Origin: Xanthomarina maritima | Lineage (GTDB): Bacteria > Bacteroidota > Bacteroidia > Flavobacteriales > Flavobacteriaceae | Direction: 5' to 3' | NCBI RefSeq assembly: GCF_008084905.1 | Contig: NZ_VSFC01000052.1 | Coordinates: forward strand, 186,001 to 250,000 | DNA: 64,000 nt | Shown here: positions 1-64,000 of the stretch, one piece after another | Position numbering within the stretch: the first letter of the stretch is position 1 | How the letters are laid out: each line of letters starts with the position of its first letter | Notes under the pieces: model-generated | The model's database searches: none | What the model was told of the DNA's origin: nothing | What the model saw: only the letters and a program-made list of their open reading frames with translations | Position numbers and translations under genes: made by a program

Positions 1-400
1 CCTGTTAAATTCTAGTGAATTTAAAAATGATTTATATGAATCAAGCGATTCTGCTGGAAACGTGACATATAAGAATGCTTCAACCATAGCTGTAGGAGGT
101 TTCTTTATTCCAGATTACAATTCTTTTTCAAGTTATTTAAAAAGAGTAGTTTATAGAGCCGGAATTCGATTTGAAGGAACTGGTTTAAATATTAATGATG
201 AAGATATAAACGAGTTTGGCATATCTTTTGGTCTAGGATTACCAATGGGGAATACTAATACTTTTTCTAATGTGAATTTTGGATTTGAATTTGGTAAAAA
301 AGGAACCACCAATCAAAATCTAATTCAAGAGAATTTTATAAATTTCCAACTAAGTTTATCATTTAATGATAGATGGTTCCAAAAAAGAAAATTTAATTAA
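1..400 (+). CDS. Outer-membrane beta-barrel protein, C-terminal part (cut by window edge)
   Basis: The reading frame is open from base 2 of the window, so the true start lies upstream and only about 132 C-terminal residues are visible. The peptide has alternating polar/hydrophobic stretches with many Gly and aromatic residues (for example GISFGLGLPMG and NVNFGFEFG) and ends close to an aromatic strand (INFQLSLSFNDRWF), the usual look of the last strands of an outer-membrane barrel. It lies 17 bases before a secreted TPR protein and then lptC, which suggests an envelope role. A FadL/OmpP1-like transporter is my best guess, by general resemblance only. Confidence 0.6.
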   Translation, partial: LLNSSEFKNDLYESSDSAGNVTYKNASTIAVGGFFIPDYNSFSSYLKRVVYRAGIRFEGTGLNINDEDINEFGISFGLGLPMGNTNTFSNVNFGFEFGKKGTTNQNLIQENFINFQLSLSFNDRWFQKRKFN

Positions 401-417
401 ACAATAAACAAAATATT

Positions 418-1800
418 ATGAAAACGAAGATTACATTATTAGCTCTTATGCTGTTTTTAGGATTCAATGTCGTTAATGCACAGCAAGACGAAGAATGTAT
501 GACTAATTTGTCAATATTCTCTGAATATGCAAAAGCTAAAAATTATGATGCTGCTTACGATACTTGGATGAAAGTAAGAAAAAAATGTCCTCAGCTTAAC
601 AGAGCCATTTATACTTACGGTGAAGATATTTTAGATGATAAAATTGAAAAATCTTCAGGAGCTGAAAAAACAGCATACATTAACGATTTAATGAAGCTTT
701 GGGAAGAGCGTTCACAATATTTTGCTAGTAAAACACCAAAAGGGGAATATGCAGCAAAAGCATGTCAATTAATGTATGATAATAGAGAGTTGTTAAAGAA
801 AACGGATGAAGAATTATATGCTTGTTTTGATGCAGCTTACAAATCTGATCCAGACACTTTTACTAATCCTAAATCTTTATACACATATTTTTCATTAATG
901 GTTGATTTATATGATGCTGATAAAAAATCTGCTTCAGACTTATTTAATAAATATGATGATGTTGTTGAAAAAGTAGAACAAGAAGTAGGGAACTATTCTG
1001 AGAGTTTAAATAAACTTATTGAAAAAGAAGATGCAGGAACTGCTTTAACAAGTAAAGAAAAAAGCTATAAAAACTATTATGAAAGTTATTTAAAAGCTTA
1101 CGACCAGATTGCTGGAAGTATAGATAGTAAATTAGGTTCAAGAGCCAATTGCGAAAACTTAATTCCATTATATACTAAAGACTTTGAAGCTAATAAAGGC
1201 AATGCTCTTTGGTTACAAAGAGCAGCAGGAAACATGTCTGCTAAAGATTGTACAGACGATCCGTTATTCTTTAAATTAGTTAATGCTTATCATAATTTAA
1301 GTCCTTCAGCTAATTCAGCTTATTATTTAGGAATCTTAAAAGATAAAGAAGGAAAAACTTCTGAAGCTATTAAATTCTACGAACAAGCCATTAGTTTACA
1401 ATCTGATAATTTCAAAAAAGCGAAACTTTACGAAAAAATTGGAGATAAATTAAAAGCCAAAGGAGATTATGGTTCAGCTAGAAATTATTTCAGAAATGCA
1501 TTAAAGTTCAATCCATCTAATGGAAGACCACATTTAAAAATTGCAGATATGTATAACAGAAGTGCAAATAACTGTGGAGATACAAACTTTAATAAGAGAG
1601 CTGTTTTCTGGTTGGCTGCAGATGAAGCAGAAAAAGCAGGTCGTGTAGATCCTACTTTAACAAGTGCAGCAGCCCAAGCAGCAGCTAGTTATAGAGCTAA
1701 AGCTCCTCAAAAATCTGAGATTTTTAGCGAAGGTAATGCTGGACAAAAAATCAATATTGGATGCTGGATTGGAGCTAGCGTTACAGTGCCAAGCTTATAA
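418..1800 (+). CDS. Secreted tetratricopeptide-repeat protein
   Basis: A 460-residue protein with a clear signal peptide (MKTKITLLALMLFLGFNVVNA, cleavage expected before QQDEE), so periplasmic or outer-membrane associated. Helical repeats of TPR type are clearest around residues 295-385 (AYYLGILKDKEGKTSEAIKF and GDYGSARNYFRNALKFNPSN). TPR proteins act as protein-binding scaffolds, and no enzymatic motif is visible. The stop codon overlaps the lptC start by one base (TAATG), which indicates translational coupling. A terminator-like hairpin lies just after the stop, inside the next gene, and may mark the normal end of this transcript. The partner is unknown. Confidence 0.8.
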   Translation: MKTKITLLALMLFLGFNVVNAQQDEECMTNLSIFSEYAKAKNYDAAYDTWMKVRKKCPQLNRAIYTYGEDILDDKIEKSSGAEKTAYINDLMKLWEERSQYFASKTPKGEYAAKACQLMYDNRELLKKTDEELYACFDAAYKSDPDTFTNPKSLYTYFSLMVDLYDADKKSASDLFNKYDDVVEKVEQEVGNYSESLNKLIEKEDAGTALTSKEKSYKNYYESYLKAYDQIAGSIDSKLGSRANCENLIPLYTKDFEANKGNALWLQRAAGNMSAKDCTDDPLFFKLVNAYHNLSPSANSAYYLGILKDKEGKTSEAIKFYEQAISLQSDNFKKAKLYEKIGDKLKAKGDYGSARNYFRNALKFNPSNGRPHLKIADMYNRSANNCGDTNFNKRAVFWLAADEAEKAGRVDPTLTSAAAQAAASYRAKAPQKSEIFSEGNAGQKINIGCWIGASVTVPSL

Positions 1801-2354
1801 TGACAAAAACATATTTACATAATATTTATTACATAGTCACAGCCATTGCTGTGACTATGTTTTTTTCATGTAAAAACAACTTCGAAGAAGTTAAAAAAAT
1901 AGGTGTTTCAGAAAATGCACCCATTGGAATTGCAGAGCATATTGATTTAAAATACACAGATTCTGGTCGCGTAACCGCCAACTTAAAAAGTCCCAAAATG
2001 CTAGATTACTCGAATAGGGATTTTGCATTTAACGAATTTCCTGAAGGTATAGATTTAGATTTATTCGACGAGCAAAACCAAAAAAGTAATGTTATTGCAG
2101 ATTATGCTATTGTTTACGATAAAACAGGGATTATAGACTTACAAGGAAACGTAGTGCTCTCTTCAGCTAATAAAGACACGTTGTTTGCAGAACAATTATA
2201 TTACGATCAAAACAGAGAATGGCTTTACACAAACAATCCTGTTACCTTTAGAACAGGTCAAGATGTTATTAATGGCAAAGGATTCGACTCTGATATAAAA
2301 TTTACAAAAGCTGAAGTTTTAGAAATTGATGGCATCATCACACTTGACGAATAA
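1800..2354 (+). CDS. lptC: LptC-like LPS export lipoprotein
   Basis: A 184-residue protein with a lipoprotein signal whose lipid-attachment residue is probably Cys24 (MFFSC-KNN). The rest is beta-rich and fits the LptC/OstA-like fold: LDLFDEQNQKSNVIADYAIV, then DLQGNVVLSSANKDTLFAEQL and VINGKGFDSD, the usual sequence of LptC periplasmic domains. LptC links the inner-membrane LptBFG transporter to LptA during LPS export. E. coli LptC has a membrane anchor, whereas Bacteroidota members commonly look lipidated, as here. The start overlaps the upstream TPR stop by one base. Codons 11-22 form a perfect terminator-like hairpin, see separate entry. Confidence 0.8.
   Translation: MTKTYLHNIYYIVTAIAVTMFFSCKNNFEEVKKIGVSENAPIGIAEHIDLKYTDSGRVTANLKSPKMLDYSNRDFAFNEFPEGIDLDLFDEQNQKSNVIADYAIVYDKTGIIDLQGNVVLSSANKDTLFAEQLYYDQNREWLYTNNPVTFRTGQDVINGKGFDSDIKFTKAEVLEIDGIITLDE
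1831..1867 (+). terminator. Perfect 13-bp hairpin plus T-tract inside the lptC signal-peptide codons
   Basis: Bases 1831-1843 (ACATAGTCACAGC) pair without mismatch with 1848-1860 around a CATT tetraloop, followed by TTTTTTC. This is the classic shape of an intrinsic terminator. It starts 30 bases after the TPR stop codon, inside lptC. It could end most TPR-gene transcripts and reduce lptC expression. Translating ribosomes starting lptC would disrupt the hairpin, so coupling could control read-through. Confidence 0.7.
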
Positions 2355-2391
2355 TTCAGTATCTTTACACAACCAATTTTAAAATACTCAA

Positions 2392-2586
2392 ATGAAAATA
2401 TTTAAGTTTTTTCAATACGCCTATTTGCTTTTTGCAATTATCTTTTTATATGATGTTATTTCTAAATATATAGAATTTGGTACAATAGAATACACATCGT
2501 TATTATTAGCTGCTGCTGCAGTTTTTATGTTTTTCTTTAGAAAGAGATTCAATAAAAAATTCGAAAATAAAGGAGAAAATAAATAA
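2392..2586 (+). CDS. Small membrane protein, unknown function
   Basis: A 64-residue protein with two hydrophobic segments (about residues 5-24 and 33-48) and a very basic C-terminus (FFRKRFNKKFENKGENK), so probably a two-span inner-membrane protein with its tail in the cytoplasm. It lies 37 bases after lptC and overlaps the next gene by one base (TAATG), so it is probably co-translated with the CorC-type protein. I do not recognise a named family. Confidence 0.65.
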   Translation: MKIFKFFQYAYLLFAIIFLYDVISKYIEFGTIEYTSLLLAAAAVFMFFFRKRFNKKFENKGENK

Positions 2587-3875
2587 TGAACCCAGATGTC
2601 ATTATAATCATAATCTCATTAATCTTATCTGCCTTTTTCTCAGGAATGGAAATTGCATATGTATCTTCAAATAAAATACACATAGAAATTGAGAAAAAGC
2701 AACAAGGAATCCTTGCAAAAATATTAACAAAACTTACAGCTAGACCATCTAAATTTATAGCTACTATGTTAATTGGTAACAATATAGCATTAGTTATTTA
2801 TGGGTTTTTTATGGGAGATTTGTTAGTGGCATGGTTCCAGTCATTCTTACCATCAAGTTCTCAAGCTTTAAATTTTTTATTGGTCGATTTTAGCCTTTTA
2901 ACACAAACCATAATTTCAACCTTAGTAATATTAATAACAGCCGAATTTTTACCAAAAGTATTTTTTCAAATTTATGCGAATTCCCTTTTAAAATTATTAG
3001 CAATTCCAGCTTATATGTTTTACGGGATATTCACTTTTGTCTCAGATTTTGTTATCTGGATTTCAGATTTTGTTCTTAAAAAATTCTTTAAAACAGATGG
3101 AGATCAAATACAACTAGCATTCTCAAAAGTAGAATTAGGTAATTATATTAGTGAACAAATGGAATCTGTTGAAGAAAGCGATGATATAGATACAGAAATT
3201 CAAATCTTTCAAAACGCTTTAGAGTTTTCAGAAGTTAAAGCTAGAGAAGTCATGATACCTAGAACAGAAATTACTGCTGTAGATGTTAATGAATCTTCTA
3301 AAAATTTAAGTGCACTTTTTACCGAAACAGGTTTTTCTAAAATATTAATTTACAAAGATACAATAGACGATATTTTAGGTTATGTGCATTCTTTTGAACT
3401 ATTTAAAAAACCAAAAAATTTAAAATCCATTTTGGTTCAGGTTGAGTTTGTGCCAGAAACCATGTTAATAAAAGACATTTTAAGCATTCTTATCAAAAAA
3501 CGAAAAAGTATTGCCGTTGTTCTAGATGAGTATGGAGGTACTTCAGGAATTGTAACTGTAGAAGATATTGTAGAAGAACTTTTTGGAGAAATTGAAGATG
3601 AGCACGATACAGTGGTTTTAACTGAAGAAAAACTTGAAGAAGATTTGTATAAATTTTCAGCCAGATTAGAAGTAGATTATATAAACGAAACGTTTAAAAT
3701 AAATCTTCCAGAAAGCGAAAACTATGAGACTTTAGGAGGCTTTATTGTAGATTTCACTGAAGAAATTCCTCAAAAAAACGAAATCGTTAACATAGACAGA
3801 TTTCAATTTACCATTCTTGAAGTTTCAACTACCAAAATCGATTTGGTTGAACTTAAAATATTAGGCTCGGACTAA
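2586..3875 (+). CDS. CorC/HlyC-family membrane protein (DUF21-CBS-CBS-CorC_HlyC)
   Basis: A 429-residue protein with the full family architecture: an N-terminal DUF21/CNNM membrane domain with about four hydrophobic spans (residues 1-175, including SAFFSGMEIAYVSSN), a CBS pair (about 215-335, with VMIPRTEITAVD and LDEYGGTSGIVTVEDIVEEL) and a C-terminal CorC_HlyC transporter-associated domain (about 345-425, ETLGGFIVDF). Relatives are implicated in magnesium/cobalt efflux or, as GldE, in gliding. The neighbours here are not gldD-type genes, so I do not call it GldE. It overlaps the preceding small ORF by one base. Confidence 0.85.
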   Translation: MNPDVIIIIISLILSAFFSGMEIAYVSSNKIHIEIEKKQQGILAKILTKLTARPSKFIATMLIGNNIALVIYGFFMGDLLVAWFQSFLPSSSQALNFLLVDFSLLTQTIISTLVILITAEFLPKVFFQIYANSLLKLLAIPAYMFYGIFTFVSDFVIWISDFVLKKFFKTDGDQIQLAFSKVELGNYISEQMESVEESDDIDTEIQIFQNALEFSEVKAREVMIPRTEITAVDVNESSKNLSALFTETGFSKILIYKDTIDDILGYVHSFELFKKPKNLKSILVQVEFVPETMLIKDILSILIKKRKSIAVVLDEYGGTSGIVTVEDIVEELFGEIEDEHDTVVLTEEKLEEDLYKFSARLEVDYINETFKINLPESENYETLGGFIVDFTEEIPQKNEIVNIDRFQFTILEVSTTKIDLVELKILGSD

Positions 3876-3975
3876 TTTCCTAATCTTAATATAATTAATG
3901 CGTCATTCTGTTTTTATTATTAAATAGAAAATGGTATTTTCGCGCACGATAATTTATAATCTATAGAAATAAAAA

Positions 3976-6102
3976 ATGGCAGTTTTAAATAAAATTAGAC
4001 AACGTGGACTTTTCTTAATCATTGTGATTGCGTTAGCGTTATTCTCTTTTGTAATTGGAGATTTGTTTAGAAATACAGATGCATTAGTAGGAAAATCTCA
4101 AAACATTGTTGCAACCATCAACGGGAAAGATATAACTCGTGAAGACTTTTTGCAAAAGGTTGAAGTGGCTCAAAGACAGTTAGGAGCTAATGGAACCAAC
4201 ACACAAGCAATGAATAGAGTTTGGGATCAAGAAGTAAGACAAGCAGTTTTAGAAACCCAATTTGAAGAATTAGGGCTTAGTGTTGAAAAAGATCAAATGA
4301 GAGATTTGTTAAGAACCAACTTAACAAATAGTCCAGAGTTTCAAAACGAAGCTGGCCTTTTCGACGAAAACAAGTTAAACGAATACATAGCAAACTTAAA
4401 AGAAACTTCAGAAGTAGCTTATAAGCAATGGATTGATTACGAAAATAATATTGCAGTAAATTCTTTGCAACAAGATTACTTTAACATGGTTAAGGCAGGT
4501 ATGTCTGGAACTTTAGCTGAAGGTAAATTAGAGCATACCTTAGAAAATGAAACTGTAGATATTACATATGTTCAAATACCTTTTACTTCAATAGAAGATA
4601 GTACAGTTGAAGTATCTAAATCTGAAATCACTTCATATATCAATAAGCATAAAAAGCAATATGAAGTTGATGCTACCAGAGATCTTCAATTTGTAGAATT
4701 TAAAGAAGTTGCTACTGTTGAAGATGAAAATAACATCAAACAAGATTTAACTAAATTACTTAATGATCAAGTAGTTTATAATGAGGTGACTAAGGTCAAT
4801 GATACTGTTAAAGGTTTTTCGCATGTAAAAAATAACAAGGTTTATATTAATTCTAATTCAGATATAAAATTTGAAGATCGTTTTGTATTTAAATCAAATT
4901 TACCAGCTGCTATAGCAGATACTATTTCTAATATGAATGTTGGTGATGTGTATGGACCTTATAAAGATGGTAATCATTTTAAATTATCTAAAATAATTGC
5001 AGCTGTACAAATGCCAGATTCAGTTAAAGCAAGACATATATTAATTCCTTATGTTGGAGCTTCAAGCGCTCAGCCTGAGGTAGTGCAAACTGAAGAAGAA
5101 GCAAAACAATTGGCTGATAGTTTATTAACTATCTTAAAAACAGATAAAGCTAGATTTCCTGAATTTGTAACTACATATTCATCTGATCAAGGATCTATTG
5201 AAAAAGGTGGTAGCTATGATTATTTTACTTACCCAACAATGGTTGAAGAATTTAGAGACTTTGTTTTTGAAAATAATGTAGGCGATATAGATGTTGTTCA
5301 AACTATGTTTGGATTTCATATTATTGAAATAGAAGGACAGAAAAACCCGCAACGTGCTATTAAAGTAGGTACAATTGCAAGAGTTATTGAGCCTTCTGAA
5401 GCAACCATTAACCAAGTATTTAGAGATGCTTCTAATTTTGAAATTGCTATAGATAAAGCCGATTTCCAAGAAGTAGCAGCAGAAAAAGATTATACTGTAC
5501 GTCCTGTAAATGGGGTTAAAATATTAGATGAAAACATACCTGGTTTAAATAGTCAGAGAGCCATTGTTCGTTGGGCTTTTGAAGAAGGGTCGGATGTTGG
5601 AGATACAAAACGTTTTAATATTAATGGAGGTTATGTAATTGTACAGATTACAGCTAAAAATGCTGAAGGGCTAATGAATACTGAACAAGCATCAGTAACT
5701 GCTTTACCAGCTATTAGAAAAGAGAAAAAAGCCAAATTAATTAAAGATAGAATTACAGCAACTACAATTGAAGAAGTTGCTACTGCTGAAGGTCAAACAG
5801 TTAAAACAGCTTTAGCTATCAATATGAAAAACCCAACTATTTCTGGAGCAGGAAAAGAAGGTGTTGTTGTTGGAACTGCTTTTGGATTAAAAGAAGGAGA
5901 AACGTCTAAATTGATAGAGGGTGAAAAAGGTGTTTACATGATTCAAGTAACTAAAAAGACACCAGCTACAGAATTGGATAATTACCAAGGATTTGCAAAC
6001 CAAGTAGGAACTGCTAAAATTGGAAATGTAAATACTAAACTTTATAATGCCTTAAAAGAAGCTTCAGACATTGAAGATAATAGAGCTAATACTGTACAAT
6101 AA
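3976..6102 (+). CDS. PpiD/SurA-like periplasmic peptidyl-prolyl isomerase
   Basis: A 708-residue protein with a single N-terminal membrane anchor (residues about 11-31, GLFLIIVIALALFSFVIGDL), then a SurA_N-type chaperone region, a parvulin rotamase domain (from about 350, VKARHILIP, through GGSYDYFTYPTMVEEF and the closing FGFHIIEIEG near 450) and a long C-terminal chaperone-like segment. The order matches PpiD: membrane-anchored folding helper for outer-membrane and secreted proteins at the exit of the Sec translocon. The length is in the range of Bacteroidota PpiD-like proteins. A hairpin terminator follows directly. Confidence 0.88.
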   Translation: MAVLNKIRQRGLFLIIVIALALFSFVIGDLFRNTDALVGKSQNIVATINGKDITREDFLQKVEVAQRQLGANGTNTQAMNRVWDQEVRQAVLETQFEELGLSVEKDQMRDLLRTNLTNSPEFQNEAGLFDENKLNEYIANLKETSEVAYKQWIDYENNIAVNSLQQDYFNMVKAGMSGTLAEGKLEHTLENETVDITYVQIPFTSIEDSTVEVSKSEITSYINKHKKQYEVDATRDLQFVEFKEVATVEDENNIKQDLTKLLNDQVVYNEVTKVNDTVKGFSHVKNNKVYINSNSDIKFEDRFVFKSNLPAAIADTISNMNVGDVYGPYKDGNHFKLSKIIAAVQMPDSVKARHILIPYVGASSAQPEVVQTEEEAKQLADSLLTILKTDKARFPEFVTTYSSDQGSIEKGGSYDYFTYPTMVEEFRDFVFENNVGDIDVVQTMFGFHIIEIEGQKNPQRAIKVGTIARVIEPSEATINQVFRDASNFEIAIDKADFQEVAAEKDYTVRPVNGVKILDENIPGLNSQRAIVRWAFEEGSDVGDTKRFNINGGYVIVQITAKNAEGLMNTEQASVTALPAIRKEKKAKLIKDRITATTIEEVATAEGQTVKTALAINMKNPTISGAGKEGVVVGTAFGLKEGETSKLIEGEKGVYMIQVTKKTPATELDNYQGFANQVGTAKIGNVNTKLYNALKEASDIEDNRANTVQ

Positions 6103-6122
6103 GCATTAATAATATTATTTTA

Positions 6123-6155
6123 AAAAAAGCTTCACGGATTTGTGGAGCTTTTTTA
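6123..6155. terminator. Bidirectional intrinsic terminator
   Basis: AAAAAGCTTCAC (6124-6135) pairs with GTGGAGCTTTTT (6142-6153) with one G-T wobble, flanked by A-runs on the left and T-runs on the right. It sits between the converging PpiD-like and GHMP kinase genes and overlaps the last codon of the latter. Confidence 0.85.
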
Positions 6156-7055
6156 TTTAATCATTTCAGAATAAGGAACAATGGTATCATAACCTTTAGA
6201 ACTAAAATATTCTTTCGGATTTTCTTCAGAAGTCACCAACACAAAATCTCCTCCCCAAGCGCCAAGACTTTTTATAGAACCCTTAAAATCTGGAAACAGC
6301 TTTTCTTTAATAGGAGTTTCATTAATAATGTTGGCAATAATAGTTTCATGCTTATTTATTAATGACTCAAATTCTGAAATATTTGAACAGATAATTAATT
6401 TTGAAGTGATATCGCTTATCTCTTTGATTGTTTGTTTTTTATTTGATCTGTTTGCTTTATATTGAGCAATTCCATCACGACTATTTTGTTTTTTATTTAA
6501 GTACACAAAATAAAGTGCATCCTTAAATGAAGGATTAAAAGACACTTCTTTAACATGCCTTTTATCACTTAATAGCTGATAGCCAATCGGAAAATCATGT
6601 TGCGCACAAGCAATATCATATCCAGAGCCACCAAAGGTTAATTCTAAAAGTTTATAAGGATCTACTTTAGCCCAATTAGCTATATTATTTATTAAGGTTG
6701 AAGAAGACCCCAAACCCCAATTTTGAGGAAAAGTTAATTTGGTTTCTACATGACATCCATTTTTTAAAAAGTCAGGATTGAGTATTTTGGCAACTTGTAA
6801 AATGTCTAAAAGACGTTTTGATTTGTCATTGCGAATGTTTGAAAAACCTGTGGCAATCTCTTGACAAGTAAAAACATCTTCAAACCAAATATTATCTTGA
6901 TAATCTAAACTTTTCCATATAATTATTGGTTCATCCAATACATTGATCTCTAAAGACTGTCTAAATTTAGTAGGTATAGCTAAAGATAAAGCGCCATCAA
7001 GAACCACATACTCTCCTGTGATTAATAATTTACCATTGCTATAGAATTCTTTCAC
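6153..7055 (-). CDS. GYDIA-family GHMP kinase, probable mevalonate-route kinase
   Basis: A 300-residue GHMP-superfamily small-molecule kinase. The ATP-binding loop is NWGLGSSSTL (about residues 113-122), followed by GGSGYDIACA, the GYDIA signature of this Bacteroidota family, and a C-terminal WGGDFVLVT motif. The start is GTG: the in-frame stop just upstream leaves no ATG, and MKEFYSNGKLLITGEY is the expected N-terminus. Two bases separate it from the HMG-CoA reductase stop, so the two are one operon. The context suggests phosphorylation of mevalonate or phosphomevalonate, which is an inference from linkage. Confidence 0.85.
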   Translation of the reverse strand: MKEFYSNGKLLITGEYVVLDGALSLAIPTKFRQSLEINVLDEPIIIWKSLDYQDNIWFEDVFTCQEIATGFSNIRNDKSKRLLDILQVAKILNPDFLKNGCHVETKLTFPQNWGLGSSSTLINNIANWAKVDPYKLLELTFGGSGYDIACAQHDFPIGYQLLSDKRHVKEVSFNPSFKDALYFVYLNKKQNSRDGIAQYKANRSNKKQTIKEISDITSKLIICSNISEFESLINKHETIIANIINETPIKEKLFPDFKGSIKSLGAWGGDFVLVTSEENPKEYFSSKGYDTIVPYSEMIK

Positions 7056-7057
7056 TT

Positions 7058-8380
7058 TTATTTTTTAGATCTTAAATTATGAATTGCTTCCACAACAGCA
7101 CTATGTGTAGCAGTATGTGTTTTAAAATAATCTATTAGTGTCTTTTTTTCTTCATTAGTTGCTTCAAACTGATTTAAAATATTCATCAAGTGCATTTTCA
7201 TATGTCCTTCTTGTATTCCTGTAGTAGTTAGAGAACGTAAAGCCGCAAAATTTTGAGCCAAACCAGCTACTGCAACAACTTGCATCAATTCTTTTGCGCT
7301 AGGATTGTGTAATAGTTCTAAAGCTAATTTTACTAATGGATGTAAACTAGTTAAGCCACCTACCGTTCCAAGAGCTAAAGGAATTTCAATCCAAAAATAA
7401 AATATATCGTTTTCGATTTTAGCATGTGTTAAACTGCTATAACGTCCATTTCTGGAAGCATAAGCATGAACACCAGCTTCTACGGCCCTAAAATCGTTTC
7501 CTGTTGCAAGTACCACTGCATCAATGCCATTCATAATGCCTTTATTGTGTGTTACTGCACGAAAAGGTTCTACTTCGGCTATTTTAACAGCTTGAATAAA
7601 TTTTTTAGCAAATTCTTCAGGATTAATATCAGGATTTTCGGTTAAATCATTAACAGGACAGCTTACTTCTGCACGAACTAAACAGTCTGGAACATAATTA
7701 GAAAGAATACTCATTATTATTTCAATGTTCTTTTCTTTTTCAGAAAAGTCATCATAATTTAATGCTTCTTCTCTAAATGTTTTGGCAAATTGCTCCAAAC
7801 AAGAATTAATGAAATTGGCTCCCATGGCATCAAGCGTTTCAAAGGTTGCATGAAGTTGGAAATACCCATCCATACTTTCAGATTTATCACGAAGTTCAAT
7901 ATCAATAATTCCTCCACCACGTTTCTCCATGTTTTTAGTTATAGGCTGCGTAGCTTCAAAAAGTTTTGGCTTTACAGTTTTAAAGAAAGCATATAAAGTT
8001 TTAAAATTGCCATGAAACATAAAATGCACCTGACCAATTTTAGTGGTTGATAAGACTTCAGCCTTAAATCCACCTCTATCTAACCAAAATTTTGCAGCTT
8101 TACTTGCAGCAGCAACAACAGAACTCTCTTCTATAGCCATGGGAATGGCATACATTTTATCGTTAATCAAGAAATTTGGAGCTACGCCAAAAGGCAAATA
8201 GTAATTAGTTATGGTGTTTTCTATAAACTCGTCGTGTAGTTGTTGTAGTTTAATATTTGTATTCCAATACTGTTTTATAATATGTTTGGCGTCTTCATTA
8301 TGGTTGAAATAAGTTGCTACTATCCAATCAATTTTATTGGATTTGGACATTTTAGAAAAGCCTGAAACAGATTTGCTCAT
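7058..8380 (-). CDS. mvaA: Class II hydroxymethylglutaryl-CoA reductase
   Basis: A 440-residue protein from the ATG at 8380; an in-frame TTG at 8395 is less likely because MSKSVSGFSKMSKSNKIDWI is the natural start. Class II hallmarks are present: ENTITNYYLPFGVAPN and PMAIEESSVVAAASKAA near the N-terminus, THNKGIMNGIDA with the catalytic lysine, TGNDFRAVEAG with the catalytic aspartate, and a late GHMKMH histidine motif. Class II enzymes are often annotated as degradative, but pairing with a GHMP kinase points to mevalonate synthesis for isoprenoids (menaquinone, carotenoids). A 134-base divergent gap separates it from the peptidase gene. Confidence 0.92.
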   Translation of the reverse strand: MSKSVSGFSKMSKSNKIDWIVATYFNHNEDAKHIIKQYWNTNIKLQQLHDEFIENTITNYYLPFGVAPNFLINDKMYAIPMAIEESSVVAAASKAAKFWLDRGGFKAEVLSTTKIGQVHFMFHGNFKTLYAFFKTVKPKLFEATQPITKNMEKRGGGIIDIELRDKSESMDGYFQLHATFETLDAMGANFINSCLEQFAKTFREEALNYDDFSEKEKNIEIIMSILSNYVPDCLVRAEVSCPVNDLTENPDINPEEFAKKFIQAVKIAEVEPFRAVTHNKGIMNGIDAVVLATGNDFRAVEAGVHAYASRNGRYSSLTHAKIENDIFYFWIEIPLALGTVGGLTSLHPLVKLALELLHNPSAKELMQVVAVAGLAQNFAALRSLTTTGIQEGHMKMHLMNILNQFEATNEEKKTLIDYFKTHTATHSAVVEAIHNLRSKK

Positions 8381-8529
8381 GTAAATTATATTCAAATTAC
8401 AAAGATAATGTACTTGTTACTAATAATGTCTGAGTAATGTTACAAAAGCCCATTTATCTGTTAATATTTAGTGTTTTTTGTTTATTTTTTAGTAAACTTG
8501 ACATTATTTTATCTAAAAGAAACTAATTA

Positions 8530-10761
8530 ATGAAATTATCAAAGCACCTTCTCCTTTTTTGCTTTTTAGCAACTCTCTTTACTTCAGCACAAAATAAAGA
8601 AATCACACTCGAAGACATATGGAACGGAACCTTTAGAACAGAAGGCATGGACGCCTTACATTCTATGAAAAATGGACAGCAATATTCTGTTTTAAATTTT
8701 GATAGAGAATCAGGAACAACTTCTATCGATGTATATGATTATAAGACATTAGAAAAAGTAAAAACTTTAGTTAATTCTAGTCAACTAGAAGAAATTAAAT
8801 ATTTTACGGATTATACGTTTAGTAATGATGAAGGTCAGATTCTTTTAGCTACAGAGGTTGAGCCAATATTTAGACGATCTAGTTTAGGAAAGTTTTATGT
8901 ATTTAATACTAAAACAAATCAGGTGTCTTTAGTTGCAGAAGAAAAAATTCAAGAGCCAACATTTTCACCAGATGGTACAAAAATGGCTTATGGTTACAAC
9001 AATAATTTATTTGTAAAAGATTTAAATTCTGGAAAGACTACTCAAATAACTTTTGATGGTGAAAAAAATAAAATCATTAATGGTATTACAGACTGGGTTT
9101 ATGAAGAAGAATTTGGTTTTGTTAGAGCTTTTGAATGGAATGCTGATAGTAATAAAATAGCATTTATTCGTTTTGATGAAACTGATGTTCCAGAATTTTC
9201 AATGGATGTTTATGGTGATAAATTATATCAAACACAACAGGTTTTTAAATATCCAAAAGCTGGAGAAGCTAATGCCATTGTATCACTTCATTTATATAAT
9301 TTAGAAACAGATAGAGCCTCAGAAATTAAAGTAAACAAAGCATATCATGACTTTTACATACCAAGAATAAAATGGACAAACAATCCTGACGTGTTAAGTG
9401 CTCATTTTTTAAATAGACATCAAAACGAATTAGATTTATGGATGATACATGCAGAAAGAAATTCAGCTAATCTTGTTTTAGAAGAAAGAGACAACGCCTA
9501 TGTGGATGTGACTGACAATCTAACCTTTTTGAAAGATAATAGCTTTATTTGGACCAGCGAAAAAGATGGTTATAACCATCTTTATCATTATTCTAAAGAT
9601 GGAGAGTTATTAAACCAAATAACTAAAGGTAACTGGGAAGTGACTAGTTATTATGGTTATGATGAAAAACAAGATAAAATATTTTATCAATCTACCGAAA
9701 ATGGATCTATCAACAGAGATGTTTATTCTATAAAACTAAACGGAAGAGATAAAGAACGATTAACAAAAAGCGAAGGAAGTAATCGAGCCTCCTTTAGTGC
9801 AGATTTCTCTTATTTTATTAATTCGTTTTCAAGTGCATCAACACCACCAGAATATACATTAAATGAAGCAAAATCAGGAAACTTAATTAAAAGTATAAAA
9901 GATAACGACAAGCTTTCAGAAAAACTTTTAGACTATAAAACATCAAAAAAAGAATTTAGTACCATTCATGTAAATGGAAACGATTTAAACATGTGGATGA
10001 TAAAGCCAGCCAATTTTGATGAATCTAAACAATATCCACTTTTCATGTATCAATATTCTGGACCAGGATCTCAAAGTGTTTCTAATAGCTGGAATAGTTC
10101 TAACGATTATTGGTACCAATATCTAGCACAAAAAGGTTATATAGTGGCTTGTGTAGATGGAAGAGGCACTGGATTTAAAGGAGCAAAATTTAAGAAAGTG
10201 ACTCAAAAAGAAATGGGTAAATATGAAGTTGAAGACCAGATAGAAGCTGCTAAACAATTAGGAAAATTACCATATATTGATGCCTCAAGAATTGGAATTT
10301 GGGGATGGAGTTATGGAGGTTTTATGAGTAGCAATGCATTATTTAAAGGAAATGATGTCTTTAAAATGGCCATTGCTGTAGCTCCAGTTACAAGCTGGCG
10401 TTTTTACGATTCTGTTTATACAGAACGCTATATGACAACACCTCAGGAAAACCCAAGTGGTTACGATGAAAATTCACCTTTAAACCACGTAGATAAATTA
10501 GACGGGGATTTCTTATTAATCCATGGGACTGGAGACGATAATGTACATGTGCAAAATACCATGCGTTTAGCTGAAGCATTAATTCAAGCAAACAAGCAAT
10601 TTGAATGGATGATTTATCCAGACAAAAACCATGGTATTTATGGTGGGAATACACGATTACACTTATATACTAAAATGTCCAATTTTATTGATGAGACTTT
10701 AGGAGATAAAAGAGAACAAACTGAAGAAGTTAAAGAAGAAAAGGTAAAGATTAAAGGATAA
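8530..10761 (+). CDS. Dipeptidyl peptidase IV (S9B), secreted
   Basis: A 743-residue protein with a signal peptide ending near TLFTSA-QNKE. The N-terminal beta-propeller carries DWVYEEEFG, the double-Glu motif that binds the free amino end of the substrate. The alpha/beta-hydrolase domain contains the triad: Ser594 in GWSYGGF, Asp669/670 in GTGDDNVHV and His701 in DKNHGIYGG. It releases X-Pro or X-Ala dipeptides from peptides in the periplasm or outside the cell. Two proton-coupled peptide transporters follow within 21 and 26 bases, so cleavage products can be imported directly. The C-terminal tail is Lys/Glu-rich. Confidence 0.93.
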   Translation: MKLSKHLLLFCFLATLFTSAQNKEITLEDIWNGTFRTEGMDALHSMKNGQQYSVLNFDRESGTTSIDVYDYKTLEKVKTLVNSSQLEEIKYFTDYTFSNDEGQILLATEVEPIFRRSSLGKFYVFNTKTNQVSLVAEEKIQEPTFSPDGTKMAYGYNNNLFVKDLNSGKTTQITFDGEKNKIINGITDWVYEEEFGFVRAFEWNADSNKIAFIRFDETDVPEFSMDVYGDKLYQTQQVFKYPKAGEANAIVSLHLYNLETDRASEIKVNKAYHDFYIPRIKWTNNPDVLSAHFLNRHQNELDLWMIHAERNSANLVLEERDNAYVDVTDNLTFLKDNSFIWTSEKDGYNHLYHYSKDGELLNQITKGNWEVTSYYGYDEKQDKIFYQSTENGSINRDVYSIKLNGRDKERLTKSEGSNRASFSADFSYFINSFSSASTPPEYTLNEAKSGNLIKSIKDNDKLSEKLLDYKTSKKEFSTIHVNGNDLNMWMIKPANFDESKQYPLFMYQYSGPGSQSVSNSWNSSNDYWYQYLAQKGYIVACVDGRGTGFKGAKFKKVTQKEMGKYEVEDQIEAAKQLGKLPYIDASRIGIWGWSYGGFMSSNALFKGNDVFKMAIAVAPVTSWRFYDSVYTERYMTTPQENPSGYDENSPLNHVDKLDGDFLLIHGTGDDNVHVQNTMRLAEALIQANKQFEWMIYPDKNHGIYGGNTRLHLYTKMSNFIDETLGDKREQTEEVKEEKVKIKG

Positions 10762-10781
10762 TAAACTAACTAAACACTAAT

Positions 10782-12299
10782 ATGTCAAAATCTGTATTAA
10801 CTGAATCTGGGGAGCCAGAATTATTCGGGCACCCAAAAGGATTATTTTATTTATTTTTTGCTGAACTGTGGGAACGTTTTAGCTTCTATGGTATGCGAGC
10901 ACTACTTACGCTTTACATGGTTCAAGAGATTTTTAAAGCTTTAGTAGATAAAGACGCGGCAACAGCTGTGGTTTATGCATCATATGGCTCATTAGTATAT
11001 GCTTCTACTGTTATTGGAGGACAAGTTTCCGATAAAATTTTTGGAATGAGAAGTTCTATATTTTTAGGTGGTATTTTAATGTCTATTGGGCATTTTGTTT
11101 TGGCTATAGAGAATAATATGGCATTCTTTCTAGCTTTAGCTTTTATAGTAGTTGGGAACGGTTTTTTTAAGCCCAATATTTCAACATTCGTTGGTTCACT
11201 ATACAAAGATGGAGACGTTAGAAAAGATTCTGGATTTACTATCTTTTATATGGGAATTAATATTGGCGGTTTTGTAGCACCATTACTTTGCGGATGGTTA
11301 GCTATTGAGTATGGCTGGCATTATGGTTTTGGTTTAGCAGGTGTTGGCATGTTAACAGGGCTTATTTTCTTTTGGAGTGGTATAAAAAATAATGTTTTTG
11401 GAGAGAAAGGTTTACCACCAAATATAGAAGTTTATGAAAAGAAAGTTTTAGGGATTCCTCAGAAAACATTAATTCCCATTATCTCTGTATTGGCTGTTCC
11501 ACTCATTGCATATGTTTTATCTCAATACAAGTCTATTCTAGGAGATGAGACTATTGTGAGTATTATATTTAAAGTTATTGGTGTTGCTATATTGATTTAC
11601 CTAATAAGAATCATGATGAAAGCGACTTTAGAAGAAAGAAAGAAATTAATTATGGCCGTTTTAATTACTTTTTTTATGACACTTTTTTGGGGATTCCATG
11701 AGTTGTCCGGAAGTGTAATTACTTTATTTGCATCTAGAAATGTCGACTTAACTTTTATTAATGCAAGTCAGACAAATGCTTTAAACTCTATGTTTATTAT
11801 CCTATTAGCAATTCCTATATCATTACTTTGGGCATATTTATCTAAGAGAAATCTTAACCCTAGAACACCATATAAATTTGGGCTTGGATTGGTTTTGGCT
11901 GGCGCAAGTTTTTATATTTTAGCGTTGAGTGCTGGAAGTGCAAATGAAAATGGCATGGTGCCTTTTGCCTATTTATTTATCATGTATTTTGTAATCTCCA
12001 TTGGAGAATTGTTTATGTCTCCTGTAGGATTATCTAAAATAACAGATTTATCACCTAAAAGAATTGTAGCCTTTATGATGGGAATCTGGTTTTTATCTTC
12101 AGCATATGCTTTCCAAATAGTAGGATTTATTTCTAAACAATTGGCAGTTGAAAGCACAGATGTGAATGTGGGAGGTCTACAAACTTTATCAATATATACT
12201 GATGGATTTGGTCTTATCGCTAAATATGCACTTGGAGCTGGACTTGTTGTTTTGTTGTTTTCTCCATTAATGAAAAAACTAATGGGGAACGTACACTAA
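10782..12299 (+). CDS. POT/PTR2-family proton-coupled di/tripeptide transporter (first copy)
   Basis: A 505-residue polytopic MFS protein. It has the POT signature ELWERFSFYGMRALL (the ExxERFxYY-type proton-coupling motif in helix 1) and FYMGINIGGF (the PTR2 motif, FYxxINxG) near residue 150, with about 14 hydrophobic spans and a short hydrophilic link near residue 210. It imports di- and tripeptides across the inner membrane. It starts 21 bases after the dipeptidyl peptidase gene and 26 bases before a paralogue. The pair probably arose by duplication and may differ in peptide preference. Confidence 0.92.
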   Translation: MSKSVLTESGEPELFGHPKGLFYLFFAELWERFSFYGMRALLTLYMVQEIFKALVDKDAATAVVYASYGSLVYASTVIGGQVSDKIFGMRSSIFLGGILMSIGHFVLAIENNMAFFLALAFIVVGNGFFKPNISTFVGSLYKDGDVRKDSGFTIFYMGINIGGFVAPLLCGWLAIEYGWHYGFGLAGVGMLTGLIFFWSGIKNNVFGEKGLPPNIEVYEKKVLGIPQKTLIPIISVLAVPLIAYVLSQYKSILGDETIVSIIFKVIGVAILIYLIRIMMKATLEERKKLIMAVLITFFMTLFWGFHELSGSVITLFASRNVDLTFINASQTNALNSMFIILLAIPISLLWAYLSKRNLNPRTPYKFGLGLVLAGASFYILALSAGSANENGMVPFAYLFIMYFVISIGELFMSPVGLSKITDLSPKRIVAFMMGIWFLSSAYAFQIVGFISKQLAVESTDVNVGGLQTLSIYTDGFGLIAKYALGAGLVVLLFSPLMKKLMGNVH

Positions 12300-12325
12300 T
12301 TTGAAACTAACTAAATTAATTATAT

Positions 12326-14110
12326 ATGAATACAGATATTGAAAATCTTTTTAAAGACAAGGTTATTGGACATCCAGCCGGATTGTTTGTGCTGTTTTTT
12401 ACTGAAATGTGGGAGCGCTTTTCATTTTATGGCATGCGTATTTTATTAGTACTGTTTTTAACTGCACCAATTTTAAGCGATAATCCAGGTTGGGAATGGC
12501 CAAGAGAGCATGCTTTAGCATTAATTGGTACCTATGCTTCTTTACTTTATTTAACACCTATCATTGGAGGTTGGATTGCAGATAAAATTACAGGTTATAG
12601 AGTAGCAGTTGTAATAGGTTGTTTAATTATGACTTTAGGCCATGCAGCTATGGCTCTTGAAACTACAATGACGTTCTATTTAGGCTTAGCCTTACTTGTA
12701 ATTGGAACAGGGTTCTTTAAACCAAATATTACGTCTATTATTTCTGAAATGTATAAAGGCAAAGAGTCTAAAAAAGATGGAGCATACACTATCTTCTATA
12801 TGGGAGTAAATGCTGGAGCCTTTTTCGGAATGATGCTATGTGGTTATTTAGCTGAAAATTTTGGTTGGTCTTGGGGCTTTGGATTAGCAGGAATCTTCAT
12901 GATGCTTGGTATGTTACAGTTTTGGTTGGCTAAAAATTTATTTGGAAATGTAGGTGGGAAACCTTCTCTAAAACATGTGGTCGAAATACCTCAAAACATT
13001 AATGAAGAAGCTCCAAAAGAACAAGAAGAAGCTAACGTTGATGAAAAGTTAAATCCATTTACAATGATGGATAAAGTACTTATAATTTTATCCTCTTTAG
13101 GAGGTTTACTCTATCTTTTTAATGATCCATTAGAAAAAATTGAAGGTACAAGTTTAGCTCCTTTTGAAATAGGTGGATTAAGTGGTTCAAACGTTGTTGT
13201 TTTAACTGCTTTAGTATTATTTTTAATTCTTTTAGTAACTAGAATAGCAAGATATATTCCTATTGTTAGAGACAGAATAATTGCTGTTTCTATTTTTGGG
13301 ATATTTACAGTATTTTTCTTTGCTTTTTTTGAGCAGTCATTGGGTTCTATGACATTGTTTGCTAGAGATTACACAGATAGAACATTGGTCGGAAATTCGG
13401 CAATGATATTCAAAGTAGTTGATGCATTACTAACTACAGTTCCTTTAATTATTATTACTTGGGTTTTATTTTTATTAGCAAAAAAGACTTTTTCAAGAAT
13501 AGGTTTATCTAATATTATTTTAGCCATAGCTTTTGCTGGATTATGGTTTTTAGTCATATTTAGACTAATGGATAAATTTTCACAAGAAGGGAATGAGGTT
13601 GATGCAACATGGTTTGGAATCTTAAATTCCTTCTTTATTATCACCTTAGCACCATTATTCTCTAAATGGTGGGAAAGTAAATACAATCCAAGTGCTGCCA
13701 TGAAATATGGAATTGGACTAATTTTATTAGGACTAGGTTTTGCTTTTTTATCTTATGGAGCTTCAGAGATACCTTCAGGAGCAAAAACAGCTTCTGTTAG
13801 CATGATCTTTTTAATTTTAGCTTATTTACTACATACTATGGGAGAATTATGTATTTCTCCAGTAGGGTTATCTTATTTAAGTAAACTAGTGCCAGCTAGA
13901 ATGATTGGATTTATGTTTGGAGTCTGGTATCTAGCTATTGCAGTTGGTCAAAAAGCAGCTGGAACTATGGGAGGAATGATTGATAAAATTTCCGAACAAT
14001 ACTCATTAGGAACCTTCTTTTTAATATTCACATTAATTCCTATAGGTGTTGGATTAGTATCAATTGTATTAAATCCATTATTAAAAAGACTAATGCATAA
14101 CGTACGTTAA
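12326..14110 (+). CDS. POT/PTR2-family proton-coupled di/tripeptide transporter (second copy)
   Basis: A 594-residue paralogue of the preceding transporter, with the same helix-1 motif (EMWERFSFYGMRILL) and the PTR2 motif FYMGVNAGAF. It is longer mainly because of an acidic cytoplasmic linker after helix 6 (about residues 215-245, NINEEAPKEQEEANVDEK), which the first copy lacks, and extra hydrophobic segments around it. It is the last gene of the peptidase-transporter unit and is followed by a good intrinsic terminator. Confidence 0.92.
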   Translation: MNTDIENLFKDKVIGHPAGLFVLFFTEMWERFSFYGMRILLVLFLTAPILSDNPGWEWPREHALALIGTYASLLYLTPIIGGWIADKITGYRVAVVIGCLIMTLGHAAMALETTMTFYLGLALLVIGTGFFKPNITSIISEMYKGKESKKDGAYTIFYMGVNAGAFFGMMLCGYLAENFGWSWGFGLAGIFMMLGMLQFWLAKNLFGNVGGKPSLKHVVEIPQNINEEAPKEQEEANVDEKLNPFTMMDKVLIILSSLGGLLYLFNDPLEKIEGTSLAPFEIGGLSGSNVVVLTALVLFLILLVTRIARYIPIVRDRIIAVSIFGIFTVFFFAFFEQSLGSMTLFARDYTDRTLVGNSAMIFKVVDALLTTVPLIIITWVLFLLAKKTFSRIGLSNIILAIAFAGLWFLVIFRLMDKFSQEGNEVDATWFGILNSFFIITLAPLFSKWWESKYNPSAAMKYGIGLILLGLGFAFLSYGASEIPSGAKTASVSMIFLILAYLLHTMGELCISPVGLSYLSKLVPARMIGFMFGVWYLAIAVGQKAAGTMGGMIDKISEQYSLGTFFLIFTLIPIGVGLVSIVLNPLLKRLMHNVR

Positions 14111-14135
14111 TCGAATAATTCGTTAAAATAAATAG

Positions 14136-14163
14136 AAAACACTCCTAAATTGGAGTGTTTTTT
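14136..14163 (+). terminator. Intrinsic terminator after the peptide-uptake operon
   Basis: AAAACACTCC (14137-14146) pairs perfectly with GGAGTGTTTT (14152-14161) around TAAATT and continues into a T-tract. It lies 26 bases after the second POT transporter. Confidence 0.9.
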
Positions 14164-14215
14164 ATATTTTAGGAACAATTTTTGAATGATAAGAAACTTA
14201 GATATAAGTTATAAA

Positions 14216-14770
14216 ATGAAAACTATGAAAAGAATTATAATACTAGTAGTAGCCATAATGTTTGTTGGAACTATTTCTGCACAAGAAATAAAATGGGTCA
14301 CCTTAGAACAGGCTGTTGAGCTACAAAAGAAGAATCCAAAAAAAATCATGATTGATGCTTATACAAATTGGTGTGGACCATGTAAGATGTTAGACAAAAA
14401 CACTTTTCAAAATAAAGATGTAGCAGATTATGTAAATACATACTACTATGCTGTAAAATTTAATGCTGAAGGAAATGAAACTATAAATTTTAAGGGGAAT
14501 ACGTTTACAAATCCTAGTTATAATCCTGCAAATGCTAATAGAAGAAATTCGCCTCACCAATTATCAACTTATTTTAGTGTGAGATCTTATCCTACTATTT
14601 TGTTTTTAGATGAAACAGGTGAGTTTTTAACACCTGTAATTGGTTATAAAACTCCCCAGCAATTAGAAGTATATTTAAAATTGTTTAAAGAAAATGCACA
14701 TAAAAACATGAAAACTCAAGAAGATTTTTCGACTTATTACAGTTCGTTTAAGCCAGAGTTTTCAAATTAA
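14216..14770 (+). CDS. Secreted thioredoxin-fold protein with WCGPCK motif
   Basis: 184 residues from the ATG at 14216 (MKTMKRIIIL). An upstream in-frame ATG at 14186 would add ten residues that spoil the signal peptide. The signal peptide ends near GTISA-QEI. The redox motif is YTNWCGPCKMLD, followed by an insertion rich in Asn (NPSYNPANANRRNSP) and the cis-Pro region SYPTILFLDE. This indicates a periplasmic thiol-disulfide oxidoreductase of the thioredoxin-7/DUF255 type. It converges with comEC only 4 bases away, and its terminator appears to lie inside that gene. Confidence 0.85.
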   Translation: MKTMKRIIILVVAIMFVGTISAQEIKWVTLEQAVELQKKNPKKIMIDAYTNWCGPCKMLDKNTFQNKDVADYVNTYYYAVKFNAEGNETINFKGNTFTNPSYNPANANRRNSPHQLSTYFSVRSYPTILFLDETGEFLTPVIGYKTPQQLEVYLKLFKENAHKNMKTQEDFSTYYSSFKPEFSN

Positions 14771-14774
14771 AAAG

Positions 14775-16814
14775 TTATTCTATGATAAAAGCTCCCTTTT
14801 CATTGGTTTGATGAAAAGGGATTTTTTGTTTTTGGCAAGTTTCTTCCCAACGTTTTAAATAGGATTTGTAATTGCTTCCATCGGCAATTATGAGTTTAGG
14901 ATTTATACTGTCTATTACACGAACCAAATTTATTTTAGGCGAATTTCTAAGCAGGATATAATCTGGCTTAAAACTCGACACCTCGTATAGGCCTAAACTA
15001 TCAATTACAAGTATATTCTTATCTGATATTTTATAGACAGATTGTATAGTATCTTCTGTTATAAATGAAATGTTATTTTTTATTGTAAAATTTGAAATGA
15101 TAAAATCTAACTCCTTATTGAAGTCTTTTATATTATGATGTAAACTCATTTTTTCACCATTTTGAATTCCAATTAGAGTTTGTTTGTTTTTTTGAAATAT
15201 GATAAACCTATTAATTGATTGATATTGCTGTTTTGAATAAATCTGAACACTTTGAAATATAATGATGGTAAATAAAACAGCTATTGCATTTTTATATGAT
15301 TTAATTTTATAGAATTGATAAAAAGCAAATATGAAAAGATAGCTTGCTAAAATATCAATAAAATTAAATGGAATATCTTTAAAATAAAAAGCTTCTTGTT
15401 GAGCAATCCATTTAAAGAAGTTATTCATCCAGCTAATAATAATGCCATAAATTAATGCCACTAAATTTGGAAGTATATTAAGTAAGGCCAAACCAATAAC
15501 AACTAATCCAAAACTTAAAATAATTCCTAGAACTGGAACAACAATCACATTAGATAAAATAAATAATCCAGGAAATTGATGAAAATAAAAAAGGCTTATA
15601 GGTAGAATGCCAAATTGTGCAGCAATTGAAACTACAAAGGCTTGCCATAGTTTATCTGCTATCCAATATTTTGGTTTCCAAAGTCGATAAAAAAAAGGAT
15701 AAAAAGTTACAATGCCAATTACTGCAAAATAACTTAATTGGAATCCAACATCGAATAAGAATGAAGGTCTTATAAGAAGCAATATAAATGCCGAACAGGC
15801 TAAAGTGTTTAGCGTGTTAATAGGTCGTTTTAAATTCATTCCTATAGTAACAAAAGTAAACATGGTTGCAGCTCTTGAAACAGATGCAGATAGTCCAGCA
15901 ATTACAGCAAAACTCCAAAGACAGATTAATATTAAGATAATTTTATAAATATGTCCATGTTTAATAAACTCAATAGGCTTAAATAAATAGTTTAAAAACA
16001 ATAAAATAATTCCAACATGAAGACCAGATACAGCTAGAATGTGTATGGCGCCTGCTCTTTTATAATCTTCATAAATCTCATTGCTAATTTCTTTTCTCTG
16101 GCCTAATAATAAGGCATTGATTATTGAAAGTTCATTAAGAGTAAAATGGTATTTTTTTAATTTCAGATTTATAGTTGATCTAAATGCATCTGCTAAACCA
16201 AAAAGGGTCGTTTTCTTTTTGCTAACAATATAAAGAGACTCATTATTAGTATATAGTTTTGAATAGATGTTTTTATTTTCAAGGAATGACTTATAGTTAA
16301 ATTGATTAGGGTTTAATGGCTCTATTAAAGAATATATTTTTGAATTAATAATTAAAACATCGTCTACACTAAATGGTTTTGAGATCGAATCTACTTTTAT
16401 ATTTAATAGAGCTAAACCTGTAGTTTGGATATTATCAACACTTAATATATTTACAACATATTTGTCATTGTAAATGTTAGATTTTAACTGATCTGAAATC
16501 TTTATAGTAATGTAGGAAGTAGAATCACTTTTAAAGTTTTTTAAATGTGAATAATGATTTTTGAAATTTCTATGATCGTGAATATTAACAACTAATATAC
16601 CTATAGAAATCATAGTCAGAAAAGCGATTATTCCAAACCAGATGTTTTTTAAGAAATGGGTTTTAGAAATTAAATAAACTAAAACAAGTACAAAAAATAG
16701 AATTAGAGTTGTAACTATAGAAAGCGATAAGGATACGGTAAAATAATGAGACAATAAAATGCCTATAACCAAACATGTGGTTAGTTTGATAATAGGAAAT
16801 TGTAGCAGCTTCAC
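14775..16814 (-). CDS. comEC: ComEC/Rec2-family DNA-uptake channel protein
   Basis: A 679-residue polytopic membrane protein. An N-terminal DUF4131-like region with hydrophobic spans is followed by the competence domain with ILAVSGLHVGIILLFL (about residues 255-270) and many further helices to about residue 500. ComEC moves single-stranded DNA across the inner membrane in natural transformation. After the last helix there are about 150 soluble residues but no HxHxDH motif, so the metallo-beta-lactamase nuclease domain of longer ComEC proteins is missing or unrecognisable. The start is GTG, because a stop precedes it with no in-frame ATG between. The gene is first in a minus-strand series including lpxB only by proximity. 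Confidence 0.88.
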   Translation of the reverse strand: MKLLQFPIIKLTTCLVIGILLSHYFTVSLSLSIVTTLILFFVLVLVYLISKTHFLKNIWFGIIAFLTMISIGILVVNIHDHRNFKNHYSHLKNFKSDSTSYITIKISDQLKSNIYNDKYVVNILSVDNIQTTGLALLNIKVDSISKPFSVDDVLIINSKIYSLIEPLNPNQFNYKSFLENKNIYSKLYTNNESLYIVSKKKTTLFGLADAFRSTINLKLKKYHFTLNELSIINALLLGQRKEISNEIYEDYKRAGAIHILAVSGLHVGIILLFLNYLFKPIEFIKHGHIYKIILILICLWSFAVIAGLSASVSRAATMFTFVTIGMNLKRPINTLNTLACSAFILLLIRPSFLFDVGFQLSYFAVIGIVTFYPFFYRLWKPKYWIADKLWQAFVVSIAAQFGILPISLFYFHQFPGLFILSNVIVVPVLGIILSFGLVVIGLALLNILPNLVALIYGIIISWMNNFFKWIAQQEAFYFKDIPFNFIDILASYLFIFAFYQFYKIKSYKNAIAVLFTIIIFQSVQIYSKQQYQSINRFIIFQKNKQTLIGIQNGEKMSLHHNIKDFNKELDFIISNFTIKNNISFITEDTIQSVYKISDKNILVIDSLGLYEVSSFKPDYILLRNSPKINLVRVIDSINPKLIIADGSNYKSYLKRWEETCQKQKIPFHQTNEKGAFIIE
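14791..14828 (+). terminator. Terminator hairpin embedded in the 3' coding end of comEC
   Basis: CCCTTTTCAT (14794-14803) pairs perfectly with ATGAAAAGGG (14811-14820) across a 7-base loop, followed by ATTTTTTG on the plus strand. It is correctly placed to end the thioredoxin-like transcript, 24 bases past its stop, but the bases also encode the C-terminal residues of ComEC on the other strand. Confidence 0.75.
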
Positions 16815-16835
16815 ACATTGAAGATACTAAATTTC

Positions 16836-17366
16836 TTACAATATTCTACGTGCTTGTACGAATGCGAAGTACCAATATTTGTCAGATAATTTTGATGTAA
16901 TCACACCACTGCTAGTGGTTGAGTGAATAAATTCAACAAAACCAGGTCTAACATCTGTAACTAGACCAACATGATTTATATGTCTGCTGTTTTTCTTTGT
17001 AGCAAAAAATAAGAGGTCACCTTTTTGAACTTCTTTTACATCTACCCAACTTCCTGTTGTTGCTAAATCATCTGTAGTTCTAGGTAGAGAAATATTTTCA
17101 CTATAATAAGCTGTCGTTATAAGTCCAGAACAATCCATGCCTTTTTTAGTTGTTCCTCCATATTTGTAACGTACCCCATTATATGTTTCGGCAGTTTTTA
17201 TAATATTATTTATAGTTGAATTTTCAACATCAGAACCTGATGAATCTTTTGTTTTTATTTCCTTTTGAGTTTTTTGAGTATTTTTTGAGGCTACTTTACT
17301 TGTCTTAGTAGCTTTACAAGCTGAAAATGTTAATAAAAGCACTAATAAGTAGGTAATTTTTCGCAT
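16836..17366 (-). CDS. NlpC/P60 (C40) peptidase lipoprotein
   Basis: A 176-residue protein with a lipoprotein signal (LLLTFSAC-KATK, Cys17) and a short Lys/Ser/Thr-rich linker, then a complete NlpC/P60 domain: catalytic Cys in GGTTKKGMDCSGL, His in HINHVGLVTD and a third polar residue in FIHSTTSSG. These enzymes cut D-Glu-mDAP bonds in peptidoglycan stem peptides. The meso-DAP-type MurE in this window fits that substrate. It lies 1 base from the lpxB start-side neighbour (end of lpxB at 17368), so it is probably co-transcribed with lpxB and surE. Confidence 0.9.
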   Translation of the reverse strand: MRKITYLLVLLLTFSACKATKTSKVASKNTQKTQKEIKTKDSSGSDVENSTINNIIKTAETYNGVRYKYGGTTKKGMDCSGLITTAYYSENISLPRTTDDLATTGSWVDVKEVQKGDLLFFATKKNSRHINHVGLVTDVRPGFVEFIHSTTSSGVITSKLSDKYWYFAFVQARRIL

Positions 17367-17367
17367 G

Positions 17368-18483
17368 CTAATTTTTAATTGAATTGTAAATTAATTTTGC
17401 AGTATTATCACTAGCTCCTTTACCACCTAATTTCTTTTCAAGATCGTAATAATCTAAAAATAGTTTGGCTCTTTGGTATGGATCTAGAATGTTATCTAAT
17501 TCTTTTTTAAGAGTATTTTTATTAAAATCGTTTTGAATTAGTTCTGTTACCACTTTTTTATTCATTATTAAATTCACTAATGAAATGTATTCTAAATTTA
17601 CCACAAGTTTACCAATTTGGTAAGAAATCCAATTGCCTTTATAACAAACTACTTGAGGTACTTTAAACAAAGCTGTTTCTAGAGTTGCTGTACCAGAAGT
17701 TACTAGTGCTGCTGATGAAACTGAAAGTAAATCATAAGTTTTATTTGAAATAAAACGAACATTAGTGTTTTTAATAAATTGTTTGTAAAAACTATAATCC
17801 TGACTTGGTGCTCCTGCAATAACAAATTGATAATAAGGATAATCTTTCACAACAGAAAGCATGACAGAGAGCATTTTTTTAATTTCTTGTTTTCTACTTC
17901 CTGGTAAAATAGCAATAATGGGTTTTTCGTTAAGTTCGTAGTCTGCCCGAAATGTATATTCATTTACTTGCATTCTATTCGCTATCGCATCAATGGTTGG
18001 ATGACCAACAAAATAAACAGGATAATTGTGCTTTTTTTCGTAGAAATCTTTTTCAAAAGGTAGAATCACGTACATGTTATCTACATCTCTCTGTATGGCT
18101 TTTATTCGGTTTTCTTTCCAAGCCCAAATTTGTGGTGAGATATAATAATGAGTTTTAAAGCCTTTTTGTTTTGCCCATTTTGCAATACGAAGATTAAAAC
18201 CTGGATAATCGATAAAAATAATAACATCTGGATTAAACGCTTCGATGTCTTTTTTGCAAAAGGAAAGGTTTTTAAAAATAGTTTTAAGGTTCATTAACAC
18301 TTCAGCAAAACCCATAAATGCTAAATCTCGATAATGTTTTACTAAGGTATCGCTAGTTTCACTCATTAAATCTCCACCCCAAAATCTAAATGTAGCATTG
18401 ACATCTTCTTTAAGTAATGCTTTCATTAAGTTTGAGCCATGTAAATCTCCTGAGGCTTCACCAGCAATAATATAGTATTTCAT
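17368..18483 (-). CDS. lpxB: Lipid-A-disaccharide synthase
   Basis: A 371-residue protein of GT19 type. It begins MKYYIIAGEASGDLHGSNLM, the invariant LpxB N-terminus, and contains GFAEVLMNL, IDYPGFNLRIAKWAK, YYISPQIWAWKENR, LPFEKDFYE and ILPGSRKQEI, followed by the sugar-nucleotide-binding region SSAALVTSGTATLETAL. It condenses UDP-2,3-diacylglucosamine with lipid X to make the lipid A disaccharide at the inner face of the inner membrane. Gaps to neighbours are very short, consistent with a surE-(small ORF)-lpxB-NlpC operon. Confidence 0.96.
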   Translation of the reverse strand: MKYYIIAGEASGDLHGSNLMKALLKEDVNATFRFWGGDLMSETSDTLVKHYRDLAFMGFAEVLMNLKTIFKNLSFCKKDIEAFNPDVIIFIDYPGFNLRIAKWAKQKGFKTHYYISPQIWAWKENRIKAIQRDVDNMYVILPFEKDFYEKKHNYPVYFVGHPTIDAIANRMQVNEYTFRADYELNEKPIIAILPGSRKQEIKKMLSVMLSVVKDYPYYQFVIAGAPSQDYSFYKQFIKNTNVRFISNKTYDLLSVSSAALVTSGTATLETALFKVPQVVCYKGNWISYQIGKLVVNLEYISLVNLIMNKKVVTELIQNDFNKNTLKKELDNILDPYQRAKLFLDYYDLEKKLGGKGASDNTAKLIYNSIKN

Positions 18484-18494
18484 ATAAGGCCTTT

Positions 18495-18776
18495 CTAGAT
18501 AAATTTAAAAACAAAAGTTGAAATAGCAATAATAACAGTTGCTAAAAGCACACCTCTTGCACGATAATCTTGTTTTTTCTTTATAAAAATAAAAAAAGCT
18601 GCCAAATTTAATATGGCACCTAAACTAATAAGTTTTCCAAGAATACCTTCGGTTGAAGCCGATTTTAAAATTGTAAAAAAATCGTTGCCATCTCCAAAAA
18701 ATAAAGCAGCAAAATAAAGTCCAATAGCATTAGCTATTAGCCCAATAATAAAACCAATTAAAATTTCTTTTTTCAT
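18495..18776 (-). CDS. Small polytopic membrane protein, unknown function
   Basis: A 93-residue protein with three hydrophobic stretches: about residues 5-27 (GFIIGLIANAIGLYFAALFF), 48-65 (LISLGAILNLAAFFIFI) and 74-92 (GVLLATVIIAISTFVFKF). A KKKQDYRARG loop probably faces the cytoplasm. It sits between surE and lpxB with gaps of 6 and 11 bases, so it is in the operon. No family with a known role is recognised. Confidence 0.7.
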   Translation of the reverse strand: MKKEILIGFIIGLIANAIGLYFAALFFGDGNDFFTILKSASTEGILGKLISLGAILNLAAFFIFIKKKQDYRARGVLLATVIIAISTFVFKFI

Positions 18777-18782
18777 TTATGC

Positions 18783-19571
18783 TTAATTTATTTCAGTATC
18801 ATTAAAACTCCATGTATTTAAGTTTGAAATAACATGATGAGCTGTTAAATCAAATTGCACAGGAACCACAGAAATGTATCCGTTTTCTAGAGCCCATTCA
18901 TCTGTATCTTCACCATTATCTAGATTTACAAATTTGCCAGTAAGCCAATAATAATCTTTCCCTTGAGGAGATTTTCTCTTATCAAATTCTTCTACCCAAT
19001 TAGCTTTTGCTTGTCTGCATACTTTAACTCCTTTTATTTTGTTTTCAGGTAAATTAGGAAAATTAACATTTAAAACCACATTTTCTGGAATGCCATTTTC
19101 AAGCGCATTTTTAGCAATGTTTTTCACATATTTTTTTGAAGCATCAAAATTGGCATTGTAATTATAATCCAATAATGAAAACCCGATAGCTGGAATACCT
19201 TCTATTCCTGCCTCTAAAGCAGCACTCATAGTTCCAGAATAAATTACATTTATAGAAGAATTAGAACCATGATTAATTCCAGAAACACATAAATCAGGTT
19301 TTCTGTCTAAAATCTCTCTAACGGCAAGTTTTACACAATCGGCAGGTGTGCCAGAGCAACTGTACTCTTTTTGATTACCTTTATCAATAAAAACTTGTTC
19401 CAGATGAAGCATAGAATTGATAGTTATGGCATGTCCCATACCACTTTGTGGACTATCGGGAGCAACAACTACAACATCTCCAAGCTCAAGCATAACTTCA
19501 ATTAGAGCTCTAATTCCAGGAGCAGTAATGCCATCATCATTAGTTACTAAAATAAGTGGTCTTTTAGACAT
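18783..19571 (-). CDS. surE: SurE 5'/3'-nucleotidase
   Basis: A 262-residue protein beginning MSKRPLILVTNDDGITAPGI, the metal-binding NDDG signature of SurE, followed by VVVAPDSPQSGMGHAIT and CSGTPADCVKL, then CVSGINHGSNSSINVIYSGT. SurE is a cytoplasmic metal-dependent survival-protein phosphatase acting on nucleoside 5'- and 3'-monophosphates. It is the first gene of the minus-strand lpxB unit, and the 217-base gap upstream to the divergent protease gene should hold its promoter. Confidence 0.96.
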   Translation of the reverse strand: MSKRPLILVTNDDGITAPGIRALIEVMLELGDVVVVAPDSPQSGMGHAITINSMLHLEQVFIDKGNQKEYSCSGTPADCVKLAVREILDRKPDLCVSGINHGSNSSINVIYSGTMSAALEAGIEGIPAIGFSLLDYNYNANFDASKKYVKNIAKNALENGIPENVVLNVNFPNLPENKIKGVKVCRQAKANWVEEFDKRKSPQGKDYYWLTGKFVNLDNGEDTDEWALENGYISVVPVQFDLTAHHVISNLNTWSFNDTEIN

Positions 19572-19788
19572 AAAGTATAATTAAATTAACATTGCTAAAA
19601 TACATAATTTCCTACGTAACCCATTATTTTATCTGGTTTAACAAAAAATTAGTATCAATTGATAATATTGGCATAGTTTTTTCTTTAATTTAGTAAATTA
19701 ATATGAAATACTTTTTGCATTGTAGTAGTGTTTTATGTATTATTATAGCTCAAATTAAATTACTTCTACAATACATTAATAAATTAAC

Positions 19789-21918
19789 ATGATAAGATTT
19801 ATGAAAAGGAATTATAAGATTTTAATGTTGGTGCTTTTATTGGCATTTGCTTCTTGCAGTTTTACAACTAAAACGTTTGAAGATCCAGATAAAGATAAAT
19901 TACTTATACAAGTCATAACCTATGTACTTCAAAGAGGTCATTTTGATCCAAAAGATATAAACGATGATTTTTCAGCTGAAGTTTATGCTGATTATTTAGA
20001 TCAACTCGATCCTTTAAAAAGATACTTCTATAAATCGGATATCGAAGAATTTGAGACATTCAAGTTTCAGTTAGACGATCAATTAAAAGAATATAATATT
20101 TCTTTTTTCAACTTAACTCACGACAGATTGGTTCAAAGAATTGAAGAATCTAAGGCTATTTATAAAGAAGTTTTAGAAAAACCTTTTGATTATTCTATAG
20201 ATGAAGAATTTAATTCCGACTATGAAAATATAGAATTTGTTAAGACTAAAAAGCAAATGAAAGATCGTTGGAGACAACAACTTAAGTTTTCAAACTTGGT
20301 TAATTATGATGACTTAATGGTTGAACAGGAAGATAGCGAAGATAAGAAAACATTAGTTCAAATAGAAGAAGAGGCACGTGCAGAAACTTTAAAATCTATC
20401 GATTTATATTATAACGATTATTTAGGAGATTTTGAAAGAAAAGATTGGTTCTCTATGTATATTAATGCTATTGTTGAAGAATTTGATCCACATACTAATT
20501 ATTTTGCTCCAGAAGACAAAGAAAATTTCAATCAGCAAATGTCTGGAAAATTAGAAGGAATTGGAGCTAGATTGCAAAAACGTATGGACAATACAAAGAT
20601 TGTAGAATTAATTTCTGGAGGTCCAGCTTGGAGAGGCAATGAATTGGAAGTTGGCGATATAATCATGAAAGTACGTCAAGAAGATGAAGATGAACCTGTA
20701 AATATTGTTGGTATGCGCTTAGACGATGCTATCAAACTTATTAAAGGTCCAAAAGGTACAACCGTTTATTTAACTCTTAAAAAAGTAGATGGTACCATTG
20801 AAGAAATAAGCATTGTTAGAGACGTTGTTGAAATTGAAGAAACCTATGCAAAATCTTCATTTGTAGTAAAAGACGATAGACGATTTGGAGTTATAAATCT
20901 ACCAAAATTTTATGTGGATTTTGAAGATTATAAAAGTAGAAATGCAGCTTCAGATATTAAGCAAGAAATAGAACGTTTAAAAGCTGAAGGCATGGATGGT
21001 CTGGTTTTAGATCTTAGAAATAATGGCGGTGGGTCTCTACCTGTTGTAGTAGATATAGCTGGAATGTTTATTAAAGATGGTCCAATTGTTCAAGTTAGAG
21101 CCACTGGAGAACCTAAAGAGGTCTTAAAAGACAAAGACAAATCTATTGTTTGGGATGGTCCTTTAGTAATAATGGTAAATGAATTATCAGCTTCAGCTTC
21201 TGAGATTTTAGCTGCTGCCATGCAAGATTATAAACGTGCTATTGTTATTGGAAGTAAACAAACCTATGGAAAAGGAACCGTTCAAAACTTTTTAGATTTG
21301 AATAATATGGTTCGAAATAATAAAAATGGCGATTTAGGAGCTTTAAAATTGACCACTCAAAAATTCTATAGAATTAATGGCGGTTCTACACAATTAGAAG
21401 GTGTAAAGAGTGATGTGGTTGTTTTAGATAGGTATAGCTTTATAGATATAGGCGAAAAAGATCAAAAAAACCCATTGCCTTGGGATAAAATTGAAGCAGT
21501 AGATTATACTTTTTGGGATGGTTATTTCGATTATAACGAAACTATTGAGAACAGTAAAAAAAGAATGAACGAAAATGAGCAACTAAAACTTATAGGTGAA
21601 AATGCTCAGTGGATAAAAACTAAAATGGATGAAAACATTCACTCATTAAATTATACTAATTATAAAGCTCAGTTAGATTTAAATGAAGAAGAAGCAAAAC
21701 GATTCGATAAAATTTCTGAATATCAAACAAATCTTACCTTCCAATCTTTACCTTATGAAGAAGAAATGTTTAAAACTGATACCATTCTAAAAGAAAAAAG
21801 AGATCGTTGGCACAAGAGTTTAAGTCAGGATGTATATATAGAAGAAGCTATTCATGTGCTTGAAGATTTAAAAATGTCTTATTCTATTAAAAAAGTGGCT
21901 ACTACAGTTAAAGATTAA
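19789..21918 (+). CDS. Carboxy-terminal processing (tail-specific) protease, S41 family
   Basis: A 709-residue protein starting at 19789, or at Met5 (19801). It has a lipoprotein-like N-terminus (LLLAFASC-SFTTK). After an N-terminal helical domain comes a PDZ domain (about residues 255-345, GKLEGIGARLQ to GPKGTTVYLTL) and the S41 catalytic core: GLVLDLRNNGGGSLP, then NELSASASEILAAAMQDYKR with the nucleophilic Ser and GSKQTYGKGTVQ with the general-base Lys. The last 170 residues match the DUF3340 extension of Prc-type proteases. It trims or degrades periplasmic proteins from their C-termini. Confidence 0.92.
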   Translation: MIRFMKRNYKILMLVLLLAFASCSFTTKTFEDPDKDKLLIQVITYVLQRGHFDPKDINDDFSAEVYADYLDQLDPLKRYFYKSDIEEFETFKFQLDDQLKEYNISFFNLTHDRLVQRIEESKAIYKEVLEKPFDYSIDEEFNSDYENIEFVKTKKQMKDRWRQQLKFSNLVNYDDLMVEQEDSEDKKTLVQIEEEARAETLKSIDLYYNDYLGDFERKDWFSMYINAIVEEFDPHTNYFAPEDKENFNQQMSGKLEGIGARLQKRMDNTKIVELISGGPAWRGNELEVGDIIMKVRQEDEDEPVNIVGMRLDDAIKLIKGPKGTTVYLTLKKVDGTIEEISIVRDVVEIEETYAKSSFVVKDDRRFGVINLPKFYVDFEDYKSRNAASDIKQEIERLKAEGMDGLVLDLRNNGGGSLPVVVDIAGMFIKDGPIVQVRATGEPKEVLKDKDKSIVWDGPLVIMVNELSASASEILAAAMQDYKRAIVIGSKQTYGKGTVQNFLDLNNMVRNNKNGDLGALKLTTQKFYRINGGSTQLEGVKSDVVVLDRYSFIDIGEKDQKNPLPWDKIEAVDYTFWDGYFDYNETIENSKKRMNENEQLKLIGENAQWIKTKMDENIHSLNYTNYKAQLDLNEEEAKRFDKISEYQTNLTFQSLPYEEEMFKTDTILKEKRDRWHKSLSQDVYIEEAIHVLEDLKMSYSIKKVATTVKD

Positions 21919-21924
21919 AAATAA

Positions 21925-23019
21925 ATGAGTCAGAATTCAAGCTCATTAAGTCAATTAGCGCTCCAAAAATTTAAACGAGATTTTTGGGGCGTTTTTAGCT
22001 TTTGGTTTATTGTATTAGTAGGTGTTATTTCAGTTTTTGCTTATGCATTTGCTCCAGATAATTCAAAACATGCCAATCAGATGCATTTAGCAATCCATTC
22101 TAAAAAGCCTGGCTTTAAAGTGCAAATGTTAGTTTTACCACCTGCTTTAGAGAACAATCAAAGCTTTTTTGATAAACTCTTTTTTGGAAAGAAACATACA
22201 GAAACAGAAATTCCAATTTCCTCTTACCAGCTTAAAGGCAGCACTTTATATTATACAGAATATGCTTCTGATGGACTTCAAGGAGCTGATAAATCAATAG
22301 ATTTATCCAATTATCAAAAAATAGATTCAAATTCAATAATTCAAGAAAAAACCTATCTTTTCGGTACAGATAAATATGGACGTGATCTATTAAGTAGAAT
22401 TCTTATTGGAGCAAGAATTTCCTTTTTTATTGGTTTTGTAGCTGTTTTTATTTCATTAGTTATAGGCATTTTTATGGGAAGTGTTGCAGGTTATTTTGGA
22501 GGAAAAGTTGATACTTTTATTATGTGGATTATTAACGTGACTTGGTCTATTCCAACATTATTACTTGTTATTGCAATTACATTAGCTTTAGGAAAAGGAT
22601 TCTGGCAAGTGTTTATTGCAGTAGGTTTAACCATGTGGGTTGAAGTTGCCAGAGTTGTTCGAGGGCAAATTATTAGTGTTAAAGAAATGCAATATGTTAC
22701 TGCAGCAAAAGCCTTAGGGTTTAATGATTTTAGAATAATAACCAAACATATATTACCAAATATAATGGCCCCAGTAATTGTAATTTCAGCTGCTAATTTT
22801 GCTGCAGCTATATTAATTGAAAGTGGTTTGAGTTTTTTAGGTATTGGCGCACAACCACCAATGGCAAGTTGGGGAGCAATGATTAAGGATCATTATAACT
22901 ACATCATCTTAGGAAAACCTTATTTAGCCTTAATTCCAGGCTTCTGTATTATGAGTTTGGTAATGGCTTTTATGCTTATTGGTAATGCCTTGCGTGATGC
23001 TTTAGATGTGAAGAGTTAA
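21925..23019 (+). CDS. OppC/DppC-type ABC transporter permease
   Basis: A 364-residue permease. One N-terminal span (about residues 22-45) is followed by an unusually long extracytoplasmic stretch (about 46-140) and then the typical motif FGTDKYGRDLLSRILIGARIS and five more spans. The EAA loop is VKEMQYVTAAKALGFNDFRIITKHILPN. OppC-type permeases pair with OppB and ATPases to import peptides, but no partners are next to it here. It starts 6 bases after the protease gene and may be co-transcribed. Its end overlaps the converging engB by 4 bases. Confidence 0.88.
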   Translation: MSQNSSSLSQLALQKFKRDFWGVFSFWFIVLVGVISVFAYAFAPDNSKHANQMHLAIHSKKPGFKVQMLVLPPALENNQSFFDKLFFGKKHTETEIPISSYQLKGSTLYYTEYASDGLQGADKSIDLSNYQKIDSNSIIQEKTYLFGTDKYGRDLLSRILIGARISFFIGFVAVFISLVIGIFMGSVAGYFGGKVDTFIMWIINVTWSIPTLLLVIAITLALGKGFWQVFIAVGLTMWVEVARVVRGQIISVKEMQYVTAAKALGFNDFRIITKHILPNIMAPVIVISAANFAAAILIESGLSFLGIGAQPPMASWGAMIKDHYNYIILGKPYLALIPGFCIMSLVMAFMLIGNALRDALDVKS

Positions 23020-23621
23020 TTAAGCTTCATATTACTGTTTAGCTCATCAATATATACTAAAACATCCTCTTTACCAATGTCTTTTGAAGATGACGTGATA
23101 AAATAATTTGGCATTTCTTCCCAAGTTTCTAAAAGAATGTTTTTATATTCAGCTACATGGTTTTCAATAGCTTTTGGTCTTAACTTATCTGCCTTAGTGA
23201 AAATAATTGAAAAAGGAATGCCATTTTGGCCAAGCCATTGCATAAATTCCAAATCAATTAGTTGAGGTTTATGCCTAATATCTACTAAAACAAAAGCTGA
23301 AACCAATTGTTCTCGTAAAGCAAAATATTGTGTAATAAATTTTTGAAAGGTCTTCTTAGCACTTTTTGAAACCTTTGCATAGCCATAACCAGGTAAATCT
23401 ACTAAATACCAGTTTTTATTAATTAGAAAATGATTAATTAGTTGAGTTTTCCCAGGTCTTCCAGAGGTTTTTGCAAGACTTTTTCTGCTTGTAAGCATAT
23501 TTATAAGCGACGATTTTCCAACGTTACTTCTGCCAATAAATGCATATTCAGGAATGAGATTTTTTGGACATTTTGAAACATCCGAATTACTCATTACAAA
23601 TTCTGCCGATTTTATTTCCAT
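23016..23621 (-). CDS. engB: EngB/YsxC/YihA ribosome-assembly GTPase
   Basis: A 201-residue TRAFAC GTPase with all G motifs: G1 GRSNVGKSSL, G2 threonine within SGRPGKTQLINHF, G3 DLPGYGYAKV and G4 FTKADKL. EngB is needed for 50S subunit maturation. The length matches the family. It converges with the permease gene with a 4-base overlap and is followed upstream by the hydrolase gene; the order engB - hydrolase - divergent mraZ fits flavobacterial neighbourhoods as I know them. Confidence 0.95.
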   Translation of the reverse strand: MEIKSAEFVMSNSDVSKCPKNLIPEYAFIGRSNVGKSSLINMLTSRKSLAKTSGRPGKTQLINHFLINKNWYLVDLPGYGYAKVSKSAKKTFQKFITQYFALREQLVSAFVLVDIRHKPQLIDLEFMQWLGQNGIPFSIIFTKADKLRPKAIENHVAEYKNILLETWEEMPNYFITSSSKDIGKEDVLVYIDELNSNMKLN

Positions 23622-23668
23622 AATTATTTCCTACGAAAGTGGGAATTACATTTAAAGAATTAAGATTA

Positions 23669-24433
23669 TTAAAAACCTCTTTTATTAAGCCAATTGTTTA
23701 GAATTTCGTTAAACTCATCAGGATGTTCCATCATAGCTGCATGACCACATTTGTCAATCCAGAATAACTCAGAATCTGGAAGCAATTCGTTAAATTCTTC
23801 TGCAACCTCAGGAGGCGTCACATTATCGTTTTTCCCCCAAATAATACAAGTTGGGGTTGTCATTTTTGGTAAATCTTTTGCCATGTTGTGTCTAATAGCA
23901 CTTTTGGCAATGGCTAGAGTCTTTATTAGTTTATTTCTGTCGTTTACAGTTTCAAAGACTTCATCTACAATTTCTTTAGTAGCAATTGCAGGATCATAAA
24001 AAACATCTTGTGCTTTCTTTTTAATAACCTCATAATCACTTCGCTTGGTATAACCTCCACCCATAGCGCTTTCATACAAACCAGAACTTCCAGTAATAAT
24101 TAATGCTTTTATTTTTTTTGGGTATTGTTTTGTGTGATAAAGACCAATATGTCCACCTAAAGAGTTTCCTAGTAATATAACTTCATCAAAACCTTTAAAT
24201 TCTATAAATTCATGTAAATATTTTGCAAAACTTTTTACATTGGTTTTAAGCAATGACATAGTATAGATAGGTAATTCTGGAATTATAACTTTATAACCTA
24301 TAGAACTAAAATGCTTTGTTACAGATTTAAAATTACTTAATCCACCCATTAAGCCATGAAGCACTATAATTGGTGTGCCTTCTCCTACTTCAATATACTT
24401 GTAATCCTTTTCTTTTTTTAATTTATGCTTCAT
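23669..24433 (-). CDS. Alpha/beta-hydrolase fold esterase-like protein
   Basis: A 254-residue single-domain hydrolase. The oxyanion region is VLHGLMGGLSNF, the nucleophile elbow LLGNSLGGHIG (Ser near 93), the acid in IIWGKNDNVTPPEV and the histidine in DKCGHAAMMEHPDEF. The triad is complete, so it should be active, but the substrate cannot be told; relatives include lipases/esterases and C-C bond hydrolases. It is divergent from mraZ, separated by a 295-base regulatory region, and has a good -7 promoter element 27 bases before its start. Confidence 0.88.
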   Translation of the reverse strand: MKHKLKKEKDYKYIEVGEGTPIIVLHGLMGGLSNFKSVTKHFSSIGYKVIIPELPIYTMSLLKTNVKSFAKYLHEFIEFKGFDEVILLGNSLGGHIGLYHTKQYPKKIKALIITGSSGLYESAMGGGYTKRSDYEVIKKKAQDVFYDPAIATKEIVDEVFETVNDRNKLIKTLAIAKSAIRHNMAKDLPKMTTPTCIIWGKNDNVTPPEVAEEFNELLPDSELFWIDKCGHAAMMEHPDEFNEILNNWLNKRGF

Positions 24434-24459
24434 TAATTAGTATGGCTTTACATTAAAAA

Positions 24460-24467
24460 CAAATATA
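24460..24467 (-). promoter_or_regulatory. Bacteroidota -7 element for the hydrolase gene
   Basis: The minus strand reads TATATTTG, a full match to the Bacteroidota -7 consensus TAnnTTTG, 27 bases before the hydrolase ATG. No clear -33 TTG is seen at the usual distance. Confidence 0.5.
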
Positions 24468-24652
24468 GATAAAATCATTCATAATATATCCATATTAATT
24501 TATTGGATTATAATTCCTAATCAAAGAGATATTAACAGAGTGTTGTAATTATTTACTTCACTTTACAACCTTTTGATTTTGAAGTGGTAGAGAGCCTTTC
24601 TCTTTTTAAATATCGAAATAAATACGCTGTTAATCGAAAATTTATCAACAAA

Positions 24653-24677
24653 GTGGTAAAATGTGGTAAAATGTGGT
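24653..24677 (+). promoter_or_regulatory. Three tandem MraZ-type operator boxes upstream of mraZ
   Basis: GTGGT occurs at 24653, 24663 and 24673, exactly 10 bases apart and in direct orientation, each followed by AAAAT or AT. MraZ regulators are known to bind three or four direct GTGG-type repeats spaced about one helical turn upstream of their own operon. The array ends 52 bases before the mraZ start and lies where the -33 promoter region should be, so bound MraZ would block transcription. A further GTGGT lies at 24584, 69 bases upstream. The rest of 24468-24650 shows only a weak inverted repeat (GTTGTAA at 24542, TTACAAC at 24563). Confidence 0.85.
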
Positions 24678-24688
24678 ATATTTTTCGA

Positions 24689-24696
24689 TATATTTG
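24689..24696 (+). promoter_or_regulatory. Bacteroidota -7 element of the dcw promoter
   Basis: TATATTTG matches TAnnTTTG, 12 bases after the last MraZ box and 33 bases before the TTG start of mraZ. The place of the -33 element is taken by the boxes themselves. Confidence 0.6.
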
Positions 24697-24728
24697 AAAC
24701 TTAAACACAAAATCGGCAACCAAACCCT

Positions 24729-25196
24729 TTGAACTCATTAATAGGAACATACGAATGTAAAGTAGATGCTAAAGGAAGGCTTATGCTTCCTGCTGCATTA
24801 AAAAAGCAGTTATCTCCTGTTTTACAGAATGGGTTTGTTATAAAGCGAGCAGTTTTTCAGCCGTGTTTGGAATTATATCCAATGGCAGAGTGGGAAGCTT
24901 TAATGCAGAATGTGAACAAGCTTAATCGGTTTAAGAAAAAGAATAACGATTTTATCAGACGTTTTACGGCAGGAGTAAAAGTTGTTGAAGTAGATGCTAC
25001 AGGTCGTTTATTGGTTCCAAAAGATTTAGTGGTTTTTGCAGATATCTCAAAGGAGATTGTGGTTTCGGCTGCAATTAACATAGTAGAGATTTGGGATAAA
25101 GATAAATATGAACAAGCTATTGATGATGCTACAGGAGATTTTGCAGATTTAGCTGAAGATGTTATGGGACAAGACGATGAGCATGGAATATCATAA
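24729..25196 (+). CDS. mraZ: MraZ transcriptional regulator
   Basis: A 155-residue protein with two SpoVT/AbrB-like domains. Each carries the conserved D-x-x-GR motif: GTYECKVDAKGRLMLPAALK at the N-terminus and VVEVDATGRLLVPKDL in the middle. MraZ represses the dcw operon through tandem repeats upstream of itself, which are present here. The start is TTG: an in-frame TAA at 24702 leaves no ATG before the conserved N-terminus. It is the first gene of the cluster and overlaps rsmH. Confidence 0.95.
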   Translation: MNSLIGTYECKVDAKGRLMLPAALKKQLSPVLQNGFVIKRAVFQPCLELYPMAEWEALMQNVNKLNRFKKKNNDFIRRFTAGVKVVEVDATGRLLVPKDLVVFADISKEIVVSAAINIVEIWDKDKYEQAIDDATGDFADLAEDVMGQDDEHGIS

Positions 25197-26079
25197 TCCT
25201 GTTTTATTAAAAGAAACTGTTGACGGTTTAAACATTGTTGAAGATGGTGTTTATGTTGACGTTACTTTTGGAGGAGGAGGTCATAGTAAAGAGATTTTGA
25301 AGAGACTTGGAAAGAATGGAAAATTATTCGCATTCGATCAAGATTCTGATGCTATTGAAAATAGAATTGAAGATGATCGATTTACTTTAATTCATGAGAA
25401 TTTCAGGTTTATAAAAAGGTTCTTAAGATTTTATGGAGTAAAAGAAGTGGATGGCATTTTAGCAGATTTTGGTGTGTCTTCTCATCAATTTGATGTTGCA
25501 GAAAGAGGGTTTTCAACAAGGTTTGAAGCAGATTTAGATATGAGGATGAATCAACAAAACAAACTTTCAGCCTATCATGTAGTTAATGAATATGATGAGG
25601 AGCAACTTAAAGACGTGTTGTTGCAATATGGAGAATTAAGATTAGCTCCAGCCATGGCAAGTGTTATTGTTGCTAGTCGAGAACTTGAACCCATTAAAAC
25701 AAGCGAACAATTAAAAAAAGTATTGAAAAAGTTTTTGCCACCTAAACATGAAAATAAAGTGTTGGCTCAAATTTATCAGGCTATAAGAATTGAGGTGAAT
25801 CAAGAAATGGAAGCTTTAAAAGAGCTTCTGTTGCAAACACCAGATTTATTGAAACAAAATGGAAGGCTTAGTGTTATTTCTTATCATTCATTGGAAGATA
25901 GATTGGTGAAGAGATTTATAAGAAATGGCATGTTTGAAGGAGAACCAGAAAGAGATGTATTTGGAAACTTCGAAGTTCCATTAAAGAAAGTTGGTGGATT
26001 GATTATTCCAAGTAAAGAAGAAATTAAAATAAATAATAGAGCAAGAAGTGCTAAGCTAAGAGTGGCAGAAAAGTTATAA
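25177..26079 (+). CDS. rsmH: 16S rRNA m4C1402 methyltransferase
   Basis: About 300 residues. I choose the ATG at 25177 (MSMEYHNPVLL); 25159 would give an unusual MLWDKT extension and 25183 is also possible. Family motifs are EYHNPVLLKETVDGL, VDVTFGGGGHSKEIL (SAM-binding glycine loop), ADFGVSSHQFD, FSTRFEADLDMRM and SYHSLEDRLVKRF. RsmH N4-methylates C1402 in the decoding centre of 16S rRNA. It overlaps mraZ by about 20 bases and is followed by ftsL with no gap, so translation of the three is probably coupled. Confidence 0.95.
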   Translation: MSMEYHNPVLLKETVDGLNIVEDGVYVDVTFGGGGHSKEILKRLGKNGKLFAFDQDSDAIENRIEDDRFTLIHENFRFIKRFLRFYGVKEVDGILADFGVSSHQFDVAERGFSTRFEADLDMRMNQQNKLSAYHVVNEYDEEQLKDVLLQYGELRLAPAMASVIVASRELEPIKTSEQLKKVLKKFLPPKHENKVLAQIYQAIRIEVNQEMEALKELLLQTPDLLKQNGRLSVISYHSLEDRLVKRFIRNGMFEGEPERDVFGNFEVPLKKVGGLIIPSKEEIKINNRARSAKLRVAEKL

Positions 26080-26397
26080 ATGAAGAAAGGAATTTTAAAT
26101 ATTTTAAAAGGTAAGTTTCTTGTAAACGATGATGCGTTTAAAAATTGGCGTATGATATTTTTCATTTCTTCATTGGCTTTAATAATGATTGCGAGCTCGC
26201 ATAGTGCAGATAAAAAAGTACACAAAATAGCCAGATTAAATAACGAAGCAAAGGATCTTCGTTCGGCATTTGTAGATGGTAGAAAAAAACTCATGGAGCT
26301 TAAAAAGGAATCCATGGTAGAATTAAAAATGAAAGAAAAAGGGTTAATACTTTCAGAGATTCCACCAACAAAAATTAAAGTTAAATCTCAAAATTAG
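26080..26397 (+). CDS. ftsL: FtsL-like cell-division protein
   Basis: A 105-residue bitopic protein. A 26-residue cytoplasmic tail precedes one hydrophobic span (about residues 27-43, MIFFISSLALIMIASSH), followed by a coiled-coil-like periplasmic segment rich in Lys, Glu and Leu (ARLNNEAKDLRSAFVDGRKK). Length, topology and position between rsmH and ftsI identify FtsL, a component of the FtsQLB divisome complex. The ATG immediately follows the rsmH stop. Its TAG stop is in the same frame as ftsI, two codons upstream of that start. Confidence 0.85.
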   Translation: MKKGILNILKGKFLVNDDAFKNWRMIFFISSLALIMIASSHSADKKVHKIARLNNEAKDLRSAFVDGRKKLMELKKESMVELKMKEKGLILSEIPPTKIKVKSQN

Positions 26398-26403
26398 TTC
26401 AGC

Positions 26404-28410
26404 TTGGCAGTAAACGAGAAGAACATATTAAACCGATTGTATTTTATAGCAGGATGTATGTTCATCTTCGCACTAGCAGTTGTGTTTAAACTTTTGAGTA
26501 TTCAGTTTGTTCAAGGCGATAAATACAGAGAGTTAGCTGAAGAGAGAACCATAAAGAACGTAGTTATTCCTGCAAATAGAGGGAATGTGTATTCAGTTAA
26601 TGGAAATTTGTTAGCTACTTCAATTCCAAAATACGATATTAGAATTGATGCCATGACACCTACTTCGGCAACATTCGAAAAGTATTTAAAACCATTATCA
26701 GATTCTCTTTCAAAGTATTCTGGAAAACCATCTTCTTATTATCAAAAAGAAATTAGAAAAGCTAGAGCTAATAAAAACAGATATTATCTATTAGCAAGAG
26801 ATATTGGCTATTCTGAATACATCAGAATTAGAAATTTTCCATTATTAGAACTTGGAGCTTTTAAAGGTGGATTAATTGTTGAGCAAACTACCAAAAGAGA
26901 ACATCCAATGGGTGGAGTTGCTGAAAGAACCATTGGATATGAACGATTTGATGAAAATGGAAATGTTACAAGGCCTGGAATTGATGGCGCATATGGTATA
27001 AAATATCTTAGAGGAACAGATGGACTAAGGCTAAAGCAGAGAATTGGAAATGGGCAATGGAAGCCCATTGCTGACTACAATCAAGTTGAACCAAAAGATG
27101 GATACGATTTATACACAACAATAAGTGTTAACATTCAAGATATAGCACATCATGCCTTATTACAGCAATTAGAGTATTACGAAGCAGATCATGGTTGTGT
27201 AGTGGTTATGGAAGTAGCAACTGGTGAAATAAGAGCCATTTCAAATTTAGGAAGAACTCAAAATGGTAGTTACTACGAAAAATTAAATTATGCAGTTGGT
27301 GAAGCTCATGAACCAGGTTCAACATTTAAAGTCATGGCTTTAATGTCTGCTTTAGAAGATAAACTTATTGATACATCAACAGTTGTAGATACAAAGCAAG
27401 GAGTTAAAACTTTTTATGGTAGAAGAATTAAAGATTCGCATCATGGTGGTTATGGAAAGATTTCAGCAGCAAGAGCATTAGAGGTTTCTTCGAATATTGG
27501 ACTGGCAACTATAATAGATGAAAATTATTCTAAATCTCCAGCCAAATTTATAAATAGATTAAAAAGCTGGTCTTTAAATAAGCCACTTGGTTTGCCAATT
27601 TTAGGAGAAGGCCAACCTGTAATACCTGAACCAGGACATGATTTGTGGAGCAAAAATGCATTGCCATCAATGGCTTATGGTTACAACCTAAAATTAACAC
27701 CACTTCAAACTTTAACTTTTTATAATGCTATTGCAAATAATGGAGTAATGGTTAAGCCAACCTTTATTAGGGAAGTTCGAGAACTAAATAAGCAAATAGA
27801 AACTTTCGATAAAACGATAATTAACAATAAAATATGTTCAGAAAAAACAATAAAAGAAACTCAAGAAATACTTAAGAACGTTGTTGTTCGTGGCACAGGA
27901 AAATCATTGTACTCACCTTATTTCTCAATGGCTGGTAAAACAGGAACAGCACAAACAGAATATTGGATGAAAGATTGGGAAGATAACCCTAGATACGTGT
28001 CTTCATTTGCTGGCTATTTTCCTGCTGAAAACCCAAAGTATTCGTGTATAGTAATCATTCATAAACCAAGTACTAAAAAAGGATATTATGGAGCAGATGT
28101 TTCTGGTCCTGTTTTTAAACGTATCGCACAAAAGATTTTTACTGATACTCCAATTATTGATGAAGTTAGGTCTTTAAATGTAAAAGATATGGTTGTTGAG
28201 AAGGAGTTTGACAGTTATTATACTACTGCTCAAACCTACAAAACTATTATGCCAAATGTAGTTGGATTACCTCTTATGGATGCTTTAGCGCTTTTAGAAA
28301 ACATGGGTTTAAAAGTGCAATCTCAAGGCGTTGGAATTGTAAAATCTCAATCTCTAGATAAAGGCTTAAAAATAAAGAAAAATCAGACAGTTGTTATTCA
28401 AGCTTCATGA
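26404..28410 (+). CDS. ftsI: Penicillin-binding protein FtsI (PBP3) with one PASTA domain
   Basis: A 668-residue division transpeptidase. One membrane span (about residues 12-32) is followed by the dimerisation domain and the transpeptidase domain with SxxK at Ser306-Lys309 (EPGSTFKVM), SxN at 362-364 (SSN) and KTG at 512-514 (AGKTGTAQ). A single PASTA domain closes the protein (about 610-668, MPNVVGLPLMDALALLENMG). The start is TTG, the only possible initiator after the in-frame TAG of ftsL and before the conserved N-terminus. It overlaps murE by four bases (ATGA). Confidence 0.95.
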   Translation: MAVNEKNILNRLYFIAGCMFIFALAVVFKLLSIQFVQGDKYRELAEERTIKNVVIPANRGNVYSVNGNLLATSIPKYDIRIDAMTPTSATFEKYLKPLSDSLSKYSGKPSSYYQKEIRKARANKNRYYLLARDIGYSEYIRIRNFPLLELGAFKGGLIVEQTTKREHPMGGVAERTIGYERFDENGNVTRPGIDGAYGIKYLRGTDGLRLKQRIGNGQWKPIADYNQVEPKDGYDLYTTISVNIQDIAHHALLQQLEYYEADHGCVVVMEVATGEIRAISNLGRTQNGSYYEKLNYAVGEAHEPGSTFKVMALMSALEDKLIDTSTVVDTKQGVKTFYGRRIKDSHHGGYGKISAARALEVSSNIGLATIIDENYSKSPAKFINRLKSWSLNKPLGLPILGEGQPVIPEPGHDLWSKNALPSMAYGYNLKLTPLQTLTFYNAIANNGVMVKPTFIREVRELNKQIETFDKTIINNKICSEKTIKETQEILKNVVVRGTGKSLYSPYFSMAGKTGTAQTEYWMKDWEDNPRYVSSFAGYFPAENPKYSCIVIIHKPSTKKGYYGADVSGPVFKRIAQKIFTDTPIIDEVRSLNVKDMVVEKEFDSYYTTAQTYKTIMPNVVGLPLMDALALLENMGLKVQSQGVGIVKSQSLDKGLKIKKNQTVVIQAS

Positions 28411-29870
28411 TGAATTTAAAAGACATATTATATAAAGTAACCCTCAATGCAGTTGTGGGAAGTACGAGCGTGTCTGTAAATAAGATTGAATTTGATTCTA
28501 GAAATATTTCTAATAAAGATGTTTTTGTAGCAATAAAAGGAACCGTTTCTAATGGTCATGAATTTATTGATAAAGCAATTAATGATGGAGCTATTGCAAT
28601 TATCTGTGAAACAATTCCTAATAATATTGAAGAGGGAATCACTTATGTTGAAGTAGATAGTACATCAAAAGCATTGGCTATAATGGCATCAAACTATTAT
28701 CTAAATCCTTCCGAAAATTTAAAATTGGTTGGTGTTACAGGAACAAATGGAAAAACAACCATAGCTTCATTGTTATATCAGTTATTTAAAAAAGCTGGTT
28801 TTAAAGTTGGATTGTTATCTACTGTAAAAATTATGGTTGATAATAAAGAATACAAAGCAACTCATACGACTCCAGATTCCATAACAATTAATAAGTACTT
28901 AAAGAAAATGAATGATGAAGGAGTAGCTTATTGTTTTATGGAAGTAAGCTCTCATGGTATTCATCAAAATAGAACTGAAGGACTACATTTTGAAGGAGGT
29001 ATTTTTACAAACTTATCTCACGATCATTTAGATTATCACGACACCTTTGCTGAATACAGAGATGTAAAAAAATCGTTTTTCGATAAGCTGCCAAACACAG
29101 CTTTTGCTTTAGTAAACGTCGATGATAAGAATGGCTTGGTTATGCTGCAAAATACCAAAGCGAAGAAATTTACTTATGCTTTAAAGGGCTATGCAGATTA
29201 TAGATCACAAATTCTCGAAAACCAATTAAATGGTTTGTTACTTAAAATAAATGAGAGCGAAGTTTGGACTAGACTCATAGGAGATTTCAATGCATATAAT
29301 GTACTTGCTATATATGCAACTGCTGAATTATTAGGGCTTGAAAAAGTAGAAAACTTAAGAATTATAAGTGAATTAGAAAGTGTAGCTGGCAGGTTTCAAT
29401 ATCTTATTTCAGATGAAAAAATAACAGCTATTGTTGATTATGCTCATACACCAGATGCATTAAAAAATGTATTAGAAACTATTAATAGTATTCGAACTAA
29501 AAATGAAGAACTAATAACTGTTTTTGGCTGTGGAGGTAATAGAGACAAAACTAAACGTCCTAAAATGGGACACATTGCTTCTGCTCTAAGCACCAAAGTT
29601 ATTATTACAAGCGATAATCCAAGAAACGAAGTTCCTGAAACCATTATTGGAGACATTGAAAAAGGCATAGAACCACAAAATTTTAAAAAAACAATCTCTA
29701 TTACAGATAGAAAGCAAGCTATTAAAACAGCTTGTCAGATGGCAAACCCGAATGACATTATACTAATTGCAGGAAAAGGTCATGAAACCTATCAGGAAAT
29801 TAAAGGAGAAAGATTTGATTTCGATGATTATAAAATAGTTCAAGAATTTTTAAAACAATTACAAAAATAA
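28407..29870 (+). CDS. murE: UDP-MurNAc-L-Ala-D-Glu:meso-DAP ligase
   Basis: A 487-residue Mur ligase. The N-terminal UDP-binding region includes [18 protein letters not shown], the ATP loop is [12 protein letters not shown], and the C-terminal domain has [13 protein letters not shown] and the motif DNPR at residues 403-406. DNPR is the known signature of meso-diaminopimelate-adding MurE, so the peptidoglycan is of the DAP type. Two consecutive ATGs (28407, 28410) can start it. The first overlaps the ftsI stop. Confidence 0.96.
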
Positions 29871-29871
29871 T

Positions 29872-31113
29872 ATGTTGTATTACCTATTCGAATATTTAGA
29901 AAAGCAATTTCAGATTCCTGGAGCATCTCTCTTTGGTTTTATAACCTTTAGAGCTGCAATGGCTATCATTTTATCGTTGCTTATTTCTACAATCTTTGGT
30001 AAGCGCATTATTAGATTTTTGCAAAAGCAACAAGTTGGAGAAACTATTAGAGATCTAGGTTTAGAAGGTCAAGTAGAAAAGGCTGGGACACCAACTATGG
30101 GAGGAATCATCATTATTCTAGCGACACTAATTCCGGTTTTATTACTAGCAAGATTAGATAATATATATATCATTCTCTTAATAGTTACCACAGTTTGGAT
30201 GGGAACCATAGGATTTATTGACGATTATATTAAAAAATTTAAAAAAGATAAAGAAGGATTAAAAGGACGTTTTAAAGTTCTTGGACAAGTAGGTTTAGGA
30301 ATTATTGTTGGAACAACACTTTACTTTAATACAGATGTTACAATTAAAGAAAAGTTGCCTATTGAACAACAGCAAGAAATTTTGGCTTTAGATGCTAATG
30401 TGTCTCCCTCCATGCTTTTTGAAGCTGAAGAAAGATCTACCAAAACAACCATTCCTTTTGTAAAGTCTAACGAATTTGATTATGCCGAAATTATAGCTTG
30501 GGTAAATCCAGATTGGGCAAAATATGCTTGGATTATTTTTATTCCAATAGTCATATTTATTATAACAGCAGTTTCAAATGGTGCCAATTTAACCGATGGA
30601 ATTGATGGTTTAGCAGCAGGTACTTCAGCCATTATTGTACTCACATTAGGCATCTTTGCTTGGGTATCTGGTAACATCATTTTTTCAGATTATCTCAACA
30701 TTATGTATATCCCAAGAGTAGAAGAAATTACCATTTACATAACTGCATTTGTTGGAGCTTTAATTGGCTTTTTGTGGTACAATACTTATCCAGCACAAGT
30801 TTTTATGGGAGATACAGGAAGTTTAACTATTGGAGGAATTATAGCAGTTATTGCTGTAGCAGTTAGAAAAGAATGGTTAATTCCTGTGTTATGTGGCATT
30901 TTCTTAGCTGAAAATTTATCTGTAGTCATGCAAGTAAGTTGGTTTAAATACACCAAAAAGAAATATGGTGAAGGAAGACGCATTTTTAAAATGTCGCCTT
31001 TACATCATCATTATCAGAAATCAGGATATCATGAAAGTAAGATTGTTACCAGGTTCTGGATTGTTGGAATCCTGTTAGCTATTATTTCAATTGTCACATT
31101 GAAGATTAGATAA
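29872..31113 (+). CDS. mraY: Phospho-MurNAc-pentapeptide transferase
   Basis: A 413-residue polytopic enzyme that transfers phospho-MurNAc-pentapeptide to undecaprenyl phosphate, giving lipid I. Signature motifs are [40 protein letters not shown] (catalytic Asp) and [12 protein letters not shown], with [10 protein letters not shown] near the C-terminus. It is about 50 residues longer than E. coli MraY because of an insertion (about residues 160-205, [19 protein letters not shown] onward) in an external loop, a feature I associate with Bacteroidota. Confidence 0.96.
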
Positions 31114-31118
31114 AAGTT

Positions 31119-31165
31119 TGTTATGCTGAGCTTGTCGAAGCATCTCAAAATATAACAGAATGACA
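31119..31165 (+). repeat. Short dispersed repeat-like element abutting the murD start
   Basis: The 46-base gap after mraY contains TTATGCTGAGCTTGTCGAAG (31131 onward minus its first bases) followed by CATCTCAAAATATAACAGAATGACA, unlike the coding around it. A related core CTGAGC-AAA-GTCGAAG occurs inverted at about 53286. Such TGCTGAGCTTGTCGAAGCATCTC sequences are familiar as dispersed intergenic repeats in flavobacterial genomes. The murD ATG lies inside the final GAATGACA. Confidence 0.6.
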
Positions 31166-32497
31166 AAACAAAGATTAGTCATATTAGGTGGTGGAGAAAG
31201 TGGAGTTGGAACTGCACTTTTAGGAAAAGCTAAAGGGTTTGAAGTTTTTGTTTCAGACAAAGGAAAAATTAAAGAAAAATATAAACAAGTTCTTATACAT
31301 CATGAGATTGAATGGGAAGATGAAATCCATACAGAGTCCAAGATTCTGAATGCAGATTTAGTAATGAAAAGCCCAGGAATTCCAGATAAAGCGCCTTTGG
31401 TAAAACAAATTCGTGATCAGGGAATTCCAGTTGTTTCAGAAATTGAGTTTGCAGCAAAATTTACTAATGCAACCATTGTTGGAATTACTGGAAGTAATGG
31501 TAAAACAACAACAGCTTCGTTAACGCATCATATTCTTAAACAAAAATTAGAAGTTGGGTTAGCTGGAAATATTGGCGACAGTTTTGCCAAGCAAATACTG
31601 GAAAAAAATTACCCAAACTATGTGTTGGAGATCAGTAGTTTTCAGTTGGACGATATTGTAGGGTTTAAGCCTCATATAGCAATAATTACAAATATTACTC
31701 CAGACCATTTGGATAGATATAATTATGAATTTGAAAGATATATAGCTTCAAAATTTAGAATTGCCGAAAACCAAACAAAAGCAGATTATCTCATTTTTGA
31801 TGCAGACGATCCAGTGATTTTAGATTGGTTGGAGAAGCATCCCGTTCAATCCACATTATTACCATTTTCATTGGTGAAAAAAATTGAAAATGGAGCGTAT
31901 TTAGAAAACAAAACAATAAAAATAACAATAGATAACAACTCAATAGACATGCCAACAAAGGACTTAGCATTAGAAGGAAAACACAACATTAAAAATGCCA
32001 TGGCTGCTTCAACAGTAGCTCATTTATTAAGAATAAGAAAACAAACCATTAGAGAAAGTTTAGAAAATTTTCATGGTGTAGAACATAGACTAGAGAATGT
32101 ATTAAAAATTAATAAAGTTCAATATATAAATGATTCTAAAGCAACCAATGTAAATGCAACTTATTATGCTTTAGAAAGTATGGATGCACCAACAGTTTGG
32201 ATAGTTGGAGGTCAAGATAAAGGGAATAATTATCAAGAATTATATCCTTTTGTGAACGAGAAAGTAAAAGCCATTATTTGTCTTGGAGTAGATAACGAAA
32301 AGCTATTAGAAAATTTCAGTTCCATGGTAGATGTGATTGTAGAAACGCAATTTATGAGTGAAGCTGTAAAAATTGCTTATAAGTTAGCTCAATCTGGTGA
32401 TAATGTATTGTTGTCTCCAGCATGTGCAAGTTTCGACTTGTTTGAAAACTATGAAGATAGAGGAAGGCAATTTAAAGAAGCAGTTAGAAATTTATAA
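31160..32497 (+). CDS. murD: UDP-MurNAc-L-Ala:D-Glu ligase
   Basis: A 445-residue Mur ligase. The N-terminus RLVILGGGESGVGTALLG, the ATP loop VGITGSNGKTTTAS, NITPDHLDRY, the acceptor region GVEHRLENV and NDSKATNVNATYYALESM identify MurD, which adds D-Glu to UDP-MurNAc-L-Ala. The start codon sits at the end of a repeat-like element that fills the mraY-murD gap, so the first residues (MTKQ) may derive from that insertion. Confidence 0.96.
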   Translation: MTKQRLVILGGGESGVGTALLGKAKGFEVFVSDKGKIKEKYKQVLIHHEIEWEDEIHTESKILNADLVMKSPGIPDKAPLVKQIRDQGIPVVSEIEFAAKFTNATIVGITGSNGKTTTASLTHHILKQKLEVGLAGNIGDSFAKQILEKNYPNYVLEISSFQLDDIVGFKPHIAIITNITPDHLDRYNYEFERYIASKFRIAENQTKADYLIFDADDPVILDWLEKHPVQSTLLPFSLVKKIENGAYLENKTIKITIDNNSIDMPTKDLALEGKHNIKNAMAASTVAHLLRIRKQTIRESLENFHGVEHRLENVLKINKVQYINDSKATNVNATYYALESMDAPTVWIVGGQDKGNNYQELYPFVNEKVKAIICLGVDNEKLLENFSSMVDVIVETQFMSEAVKIAYKLAQSGDNVLLSPACASFDLFENYEDRGRQFKEAVRNL

Positions 32498-32576
32498 AAA
32501 ATAAATAGATGTTTTAGCGAATTCTAAGACATAATTAATTGTATTAAAAAGATTCCCGACTTATTAGGAATAAAAA

Positions 32577-33770
32577 ATGAAACAAATATTTAAAAACATA
32601 AAAGGAGATAGATTAATTTGGGCCATTGCAGCATTACTTGCAATTTTTTCTTTCCTTCCTGTGTATAGTGCTGCTAGTAATCTAGCATATGTAGGAGATA
32701 GTGGAAATACTTTTGCTTTCTTCTTAAAGCATCTTATGCATTTGTTTTTAGGTTTTACCATCATGTATGGTGTGCATAAAATTCCTTATAGATATTTCAG
32801 AGGTTTGTCTATAGTGTTGATTCCGGTTGTGTTAGTGTTATTAGTAATTACAATGTTACAAGGCACAACTATTGAAGGAGCAAATGCTAGTAGATGGATT
32901 CAGATTCCTATTGTTAATATGTCTTTTCAAACATCCACTTTTGCTTTTGTTGTTTTAATGGTTTTTGTTGCTAGGTATATGTCTAAAATTAAGGATAAGA
33001 AAATCTCTTTTAAAGAATCTATTTTACCCTTATGGATTCCAGTTTTTCTAGTTCTTGTTTTAATTTTACCAGCTAATTTTTCAACTGCAGCCATTATGTT
33101 TGTAATGGTGCTTATGCTGGTTTTTCTTGGAGGTTATCCTATAAAATATTTAACAGTAATTGTTGGAACAGGAATCTTAGCTCTCATATTATTTGTTTTA
33201 ATAGCAAAAGCTTTCCCAGATGCTATGCCTAATAGAATTGATACTTGGATGAGCAGAATTGAAAGTTTTTCTGACGGTGGAGATACCGAAGCAGATTATC
33301 AAATTGAAAAAGCTAAAATAGCTATTGCATCAGGAGGTATTCAAGGTGTTGGTCCTGGAAAAAGTATTCAAAAGAATTTTTTACCACAATCTTCATCCGA
33401 TTTTATTTATGCCATTATTGTTGAAGAGTATGGTTTGATTGGAGGGTTTATTTTAATGATATTTTATCTCTGGTTATTGTTTAGAATCGTAATTGTTTCA
33501 CAAAAAGCAGATACCATATTTGGAAAACTATTAGTATTAGGTGTTGGCCTTCCAATTGTATTTCAAGCCTTAATAAATATGGCAGTTGCTGTTGAGTTAT
33601 TTCCTGTAACTGGACAAACTTTACCATTAATAAGTAGTGGTGGAACATCTATTTGGATGACTTGTTTAGCCTTAGGGATTATACTTAGTGTAAGTGCAAA
33701 GAGAGAAGAAATTAAAGAGCAAGAAGATAGAGAAGATAATCCGTTAGAAATACTATCGGAAGCGATATAA
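32577..33770 (+). CDS. ftsW: Septal peptidoglycan polymerase FtsW
   Basis: A 397-residue SEDS-family membrane protein with about ten spans. Family landmarks are YSAASNLAY in an early helix/loop, GANASRWIQIP, FSTAAIMFVMV, DYQIEKAKIAIASGGIQGVGPGKS, FIYAIIVEEYGLIG and the C-terminal LPLISSGGTSIWMTC. It works with FtsI to polymerise septal peptidoglycan. The Glu-rich C-terminal tail is cytoplasmic. The 79-base gap from murD holds no clear signal beyond a weak GATTCC/GGAATA inverted repeat. Confidence 0.94.
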   Translation: MKQIFKNIKGDRLIWAIAALLAIFSFLPVYSAASNLAYVGDSGNTFAFFLKHLMHLFLGFTIMYGVHKIPYRYFRGLSIVLIPVVLVLLVITMLQGTTIEGANASRWIQIPIVNMSFQTSTFAFVVLMVFVARYMSKIKDKKISFKESILPLWIPVFLVLVLILPANFSTAAIMFVMVLMLVFLGGYPIKYLTVIVGTGILALILFVLIAKAFPDAMPNRIDTWMSRIESFSDGGDTEADYQIEKAKIAIASGGIQGVGPGKSIQKNFLPQSSSDFIYAIIVEEYGLIGGFILMIFYLWLLFRIVIVSQKADTIFGKLLVLGVGLPIVFQALINMAVAVELFPVTGQTLPLISSGGTSIWMTCLALGIILSVSAKREEIKEQEDREDNPLEILSEAI

Positions 33771-33794
33771 CTAAAAAAGATTAAAGAAATAATA

Positions 33795-34898
33795 GTGTCA
33801 ACTAAAAAAGCATATAAAATTATTTTATCAGGTGGAGGAACAGGTGGTCACATCTATCCAGCTATAGCTATTGCAAATGAATTAAAGCAGCGTTTCCCTG
33901 ATGCCGAATTTTTATTTGTAGGTGCAGAAGACCGTATGGAAATGGATAAGGTGCCTCAAGCTGGTTATCAAATTGAAGGGCTTTGGATTTCTGGTATCCA
34001 AAGAGAGTTGACCTTAAAGAATTTAAGTTTCCCATTTAAACTTATAAGTAGTTTGTTTAAAGCAAGAAAAATAATTAATAGGTTTAAGCCAGATGTTGTT
34101 ATTGGAACAGGAGGTTTTGCAAGTGGTCCCTTATTACAAGTGGCAACTTCAAAAGGAATTCCTAGTTTAATACAAGAACAGAATTCCTATCCTGGAATTA
34201 CGAATAAACTTTTATCTAAAAAAGCCAATAAAATTTGTGTTGCCTACAATGGATTGGAGCGTTTTTTCCCAGAAGACAAAATAATTAAAACAGGAAATCC
34301 TGTTAGACAAGGATTGTTGGATATTAATTCGAAAAGAGAAGAATCTCAGAAGGTATTTGCTCTTGAAAAAGATAAAAAAACACTGTTTGTTTTAGGTGGA
34401 AGTTTAGGTGCTAGAAGAATTAATGAGCTAATTGAAAAGGAGCTCGATTTTATACTTAGTCTTAATATGCAAGTTATCTGGCAGTGTGGAAAATTGTATT
34501 ATGATAAGTACAAAATATATAACAATACAAAACACGTGCAAGTCCATGAATTTATAAATAACATGGATTTTGCATATGCAGCATCCGATGTGATTATTTC
34601 AAGAGCAGGAGCAAGTTCGGTATCAGAATTATGTATTGTTGGAAAGCCTGTTATTTTTATTCCTTCACCTAATGTGGCTGAAGATCACCAAACTAAAAAT
34701 GCCATGGCCATTGTAAATGAACAAGCGGCATTATTAATTAAAGAAGCCGATTTAGAAGTGGATTTTGAAAATAAGTTTTCACAATTACTATTGTCTGTAG
34801 AAAAGCAAAAAGAATTGAGTAAAAACATACAAAAATTAGCATTAGTAAATGCAACAAAACAAATAGCAGACGAAGTAGAAAAACTTATCAATAAGTAA
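33795..34898 (+). CDS. murG: UDP-GlcNAc transferase MurG (lipid II synthase)
   Basis: A 367-residue GT28 enzyme. The acceptor-side loop is [18 protein letters not shown], then [27 protein letters not shown] and [16 protein letters not shown], with the donor-binding segment [23 protein letters not shown]. It adds GlcNAc to lipid I at the inner face of the membrane. The start is GTG: the in-frame ftsW stop lies 27 bases upstream with no ATG between, and the next ATG is too far inside. Confidence 0.96.
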
Positions 34899-34905
34899 AC
34901 ATTAA

Positions 34906-36261
34906 ATGAATTTAGACAACATACATAACGTTTATTTTGTTGGAATTGGAGGCATAGGAATGAGTGCTTTAGCCAGATATTTCCATGCAAAAAACAAACG
35001 TGTTGCTGGATATGATAAAACCCAAACAGACATAACTGATGGTTTGGAGTCAATAGGGATACAAGTTCATTTTAACGATTCTGTAGCTAATATTCCTGAT
35101 GCTTTTTTAAATTACGATACCACTTTGGTTGTTTACACTCCAGCTATTCCAAAGGACAATATGGAGCTGGTGTATTTTAAAAACCAACCAAGTTTTAGCG
35201 TTTTAAAACGCTCTCAAGTTTTAGGATTAATTACTGAAAACACTTTTTGTTTAGCAGTAGCTGGAACACATGGAAAAACTACAACAACAAGTATTTTAGG
35301 ACATTTACTTAATGAATGTAACGTTCCTGTAACAGCATTTTTAGGAGGTATTAGCGAAAACTACAATTCAAATTTAATTTTAAAAGGTACCAAAGTTTCT
35401 GTAGTTGAAGCTGATGAATTTGATAGATCCTTTTTAACACTATCACCAGATTTAGCATGCATAACGTCTATGGATGCAGATCATTTAGATATTTATGGAG
35501 ATGCTTCAGAATTAATAAAGTCTTTTGAAGATTTTTCAAAAAGAGTTAAAGAAAACGGGAAACTGTTTGTTAAAAACGGTTTGCCTTTAAATGGAATTAC
35601 TTACGGAATTGAAGACGATTCAGATTATTCAATTCACAATATAAAAATAGAAAATGGTGTCTATGTTTTTGATGTAAAAACACCAAAAACAACACTTGAA
35701 AAGTTACAATTTAACCTACCTGGTAGACATAATATGTCGAATGCATTAATAGCCTTGGCGATGGCTGTAGAGTACGGTTGCCCTCACCAGCAGCTCGCCA
35801 AAGCTTTAGCATCTTACAAAGGAGTTAAACGTCGTTTTTCTTATCATATTAAAACAGACAATTTAATTTTTATTGACGATTATGCGCATCATCCAGAAGA
35901 GATAAATGCTGTGCATCAAGCTGTTCGAGAAATGTATCCTGAAAAACACGTATTAGCTATTTTTCAGCCTCATTTGTTTAGCAGAACTAGAGACTTTGCA
36001 GAAGAATTTGCCAAAAGTCTTTCGAATTTTGATGAAGTCTTACTTTTGGACATTTATCCAGCTAGAGAGCTACCAATTGAAGGAGTAAATTCGAAATGGT
36101 TATTAGATAAAATTGAAAACAAAAACAAACAGTTAATTAATAAATCTGAGATCGTTCCAAAAATAAAAGAAAGTCAAGCACAAATAATATTGACAATTGG
36201 TGCTGGAGATATTGGTGAAGAAGTTAAACAAATAAAACAAGCTTTAAGTGTTGCGAGTTAA
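34906..36261 (+). CDS. murC: UDP-MurNAc:L-Ala ligase
   Basis: A 451-residue Mur ligase. The N-terminus HNVYFVGIGGIGMSALARYF and ATP loop VAGTHGKTTTTSILGHLL are diagnostic for MurC, followed by VEADEFDRSFLTL, SMDADHLDIYG, GVKRRFSYH and DDYAHHPEEINAVHQA. It adds the first amino acid to UDP-MurNAc. It overlaps ftsQ by 11-14 bases, showing coupling of wall-precursor synthesis and division genes. Confidence 0.96.
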   Translation: MNLDNIHNVYFVGIGGIGMSALARYFHAKNKRVAGYDKTQTDITDGLESIGIQVHFNDSVANIPDAFLNYDTTLVVYTPAIPKDNMELVYFKNQPSFSVLKRSQVLGLITENTFCLAVAGTHGKTTTTSILGHLLNECNVPVTAFLGGISENYNSNLILKGTKVSVVEADEFDRSFLTLSPDLACITSMDADHLDIYGDASELIKSFEDFSKRVKENGKLFVKNGLPLNGITYGIEDDSDYSIHNIKIENGVYVFDVKTPKTTLEKLQFNLPGRHNMSNALIALAMAVEYGCPHQQLAKALASYKGVKRRFSYHIKTDNLIFIDDYAHHPEEINAVHQAVREMYPEKHVLAIFQPHLFSRTRDFAEEFAKSLSNFDEVLLLDIYPARELPIEGVNSKWLLDKIENKNKQLINKSEIVPKIKESQAQIILTIGAGDIGEEVKQIKQALSVAS

Positions 36262-36970
36262 TTGGAATTACATAAAAATGATTGTTTTACTAGGAATAGT
36301 AGTGTTTCTATATGCCTTTTCAACTGTAAAAAACACTGAAAGAAAAGTAACTGAACCTGTCATTAAATTTAAAGGAGATAACAACCTTTTCTTAACACAT
36401 GAGAATGTTAGTAAATTGTTAATACAAAAAAATCAAAGTGTTAAAAATAAGTCTAAAGAAACTTTAGATTTGAATGATTTAGAAACTGCCCTGAATTCTA
36501 ATCAAATGGTTAAATCGGCTCAAGTGCACTTGTCAGTAAATGGAGTGCTTACAGCCGAAATTGAACAAAAAAGACCTATAGCAAGAGTACGTACAAATGC
36601 ATCATATTATATTGATGATCAAGGGAGTTATATGCCTTTGTCATCAAATTATACTGCTAGAGTACCACTCGTAACTGGACATATTGAAAAAAACAATTTA
36701 GAAAATGTTTTTAAAATGGCTCAGAAAGTTAATGAAGATGAATTTTTAAGAACGCATGTTATAGAAATTCATCAATCAGAAAAAAATACAATTTTTTTAA
36801 AGTTTAGACAATGCAATTTTATTATCCAACTAGGAAATTTAAAACATTTAGATAAAAAAATCATGAATCTAAAAGCATTCTATAACAAGGCATTAAAAGA
36901 CAAAACACTTAATGACTATGTGAATGTAAACTTACAGTTTGATAATCAGGTTGTGTGTACTAAAATATAA
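36251..36970 (+). CDS. ftsQ: FtsQ cell-division protein
   Basis: About 239 residues. A single N-terminal span (about residues 9-25, MIVLLGIVVFLYAFST) is followed by a periplasmic POTRA/FtsQ-type domain with LETALNSNQMVKSAQVHLS and IEQKRPIARVRTNASYYIDDQGSYMPL. No ATG precedes the span: candidates are GTG at 36248 and TTG at 36251. I prefer TTG because M-RVNWNYIK matches the usual N-terminus. It lies between murC and ftsA, the canonical place. Confidence 0.9.
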   Translation: MRVNWNYIKMIVLLGIVVFLYAFSTVKNTERKVTEPVIKFKGDNNLFLTHENVSKLLIQKNQSVKNKSKETLDLNDLETALNSNQMVKSAQVHLSVNGVLTAEIEQKRPIARVRTNASYYIDDQGSYMPLSSNYTARVPLVTGHIEKNNLENVFKMAQKVNEDEFLRTHVIEIHQSEKNTIFLKFRQCNFIIQLGNLKHLDKKIMNLKAFYNKALKDKTLNDYVNVNLQFDNQVVCTKI

Positions 36971-36973
36971 ACT

Positions 36974-38287
36974 ATGGAGAACAATATAGCAGTAGGATTA
37001 GACATAGGAACCACAAAAATTGTGGCCATGATTGGTCGTAAAAACGAATATGGAAAGGTTGAGATTTTAGGCATAGGTAAATCTAAAAGCCTTGGTGTGC
37101 ATCGAGGTGTAGTTAATAATATTACTCAAACCATCCAATCTATCCAGCTAGCAGCTCAAGAAGCAGAAGCAGCTTCAGAATTTAAAATAGAAGATGTTAC
37201 GGTTGGTATAGCAGGACAGCATATAAGAAGTTTACAGCATAGCGATTATATAACAAGACCAAATTCTGAATTGGTTATAGATGAAGATGATATAGAACGA
37301 TTAATCAATCAGGTGCACAAATTAGTCATGCTTCCTGGAGAAGAAATCATTCATGTGTTACCACAAGAATACAAAGTTGATGGTCAAGCCGAAATTAAAG
37401 AACCCATAGGAATGTATGGTGGCAGATTGGAAGCTAATTTTCATGTGGTTGTTGGTCAAGTTTCATCCATAAGAAACGTAGGTCGTTGTATTAAAAGTGC
37501 TGGATTAAATCTAGAAGGTATCACACTTGAACCCTTAGCATCTGCGAATGCTGTATTAAGTCAAGAAGAAAAAGAAGCAGGCGTAGCTTTAATTGATATT
37601 GGTGGAGGAACCACAGATTTGGCCGTATTTAAAGATGGGATAATTCGTCATACAGCAGTTATTCCATTTGGTGGAAATGTGATTACTGAAGATATTAAAG
37701 AAGGTTGTTCAATTATTGAAAAACAAGCCGAATTATTAAAAATAAAATTCGGTTCTGCTTGGCCTGGAGAAAATAAAGAAAATGAAATTGTATCAATTCC
37801 TGGTTTAAGAGGAAGAGATCCAAAAGAAATAACTCTCAAAAATCTGTCGAAAATAATTCACGCAAGAGTTGTTGAAATTATTGAACAGGTTTATGTGGAA
37901 ATTAAAAATTACGGTCACGAAGAGCAGAAAAAGAAACTGATAGCTGGAATTGTTTTAACTGGAGGAGGAGCGCAACTTAAACACTTAAAACAACTTGTAG
38001 AATATATTACCGGAATGGATACTAGAATAGGTTATCCAAACGAGCATCTAGCTGGTGATAGTGATGATGAAGTAACAAGTCCATTGTACGCAACAGCTGT
38101 TGGTCTGGTTATGGATGGTTTAAAACGACATGAAAGAAAAAGAGCAGAAAAAATTGAAGAAGAGATTATTGAAGAAGCAATAAATGATGTAGAAGAGGAA
38201 CTTGAAATTAAACAAAAACCAGAGAGACGTTCTTTTCTAGACAAATTAACAGAAAGAGTAAAAGATTTTTTAGATAACGCAGAGTAA
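36974..38287 (+). CDS. ftsA: FtsA, actin-like divisome anchor
   Basis: A 437-residue actin-fold ATPase: phosphate-1 loop VGLDIGTTKIVAMIG, SHS2-type 1C domain, phosphate-2 loop ALIDIGGGTTDLAVF and adenosine motif IVLTGGGAQLKHL. The C-terminus is an acidic stretch (EEEIIEEAINDVEEELE) ending in SFLDKLTERVKDFLDNAE, a plausible amphipathic membrane-targeting helix. It tethers FtsZ filaments to the membrane. An 87-base spacer separates it from ftsZ. Confidence 0.96.
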   Translation: MENNIAVGLDIGTTKIVAMIGRKNEYGKVEILGIGKSKSLGVHRGVVNNITQTIQSIQLAAQEAEAASEFKIEDVTVGIAGQHIRSLQHSDYITRPNSELVIDEDDIERLINQVHKLVMLPGEEIIHVLPQEYKVDGQAEIKEPIGMYGGRLEANFHVVVGQVSSIRNVGRCIKSAGLNLEGITLEPLASANAVLSQEEKEAGVALIDIGGGTTDLAVFKDGIIRHTAVIPFGGNVITEDIKEGCSIIEKQAELLKIKFGSAWPGENKENEIVSIPGLRGRDPKEITLKNLSKIIHARVVEIIEQVYVEIKNYGHEEQKKKLIAGIVLTGGGAQLKHLKQLVEYITGMDTRIGYPNEHLAGDSDDEVTSPLYATAVGLVMDGLKRHERKRAEKIEEEIIEEAINDVEEELEIKQKPERRSFLDKLTERVKDFLDNAE

Positions 38288-38373
38288 TTCTAAAAATTAA
38301 AAATAAATAAAATTAATCCAAACAGATATTTTAAATATCACAAAAAGTAATAGAATCATAAAAAACGAAATTC

Positions 38374-40320
38374 ATGAGCAGCAACAAAGAATTCGAAAGT
38401 AATATTTCATTTGATCTCCCTAAAAATCAATCAAATGTTATAAAAGTAATTGGTGTTGGAGGTGGAGGTAGCAATGCTATCAATCACATGTTTCAACAAG
38501 GTATTAAAGGAGTCGATTTTGTAATCTGTAATACAGATGCACAAGCACTTCAAAATAGTGGAGTCCCAAATAAAATTCAATTAGGCCTTAACTTAACCGA
38601 AGGTTTAGGAGCTGGTGCAAATCCAGATGTTGGGGAAAAATCAGCTATAGAAAGTTTTGAAGACATTCAACGTATGTTAGATTCAAATACCAAGATGGTA
38701 TTTATAACTGCTGGAATGGGTGGAGGAACTGGAACAGGAGCTGCTCCAATAATTGCTAAAATGGCTAAAGACTTAGATATTTTAACGGTTGGAATAGTTA
38801 CTATGCCTTTTCAATTTGAAGGGAAAATGCGTAATGAACAAGCACAAATAGGTATTGAAAACCTTCGTAGTGTTGTAGATTCGTTAGTGGTTATTAATAA
38901 CAACAAACTTCGAGAAGTTTATGGAAATTTAGGCTTTAAAGCAGGATTCTCTAAAGCAGACGAAGTACTTTCTACTGCTGCACGTGGAATTGCTGAAGTT
39001 ATTACACATCACTATACTCAAAACATCGATTTACGTGATGCTAAAACAGTGCTAAGTAATAGTGGAACAGCTATTATGGGATCTGCAACTTCTTCTGGTC
39101 AGAACAGAGCTCATGATGCTATTTCAAAAGCTTTAGATTCCCCTTTATTAAATGATAATAAAATAACTGGAGCCAAAAATGTATTGCTGCTTATTGTCTC
39201 TGGTTCTCAAGAAATTACTATTGATGAGATTGGTGAAATAAACGACCACATTCAAAACGAAGCAGGTCATGGAGCCAACATCATTATGGGAGTTGGTGAA
39301 GATGAATCTCTAGAAGAGTCTATTGCTGTAACTATTATAGCTACAGGTTTTAATATTGATCAGCAAGATGAAATATCTAATACTGAAGCAAAAAAAGTTA
39401 TTCATGCTTTAGAAGAAGATAAACCTTTTGAACAGGATTTATCAAAAAAAGAAAAAGCTCCAGCTATCATTACTCCAAATATTGAATTAGAAGAAAAAAC
39501 TGAAACTCCAATAGTGAAACACACATTAGATTTAGATGAGCTAGAAGAGTTTAATAGCCCTAATAATTTTTCTAATGAAGAAGAATTAATTCCTACTTCA
39601 GAATTAATTAGAAATATAAAGGTTGTTTATGATGAAGTTATAGATGCAGTTGAAGAAGAAGATTTTATAATTACTGAAATTGAATCTGAAACTAAACAAG
39701 ATATATCTTTTGAAGTTGAAGAAGAAGAGCAACAAATTACTTTAACGTTCGATTTGCCTATTAGTGAATCAACTATTGAAAATAAAGACGATGATTTTGT
39801 TGTTCATGATTTAGAAGAAAACATTAAAAAGATTCCAGTTAACGATTATGTGGAGTTAATTCCAGTTACAGAAACAAACGAACATGGTGAAACTAGATAT
39901 GCTCTTGACGATTATATTGAAATAGAATCTGGAATCAATCAAAACAAAAAGAAAGAACAAACAATAGAAATAGCTGATGAACTTGATAAAGAAATAGTTT
40001 TCGAAAAGAAAATTATGAATCAAGAAGAACCTAAAGTAACAACAGAAGAAATAGACCCAATGAATAGCCCTATTTCTGAATTACTTAAAGAACGTGCAGA
40101 AGAGCGTAGACGTAAGATGAAAGATTTTAATTATAAATTCAATAATTCTAAAATTGATGATATAGAAAAAATTCCAGCTTATAAACGTCAAGGTATTAAT
40201 CTTGATGAGACACAACATTCTTCAGAATCTAGTATGTCTGGTACAAGTGTTAGTACAGACGATAACGACGATTTACAATTTAGAAGCAACAATTCGTTTT
40301 TACACGATAACGTAGATTAA
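38374..40320 (+). CDS. ftsZ: FtsZ, tubulin-like division GTPase with long acidic linker
   Basis: A 648-residue protein. The GTPase core (about 1-340) has IGVGGGGSNAINHM, the tubulin signature GGGTGTGAAP (about 115) and the T7-type region FKAGFSKADEVL. It is followed by a linker of about 260 residues, rich in Glu, Asp and Thr, far longer than in E. coli (total 383). The FtsA-binding peptide IPAYKRQGINL is at 600-610, but the protein then continues with 38 polar residues (Ser/Asp-rich), so the peptide is not terminal. A perfect terminator follows. Confidence 0.96.
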   Translation: MSSNKEFESNISFDLPKNQSNVIKVIGVGGGGSNAINHMFQQGIKGVDFVICNTDAQALQNSGVPNKIQLGLNLTEGLGAGANPDVGEKSAIESFEDIQRMLDSNTKMVFITAGMGGGTGTGAAPIIAKMAKDLDILTVGIVTMPFQFEGKMRNEQAQIGIENLRSVVDSLVVINNNKLREVYGNLGFKAGFSKADEVLSTAARGIAEVITHHYTQNIDLRDAKTVLSNSGTAIMGSATSSGQNRAHDAISKALDSPLLNDNKITGAKNVLLLIVSGSQEITIDEIGEINDHIQNEAGHGANIIMGVGEDESLEESIAVTIIATGFNIDQQDEISNTEAKKVIHALEEDKPFEQDLSKKEKAPAIITPNIELEEKTETPIVKHTLDLDELEEFNSPNNFSNEEELIPTSELIRNIKVVYDEVIDAVEEEDFIITEIESETKQDISFEVEEEEQQITLTFDLPISESTIENKDDDFVVHDLEENIKKIPVNDYVELIPVTETNEHGETRYALDDYIEIESGINQNKKKEQTIEIADELDKEIVFEKKIMNQEEPKVTTEEIDPMNSPISELLKERAEERRRKMKDFNYKFNNSKIDDIEKIPAYKRQGINLDETQHSSESSMSGTSVSTDDNDDLQFRSNNSFLHDNVD

Positions 40321-40356
40321 TTAATAGCGATTAGGTTTAGTGTTAGAGCTTCTTTC

Positions 40357-40391
40357 AAAACCCGAATAATCATTTAGATTATTCGGGTTTT
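40357..40391 (+). terminator. Perfect 15-bp terminator closing the dcw cluster
   Basis: AAAACCCGAATAATC (40357-40371) pairs with GATTATTCGGGTTTT (40377-40391) without mismatch around ATTTA, and the A/T flanks give a U-tract. It lies 36 bases after the ftsZ stop. Confidence 0.93.
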
Positions 40392-40482
40392 ATTTTCTAT
40401 TTTTATAATCATAGGATTACTTTTCTAGTAGGCTTAACTGTTTACTTTTTGTTATCTTCGTAACCTCTTAAAAACATAAAAA

Positions 40483-40932
40483 ATGAGTTTACAACAAGAT
40501 GTCATGACAGCTTTAAAAGAAGCCATGAAAAGTAAAGATCAAACAGCATTAACAGCTTTAAGAGCTGTTAAATCAGCAATTTTATTGGCACAGACAGAAA
40601 GTGGAGCAAAAGAAGAATTAACCGAAGAACAGGAATTAAAAATACTCCAAAAGCAAGTCAAACAACGTAAAGATAGTGCTGCAATTTACATAGAACAAGG
40701 TCGCGAAGATTTAGCTGCACCAGAATTAGCAGAAGCAGAAGTTATCAATCAGTTTTTACCAGAAGCACTTTCAGACGAAGAAATTGAAAAAATAGTAGTA
40801 ATGACTATAGAAAATGTTGGAGCAGAAGGTATGAAAGACATGGGAAAAGTGATGGGAATTGTTAGTCAAAAATTAGCAGGACAAGCCGATGGAAAGACTA
40901 TATCAAATATTGTAAGAGCTAAATTGTCTTAA
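40483..40932 (+). CDS. GatB/YqeY-domain protein
   Basis: A 149-residue protein matching YqeY throughout: LQQDVMTALKEAMKSKDQ, LTALRAVKSAILLAQTE, ILQKQVKQRKDSAAIYIEQG, EAEVINQFLPEALSDEEI and the C-terminal MGKVMGIVSQKLAGQADGKT. The fold equals the tRNA-binding tail of the GatB amidotransferase subunit; the cellular role of stand-alone YqeY is not settled. A -7-like TATCTTCG lies at 40453, 22 bases before its start, so it probably has its own promoter after the dcw terminator. Confidence 0.92.
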   Translation: MSLQQDVMTALKEAMKSKDQTALTALRAVKSAILLAQTESGAKEELTEEQELKILQKQVKQRKDSAAIYIEQGREDLAAPELAEAEVINQFLPEALSDEEIEKIVVMTIENVGAEGMKDMGKVMGIVSQKLAGQADGKTISNIVRAKLS

Positions 40933-40973
40933 AACTTATGGAATAATCGAATTCCATCTGTTATTTGACTTTT

Positions 40974-41047
40974 GGCCTCGTAGTTCAACTGGATAGAATA
41001 TCAGATTTCGGCTCTGAGGGTTGGAGGTTCGAATCCTCTCGAGGTCA
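40974..41047 (+). tRNA. tRNA-Arg, anticodon UCG
   Basis: A full cloverleaf folds by hand over 74 bases. The acceptor stem GGCCTCG pairs with CGAGGTC (one G-U), the D-stem GTTC with GAAT, the anticodon stem TCAGA with TCTGA around TTTCGGC, which puts TCG at positions 34-36, and the T-arm GGAGG-TTCGAAT-CCTCT. The discriminator base is A and CCA is not encoded. UCG reads CGA (and by wobble other CGN) arginine codons. Confidence 0.93.
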
Positions 41048-41057
41048 CAAATAAGTA

Positions 41058-41109
41058 AAAATGCTGTACGGCAAATTCAAGTAATATTGAATTTGCCGTA
41101 CAGCATTTT
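41058..41109. repeat. Perfect 23-bp inverted repeat just after tRNA-Arg
   Basis: Bases 41058-41080 are the exact reverse complement of 41087-41109 with a 6-base spacer (GTAATA). The arms contain ATGCTGTACGGC. The right arm ends in TTTT, so it can act as a terminator for the tRNA in one or both directions, but the stem is much longer than the other terminators here. The remaining bases to 41262 hold no gene that I can see, only A/T-rich sequence. Confidence 0.85.
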
Positions 41110-41262
41110 GATTATTAAAGCGTAGCTTTTAGGGATCAGTAGGCAAAGAGAATTTAAATCTAAAGATCACTATATTTATAAGTTTACTTGAATTTATAAA
41201 AAATAAAAAAATATTATATGCTTATATAAGTAAATGAGATATTATTATTTTTTCTTTAATTG

Positions 41263-41270
41263 TATGTTTG
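41263..41270 (+). promoter_or_regulatory. Bacteroidota -7 element for the MtfA-like gene
   Basis: TATGTTTG matches TAnnTTTG and lies only 13 bases before the ATG at 41284, implying a very short leader. No -33 TTG is evident. Confidence 0.45.
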
Positions 41271-41283
41271 AAATTTTAAATCC

Positions 41284-42153
41284 ATGCTTTTATTAAACCC
41301 AAATCAAGATTATTTAATAGGAACTATAATTTTAATTATACTAGTTGGTTTTTTACTTGTTATTATTCTAATATGGATGAGACAAATTGTTTCTAGTGTG
41401 TTTGATGGCTTTGAAATTGGCTATGTTTTTTTAACAAGACGTCCACTATATGTCTATTTTCACCCATTTTTAAATAAGTTAAAGCCAAATCAAGAAAATA
41501 TATTAAAAGAACAATTTACTTTTTATAATAGGTTAAGTAAAAGGCATAAAGCATATTTTAGACATAGAGTCGCTATTTTTATCGAGAATAAGCAATTTAT
41601 TGGTAAAGAAGATTTTATAATTACAGAAGAAGTAAAAATATTAATTTCTGCAACTGCTACCATGCTTACATTTGGATTTAGAGATTTTACTATTAAATCC
41701 ATAAAGAATATAATTGTATATCCAAGCCAATACTATTCAACTATTAACGACAATTACCATAAAGGAGAGTTTAATGTAAATCTTAAAACTTTGGTGCTTT
41801 CGTGGGATAATTTTAAAGAGGGTTTTAGAATTGAGGATGATAAATTAAACCTAGCCATTCATGAATTTGCACATGCTATTCATTTTAATAGCATCTATCA
41901 AAATGATATAAATTCGGTTATTTTTATAGATACATTTAATGAGCTTAGAGAATTACTTACAATTAATGATAATTTAAAGTCTAAATTAGTTAATTCAGAA
42001 TCCTTAAGAAATTATGCTTTTACAAACGATTTTGAATTGTTGGCAGTTATTCTAGAAACCTTTATTGAGTCTCCTAAAGAATTTAAAAATGAATTTCCTG
42101 AGATCTATAGTTTAGTTAAACAAATGTTGAATTTTAATTTTTCTGGATATTAG
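41284..42153 (+). CDS. MtfA-like (M90) zinc metallopeptidase with N-terminal membrane anchor
   Basis: A 289-residue protein. One hydrophobic segment (about residues 11-33) is followed by a soluble domain with VAIFIENKQFIGKEDFIIT, ISATATMLTFGF and the zinc-binding motif HEFAH at 193-197 (LAIHEFAHAIHF). The sequence order, including VLSWDNFKEG before the motif, resembles MtfA/DgsA-binding peptidases, cytosolic proteins in E. coli. The membrane anchor is an addition relative to E. coli MtfA. It converges with the glycosyltransferase gene. The substrate is unknown. Confidence 0.82.
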   Translation: MLLLNPNQDYLIGTIILIILVGFLLVIILIWMRQIVSSVFDGFEIGYVFLTRRPLYVYFHPFLNKLKPNQENILKEQFTFYNRLSKRHKAYFRHRVAIFIENKQFIGKEDFIITEEVKILISATATMLTFGFRDFTIKSIKNIIVYPSQYYSTINDNYHKGEFNVNLKTLVLSWDNFKEGFRIEDDKLNLAIHEFAHAIHFNSIYQNDINSVIFIDTFNELRELLTINDNLKSKLVNSESLRNYAFTNDFELLAVILETFIESPKEFKNEFPEIYSLVKQMLNFNFSGY

Positions 42154-42192
42154 CAGATTATGTTAGCCTGTTATATTATACTTGACTTGTTG

Positions 42193-44274
42193 TTAAGCAG
42201 AATTACTATTTTTAAAACTTGGGATATTAAAAATAATGTTTTGTTGTTCTAACACATCTAAAACAAGTTTCAAATTTGGGTCATTAGACTGGTTTATTGT
42301 TTCATTTTTCAAAAGAGACTCTACTTGTTGTTTCATGTTTTTTTCATGATATTCAATTAAAAATTCGTTGTCTTCTAATTTTATTAAGCAATCGTTTTTT
42401 CCAAAATCGAACTCGGCAATCGGATTAATTTTATGTAATGTTTGTTCATTATAATAAGCTTTTTGCAGTACTTTATATAATGCAGCTATTACACGGTCTG
42501 TAGTAACAGAATTCAAACAGATTCGATGTTCACAATTTAAAATAACGTCATAATTACATCTAATAGTACAAACACCTTTTTTGCCCCAAATAAGCTCGTT
42601 GTATTCAGCAAAACTTCCCCAACTTCCAGGTCCAGTTGGCCCATAAATTCCAATAGATGGAATATTAAAAGCTCCTGCTACGTGTGTAATTCCTGCATCA
42701 TTACCAATATGGAATAAGGCTCCAGAAAGAGCTTCTCCTACTTTGTTCATGTCTCCAGTTATATAACTTACATGTGGCATTGGCTTGCTAAAATAAGATG
42801 CAATTTCTGGATCGTTTGGACCCATAATTATTTTACAATCTAAATCAGGAAAAATAGAGGCTAGTTCTTCAATAAGTTGTGCATATTTTTCGGTTGGCCA
42901 AATTTTTAATAAAAATCCAGCTCCATGATGAACCACAAAATGTTTTTTATTTAAAGGTTTTGATTGCTCGAAATATGGATATCCATCGTATTTATTATCT
43001 ATAGAAATATGAAGTTTGGAAATAGTATCAATATAATGCTGTATAGCATGTTGTTTTACTTTTTTGTGGGTTGGATATTGCAAAGCATGAGGCAAATCAT
43101 ATCCTCTAAAAGCTGGATAATTACCTAACTCAAAAATATGGTTGTAATTAGGTTCCTGTAATTTAACTTCCTCTTCGTTTACCACAGTAACATTTTTTAA
43201 ATGTTTAGAGAAAAAAGAAACTAATCTTGGAGCTACTGCAAAATGTAAGCTTTTAGAAACTTTTGCGAGTTTGTAAATAGCAGGGACTGCAAAGAAAATA
43301 TCTCCTAAACCACCATAGCTTTTATAAACTAATACGTTTCCTAGTTTTTTTATTTCTTTAGTTTCATTTGTTGTTAGAATGTGTTCTGTTTCAACCCAAA
43401 AATTCTTTAAAGCAGCTATCATTTCTTCTATAGCTTTTGTTTTATTATCTGGATAAAAATCGAACGAAAATGTTCCAATTCTATCATTAGATATAATTTC
43501 ACATCCAGATAAAAATGCTTCAGCTGCTAACCTTCCAGAAGGTTCTGGCCAAACAGGTTGACAAAAAAAGGTTTTAGTTTTACCTAATATTCTTAAAACT
43601 TCATAATTAGGTACAGGATCTTTAAAAGTAATATTTTCAGGAATAGGTTGTCTTAATTGATTTTTCCCATAAACGGGAAATTTTTTTTCAGGATGAGATT
43701 CGGCATAGGCAACATAAGCTTTGCCTCCTTTTAAATAATTTAAATCCCCAAAAAAAGGAATGGTGTCTTCCACTTTCCATTTTGAAGGTTGAAGGTCATC
43801 CACAAATACAGTTGGTGGTTTTATATTATAATTTGAAATGGCCTCGCCAAAAAACTCATAGTGAGATTGATAGTGTTTTGGGGATTGAAATATGTTTAAA
43901 CTAGCTTTCGCAAATAATTTTCTATAAAGATGAAATTTTTTGGAATGGCAACAATTATTAATTTTTCTATCTACAGTACAAAGAATATTTCTTCTAACGC
44001 AAAAATTATAATCAAACTCAATCTTAATATATGGTTGATTTATGAATATTAAATATTCAATTAACTCAATTTCAAAATGACAACGAGAAGTACTACAGAC
44101 AACAATTAAATTTGAGTTTAGGATATGGCTTTTTGTCTTATCAAAATCTTTGATGTTGTCTAATACAATATGGAATTTTTTGCTTGAATTATGATTAATT
44201 AATTGCTTAATAGTAAGTTCTGCACCTCTTGGTGTTTGTAAGGAAGTGTCATGTAAAAAAAGGATGTTATTCAA
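42193..44274 (-). CDS. Two-domain glycosyltransferase: GT-B (GT4-like) plus GT9 heptosyltransferase-like
   Basis: A 693-residue protein. Residues 1 to about 300 look like a GT-B enzyme: FLHDTSLQTPRGAELT at the N-terminus and a C-terminal nucleotide-binding part with IPFFGDLNYLKGG and WPEPSGRLAAEAFLSGCEIIS. From about 310 a second GT-B enzyme of the ADP-heptose:LPS heptosyltransferase family begins: VYKSYGGLGDIFFAVPAIYKL, FVVHHGAGFLLKIWPTEKY and HIGNDAGITHVAGAFNIPSIGIYGPT, with a Cys-rich CTIRCNYDVILNCEHRIC segment. About 60 more residues follow. The start is TTG, since no in-frame ATG exists after the upstream stop. It probably adds two sugars in LPS or glycan synthesis. Confidence 0.83.
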   Translation of the reverse strand: MNNILFLHDTSLQTPRGAELTIKQLINHNSSKKFHIVLDNIKDFDKTKSHILNSNLIVVCSTSRCHFEIELIEYLIFINQPYIKIEFDYNFCVRRNILCTVDRKINNCCHSKKFHLYRKLFAKASLNIFQSPKHYQSHYEFFGEAISNYNIKPPTVFVDDLQPSKWKVEDTIPFFGDLNYLKGGKAYVAYAESHPEKKFPVYGKNQLRQPIPENITFKDPVPNYEVLRILGKTKTFFCQPVWPEPSGRLAAEAFLSGCEIISNDRIGTFSFDFYPDNKTKAIEEMIAALKNFWVETEHILTTNETKEIKKLGNVLVYKSYGGLGDIFFAVPAIYKLAKVSKSLHFAVAPRLVSFFSKHLKNVTVVNEEEVKLQEPNYNHIFELGNYPAFRGYDLPHALQYPTHKKVKQHAIQHYIDTISKLHISIDNKYDGYPYFEQSKPLNKKHFVVHHGAGFLLKIWPTEKYAQLIEELASIFPDLDCKIIMGPNDPEIASYFSKPMPHVSYITGDMNKVGEALSGALFHIGNDAGITHVAGAFNIPSIGIYGPTGPGSWGSFAEYNELIWGKKGVCTIRCNYDVILNCEHRICLNSVTTDRVIAALYKVLQKAYYNEQTLHKINPIAEFDFGKNDCLIKLEDNEFLIEYHEKNMKQQVESLLKNETINQSNDPNLKLVLDVLEQQNIIFNIPSFKNSNSA

Positions 44275-44347
44275 GGCATAGAAAGTTTAGACTACAGAAA
44301 AGAGTCTGTTTGATTTTAGAATGAAATTTAAAAAATTTAATTTCTAA

Positions 44348-44605
44348 TTAACCTCCATAATAGCCATCATCATAGTAACCATCATCATAGTAGCCGTCAT
44401 CATAATATCCATCATCATAGTAACCGTCATCGTAATATCCATCATCATAGTAACCGTCATCATAATAACCATCACCATAATATCCATCATTAAATGAACC
44501 ATCATCGTCATTACTACATGAACTAGCAACAGAAGCAGTTATAGATATTGCTGAAATTGCTAAAATAGCTTTACCAGATTTCTTTAAAAAATGTCTTCTA
44601 TTCAT
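44348..44605 (-). CDS. Tiny Tat-type lipoprotein made of DGYYD repeats
   Basis: An 85-residue protein. The N-terminus NRRHFLKKSGKAILAIS is a twin-arginine-like signal followed by a hydrophobic stretch and ASVASSC, with Cys30 as likely lipid site. The residues after it, SNDDDG, are acidic as in surface-export signals of Bacteroidota lipoproteins. Residues 40-84 are nine perfect or near-perfect copies of DGYY(D/G), encoded by 15-base repeats. No domain of known function is seen. Upstream is the 160-base gap to the divergent CBS gene. Confidence 0.8.
   Translation of the reverse strand: MNRRHFLKKSGKAILAISAISITASVASSCSNDDDGSFNDGYYGDGYYDDGYYDDGYYDDGYYDDGYYDDGYYDDGYYDDGYYGG
44354..44488 (-). repeat. 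15-bp coding minisatellite, nine units
   Basis: Nine tandem units of 15 bases (plus-strand form CATCATCATAGTAAC with few changes) encode the DGYYD repeats. Third-position changes (GTAACC/ATAGCC/ATATCC) differ between units, so the array is not freshly expanded. Confidence 0.9.
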
Positions 44606-44698
44606 AATTAAAAGTTATGTTCTTAAATGTAAGAAAATATATTAATACTTCAAAATGATTATTTATAACGATGTTTTAGGTTAAATTATTATGAATCA

Positions 44699-44712
44699 AT
44701 GACATTTGTCAT
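44699..44712. promoter_or_regulatory. Perfect palindrome ATGACATTTGTCAT, possible operator
   Basis: ATGACA and TGTCAT are perfect inverted arms around TT, in the divergent gap between the DGYYD lipoprotein (start 44605) and the CBS protein (start 44766). The symmetry is typical of a dimeric regulator site. The regulator is unknown. Confidence 0.5.
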
Positions 44713-44765
44713 GGTTTTTAATGGTTTCTATTCATAACTTTATTACTGAATTTAAAACCAATAAG

Positions 44766-45185
44766 ATGAAAAGAAGAACACCAATTTCAGAAATAATGAC
44801 CAAAGAAGTCATTACATTAAATCATACAGACGATTTAGAAACAGCAGAAAGATTATTTAAAACTAAAAAAATTAGACACATACCTGTAGTAAGTGGAGAT
44901 AAAATAATAGGTATGTTAAGTTATACAGATTTACTTCGAATTAGCTTTGCAGATGCTATTGATGAAGATGAAGATACTGTAGATACTGTAGTTTACAATA
45001 TGTTTACTATAGAGCAGGTAATGGCTAAAAACCTAGTGAGTGTTACTTCTACTACATTAATTAAAGAAGTGGCTGAAATATTATCTAAAAAAGAATTTCA
45101 TGCGCTTCCAGTTGTTGATGAAGATAAATTAGTAGGTATTGTTACAACTACAGATTTAATAAACTATTTAATAGATCAATTCTAA
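44766..45185 (+). CDS. CBS-pair protein
   Basis: A 139-residue protein from the ATG at 44766 (MKRRTPISEIMTKEVITL). An upstream TTG would add a nonsense hydrophobic leader. It consists of two CBS domains and nothing else: IMTKEVITLNHTDDLETAERLF with IRHIPVVSGDKIIGMLSYTDLL, and VMAKNLVSVTSTTLIKEVAEIL with FHALPVVDEDKLVGIVTTTDLI. Stand-alone CBS pairs bind adenine nucleotides and regulate partner enzymes or transporters. The partner is not apparent. A 14-bp palindrome lies 54 bases upstream. Confidence 0.92.
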   Translation: MKRRTPISEIMTKEVITLNHTDDLETAERLFKTKKIRHIPVVSGDKIIGMLSYTDLLRISFADAIDEDEDTVDTVVYNMFTIEQVMAKNLVSVTSTTLIKEVAEILSKKEFHALPVVDEDKLVGIVTTTDLINYLIDQF

Positions 45186-45202
45186 CCAAATTATTATTCT
45201 AA

Positions 45203-45232
45203 CAAAAAAAAGCTCCATTTGGAGCTTTTTTT
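45203..45232. terminator. Convergent bidirectional terminator
   Basis: A-run, AGCTCC, ATTT loop, GGAGCT and T-run (45203-45232) form a compact hairpin between the CBS gene and the converging rpe. The T-run on each strand suits both genes. Confidence 0.85.
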
Positions 45233-45893
45233 ATGAGTTAGCTATCTGTTTTAATTGCTTTATAGTATCTGTTGGATAATTACTTTTAAAAACATGAGAT
45301 CCAGCAACAAAAACATCTGCTCCAGCATCTACCAGTTGTTTTATGTTTTTATCTGTAACACCTCCATCGATTTCGATTTTGGTGTTCAGGCCTTGTTCGT
45401 CAATCATACGTCTTAGTTTTTTAATCCTATTGTAGGTTATGTCTTCAAATTTCTGACCACCAAAACCAGGATTTATAGACATTAGTAACACCATATAACA
45501 TTTTGGTAATATATCTTCTAATACAGAAATAGGTGTTGTTAAATTTAAAACCACTCCCGCTTTACATCCTGTATCTTCTATTTGAGTTAAAGTTCTATGT
45601 AAATGAACAGTTGATTCGTAATGAACGGTAATTATATCTGCACCAACTTTCGCAAACTCTTCAATATATCGCTCTGGTTTTTCAATCATTAAATGCACAT
45701 CCAAGGGTTTTGTGGCATGCTTTTTTATGGCCTGAATGACTGGCATGCCATAAGAAATATTTGGAACAAAATGTCCATCCATAACATCTATATGAAACCA
45801 ATCGGCTTCACTGTTATTAACCATTTCTACATCGCGTTGCATGTTGCCAAAATCGGCTGCTAACATGGAAGGTGCTATTAATTTTGAGTTCAT
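45231..45893 (-). CDS. rpe: Ribulose-phosphate 3-epimerase
   Basis: 220 residues from the ATG at 45893 (MNSKLIAPSMLAADFGNMQ); an in-frame TTG further up overlaps the promoter element. TIM-barrel family motifs: IDVMDGHFVPNISYG, LDVHLMIEKPERYI, VVLNLTTPISVLEDIL, LMSINPGFGGQKF and EIDGGVTDKNI, ending DVFVAGSHVF. It interconverts ribulose-5-P and xylulose-5-P in the pentose phosphate pathway. It lies downstream of the sigma factor gene but has its own promoter and is separated by a terminator. Confidence 0.96.
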   Translation of the reverse strand: MNSKLIAPSMLAADFGNMQRDVEMVNNSEADWFHIDVMDGHFVPNISYGMPVIQAIKKHATKPLDVHLMIEKPERYIEEFAKVGADIITVHYESTVHLHRTLTQIEDTGCKAGVVLNLTTPISVLEDILPKCYMVLLMSINPGFGGQKFEDITYNRIKKLRRMIDEQGLNTKIEIDGGVTDKNIKQLVDAGADVFVAGSHVFKSNYPTDTIKQLKQIANS

Positions 45894-45917
45894 TTTTTGT
45901 GTAGTTGTTTGTTTGTG

Positions 45918-45925
45918 CAAAAATA
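45918..45925 (-). promoter_or_regulatory. -7 promoter element of rpe
   Basis: The minus strand reads TATTTTTG, a full TAnnTTTG match, 24 bases before the rpe ATG and just downstream of the sigma-factor terminator. Confidence 0.55.
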
Positions 45926-45928
45926 GGT

Positions 45929-45963
45929 AAAAAAATGAAGCCAGAGTAATCAGCTCTGGCTTC
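45929..45963 (-). terminator. Terminator of the primary sigma factor gene
   Basis: GAAGCCAGAG (45937-45946) and CTCTGGCTTC (45954-45963) pair perfectly. On the minus strand the hairpin is followed by a T-run of seven (plus-strand A's at 45929-45935). It lies about 75 bases past the sigma-factor stop. Confidence 0.9.
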
Positions 45964-46038
45964 TTTCATCAATCAAAAAACGAACAGTTATTTTGTAACT
46001 ATTTGTTACTGTTATTTAGTCGTAATTATTAAAAATTA

Positions 46039-46902
46039 CTATCCTAAATATGTTTTTAATATTTTACTTCTAGACGTATGTTTTAATCTACGAATCGCTT
46101 TTTCTTTAATTTGTCTAACACGTTCTCTAGTAAGATCGAATGTTTCTCCAATTTCTTCTAATGTCATTGGATGTTGGTTTCCTAAACCAAAATACAAACG
46201 AATCACATCAGCTTCACGAGGCGTTAATGTTTCTAGAGCTCTTTCAATTTCAGTACGTAAAGATTCGTGTAATAAATCTCTATCTGGATTTGGAGATTCA
46301 CCAGAGTTTAATACATCATATAAGTTGGAGTCTTCACCTTCAACTAAAGGCGCATCCATACTTACGTGGCGACCAGAATTTTTCATAGACTCTTTAACAT
46401 CGTTAATAGTCATGTCTAATTCTTTAGCAATTTCTTCGGCACTAGGTGGACGTTCGTGTGCTTGCTCTAAAAAAGCAAAGGTTTTATTAATTTTATTAAT
46501 AGAACCAATTTTGTTTAAAGGCAAACGTACAATACGAGATTGTTCTGCCAAGGCTTGTAAAATGGATTGTCTAATCCACCAAACAGCATACGAAATAAAT
46601 TTAAAACCACGAGTTTCATCGAAACGTTGTGCCGCTTTAATAAGTCCTAAATTCCCTTCATTAATTAAATCTGGTAAGGTTAATCCTTGGTTTTGGTATT
46701 GCTTAGCTACAGAAACTACGAAACGTAAGTTAGCCTTCGTTAACTTTTCTAAAGCAAGTTGATCTCCTGCTTTAATACGTTGTGCTAATTCTACTTCTTC
46801 GTCTGCTGTAATTAAGTCAACTTTTCCAATTTCCTGAAGATATTTGTCTAACGAAGCAGTTTCTCTATTGGTAACCTGCTTGGTAATTTTAAGTTGTCTC
46901 AT
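46039..46902 (-). CDS. rpoD: Primary RNA polymerase sigma factor (sigma-70 / SigA type)
   Basis: A 287-residue sigma factor. Region 1.2 is [20 protein letters not shown], region 2 includes [37 protein letters not shown] and [19 protein letters not shown], and region 4 has [15 protein letters not shown] and [19 protein letters not shown]. Region 1.1 is absent, giving the short form usual for the Bacteroidota primary sigma factor, which reads TTTG/TAnnTTTG promoters such as those noted in this window. Confidence 0.95.
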
Positions 46903-46969
46903 CTAGTGTGTGCCTATAAATAAGTTAAGTTGTTACTTTATGTTATGGTTATACGTTGAAAGAGCAATT

Positions 46970-46998
46970 TTTGTTACAGAAAGGTTTGATTATTTTTG
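46970..46998 (+). promoter_or_regulatory. Complete -33/-7 promoter for the secreted 131-residue protein
   Basis: TTTG (46970-46973), 17 bases, then TATTTTTG (46991-46998): both elements of the Bacteroidota promoter at an accepted spacing, 72 bases before the ATG at 47071. Confidence 0.65.
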
Positions 46999-47070
46999 TA
47001 GCATGTTGAATTTATATAAAAATTAACAGAAATATAGTATATTGACAGTTCTAAAAACAAAATAAACAAC

Positions 47071-47466
47071 ATGAAAAAATTACTATTTTTATTTTTTGCA
47101 TTTAGTATGATGCAAGTATCAGCGCAGAATTTATCGTCTATGTCAAAAAGTGTTTCTTCCTCTACAAGCTCTTTGATTGAGAATTTGGCTTCAGACCAAG
47201 TAGAGAATTTAACAAAAAAATTAAATTTAAACGAAAAGCAACAAAAACAGGTTTCTGTATTGGTTGTTAGTCAGTTAAAAAGCGAAAAATTTCAAAAAAT
47301 GATTGGAAGTTTAGGAACAGATAAACTAATGGGTTCTGGTGACAAGAGTGATCAAACCGAAAAAATCCAATCGGCTTTAATGAGCGACGATAATTTTCAA
47401 AAAGGGATGAGTACTATTCTTGATGAAAAACAAATGGAAACCATGAAAAAGTATATTCCTAAATAA
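47071..47466 (+). CDS. Secreted small helical protein, unknown function
   Basis: A 131-residue protein with a signal peptide (MKKLLFLFFAFSMMQVSA-QNL). The mature part is Ser-rich at first (SSMSKSVSSSTSSLIEN) and then helical and charged, with NLTKKLNLNEKQQKQVSVLV and ILDEKQMETMKKYIPK. The ...LNLNEKQQ... and late ...LDEKQMETMKKY... elements recall Spy/CpxP-like LTxxQ proteins, but I cannot confirm that. It has its own promoter and terminator, so it is a single-gene unit. Confidence 0.75.
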   Translation: MKKLLFLFFAFSMMQVSAQNLSSMSKSVSSSTSSLIENLASDQVENLTKKLNLNEKQQKQVSVLVVSQLKSEKFQKMIGSLGTDKLMGSGDKSDQTEKIQSALMSDDNFQKGMSTILDEKQMETMKKYIPK

Positions 47467-47484
47467 ACAACATTTTATTATATT

Positions 47485-47520
47485 GAAAAAAGCCCATCAA
47501 ATTTTAATGAGCTTTTTTTT
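47485..47520. terminator. Intrinsic terminator between convergent genes
   Basis: AAAAAAGCCCAT pairs with ATGAGCTTTTTT across an AT-rich loop with one mismatch, followed by a T-run, between the 131-residue gene and the converging lipoprotein gene. Confidence 0.75.
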
Positions 47521-47522
47521 GA

Positions 47523-48581
47523 CTAGCAATTGATAACCACTAAAAGTATCTTTAAGATTGAAAATTCTCCAGTGGTATTATCCGCAATTCTAACATAGAT
47601 ATATTTCGGATTTAGAATATTGGTATATGGTGACAAAATTTGATTTAGGTTGTTAGTTGCATCCATTTCGGTTTCAAAAAAGGTTACAGTGGAGTTACTT
47701 AGATCGAGATTAGAAGCAAAACAATTAATGTAGCTTTCTAAATCGAAATTTGAAACGTTAGAATCTATTTCAATTTCACACTCCTCAAAAATATATTTCG
47801 GACAAATTTCTAAACCACATTCTTTTTCTAAAAAGAAAACTTCGGAATTACCGTCTTGTAACATGATGTTGTTTTCGTCAATGATGGTCACATACCAATT
47901 TTTATTCCAAACAATTGACGCGTCTGTGTTCGCCTCAAATGAAATATTAAAAAATAATTGATTGAATGACGCTAAAACGTTCCAACTCCCAAAAACAACC
48001 GTGTCATTGTGTTCCAAAGTTGTTAATCCTATAGGACTTAAATTAAATATTGCATTTTCATAATCATTATTGCCATTAGGATTATTGATGACTTTCCAAA
48101 TACATTCTTGGCCTATCTCGCCAATTAAAATATTGTTGCAATAGAATTCTAATTCTATATCTAAACATTCTTGAAGCTTCTCGCCAAGTTGCTCGTTATT
48201 TTCTATTTGTATTTCTTCTCCAGTATCATTTGTATAAATAATAGGATAACTGATACTAATTGTATATTCAATTTGTAAACTCGCCAAGAACTGGATGAAA
48301 TTATCTTTATTTTCTATAGTTTGAAAATTGACAAAATCTAGTAATTCATCAAAAACATTGATAGTAATGGGATATATAAATTCAATGCAATCGGTAGGGT
48401 TAGTGTTTTCATTATCAATATAAGATTGTAAATTGTTATAAAGTTCAGATCCTACTGTGATTGGGAATTCTGCGGTTGGAGTTTCTTGTTGGACTGGGTT
48501 ACTTAATTCATCATCAAAATCATTAAAGCAAGCGACAAATGTTAATACGAGAAATAAATACGGAACTAAGGTTTTTTTCAT
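47523..48581 (-). CDS. Lipoprotein of unknown function
   Basis: A 352-residue protein with a lipoprotein signal (LVLTFVAC-FNDFDDE, Cys18). The acidic residues right after the Cys fit the surface-export motif type of Bacteroidota. The mature protein is acidic, Asn/Glu-rich and beta-like, with eleven or so Cys residues in pairs (for example ECGLEICPKYIFEECEI). A segment resembling lipocalin-like or DUF4595-type folds cannot be confirmed. It ends YVRIADNTTGEFSI..., similar to domains that describe cell-surface proteins. Function unknown. Confidence 0.7.
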   Translation of the reverse strand: MKKTLVPYLFLVLTFVACFNDFDDELSNPVQQETPTAEFPITVGSELYNNLQSYIDNENTNPTDCIEFIYPITINVFDELLDFVNFQTIENKDNFIQFLASLQIEYTISISYPIIYTNDTGEEIQIENNEQLGEKLQECLDIELEFYCNNILIGEIGQECIWKVINNPNGNNDYENAIFNLSPIGLTTLEHNDTVVFGSWNVLASFNQLFFNISFEANTDASIVWNKNWYVTIIDENNIMLQDGNSEVFFLEKECGLEICPKYIFEECEIEIDSNVSNFDLESYINCFASNLDLSNSTVTFFETEMDATNNLNQILSPYTNILNPKYIYVRIADNTTGEFSILKILLVVINC

Positions 48582-48627
48582 AATTTAAGAATTTGTTAAC
48601 GCATATTTCCTTACAAATATTATACCA

Positions 48628-48662
48628 AAAAACCCGCTTCAATTTTTTTGAAGCGGGTTTTT
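48628..48662 (-). terminator. Strong terminator after pnp
   Basis: AAAAACCCGCTTCAA (48628-48642) pairs perfectly with TTGAAGCGGGTTTTT (48648-48662) over a T5 loop, 20 bases past the pnp stop. The A/T flanks supply a U-tract on either strand. Confidence 0.92.
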
Positions 48663-48681
48663 ATAACATTTATAAAAAAAC

Positions 48682-50919
48682 TTAATCGTCTTTTCTATCT
48701 TCTCTAGGTTTTCTGTCGTCACGTCTGTTATCGCGTCCACGATTATCTCTTCCACCAGAACGCTTATCATCTCTAGGAGGTCTTTCCTTAAAACCTTCAG
48801 GTTTTGGTAAGATGGCTTTTCTAGATACTTTTTCTTTACGTGTTCTTGGATCGACACCAAAATACTTCACATCAAAAACGTCTCCCATATTCACCACGTC
48901 AGATACATTTTCTGTACGTTCCCAAGCTAATTCGCTTACGTGTAACAAGACCTCGTTCCCTGGCGCTTCTGTATATTCTACTACAGCACCAAAGTCAAGC
49001 ATCTTAATGACTTTTACTTCATAAACGCTACCAACTTCCGGTTTAAACAATAAAGAATCTATTTTTGCTAAAACAGCATCAATACCTTCCTGACCAGTTC
49101 CTAAGATTTCAACAATTCCTTCTTCGGTTTCTGGATCTTCATTGATAACAATGGTTGTTTTGGTTTCTTTTTGTAATTCTTGAATGACTTTTCCTCCAGG
49201 ACCAATAAGAGCTCCAATAAATTCGTTAGGAATTCTTCTGGTTATCATTTTAGGAGCATGAGGTTTCACATCTGCATTAGGTTGTGCAATCGTTTCAACT
49301 AATTTTTCTAAAATATGTAAACGTCCTTCTCTTGCTTGTTTTAAAGCTTTAACAAGAATTTCGTACGATAAGCCTTTTACTTTGATATCCATTTGGCAAG
49401 CGGTAATACCATCTGCTGTTCCAGTAACTTTAAAGTCCATATCACCTAAATGATCTTCATCACCTAGAATATCAGATAATACAGCATATTTTCCAGATTC
49501 AGCATCAGAGATTAATCCCATAGCAATACCAGAAACAGGTTTCTTTAATTGTACACCAGCATCCATTAAAGCCATAGTACCTGAACAGACTGTAGCCATT
49601 GACGATGAACCGTTAGATTCTAATACTTCAGATACCACACGTACTGTATAAGGACAATCTTCTGGAACCATTCCTTTTAGAGCACGTTGTGCTAAGTTAC
49701 CATGTCCAACTTCACGACGCGACGTTCCACGAATTGGTCTAGCTTCTCCAGTTGAAAAAGGAGGGAAGTTATAGTGTAAATAAAAACGTTCTTCGCCTTC
49801 AAAAGATGGCATATCAATTTGATTAGCCTCTCTAGAAGTTCCTAAAGTAACAGTTGCTAAAGCTTGAGTTTCTCCACGAGTGAATATAGAAGAACCATGT
49901 GTAGATGGTAAATAATCTACTTCACACCAAATAGGTCTGATGTCTGTAGTTTTACGTCCATCTAAACGTAAGCCTTCGTTTAAAGTTAAATCTCTTATGG
50001 CTGCTTTTTCAGCTTTGCTATAGTATTTAGAGATTAGACCACCTAAATCTGCTAATTCTTCTTCAGAAAAAGTTGCTTTTATGTCTTCTTTAATTTCTGC
50101 AAAGGCAGCACCTCTTTCATGTTTAGATGAACCAGCTTTAGCTACAGCATATACTTTATCGTATGCCATATCGTGAATTTTCTTAGCCAAATCTTCATCT
50201 TCTCTTTCTGGCTCGTACTCACGAGTTTCTTTTTTACCAAAAGCTTCAGCTAATTTTACTTGAGCAGCACATTGCACTTTTATAGCTTCGTGTGCAAACT
50301 TAATAGCTTCAGCCATTTCTTCTTCAGAAATTTCATCCATTTCACCTTCAACCATCATCACAGAATCTGCAGATGCACCAATCATCATATCTATATCAGA
50401 TTCTAACAATTGTGATTGTGTTGGGTTGATAATGAATTCTCCATTAATTCGACCAACTCTAGCTTCAGAAATTGGAGTTTCAAAAGGAATATCGGATAAT
50501 TGAATTGCTGCAGAAGCTGCTAATCCAGCCATAGCGTCTGGCATAACATCATCGTCATGAGACATTAACTGAATCATTACTTGAGTTTCTGCATGATAAT
50601 CTTTTGGAAAAAGTGGGCGTAATACTCTGTCTACTAAACGCATGGTTAAAACTTCACCATCACTAGGTCTTGCTTCTCTCTTGAAGAAACCACCAGGATA
50701 ACGTCCTGCTGCTGCAAATTTTTCGCGATAGTCAACAGTTAATGGTAAAAAGTCAACGTCACTTTGTTGGTAATTGGAAACAACAGTACATAATAACATA
50801 CATTTTCCAGATTGAACAACTACCGAACCATGAGCTTGTTTAGCTAATTTTCCGGTTTCGATGGAGATTTCTCTACCATCACCAAGGTCTATAACCTCTT
50901 TAAATACTTTTGGAATCAT
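48682..50919 (-). CDS. pnp: Polynucleotide phosphorylase
   Basis: A 745-residue exoribonuclease. Two RNase PH cores (about 10-150 and 320-540, with [14 protein letters not shown] and [51 protein letters not shown]), then a KH domain ([19 protein letters not shown]) and an S1 domain ([20 protein letters not shown]). A C-terminal tail of about 35 residues is made of alternating Arg, Asp and Gly ([18 protein letters not shown]). It degrades RNA 3' to 5' using phosphate. It lies after rpsO, the order found in many bacteria. Confidence 0.96.
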
Positions 50920-50940
50920 AAATTTTTAATTCTAATTAAA

Positions 50941-50985
50941 CAATGGTCGTTGTGTTGTTGTAGTAGTTGTTGTGTGTGACCAATG
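50941..50985 (-). promoter_or_regulatory. pnp leader hairpin with CA-rich loop
   Basis: CAATGGTC (50941-50948) and GACCAATG (50978-50985) can pair with one mismatch. On the transcript (minus strand) the loop is CA-rich (ACACACAACAAC). It lies 22 bases before the pnp ATG. PNPase of E. coli controls its own leader, so this could be an analogous site; that is inference. Confidence 0.35.
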
Positions 50986-51043
50986 AAAAACTATGAATAG
51001 CTTCTTATACACGATGTTAGACTCTTTCGAATGAGTTATATTA

Positions 51044-51070
51044 AAACAAAAAAGAGGCGCGAAGCCTCTT
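51044..51070 (-). terminator. Terminator of rpsO
   Basis: On the minus strand AAGAGGC, TTCGC loop and GCCTCTT are followed by TTTTTG. It starts 10 bases past the rpsO stop and would separate rpsO from pnp partly. Confidence 0.85.
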
Positions 51071-51079
51071 ATATTGTGA

Positions 51080-51349
51080 TTATTTTCTTAATCCTAATTC
51101 TTTAACAATAGCACGATATCTTAAGATATCTTTCTTAGTTAAATAGTCAAGTAAAGCACGACGTTTACCTACTAATTTTACTAACGAACGCTCAGTGTTA
51201 AAATCTTTACGATTGTTTTTTAAGTGCTCAGTTAAATGGTTAATTCTGTGCGTAAATAACGCAATCTGACCTTCAGCAGTACCAGTATCGTTTTTTCCTT
51301 TACCGTGTTTTGCGAAGATTTCTTCTTTTACTTCTTTAGTTAAATACAT
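51080..51349 (-). CDS. rpsO: 30S ribosomal protein S15
   Basis: An 89-residue protein of the standard S15 length. It has the S15 signature region: TGTAEGQIALFTHRINHLTEHL, NRKDFNTERSLVKLVGKRRALLDYL and the C-terminal ILRYRAIVKELGLRK. S15 binds the central domain of 16S rRNA and starts platform assembly. Upstream lies a -7 element and a small leader hairpin; downstream is a terminator and then pnp. Confidence 0.97.
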   Translation of the reverse strand: MYLTKEVKEEIFAKHGKGKNDTGTAEGQIALFTHRINHLTEHLKNNRKDFNTERSLVKLVGKRRALLDYLTKKDILRYRAIVKELGLRK

Positions 51350-51381
51350 TCCAATATTATTTTAAATGATTTTTATGTACA

Positions 51382-51411
51382 TGAAAGTTTTTCTTTCAAG
51401 CTGCAAATATA
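51382..51411 (-). promoter_or_regulatory. rpsO promoter -7 element and leader hairpin
   Basis: The minus strand reads TATATTTG at 51411-51404 (full TAnnTTTG match), followed at once by TGAAAG-AAAAA-CTTTCA (51398-51382), a 6-bp hairpin that would lie at the 5' end of the rpsO message, 33 bases before the ATG. Confidence 0.55.
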
Positions 51412-51519
51412 CTACTTTTTAACTAATTGCCATCTTTTGTAAAAATATTATTTTGAGACCATTAATAATTTTTTTCAATGTTTTTCGTTTTAACAATATC
51501 TTAACCTTAAAAATTGATT

Positions 51520-52365
51520 ATGAAAACAATGAAATTAAAAGTAACCTTAATATTTACTTTAACAGTATTTGTACTTTTATTTACTGCCTGTACAGATAAC
51601 GAAACTACAGAACCTGTTTCTGAAGAACAAGCTCTAAACGAAGTTGTACAATCATCAGAGATAGATCAAATTTCAACTTCTTTAGAAGATTTTATTATTG
51701 AAATGTATGAAGATCAAGAAAGTGCTGAATCTAAAAGTTTAGATAGGTTTAAATTATCTTACCCTAACTGTGGAACAGTTACTTTAGTTGTAGAACAGAA
51801 TTTTAGAGAATTAACAATTGATTTTGCTGAAGGAGGTTGTGTTATTAGAGGTCATTTGTATGAAGGACAAGTTGTTTTAACTTACGAGCGAAACCCAATA
51901 GCTCAACAAGTTTTATTAAGCTATGTTTTGAATGACTTTTATTTTGATAATAAACATGTTATTGGTAGTAACTCTATTCTAAGAGAACTTTCAAACGATA
52001 ATGGTAATCCACAGTTTACACATACGGTAGATTTAACTGTTGTTTGGCCAAATGGTTTGCAAGCATCTAGAGAAGGACAAATTGTTAGAGAGTGGATTGA
52101 TGGATTTGCTTCTGGTATTTTTACTGATAATGTTTTTGAGATTACAGGCTATTGGAATGCTACTTTTATTAGTGGAAGCACACATACTTATGAGATAGTT
52201 TTACCATTACGTCATGAAGTTGCTTGCTACCATTTTGTTAGTGGTTCCATTTATATGGAAAGAACATTTTTTGGAGGCACACTTGATTATGGAGATGGAA
52301 CTTGTGATAATCTAGCTACTTTTACATTAACTGACGGAACAATGTTTGATATTATTTTAAATTAA
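51520..52365 (+). CDS. Lipoprotein of unknown function
   Basis: 281 residues from the ATG at 51520; a TTG six bases earlier is less likely. Lipoprotein signal: VLLFTAC-TDNETTEP. A helical, Glu/Ser-rich stretch (about 25-70) is followed by a beta-rich domain with short aromatic strands: GTVTLVVEQNFRELTIDFAEG, LYEGQVVLTYER, GYWNATFISGST and GGTLDYGDGTCDNLATFTL. Two Cys pairs may form disulfides. I do not recognise a family, though such CxGxI...I.G-type domains are frequent in flavobacterial lipoproteins. It has its own terminator. Confidence 0.72.
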   Translation: MKTMKLKVTLIFTLTVFVLLFTACTDNETTEPVSEEQALNEVVQSSEIDQISTSLEDFIIEMYEDQESAESKSLDRFKLSYPNCGTVTLVVEQNFRELTIDFAEGGCVIRGHLYEGQVVLTYERNPIAQQVLLSYVLNDFYFDNKHVIGSNSILRELSNDNGNPQFTHTVDLTVVWPNGLQASREGQIVREWIDGFASGIFTDNVFEITGYWNATFISGSTHTYEIVLPLRHEVACYHFVSGSIYMERTFFGGTLDYGDGTCDNLATFTLTDGTMFDIILN

Positions 52366-52378
52366 ACGTAGTAATAAA

Positions 52379-52408
52379 ATAAAAAAGCGACCAATTGGTC
52401 GCTTTTTT
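52379..52408. terminator. Palindromic bidirectional terminator
   Basis: AAAAAAGCGACC-AATT-GGTCGCTTTTTT (52381-52408) is a perfect palindrome between the converging lipoprotein and accD genes. Confidence 0.92.
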
Positions 52409-53265
52409 TATTCTCTAATAGGTTGATTTGTAATTAAATCAATATATAGGTTCACTTTGTTTTTAAGGTTTTTTCTATGTGTAATAAAATCTAGAAAGCC
52501 ATGTTCTAATAAAAATTCAGACGTTTGGAAACCTTCTGGTAATTCTTGTCCAGTAGTATCTTTTACAACTCTTGGTCCAGCAAAACCAATTAAGGCTCCT
52601 GGCTCACTAATATTAATATCTCCTAACATAGCAAAAGAAGCTGTAGTTCCGCCAGTAGTTGGATCTGTACATAAAGAAATATAAGGGATTCCTGCATCTG
52701 CTAATTGAGCTAATTTAACCGAAGTTTTAGCTAACTGCATTAAAGATAAGGCTGCTTCCATCATTCTTGCTCCTCCAGACTTAGAGATAATCATAAATGG
52801 CATTTTCTTTTTTAAAGCATAATCTGCAGCACGTGCTATTTTTTCGCCAACCACAGAACCCATAGAACCACCAATAAATGAAAAATCCATACAAGCAACC
52901 ACTAAATCTTTTCCTTTAGATTTACCTACTGCAGTACGAACGGCATCTTTTAGTTTTGTTTTTTCCTGAGCCGCTTTTAAACGGTCTGGATATTTTTTAG
53001 TGTCTTCGAATTTTAAAGGATCTTTAGATTCTAATTTAATATCTAATTCTTTAAACTTATTGTCATCGAATAAAATTTCGAAATATTCTTTACTTCCAAT
53101 TCTTACATGGTATCCATCTTCTGGACTTACATAAAAATTTTGTTCTAATTCTTTGGTGTCTACTATTTTTCCAGTAGGAGATTTATACCACAAACCTTTA
53201 GGAGTATCCTTTTTTTGTTCGGTTGTAGTTTGAATTCCTTTTTCTTTTCTTTTAAACCAAGACAT
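52408..53265 (-). CDS. accD: Acetyl-CoA carboxylase carboxyltransferase beta subunit without zinc-ribbon cysteines
   Basis: A 285-residue protein matching Acc[97 protein letters not shown] and [18 protein letters not shown]. It forms carboxybiotin:acetyl-CoA transferase with AccA in the first step of fatty-acid synthesis. The N-terminal ribbon is present in outline, but its four Cys are replaced: S29-P-T-G32 and S47-P-E-D50 stand where E. coli has C27-x-x-C30 and C46-x-x-C49, so it cannot bind zinc that way. Confidence 0.95.
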
Positions 53266-53270
53266 AATGA

Positions 53271-53323
53271 TTCACGATTTTAGATCCTTCGACTTTGCTC
53301 AGGATAGGTTTACGATTTTAGAT
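53271..53323. repeat. Short repeat element flanked by 15-bp direct repeats
   Basis: TTCACGATTTTAGAT (53271-53285) and TTTACGATTTTAGAT (53309-53323), 14 of 15 bases identical, flank CCTTCGACTTTGCTCAGG plus a few bases. The core is the inverted relative of the element near murD (CTGAGC..GTCGAAG). The rest of the accD-fba gap to 53404 shows only a weak ACAAAA/TTTTGT hairpin. Confidence 0.6.
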
Positions 53324-53404
53324 TATTTCTATAATCGTTTAGCTATAAGCCAGACCACAAAATTATAGTTTTGTTTTTAATAATGTGGAAACACTCAGGT
53401 TTTT

Positions 53405-54472
53405 TTATAAAGTATTTACATTGTTTAAATCTTCGAAAGCCTTTTTTAAGCGCTCTACAAAGGTGTTTTCTCCTTTACGTAACCAAACTCTTGGGTCGTA
53501 ATATTTTTTATTTGGAACATCGTCTCCTTCAGGATTTCCAATTTGCGATTGTAAATACGCTTCTTTTTCTTTCATATAATCACGAACACCAGATGTAAAT
53601 GCATATTGCATGTCTGTATCGATATTCATTTTAATAACACCATATCCTATGGCTTCTCTAATTTCTTCAACCGTAGAACCTGAACCACCATGAAATACAA
53701 AATCGATGTGGTTATGGCCTACACCAAATTTCTTAGAAACATATTCCTGAGAGTTTTTAAGAATTTTTGGAGTTAGTTTTACGTTTCCAGGTTTGTAAAC
53801 ACCATGTACGTTTCCAAAAGCAGCTGCAATGGTAAATTGATTACTAATTTTGCTTAATTCTTCATATGCGTAGGCTACTTCTTCAGGTTGTGTGTACAGT
53901 TTTGAATCGTCTACATCTGTATTATCCACACCATCTTCTTCACCACCAGTTATACCAAGTTCTATTTCTAAAGTCATACCCATTTTGCTCATTCGTTTTA
54001 GGTATTCTTTGCAAATTTCTATGTTTTCTTCAATAGGTTCTTCACTTAAATCTATCATGTGCGAACTGTATAAAGGTTTTCCAGTTTCTTTAAAATGTTG
54101 TTCGCTGGCATCTAATAAACCATCTATCCAAGGTAATAATTTTTTAGCACAATGGTCAGTATGTAGAATAACAGGAACTCCATATGCTTTGGCTAATAAA
54201 TGAATGTGTTTGGCTCCAGCAACACAACCTGCAATAGCTGCTTTTTGATTGTCGTTACTCAACCCTTTTCCAGCATTAAATACACCACCACCATTAGAAA
54301 ACTGTATAATAACTGGTGCGTTTAAATCTCTAGCTGTTTCAAGAACACCATTGATGCTATTTGAGCCAACTACGTTAACGGCAGGTAAAGCAAATCCTTT
54401 TTCTTTAGCTAGTTTAAATATATTTTGAACTTCTTGTCCTGTTGCAACTCCAGGTTTGATATTATGAGCCAT
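53405..54472 (-). CDS. fbaA: Class II fructose-bisphosphate aldolase
   Basis: A 355-residue zinc-dependent aldolase of the longer class IIA type. Zinc ligands and active site: HTDHCAKKLLPWID, EIELGITGGEEDGVDN, AAAFGNVHGVYKPGNVKL, FVFHGGSGSTVEEIREAI and KMNIDTDMQYAFTSGVRDY. It cleaves fructose-1,6-bisphosphate to two triose phosphates in glycolysis and gluconeogenesis. It is preceded by its own -7 element and separated from accD by 139 bases. Confidence 0.96.
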   Translation of the reverse strand: MAHNIKPGVATGQEVQNIFKLAKEKGFALPAVNVVGSNSINGVLETARDLNAPVIIQFSNGGGVFNAGKGLSNDNQKAAIAGCVAGAKHIHLLAKAYGVPVILHTDHCAKKLLPWIDGLLDASEQHFKETGKPLYSSHMIDLSEEPIEENIEICKEYLKRMSKMGMTLEIELGITGGEEDGVDNTDVDDSKLYTQPEEVAYAYEELSKISNQFTIAAAFGNVHGVYKPGNVKLTPKILKNSQEYVSKKFGVGHNHIDFVFHGGSGSTVEEIREAIGYGVIKMNIDTDMQYAFTSGVRDYMKEKEAYLQSQIGNPEGDDVPNKKYYDPRVWLRKGENTFVERLKKAFEDLNNVNTL

Positions 54473-54500
54473 ATTTATTAATTAAATAGTTTTTGAACTA

Positions 54501-54508
54501 CAAAAATA
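54501..54508 (-). promoter_or_regulatory. -7 promoter element of fbaA
   Basis: The minus strand reads TATTTTTG (TAnnTTTG), 28 bases before the fbaA ATG. No clear -33 element. Confidence 0.55.
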
Positions 54509-54523
54509 AGAAAATTAAATAGC

Positions 54524-57046
54524 TTAGAAAGGGTAATTGATACCTATGTTATAAACAGCTTTAGAAAAATTATAGTCGTTAAACCATCTGTTACCTGATG
54601 GATATGATGGATCATAAGTTTTGAACCCTATATCAAATCGAAAAACGGCAAAGCCAAAATCGTAACGAAGACCAAAACCAGAACCAACAGCGATATCTTC
54701 GAGAGAAGAGAAATTAGTGAAAGTTGCTTTTGGATCTGTAACATCATCAAATACATTCCAAATGTTTCCTGTATCTATAAAAAGAGCGCCATTAAATTTC
54801 TCGAAGATGTTAAATCTATGTTCTATGTTAAATGCTAATTTTAGGTTAGCCTCATTAAACTCATCGTTACTATCTAGGCTTCCAGGTCCAAGGCTATAAG
54901 CAGTCCATGCACGATTATCATTGGTTCCTCCTGCAAAAAAACTTTTTGAAAAAGGTATATTCGTGGAGTTTCCATAAGGAATAGCAATACCTGCAAAAGC
55001 TCTAATAGCTAACACATTTTTTTTGCTTAAATCCCAATGTTTTATATAATCCAATTCTGTTTTTGCATACTGTGAGTAAGCTACATTAAATAGTTCGTAT
55101 TGTCCAGCATCATTTTTATGTAGATTCCCAATTTTAGATACGGCTGCAAATAAATTTCCTGCAAATTCTATTTTAAATCTGAAAATGGAAAATGTTTCAT
55201 CGTAAAGGTTTTCTCTATTATCTCTTGTGTAATTGAAATTTGTAGCAAAAATTAGATTGTCTTCTGTTAGCCTTATTTTTCTTTCATTTATAGAATACAC
55301 GTCATCGTAATCAGGATCACCAGGTTGTAAAGATGTATTACCTGATAATACATCATTAATAAACATATCTGTTTCATCTGGATAGGTTAAATCTTCACCA
55401 TTATTATAGTTTATATCTTGTGAAATGTCATTTAATGCATCATAAGAATTACCATAAATCCCAAAATAATTATCTGGATTTAAATTTCTTATATACTGAA
55501 TATTAAATAAATCTAACCTATTAGTTACTAGGTTTGAAGCATACCATTTGTAATTAAAAACACCTGCTACAGTTTGTTTGTCTAAACCGACGTTTGTTTG
55601 ACTGGAAGTAGAAATAGATATTCTAGTGCTAGGAAACATGGTTTTTGGAATAATTCTTTCTGTATTTATTGGGAATAATAATCTAGGAATTGTTAATTTT
55701 AAATCGACACCAAGTTCATTAATATCAAAAAAAGGATCGCTTTCATCTCCACCATCTTTCGATGCACCAATAGACCCAAAAGCAGAAAGTTCTAAAGTTT
55801 CAGCTCTTTTAAAAACATTTCTCATTAAAATACTAGGATTAAATGCAAGACCAATAGATTGTATGTTGCTTTGTGATACTTCTGCACTAAAATTTAAACC
55901 GAATTTTTTTAGAGGTGTTAATAAAATATTTGCTGTTAGTGTTGTATCTGGATTTTCAATATAATCAATACTAGGATGTTTAAAGGTCTGTAAACTATTT
56001 ATATGCCTAAATGTATTTGATCTATCTTTATCTTTAAAAACACTATCTGGAGTAATAAAAATAGCATCAGTTATAGCCTTTGGTTTGAAGCGCATTTTTC
56101 CAATGCTATATAAGTTAAAGCCTTTATACTTTATAGAATCTAATATATCTGAGTCTTTTTTTTCATAAGAATAATCAGTAATTATATTCACTTCTTTTAC
56201 CTTATAGATGTTAAAAGGTTTTCTTAAAACCGTGTCTTGAGTTCTAATCGCTCTATTTAAAATCTGTAATTCTACGTTAACTTTTTTGTTGGTATTTACT
56301 GTATCCATTTCGAAATACACATAATCCTGACTAAAATGATAGACTCCAGAATTTCTTAATTCGGAAGTGATACGGTCTTTTTCCAGATTGAAGGTTTGAG
56401 TTTTGTACTGATCTTTAGGTTTTATAAAAGACTTTCTTTTAGTTAATTCATATAAAGAATCTATAACTGGAGATGCTATTTTAGTAGATATGGAATCTAA
56501 GATATAAGGTTCGCCAGTTATTACATGATAATCTACTCTTGCTTTTTTATCATCTATAATATTTGTTTTAGAAGTAGCTTCAACATTAAACCATCCATTA
56601 TGAAAATAATAAGCTTCTAATTGTTTTTCAGATTTTTGAGTTTTAAATTCTTTGACAATTACAGGAGCTTCTCCAGTTTTTTTAAGCCAATTATTAAATG
56701 AAATTCTAGCTTGAATGTATCTTTCTAATTGTTTTTTAGATAAAAAAGTTTCTACTCTATTTCTGCGTTTTGGATTAGAGTCTAACTTGCCATTAATAAT
56801 GGAATCTATATTTGGTCTAGCAGTATTGTAAATATAAAGTCTTAAGGGGATAGTAGCGACCTTTTTATTTCTTTGCTGAAATAGAAGATTATTTATACGT
56901 TCTGATTTGGTTTTTTTATCATTAACATATATGATGTTTTCTATAAGTAAATGTTCGTTTTCTGGAACTCTTTTAACTGAATTACATGAATATAAAAAAC
57001 CTGTAAATACAATAATTAATACTATTTTTGAGAAATGTAGTTTCAA
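54524..57046 (-). CDS. tamL: TamL-type lipidated BamA/TamA-family outer-membrane protein
   Basis: About 840 residues. It begins with a lipoprotein signal (LIIVFTGFLYSC-NSVKR, Cys23), then POTRA-like repeats (KRRNRVETFLSKKQLERYI, EAYYFHNGWFNVEATSKTN, YHVITGEPYILDSIS, ITSELRNSGVYHFSQDYVYF) and a C-terminal 16-strand Omp85 barrel (from about 430) with FFAGGTNDNRAWTAYSLGPGS, the lid-lock-type RGF region variant, and a final strand ending YNIGINYPF. A lipidated TamA homologue is the known Bacteroidota variant TamL. The start is TTG (57046 or 57052), because no ATG exists between the upstream in-frame stop and the signal. Confidence 0.88.
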   Translation of the reverse strand: MKLHFSKIVLIIVFTGFLYSCNSVKRVPENEHLLIENIIYVNDKKTKSERINNLLFQQRNKKVATIPLRLYIYNTARPNIDSIINGKLDSNPKRRNRVETFLSKKQLERYIQARISFNNWLKKTGEAPVIVKEFKTQKSEKQLEAYYFHNGWFNVEATSKTNIIDDKKARVDYHVITGEPYILDSISTKIASPVIDSLYELTKRKSFIKPKDQYKTQTFNLEKDRITSELRNSGVYHFSQDYVYFEMDTVNTNKKVNVELQILNRAIRTQDTVLRKPFNIYKVKEVNIITDYSYEKKDSDILDSIKYKGFNLYSIGKMRFKPKAITDAIFITPDSVFKDKDRSNTFRHINSLQTFKHPSIDYIENPDTTLTANILLTPLKKFGLNFSAEVSQSNIQSIGLAFNPSILMRNVFKRAETLELSAFGSIGASKDGGDESDPFFDINELGVDLKLTIPRLLFPINTERIIPKTMFPSTRISISTSSQTNVGLDKQTVAGVFNYKWYASNLVTNRLDLFNIQYIRNLNPDNYFGIYGNSYDALNDISQDINYNNGEDLTYPDETDMFINDVLSGNTSLQPGDPDYDDVYSINERKIRLTEDNLIFATNFNYTRDNRENLYDETFSIFRFKIEFAGNLFAAVSKIGNLHKNDAGQYELFNVAYSQYAKTELDYIKHWDLSKKNVLAIRAFAGIAIPYGNSTNIPFSKSFFAGGTNDNRAWTAYSLGPGSLDSNDEFNEANLKLAFNIEHRFNIFEKFNGALFIDTGNIWNVFDDVTDPKATFTNFSSLEDIAVGSGFGLRYDFGFAVFRFDIGFKTYDPSYPSGNRWFNDYNFSKAVYNIGINYPF

Positions 57047-57182
57047 ATACAAATAAAAATTAACTAGTAATAAAAGAGTTGTTGTTTTTAAAAAGTAATT
57101 AATACTTTAAATTTTTATAATTACTTCATTTAGACTCAAAAATACACTATTTCAATTGAAAAATATATTTAAATAAGTTTGA

Positions 57183-57914
57183 ATGTTAACTAAAAACCAA
57201 ATAAAATTAATAAGCAGTTTAAAACAAAAAAAATTTAGACTTCAACATGGATTATTTGTTGTTGAAGGCCTTAAAACAATTAATGAATTAATTGCTTCGC
57301 ATTTTAAATTGTATCAATTATTCACTATAGATTCTTTCAAAATTGATGCCAATCTTGAAACAATTATTTCTGAAAGCGAATTAAATAAAATTAGCTTTTT
57401 ATCAACTCCTAATAAAGCTTTAGCTATTTTTAAAATTCCAGAGCCGCAATTAATTCAAGAAAATCAATTAATTGTAGCTTTAGATAATGTTCGTGATCCT
57501 GGTAATTTGGGAACCATAATTAGACTTTGTGATTGGTTTGGAATAAAAGATCTTGTGTGTAATTTAGAAACTGTAGATTGTTATAATCCAAAAGTAATAC
57601 AGGCAACAATGGGTTCTATTACAAGAGTAAATGTAACTTATCTGGATTTAAAAACTTTTTTAAATAAATCTTCTTTACATTCTTTTGGAACTTTTATGTA
57701 TGGTGAAAATGTGTATAATAAACAGCTTCCAAAAAATGGAGTTCTAGTTTTGGGTAACGAAGCGAATGGGATATCTGAAGATATAGAGAGTCTTGTTTTA
57801 GAAAAAATTTTTATTCCACGTTTTGGAACTATTCAAGTTGCAGAAAGTTTAAATGTGGCTACAGCAACAGCTATTTTGTTAAGTGAGTTTAAACGAAATA
57901 TTATTGAAACGTAA
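57183..57914 (+). CDS. SpoU/TrmH-family RNA 2'-O-methyltransferase
   Basis: A 243-residue SPOUT enzyme. The N-terminal substrate-binding part (KLISSLKQKKFRLQHGLFVVEG) is followed by the knotted SAM domain with LDNVRDPGNLGTIIRLCDWFG (motif 1), MGSITRVNVTYLD and LVLGNEANGISEDIE plus IPRFGTIQVAESLNVATATAIL (motifs 2 and 3). It methylates ribose in rRNA or tRNA; the target cannot be read from sequence. It is divergent from tamL and overlaps the end of porT by 14 bases. Confidence 0.93.
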   Translation: MLTKNQIKLISSLKQKKFRLQHGLFVVEGLKTINELIASHFKLYQLFTIDSFKIDANLETIISESELNKISFLSTPNKALAIFKIPEPQLIQENQLIVALDNVRDPGNLGTIIRLCDWFGIKDLVCNLETVDCYNPKVIQATMGSITRVNVTYLDLKTFLNKSSLHSFGTFMYGENVYNKQLPKNGVLVLGNEANGISEDIESLVLEKIFIPRFGTIQVAESLNVATATAILLSEFKRNIIET

Positions 57915-58614
57915 AGTTTATAAACACACCACGAGTTTTCATGGTTTCGATATTTCCAGTCCAAGGACTGTTTGGGTCTGCATCTCTAACAAGCTCATCA
58001 TTTATAGCAAATACACCTCGAATTGAAGGTGTAAATTTAAAATAGTATAGATAGAAGTCGATACCAAAACCTATCTCGTAGAAATACATATTTTTCTTAG
58101 TTCTAAATTTTCCTGCGCTATTATCATCAGGATTATCTTGATTACTAGATAAATTTAAAGCCGTTGATACTCCTCCAACAATAAAAGGCTTAAAATTATT
58201 TAAGCGTTTAGTGGAAAATTTTAATAATAATGGAACATGGATGTAAGTTGACTTTACTTCTCTTTCTAAATCAGATGAAGTGTATTCTATGCCTTGAAAA
58301 TAACTTTCGTCGTATTCTAATAATCTAGTAGTTATATATAAACCTGGCTCTAATCTTAAATCTAAATATTCGTTAATGCGCATATTACCAACTAAACCAA
58401 CATTAAAACCCGTAGATTTTTTTACTTGAATATCTTTTTTGTCTGTAACATAATCGAAGTTAAAGTCGTAACTATTAAACCCAATATAATATCCATAACT
58501 TAAAAAAGCTTTGTCTACATTTTCATCGTTTAGAACCTTTTCTTTACTAAATAATTGTGCAGATATAGGCTGAAAGATGAATAAAAAAGCTATTAGAAGA
58601 AAGAGGTTTTTCAT
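57901..58614 (-). CDS. porT: PorT-like outer-membrane barrel protein of the type IX secretion system
   Basis: 237 residues from the ATG at 58614 (MKNLFLLIAFLFIFQPISA-QL, signal peptide). The upstream TTG-initiated extension overlaps ubiE and is unlikely. The mature part is an eight-strand-like barrel with many aromatic residues (FLSYGYYIGFNSYDFNFDYV, YEIGFGIDFYLYYFKF) and ends GVFINFTFQ with a terminal Phe-x-Phe. PorT/SprT is a known T9SS component, needed for gliding and secretion in flavobacteria; its neighbour ubiE, one base upstream, supports this assignment. Confidence 0.78.
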   Translation of the reverse strand: MKNLFLLIAFLFIFQPISAQLFSKEKVLNDENVDKAFLSYGYYIGFNSYDFNFDYVTDKKDIQVKKSTGFNVGLVGNMRINEYLDLRLEPGLYITTRLLEYDESYFQGIEYTSSDLEREVKSTYIHVPLLLKFSTKRLNNFKPFIVGGVSTALNLSSNQDNPDDNSAGKFRTKKNMYFYEIGFGIDFYLYYFKFTPSIRGVFAINDELVRDADPNSPWTGNIETMKTRGVFINFTFQ

Positions 58615-58615
58615 A

Positions 58616-59344
58616 TTATTTTTTTGATGATGTATAAATGGTAGCCACTCCAAATGTTTGAGGTTTGTTTATTACATTTATAAACCCAATTTCTCTTAAA
58701 ATATTGTTTAAAGCTTCACCATATGGAAAAACTGAAGCTGAATCGCTTAAATATCTATAAGCACTTCGGTCTTTAGAAAAAAGTTTTCCTATAAAAGGCA
58801 TTATGTTTTTTGTGTATAAATGATACCCTTGTTTAAAAGGCGTTTTAGTAGGGACAGAAGTTTCTAAAATAACAAAAACACCATTAGGTTTTAAAACTCT
58901 ATAAATTTCTGAAAGCCCTTTTTCTAGAGTTTCAAAATTTCTAACTCCAAAGCCTACTGTAATGGCATCGAATGTGTCATTTTCAAAAGGTAAATTTTCA
59001 GAATCTCCTACAACCATTTCAATTCTGTCTTGTAATCCTTTTTTTAAAATCTTCTCTTTTCCAACGTTTAACATGCCTTCGCTTATGTCTAAACCAATAA
59101 TTTTATCAGCTTTAGTTCGTGCTAAATTTATAGCCATGTCACCAGTACCTGTAGCAATATCAAGAATGATGTTAGGTTTAGATTCTGTAACAATTTTAAC
59201 CACTTTATTTCTCCATTTGACATCTATTCCAAAAGATATAACACGATTTAATCCATCATATTCTTTAGAAATAGCATCAAACATTTTTGTTACTTGCTCT
59301 TTTTTCCCTAAGTCGCTATTTTTGTAAGGCTTAACTTTTGTCAA
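58616..59344 (-). CDS. ubiE: Demethylmenaquinone methyltransferase (UbiE/MenG)
   Basis: A 242-residue SAM-dependent C-methyltransferase. It has [24 protein letters not shown] motif [31 protein letters not shown] and [18 protein letters not shown], and a C-terminal [15 protein letters not shown]. In Flavobacteria it makes menaquinone in the last step. The start is TTG: no in-frame ATG exists after the upstream stop, and the conserved N-terminus begins here. It is co-transcribed with porT (one-base gap). Confidence 0.95.
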
Positions 59345-59360
59345 TGTGAATAATTTTGCA

Positions 59361-59368
59361 CAAACCTA
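59361..59368 (-). promoter_or_regulatory. -7 promoter element of ubiE-porT
   Basis: The minus strand reads TAGGTTTG (TAnnTTTG), 16 bases before the TTG start of ubiE. No -33 element is seen at the usual spacing. Confidence 0.5.
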
Positions 59369-59516
59369 CATATTTATTTTGAATTTAAAATATTCAATTA
59401 ATATCAAAATTTATATTTATTAGATATCCAGTTAGAATTTAAGTCTAAGTCATTTTAGCAACTTCAAATCAAATAATTATATATCTTGAAATTATATAAA
59501 TCTATCAATTTTGCAG

Positions 59517-59524
59517 TATATTTG
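59517..59524 (+). promoter_or_regulatory. -7 promoter element of trkA-trkH
   Basis: TATATTTG (TAnnTTTG) lies 23 bases before the trkA ATG. No clear -33 element. Confidence 0.55.
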
Positions 59525-59547
59525 CTTACTTTATTATTAAATAACAC

Positions 59548-60897
59548 ATGAAAATAATTATTGCTGGAGCTGGTGAAGTTGGATTTCATTTAGCAAAATT
59601 ATTGTCTTACGAGTCTCAAGAAATTACCTTAATAGATACCAATAAAGAGAGTCTTAATTATGCAGACAATCATTTAGATATAAAAGTTATTAAAGGAGAT
59701 GCTACCTCCATTGCTATTTTAAAAGACGCAAAAATTGAATCAAGCGATTTATTAATAGCAGTTACATCTTCTGAAACAACAAATATTACTGTTTGTGTTC
59801 TTTCCAAACAACTTGGAGCAAACAGAACTATAGCTAGAATTTCTAATACCGAATTAATAAATCATAAAGATGAAATTGGGTTTACAAAATTAGGTATTGA
59901 TGAACTTATTTCTCCAGAATCTTTAGCAGCATCAGAAATTGAATTGTTATTAAATCAATCTGCTTTTAATGATAGTTATGAGTTTGAAGAAGGAGCTTTA
60001 ACCATGGTTGGACTAAGCCTTTCTAGAACTGCAGCATTTGTTGGTAAAACTGTAAAAGAAGCAGCTAAAATATTTCCTGAAATTCATTTTGTACCAATAG
60101 CTATACAACGATTTGGAACACAGTATACTATCATACCAAGAGGAGACACCCAATTTAAAGAAGGAGATAATGTGGTTTTTATAACTTCTGAAGGTGGTGG
60201 TCAAGAACTTTGTACTCTTACTGGAAAAATCAACACAGAAATTAGAAATGTGATGATTCTTGGTGGGAGTAAAATTGGTTATAAAACGGCAAGAGATTTA
60301 AGTAAAGTATACAACAATGTAAAACTTATTGAGAAAGACAAAGATAGAGCTTTCGATTTAGCAGATGAGTTATCTGATGTTCTTGTAATTAATGGAGATG
60401 GTAGAAATGTAGATTTATTAGATGAAGAAAGCTTAAAAGATATGGATGCTTTTATTGCTGTAACAGGTAATTCTGAAACCAATATCATGTCTTGTTTAGT
60501 TGCCAAATCTAAAGGAGTTAGAAAAACTATTGCCTTGGTTGAGAATATGGATTATTTTGAATTATCTCATTCCATTGGAATAGATACCTTAATTAATAAA
60601 AAGCTTTTAGCAGCAAATAATATTTTTAGATATATTAGAAAAGGTGAAGTAATAGCCATGACTAGGCTAAATAATATGAATGCCGAATTATTAGAATTCC
60701 AAGTGAAACCAACTTCTAAAATTTGTAATAAATTGATTAAAGATGTCGATTTTCCAAGGTCAGCCATTATTGGTGGAATTATTAGAAATGGAAAAGGGCA
60801 TATTGCTTTAGGCGATTTTAAAATTGGTGTTGCAGATAAAGTAGTTGTTTGCTGTTTGCCTAGATCTATAAAACAAGTAGAAAAATTATTTCTATAA
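59548..60897 (+). CDS. trkA: TrkA, NAD-binding regulator of Trk potassium uptake
   Basis: A 449-residue protein with two RCK repeats. The first NAD-binding Rossmann fold has MKIIIAGAGEVGFHLAKLL and VIKGDATSIAILKDAKI; the second has NVMILGGSKIGYKTARDL and VINGDGRNVDLLDEESL. Each is followed by a TrkA-C domain (LTMVGLSLSRTAAFVGKTV and LLEFQVKPTSKICNKLI). TrkA gates the TrkH channel from the cytoplasm. trkH follows after 8 bases. Confidence 0.95.
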   Translation: MKIIIAGAGEVGFHLAKLLSYESQEITLIDTNKESLNYADNHLDIKVIKGDATSIAILKDAKIESSDLLIAVTSSETTNITVCVLSKQLGANRTIARISNTELINHKDEIGFTKLGIDELISPESLAASEIELLLNQSAFNDSYEFEEGALTMVGLSLSRTAAFVGKTVKEAAKIFPEIHFVPIAIQRFGTQYTIIPRGDTQFKEGDNVVFITSEGGGQELCTLTGKINTEIRNVMILGGSKIGYKTARDLSKVYNNVKLIEKDKDRAFDLADELSDVLVINGDGRNVDLLDEESLKDMDAFIAVTGNSETNIMSCLVAKSKGVRKTIALVENMDYFELSHSIGIDTLINKKLLAANNIFRYIRKGEVIAMTRLNNMNAELLEFQVKPTSKICNKLIKDVDFPRSAIIGGIIRNGKGHIALGDFKIGVADKVVVCCLPRSIKQVEKLFL

Positions 60898-60905
60898 TTT
60901 AAATT

Positions 60906-62399
60906 GTGAAACTTAACTATAAAATAATCTTTCATTTTTTAGGACTGCTATTATTGTTCAATGGTGGTTTTATGATGCTTTCTTCTTTAATAAGTTTTAT
61001 ATATAAAGATGGAGTTACATCTAAACTGTTTATTTCAGGAGCCTTAACCATTTTAATAGGTCTTTTAGCAATGTTTAATACTAAAGACCATAACAAAGAA
61101 ATGAATAAACGAGAAGGTTACATAGTTGTAACCTTTGGTTGGATTGTTATGGCTTTGTCAGGCACTATTCCTTATTTATTAACTGGAAGTATTACCAATT
61201 TTACTGATGCTTTTTTTGAGACCATGTCTGGATTTACAACTACAGGAGCTTCCATTTTAAATGATATTGAAGTACTTCCTGAAGGTGTTCTGTTCTGGAG
61301 AAGTTTAACGCATTGGATTGGAGGAATGGGAATTATAGTATTAGCAATCGCTATATTACCTTTATTAGGAATAGGTGGTATGCAAATGTTTGCAGCTGAA
61401 GCTCCTGGACCTAGTGCAGATAAATTACATCCAAGAATAACAGACACAGCAAAGCGTTTGTGGCTCATTTATTTTGGATATACTATTGCAGAAACCATTT
61501 TATTAAAAGTTGCTGGAATGTCTTTTTTCGATGCTATAAATCATTCCATGAGCACCTTATCTACAGGTGGATTTTCTACTAAAAATGCCAGTGTTGCTTA
61601 TTGGAATGGACAGCCAATAATACAATACATTATAATTATATTTATGTTTTTAGCTGGAACAAACTTTGTTCTTAGTTATTTTGCATTTAAAGGAAAAGTT
61701 CAAAAAATAATTAAAGATGAAGAGTTTAAACTTTACTTTAAGTTTATAGCCATTTTTACCATAATTGCTGCTTTTATTATTTATTTTAAAGCAGATGTAT
61801 CTGCATCTTCCATAGAGCATCCAATGGTTTGGGGAGAAGCAGAAAGCGCTTTTAGGCATGCACTCTTTCAAGTATTAGCCATTGTAACTACTACTGGATT
61901 TGTAACAGCAGATTATACGTTGTGGACACCTTTTTTAATGGTATTCTTTTTCGGACTCATGTTTTTAGGTGGTTCGGCAGGAAGTACTTCAGGAAGTGTT
62001 AAGGTCGTGAGACATTTGATATTAATTAAAAATGGGTTTTTAGAGTTTAAACGTGCCTTACATCCAAATGCAATATTACCTGTAAGATATAATAATAAAG
62101 CTGTAACAGGAGACATAGTATTTAATATTCTAGCCTTTTTTATTCTGTATATGTTGTTTTTTATTGTAGGAGCTTTGGTGTTCTCTATGATGGATATAGA
62201 CTTTGAATCTTCTATAGGTTTGGCAGCTTCAAGTTTAGGAAACGTTGGACCAGCACTTGGCGAATATGGTCCTGTAAATAATTATGCTAGTTTACCAACT
62301 TTTGGAAAATGGTGGAGCTCTTTTTTAATGTTAATAGGACGTTTAGAATTATTTACGGTTCTTATTTTATTAACCCCTTTCTTTTGGCGTAATCGTTAA
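60906..62399 (+). CDS. trkH: TrkH, potassium uptake channel subunit
   Basis: A 497-residue polytopic protein. The four P-loop regions typical of TrkH are visible, including FFETMSGFTTTGASIL, HSMSTLSTGGFSTKNAS, LAIVTTTGFVTADYT and AASSLGNVGPALGEYGP, with GGMGIIVLAIAILPLLGIGGMQMF near helix 4. The start is GTG, because a stop lies just upstream and the conserved N-terminus (KLNYKIIFHFLGLLLLF) begins here. It converges with the aminotransferase gene after 7 bases. Confidence 0.95.
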   Translation: MKLNYKIIFHFLGLLLLFNGGFMMLSSLISFIYKDGVTSKLFISGALTILIGLLAMFNTKDHNKEMNKREGYIVVTFGWIVMALSGTIPYLLTGSITNFTDAFFETMSGFTTTGASILNDIEVLPEGVLFWRSLTHWIGGMGIIVLAIAILPLLGIGGMQMFAAEAPGPSADKLHPRITDTAKRLWLIYFGYTIAETILLKVAGMSFFDAINHSMSTLSTGGFSTKNASVAYWNGQPIIQYIIIIFMFLAGTNFVLSYFAFKGKVQKIIKDEEFKLYFKFIAIFTIIAAFIIYFKADVSASSIEHPMVWGEAESAFRHALFQVLAIVTTTGFVTADYTLWTPFLMVFFFGLMFLGGSAGSTSGSVKVVRHLILIKNGFLEFKRALHPNAILPVRYNNKAVTGDIVFNILAFFILYMLFFIVGALVFSMMDIDFESSIGLAASSLGNVGPALGEYGPVNNYASLPTFGKWWSSFLMLIGRLELFTVLILLTPFFWRNR

Positions 62400-62406
62400 T
62401 TGGATT

Positions 62407-63594
62407 TTAATTAACAGCATCCTTAATGCGCTTAATAGCTTCAATAATTTGTTCTTGGCTTGCTGCATAACTAATACGAATACAATCTGGATTTCCAAAG
62501 GCATCACCTGTAACAGTTGCCACTAAAGCTTCCTCTAAAAGGTACAATGAAAAATCTGTTGCGTTATTGATGGTTTTTCCCCTTAAGGTTTTTCCGAAGT
62601 AATAAGACACATTTGGAAACACATAAAAAGCACCCTCAGGTGTGTTGGTTTTAAAGCCTTCAACTTCAGATAGTAAATCTAAAACTAAATCTCTACGAAC
62701 TTTAAATTCGTCAATCATAAATTTAACACGTGTAGGAGATTCGTTTAAAGCAGTAATAGTTGCACGTTGTGCAATACAATTGGCTCCACTTGTAATTTGT
62801 CCTTGCATTTTATTACAAGCACGAGCTATAACTTCTGGAGCACCAATAAAACCAATTCTCCAACCAGTCATAGCAAAAGCTTTTGAAACACCATTTACTG
62901 TAACCGTTCTATCAAACATGTCTTCAAACTGAGCCATACTTGCATGACCATTTTTTGTGAAGTTTATATGCTCATAAATTTCATCTGAAACTACATAAAT
63001 ATCTGGATATTTCTGAAGCACATCTGCCAATGCACGCAACTCTTCAGTACTATATAATGAACCACTTGGATTACAAGGCGAGCTATACCAAATCATTTTA
63101 GTTTTTGGTGTAATTGCAGCTTCCAGCTGTTCAGGAGTCATTTTAAAATCGTTATCAATAGATGTTTTTACTTCTACTGGAACCCCTTCAAATAATTCAA
63201 CAATATCAGCATAACTTACCCAATATGGACAAGGTAAAATTACTTCGTCACCTTTATTAATCATAACCGAAGCTACATTTGCTAATGATTGTTTAGCTCC
63301 AGTAGAAACAACAATTTGAGGTAGTGTATAGGTTAGATTATTGTCTCGTTTAAACTTGGTAATAATTGCTTCCTTCAACTCAACATAACCATCTACAGGA
63401 GAATAAGAATTATAATTCTCATTGATAGCTTGAATTGCAGCATCTTTAATATAATCTGGTGTATTAAAATCTGGTTCACCTAGACTTAAACCAATAATAT
63501 CTTTTCCTTGTGCTTTAAGTTCTCTTGTCTTTGCAGCCATAGCTAAAGTGGCAGAAGTAGACATATTTAAAACTCTTTCTGAAAGTAGGCCCAT
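62407..63594 (-). CDS. Aspartate-family (class I) PLP-dependent aminotransferase
   Basis: A 395-residue fold-type I aminotransferase. Motifs: KDIIGLSLGEPDFNTPD, NSYSPVDGYVELKEAI, VSTGAKQSLANVASV, PCPYWVSYADIVEL, WYSSPCNPSGSLYSTEEL, VVSDEIYEHINF and the lysine region GVSKAFAMTGWRIGFIG, with DCIRISYAASQEQI at the end. It matches bacterial AspC/1b-type aspartate transaminases, some of which also use prephenate. It converges with trkH. Confidence 0.94.
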   Translation of the reverse strand: MGLLSERVLNMSTSATLAMAAKTRELKAQGKDIIGLSLGEPDFNTPDYIKDAAIQAINENYNSYSPVDGYVELKEAIITKFKRDNNLTYTLPQIVVSTGAKQSLANVASVMINKGDEVILPCPYWVSYADIVELFEGVPVEVKTSIDNDFKMTPEQLEAAITPKTKMIWYSSPCNPSGSLYSTEELRALADVLQKYPDIYVVSDEIYEHINFTKNGHASMAQFEDMFDRTVTVNGVSKAFAMTGWRIGFIGAPEVIARACNKMQGQITSGANCIAQRATITALNESPTRVKFMIDEFKVRRDLVLDLLSEVEGFKTNTPEGAFYVFPNVSYYFGKTLRGKTINNATDFSLYLLEEALVATVTGDAFGNPDCIRISYAASQEQIIEAIKRIKDAVN

Positions 63595-63628
63595 TGTGGT
63601 TAGTTATTTTTGTAATGCAATTATATAA

Positions 63629-64000
63629 TTAAGCCATACTAGGTTTTCTTCCTAATATTTTTAATTGTTCGTAATGTTCTGCAATTGCTCTCCAAATAGA
63701 ATTATATTCGTTATATGGTAAGCTAAACTCATGAGCAGTTTCTCTTACTATTTTTGCAATATTTTTATAATGAACGTGACTTATATTTGAAAATAAGTGA
63801 TGCTCTACCTGTCTGTTTAATCCACCAGTATAAAATTCAACAATCCAACTTTTAGGTGAAAAATTAGATGTCGTAAATAGCTGATGAATTGCCCAAGTAT
63901 TTTTCATATTTCCCTCTTCATCTGGTAATGGCATTTCTGTATTTGGCATGACATGTGCTAATTGGAAAATAACACTAAGTATTATGCCTGCAGTATAATG
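63629..64000 (-). CDS. Acyl-lipid/acyl-CoA fatty-acid desaturase, C-terminal part (cut by window edge)
   Basis: The frame runs open past base 64000, so the N-terminus is outside the window; about 123 residues are seen. They include HYTAGIILSVIFQLAHVMPN, NMKNTWAIHQLFTTSNFSP and the third histidine box of membrane desaturases, GGLNRQVEHHLFSNISHVHY, then SLPYNEYNSIWRAIAEHYEQL. The QxxHH box with Gln marks front-end (delta-5/6 type) or linoleoyl-CoA-like desaturases. The C-terminal end PSMA is natural. Confidence 0.88.
   Translation of the reverse strand, partial: HYTAGIILSVIFQLAHVMPNTEMPLPDEEGNMKNTWAIHQLFTTSNFSPKSWIVEFYTGGLNRQVEHHLFSNISHVHYKNIAKIVRETAHEFSLPYNEYNSIWRAIAEHYEQLKILGRKPSMA

Follow-up and report, generated by a model that had tools for sequence, protein, structure and literature searches.

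Does the beginning of a coding sequence also carry a transcription signal? This question is raised by lptC (positions 1800..2354, plus strand) in the window analysed here, a 64,000-nucleotide stretch of the Xanthomarina maritima contig NZ_VSFC01000052.1, where a perfect palindrome followed by a run of thymines lies within the codons of the signal peptide. LptC functions in LPS transport and is essential in model bacteria. The window protein is a lipoprotein with the signal peptide MTKTYLHNIYYIVTAIAVTMFFSC that was identified by its matches to TIGR04409 (E 6e-26) and PF06835 (Pfam LptC, E 1.8e-15), and its closest named homologue is that of Xanthomarina spongicola (92%).

The TPR gene, lptC and the two genes after it lie on the plus strand. 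Directly upstream of lptC there is a gene for a TPR-repeat protein (418..1800, identified by Pfam TPR matches), the TAA stop codon of which (1798-1800) overlaps the lptC ATG (1800-1802) within the sequence TAATG (1798..1802). The TPR gene is preceded by the terminal part of a BamG-like gene, truncated by the window edge, which scores 167 bits with the NF053685 model, as compared to a cut-off of 250. Downstream of lptC, a 64-aa ORF (2392..2586) and a gene coding for a CNNM/CorC (GldE-like) protein (2586..3875) follow; their co-transcription with lptC is inferred, and both are possibly controlled by the same hairpin. Most TPR proteins encoded upstream of lptC end with a tail of the CW[IV]GxSVxVPxL type (1741-1800 in the window), to which no function is assigned.

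Geometry, folding and rarity of the hairpin

The 5′ arm of the stem (1831..1843, lptC codons 11-15) and the 3′ arm (1848..1860, lptC codons 17-21) form 13 Watson-Crick pairs, six of them G-C, around a CATT loop (1844..1847). Both arms are supported by the sequence, the fold and covariation, and the loop by the sequence and the fold. A T7 tract (1860..1866), whose first T is also the last paired base, covers the Phe-Phe codons in front of the codon for the lipobox Cys (1869..1871, codon 24 of lptC), the TG of which is invariant in a 43-genus alignment anchored there. A sequence-only reading of the locus had described a perfect 13-bp stem, a CATT loop and a 7-base T tract located 30 nt after the TPR stop, all of which is borne out by the sequence. 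Its placement of the element in codons 11-22 holds for the stem, which spans codons 11-21, but not for the T run, which ends one codon later, in codon 23. The same reading was correct in that the hairpin region encodes the hydrophobic core of the lipoprotein signal peptide, which is IVTAIAVTMFF. The folding energy, whose calculation it had proposed as a check, is −20.1 kcal/mol for positions 1831-1867 (z −8.3), and none of 200 shuffled sequences folded as well.

An intrinsic terminator is defined by shape as a stable GC-containing hairpin with a T run directly after it, and a 13-bp stem with a T7 tract meets this definition. When 390 kb of the same contig were scanned, terminator-like hairpins of −10 kcal/mol or lower were found in the first 120 nt of five out of 357 mechanically called ORF starts, lptC counted, and the lptC hairpin (−20.0 kcal/mol) was the strongest at any of these starts. 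The same rule retrieved one of 357 mid-gene windows and 62 of 357 windows placed after stop codons. As can be seen, by its shape the lptC hairpin resembles the post-gene terminators of this genome, but it is placed unusually. No Rfam family matched the first 6 kb of the window above the gathering score; at the hairpin site, the only match was to sau-66, with 27.2 bits as compared to a gathering score of 80, and on the minus strand.

Another ORF of the window (21925-23019) starts with a terminator-like hairpin of −18.2 kcal/mol within its first 68 nt, which may be due to chance or may be a similar case. By eye only, and without a family search, its product resembles an ABC permease.

Distribution of the element and its displaced forms

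The lptC loci of other bacteria were collected in two sets, whose species overlap. Set 1 consisted of 67 loci found with the window protein, 66 of which had upstream sequence; L015, which begins mid-gene, was dropped. A hairpin of −10 kcal/mol or lower followed by a T tract is present near the lptC start in all 66 (median −19.3 kcal/mol). This set is biased, since one of the six search peptides, MFFSCKNN, favours the same signal-peptide end. Set 2 was based on TIGR04409 and consisted of 67 Flavobacteriaceae loci, 59 from 60 genomes of the family and eight more, with genome G055 left out for want of a true lptC match. A hairpin was found no more than 60 nt before the lipobox Cys in 63 of these 67 loci, as compared to one of 67 when the same rule was applied to a control window 90-150 nt into the same genes. 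Two of the four exceptions, L078 and L083, have a hairpin further upstream, and the other two, L096 and L097, have none. Family-wide conservation of the structure is a direct observation.

The element is dispensable in some lineages. It is lacking in L096 and L097 and impaired in L080, where the T tract is broken, and in L132, where a 2-nt gap lies ahead of the T run; in the latter two loci the peptides are similar and the element is poorer. The two loci without a hairpin come from small genomes (1.9 and 1.6 Mb, respectively), but L073, L090, L098 and L133 have retained it in genomes of 1.7-1.9 Mb. Stricter rules scored L080 and L132 (and, with one rule, also L108) as lacking the hairpin; since the stems are present in all three, and only the T tract is broken, offset or shorter, they are counted as present under the looser 60-nt rule. 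The absence of the hairpin from L013 and from Bizionia (L017, L022, L066 and L067), suggested by a scan for perfect stems, was overturned by mismatch-tolerant folding. The spacing of the element from the TPR gene is nearly fixed: among the loci from the 60 family genomes of set 2, 48 of 54 hairpins start 28-38 nt downstream of the TPR stop, and in L098 the distance is 48 nt; for five loci (L078, L143, L144, L147 and L151), the TPR stop was wrongly assigned by the automatic procedure.

Outside Flavobacteriaceae, the hairpin was detected in 12 of 26 loci from the rest of the order, nine of 42 from the rest of the class and four of 57 from the rest of the phylum, with zero, one and two detections, respectively, in control windows. 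These tallies cover part of the genomes drawn (26 of 53, 42 of 66 and 57 of 75); those for the class and the phylum refer to the best-scoring loci, and that for the order to the best-scoring loci plus loci of our own choice. Some of the hairpins outside the family are weak or occupy other positions, and a phylum-wide element is not claimed. A covariance-model search of 21 genomes placed its top match at lptC in 14 of them, including 12 of the 13 genomes from the family (all but G004); matches elsewhere than lptC reach an E value of 9e-5.

Out of 55 hairpins of the family, 54 are located inside the open lptC frame, and the exception, L078, carries its hairpin in a uORF. This locus is one of four distinct sequences from the genus of the window (L005, which is the same as L078 and comes from Xanthomarina gelatinilytica; L007/L288; L008/L290; and L289; their common descent was not tested) in which lptC has a new, palindrome-free signal peptide. 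In all four, the old start persists ahead of lptC, after the TPR gene, as a uORF coding for 22-30 aa, whose ATG still overlaps the TPR stop and whose frame crosses the hairpin and the T tract. The distance from the uORF stop to the ATG of the new lptC start is 1 nt in three cases and 22 nt in the fourth (by eye), and ribosomes could still be led through the hairpin. It appears that here a leader peptide has arisen from a signal peptide. In L083 (genome G006), the old FFSC now reads FFSF, and a second signal peptide comes next, in frame. Thus, in the displaced cases and in L083 the hairpin has been retained without the job of encoding a working signal peptide.

The TPR gene is not always found next to lptC. 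In four of the five genomes of a genus that by our inference is probably Flavobacterium (L104, L106, L108 and L117), there is no TPR gene directly upstream, and the hairpin in lptC is kept; at the position of the TPR end, these loci have a tail that by eye resembles the end of the BamG-like gene of the window. The TPR tail is present in the fifth genome, L121. Since the hairpin occurs without a TPR gene directly upstream, termination of TPR gene transcription cannot be its sole role, which points to control of lptC and not only to the ending of the TPR message.

Selection at the RNA level

Covariation was analysed in 43 genera, using a gap-free alignment on the lipobox Cys that was derived from 54 in-frame loci and contained 645 pair cells. 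Eleven of the 54 loci were left out, ten with a different hairpin axis and L083, in which the Cys is lost. Standard pairs make up 94.0% of the 645 cells, as compared to a mean of 73.5% for shuffled sequences and 28-57% for slid structures. A change on both sides is seen in 157 cells, versus 12-32 in slid structures. Pairs with both-side changes number 13 of 15 versus 6-10 in slid structures, a value reached by one of 500 shuffles, though this measure is weak when taken alone. When the changes were mapped onto a mature-protein tree, double changes in which the pair was kept were located on 61 branches, in 13 pairs, as compared to 1-4 branches for slid partners. The shuffle control disregards relatedness, whereas the tree count and the slid control do not. 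Compensatory evolution is thus observed, and the stem sequence as such has been swapped between lineages (CATAGTCACAGC, CATTGCCATGG and GCGTGATGATAC types), with the peptide changing alongside.

Among the 645 cells, those that do not contain a Watson-Crick pair comprise 47 G·U wobbles and 39 mismatches of other kinds, among which T·T and C·T predominate; A·C does not occur. Since wobble is restricted in this way to one strand, selection points to the transcribed (sense) RNA, with the reservation that base composition was not modelled.

The contribution of codon choice was assessed with a synonymous null, in which the codons of 54 loci were drawn 300 times from each gene's own usage, the T tract being left untouched. 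The mean of the null is −5.2 kcal/mol, as compared to −19.4 kcal/mol observed; the observed fold was matched by none of the 300 draws in 35 loci, by at most 1% of draws in 48 loci and by more than 5% in none. In the T tracts of 53 loci, TTT accounts for 86 of 87 Phe codons (P 3e-7 against the 81% of gene bodies), and CTT for 15 of 16 Leu codons (P 1e-9 against 21.5%). The 53 loci had been preselected for a T run; by eye, the excluded L080, L096, L097 and L132 add no TTC. Judging by this codon bias, the T tract is maintained through codon choice.

On comparative evidence, RNA-level selection on the hairpin is established, beyond what the window alone could show. That a perfect stem in a functional signal peptide implies selection on both levels had been suggested by the sequence-only reading, and its suggestion is upheld by the pairing kept with changed bases in homologous lptC loci (94% of cells, 61 branches with double changes). 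As to homologues with the same peptide and no stem, which would have refuted it, the loci with a similar peptide and a poorer element are few (L080 and L132), and L096 and L097 lack the hairpin. Coding and RNA constraints overlap completely here, and they can be separated by comparison, residues changing together in such a way that the stem survives.

Proposed attenuation of lptC and alternative explanations

The reading that we prefer, with a probability of about 0.78, is that the hairpin and the T tract are a selected sense-strand intrinsic terminator that attenuates lptC; termination is inferred here, as there are no RNA data. The sequence-only reading had likewise envisaged a terminator for the TPR message that would damp lptC too, or that coupled translation could open, and the comparative results support its proposal, with termination and opening by ribosomes as inferred parts. 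The position is that expected of an attenuator, the hairpin being located after the lptC start codon and within any full-gene mRNA (the promoter is unmapped). Any transcript begun downstream of the hairpin would lack both the lptC ATG at 1800 and the signal-peptide codons, so lptC needs readthrough. An ORF overlaps the terminator, as a leader-peptide attenuator requires. One can expect that RNA polymerase coming from the TPR gene would often halt at 1860-1867 and that only the polymerases that read through would make lptC and the subsequent genes. A ribosome that finishes at the TPR stop, 30 nt short of the stem, would leave the hairpin free, and the hairpin would be opened by a ribosome that restarts on the overlapping lptC ATG and proceeds into the stem codons; we propose that translation of lptC would therefore be a natural antitermination signal. 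Basal termination would be strong, with readthrough occurring upon quick reinitiation on lptC. Attenuation would probably extend to the genes after lptC, though termination itself is not shown. The efficiency of termination in vivo, the role of the ribosome and any physiological signal are likewise inferred only, and the choice between a role of the ribosome and a plain partial terminator is undecided.

The latter is the same explanation without its last step: an unconditional partial terminator would merely hold expression of the upstream genes and that of lptC at a constant ratio, and ribosomes would play no part. It is a serious possibility, which we place somewhat below even odds. Partial internal terminators are familiar in E. 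coli, where rpsU-dnaG and rplL-rpoB are examples, and the distance from the TPR stop (28-38 nt in 48 of 54 loci) would also fit. In addition, a review, in the part of it available (PMC7858274), quotes an efficiency of nearly 100% for terminators that lie no more than 100 nt into an ORF, dropping with distance as ribosomes catch up, so translation may not open the lptC hairpin. However, a plain terminator could be hosted by untranslated sequence, whereas the lptC frame or a substitute uORF crosses the hairpin in those loci of the family that were inspected in this respect, and the tight spacing from uORF to lptC is held in three of the four displaced cases.

An RNA element that does not terminate, and instead slows the ribosome in the signal peptide for membrane targeting or shields the mRNA end from decay, would account for the fact that in 63 of 67 loci the hairpin overlaps or adjoins the hydrophobic core. 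We consider it improbable, since neither pausing nor protection from decay needs the T tract that codon choice keeps after the stem, and since the hairpin is kept apart from a working signal peptide in the displaced cases of the genus Xanthomarina and in L083. It is far less credible still that the palindrome is a DNA-binding site of a regulator. The inverted repeat is exact in the window, but the stem sequence diverges greatly among lineages with the pairing kept, the T tract is conserved, and the occurrence of G·U and never A·C wobbles would be meaningless for DNA. Finally, signal-peptide ends of the FFSC type naturally give T runs in AT-rich codons; that the whole hairpin is a by-product of coding for a hydrophobic signal peptide in AT-rich DNA can nonetheless be practically dismissed in view of the synonymous null, the covariation, the rarity of such hairpins among 357 ORF starts and the survival of the element outside a working signal peptide.

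The preferred reading, attenuation by a sense-strand terminator, can be taken further. The LptC signal peptide may be its own leader peptide, whose translation or membrane capture decides whether polymerase continues past the hairpin into lptC and the later genes. LPS-transport capacity would then be set by a ribosome-controlled switch in coding sequence, which joint selection on protein and RNA would have preserved in Flavobacteriaceae and in part of the order. We put this extension forward only tentatively and regard it as rather unlikely to hold in full.

No published report of the lptC hairpin element was found in the literature searched, which was limited to a collection of open-access papers. 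The partial internal operon terminators of E. coli rpsU-dnaG and rplL-rpoB are similar in that they are located between cotranscribed genes, and like them the lptC hairpin would lower expression of the later genes; they are intergenic, whereas the lptC hairpin is within coding sequence, with both levels selected. E. coli pyrBI is reportedly controlled by a leader-peptide attenuator, in which an intrinsic terminator is likewise overlapped by a translated frame and translation through the terminator leads to readthrough. An overlap of this kind is also found in S. gallolyticus pil1, where, according to the accessible portion of PMC3894217, the terminator stays on when the leader stops 39 bp ahead of it and is switched off by longer leaders that stop inside or near it. 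As far as that portion describes it, this geometry is matched here by the TPR stop together with the lptC frame. Unlike in both systems, the frame overlapping the lptC element is normally not a separate leader but the signal peptide of the regulated gene itself, and conservation of the element extends over a bacterial family. What is new as compared to known attenuators is that the gene's own signal peptide would serve as the leader.

In E. coli, RNA 3′ ends have been described that form prematurely in 5′ UTRs and within ORFs, such as that of ispU with a 6-bp stem and eight U (PMC7815308, seen in part); they share intrinsic termination at or near the gene start with the proposed lptC terminator. 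The ispU 3′ end lies in a 5′ UTR, and in the available part of the same source no family-wide covarying terminator within signal-peptide codons is described. Structured RNAs and predicted attenuation are known from the same bacterial family, namely the candidates for attenuation by amino-acid leader peptides and the Flavo-1 motif of Flavobacterium psychrophilum (PMC9723704, in excerpt). Unlike the lptC hairpin, these are, to the extent that the excerpt covers them, located upstream of operons, and the word lptC is absent from the main text of that paper.

If the attenuator reading is true, the hairpin is a built-in limit on LptC, whose gene is close to a BamG-like outer-membrane assembly gene. 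This suggests that lptC is held on a built-in brake, with two messages kept in the same letters. The lptC hairpin also cautions that RNA function can act on the sequence of signal peptides. To our knowledge, transcription termination has been little studied in these bacteria, and the hairpin offers a natural test for ribosomes following polymerase in Bacteroidota.

Sequences around the hairpin were also inspected for alternative pairing. In the window, the lowest-energy fold of positions 1780-1880 retains the terminator stem, and no competing helix is present; this result refers to the window sequence only and not to homologues. TTACAT near codons 6-7, noticed by eye as a possible antiterminator, was dropped as it is absent from many distant genera. 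Upstream of the hairpin, a conserved A is found at −50 and −48 nt from the lipobox Cys codon (1.47 and 1.11 bits, respectively, in 42 genera, one locus lacking the flank being excluded); stop and start codons aside, these are the best-conserved upstream sites.
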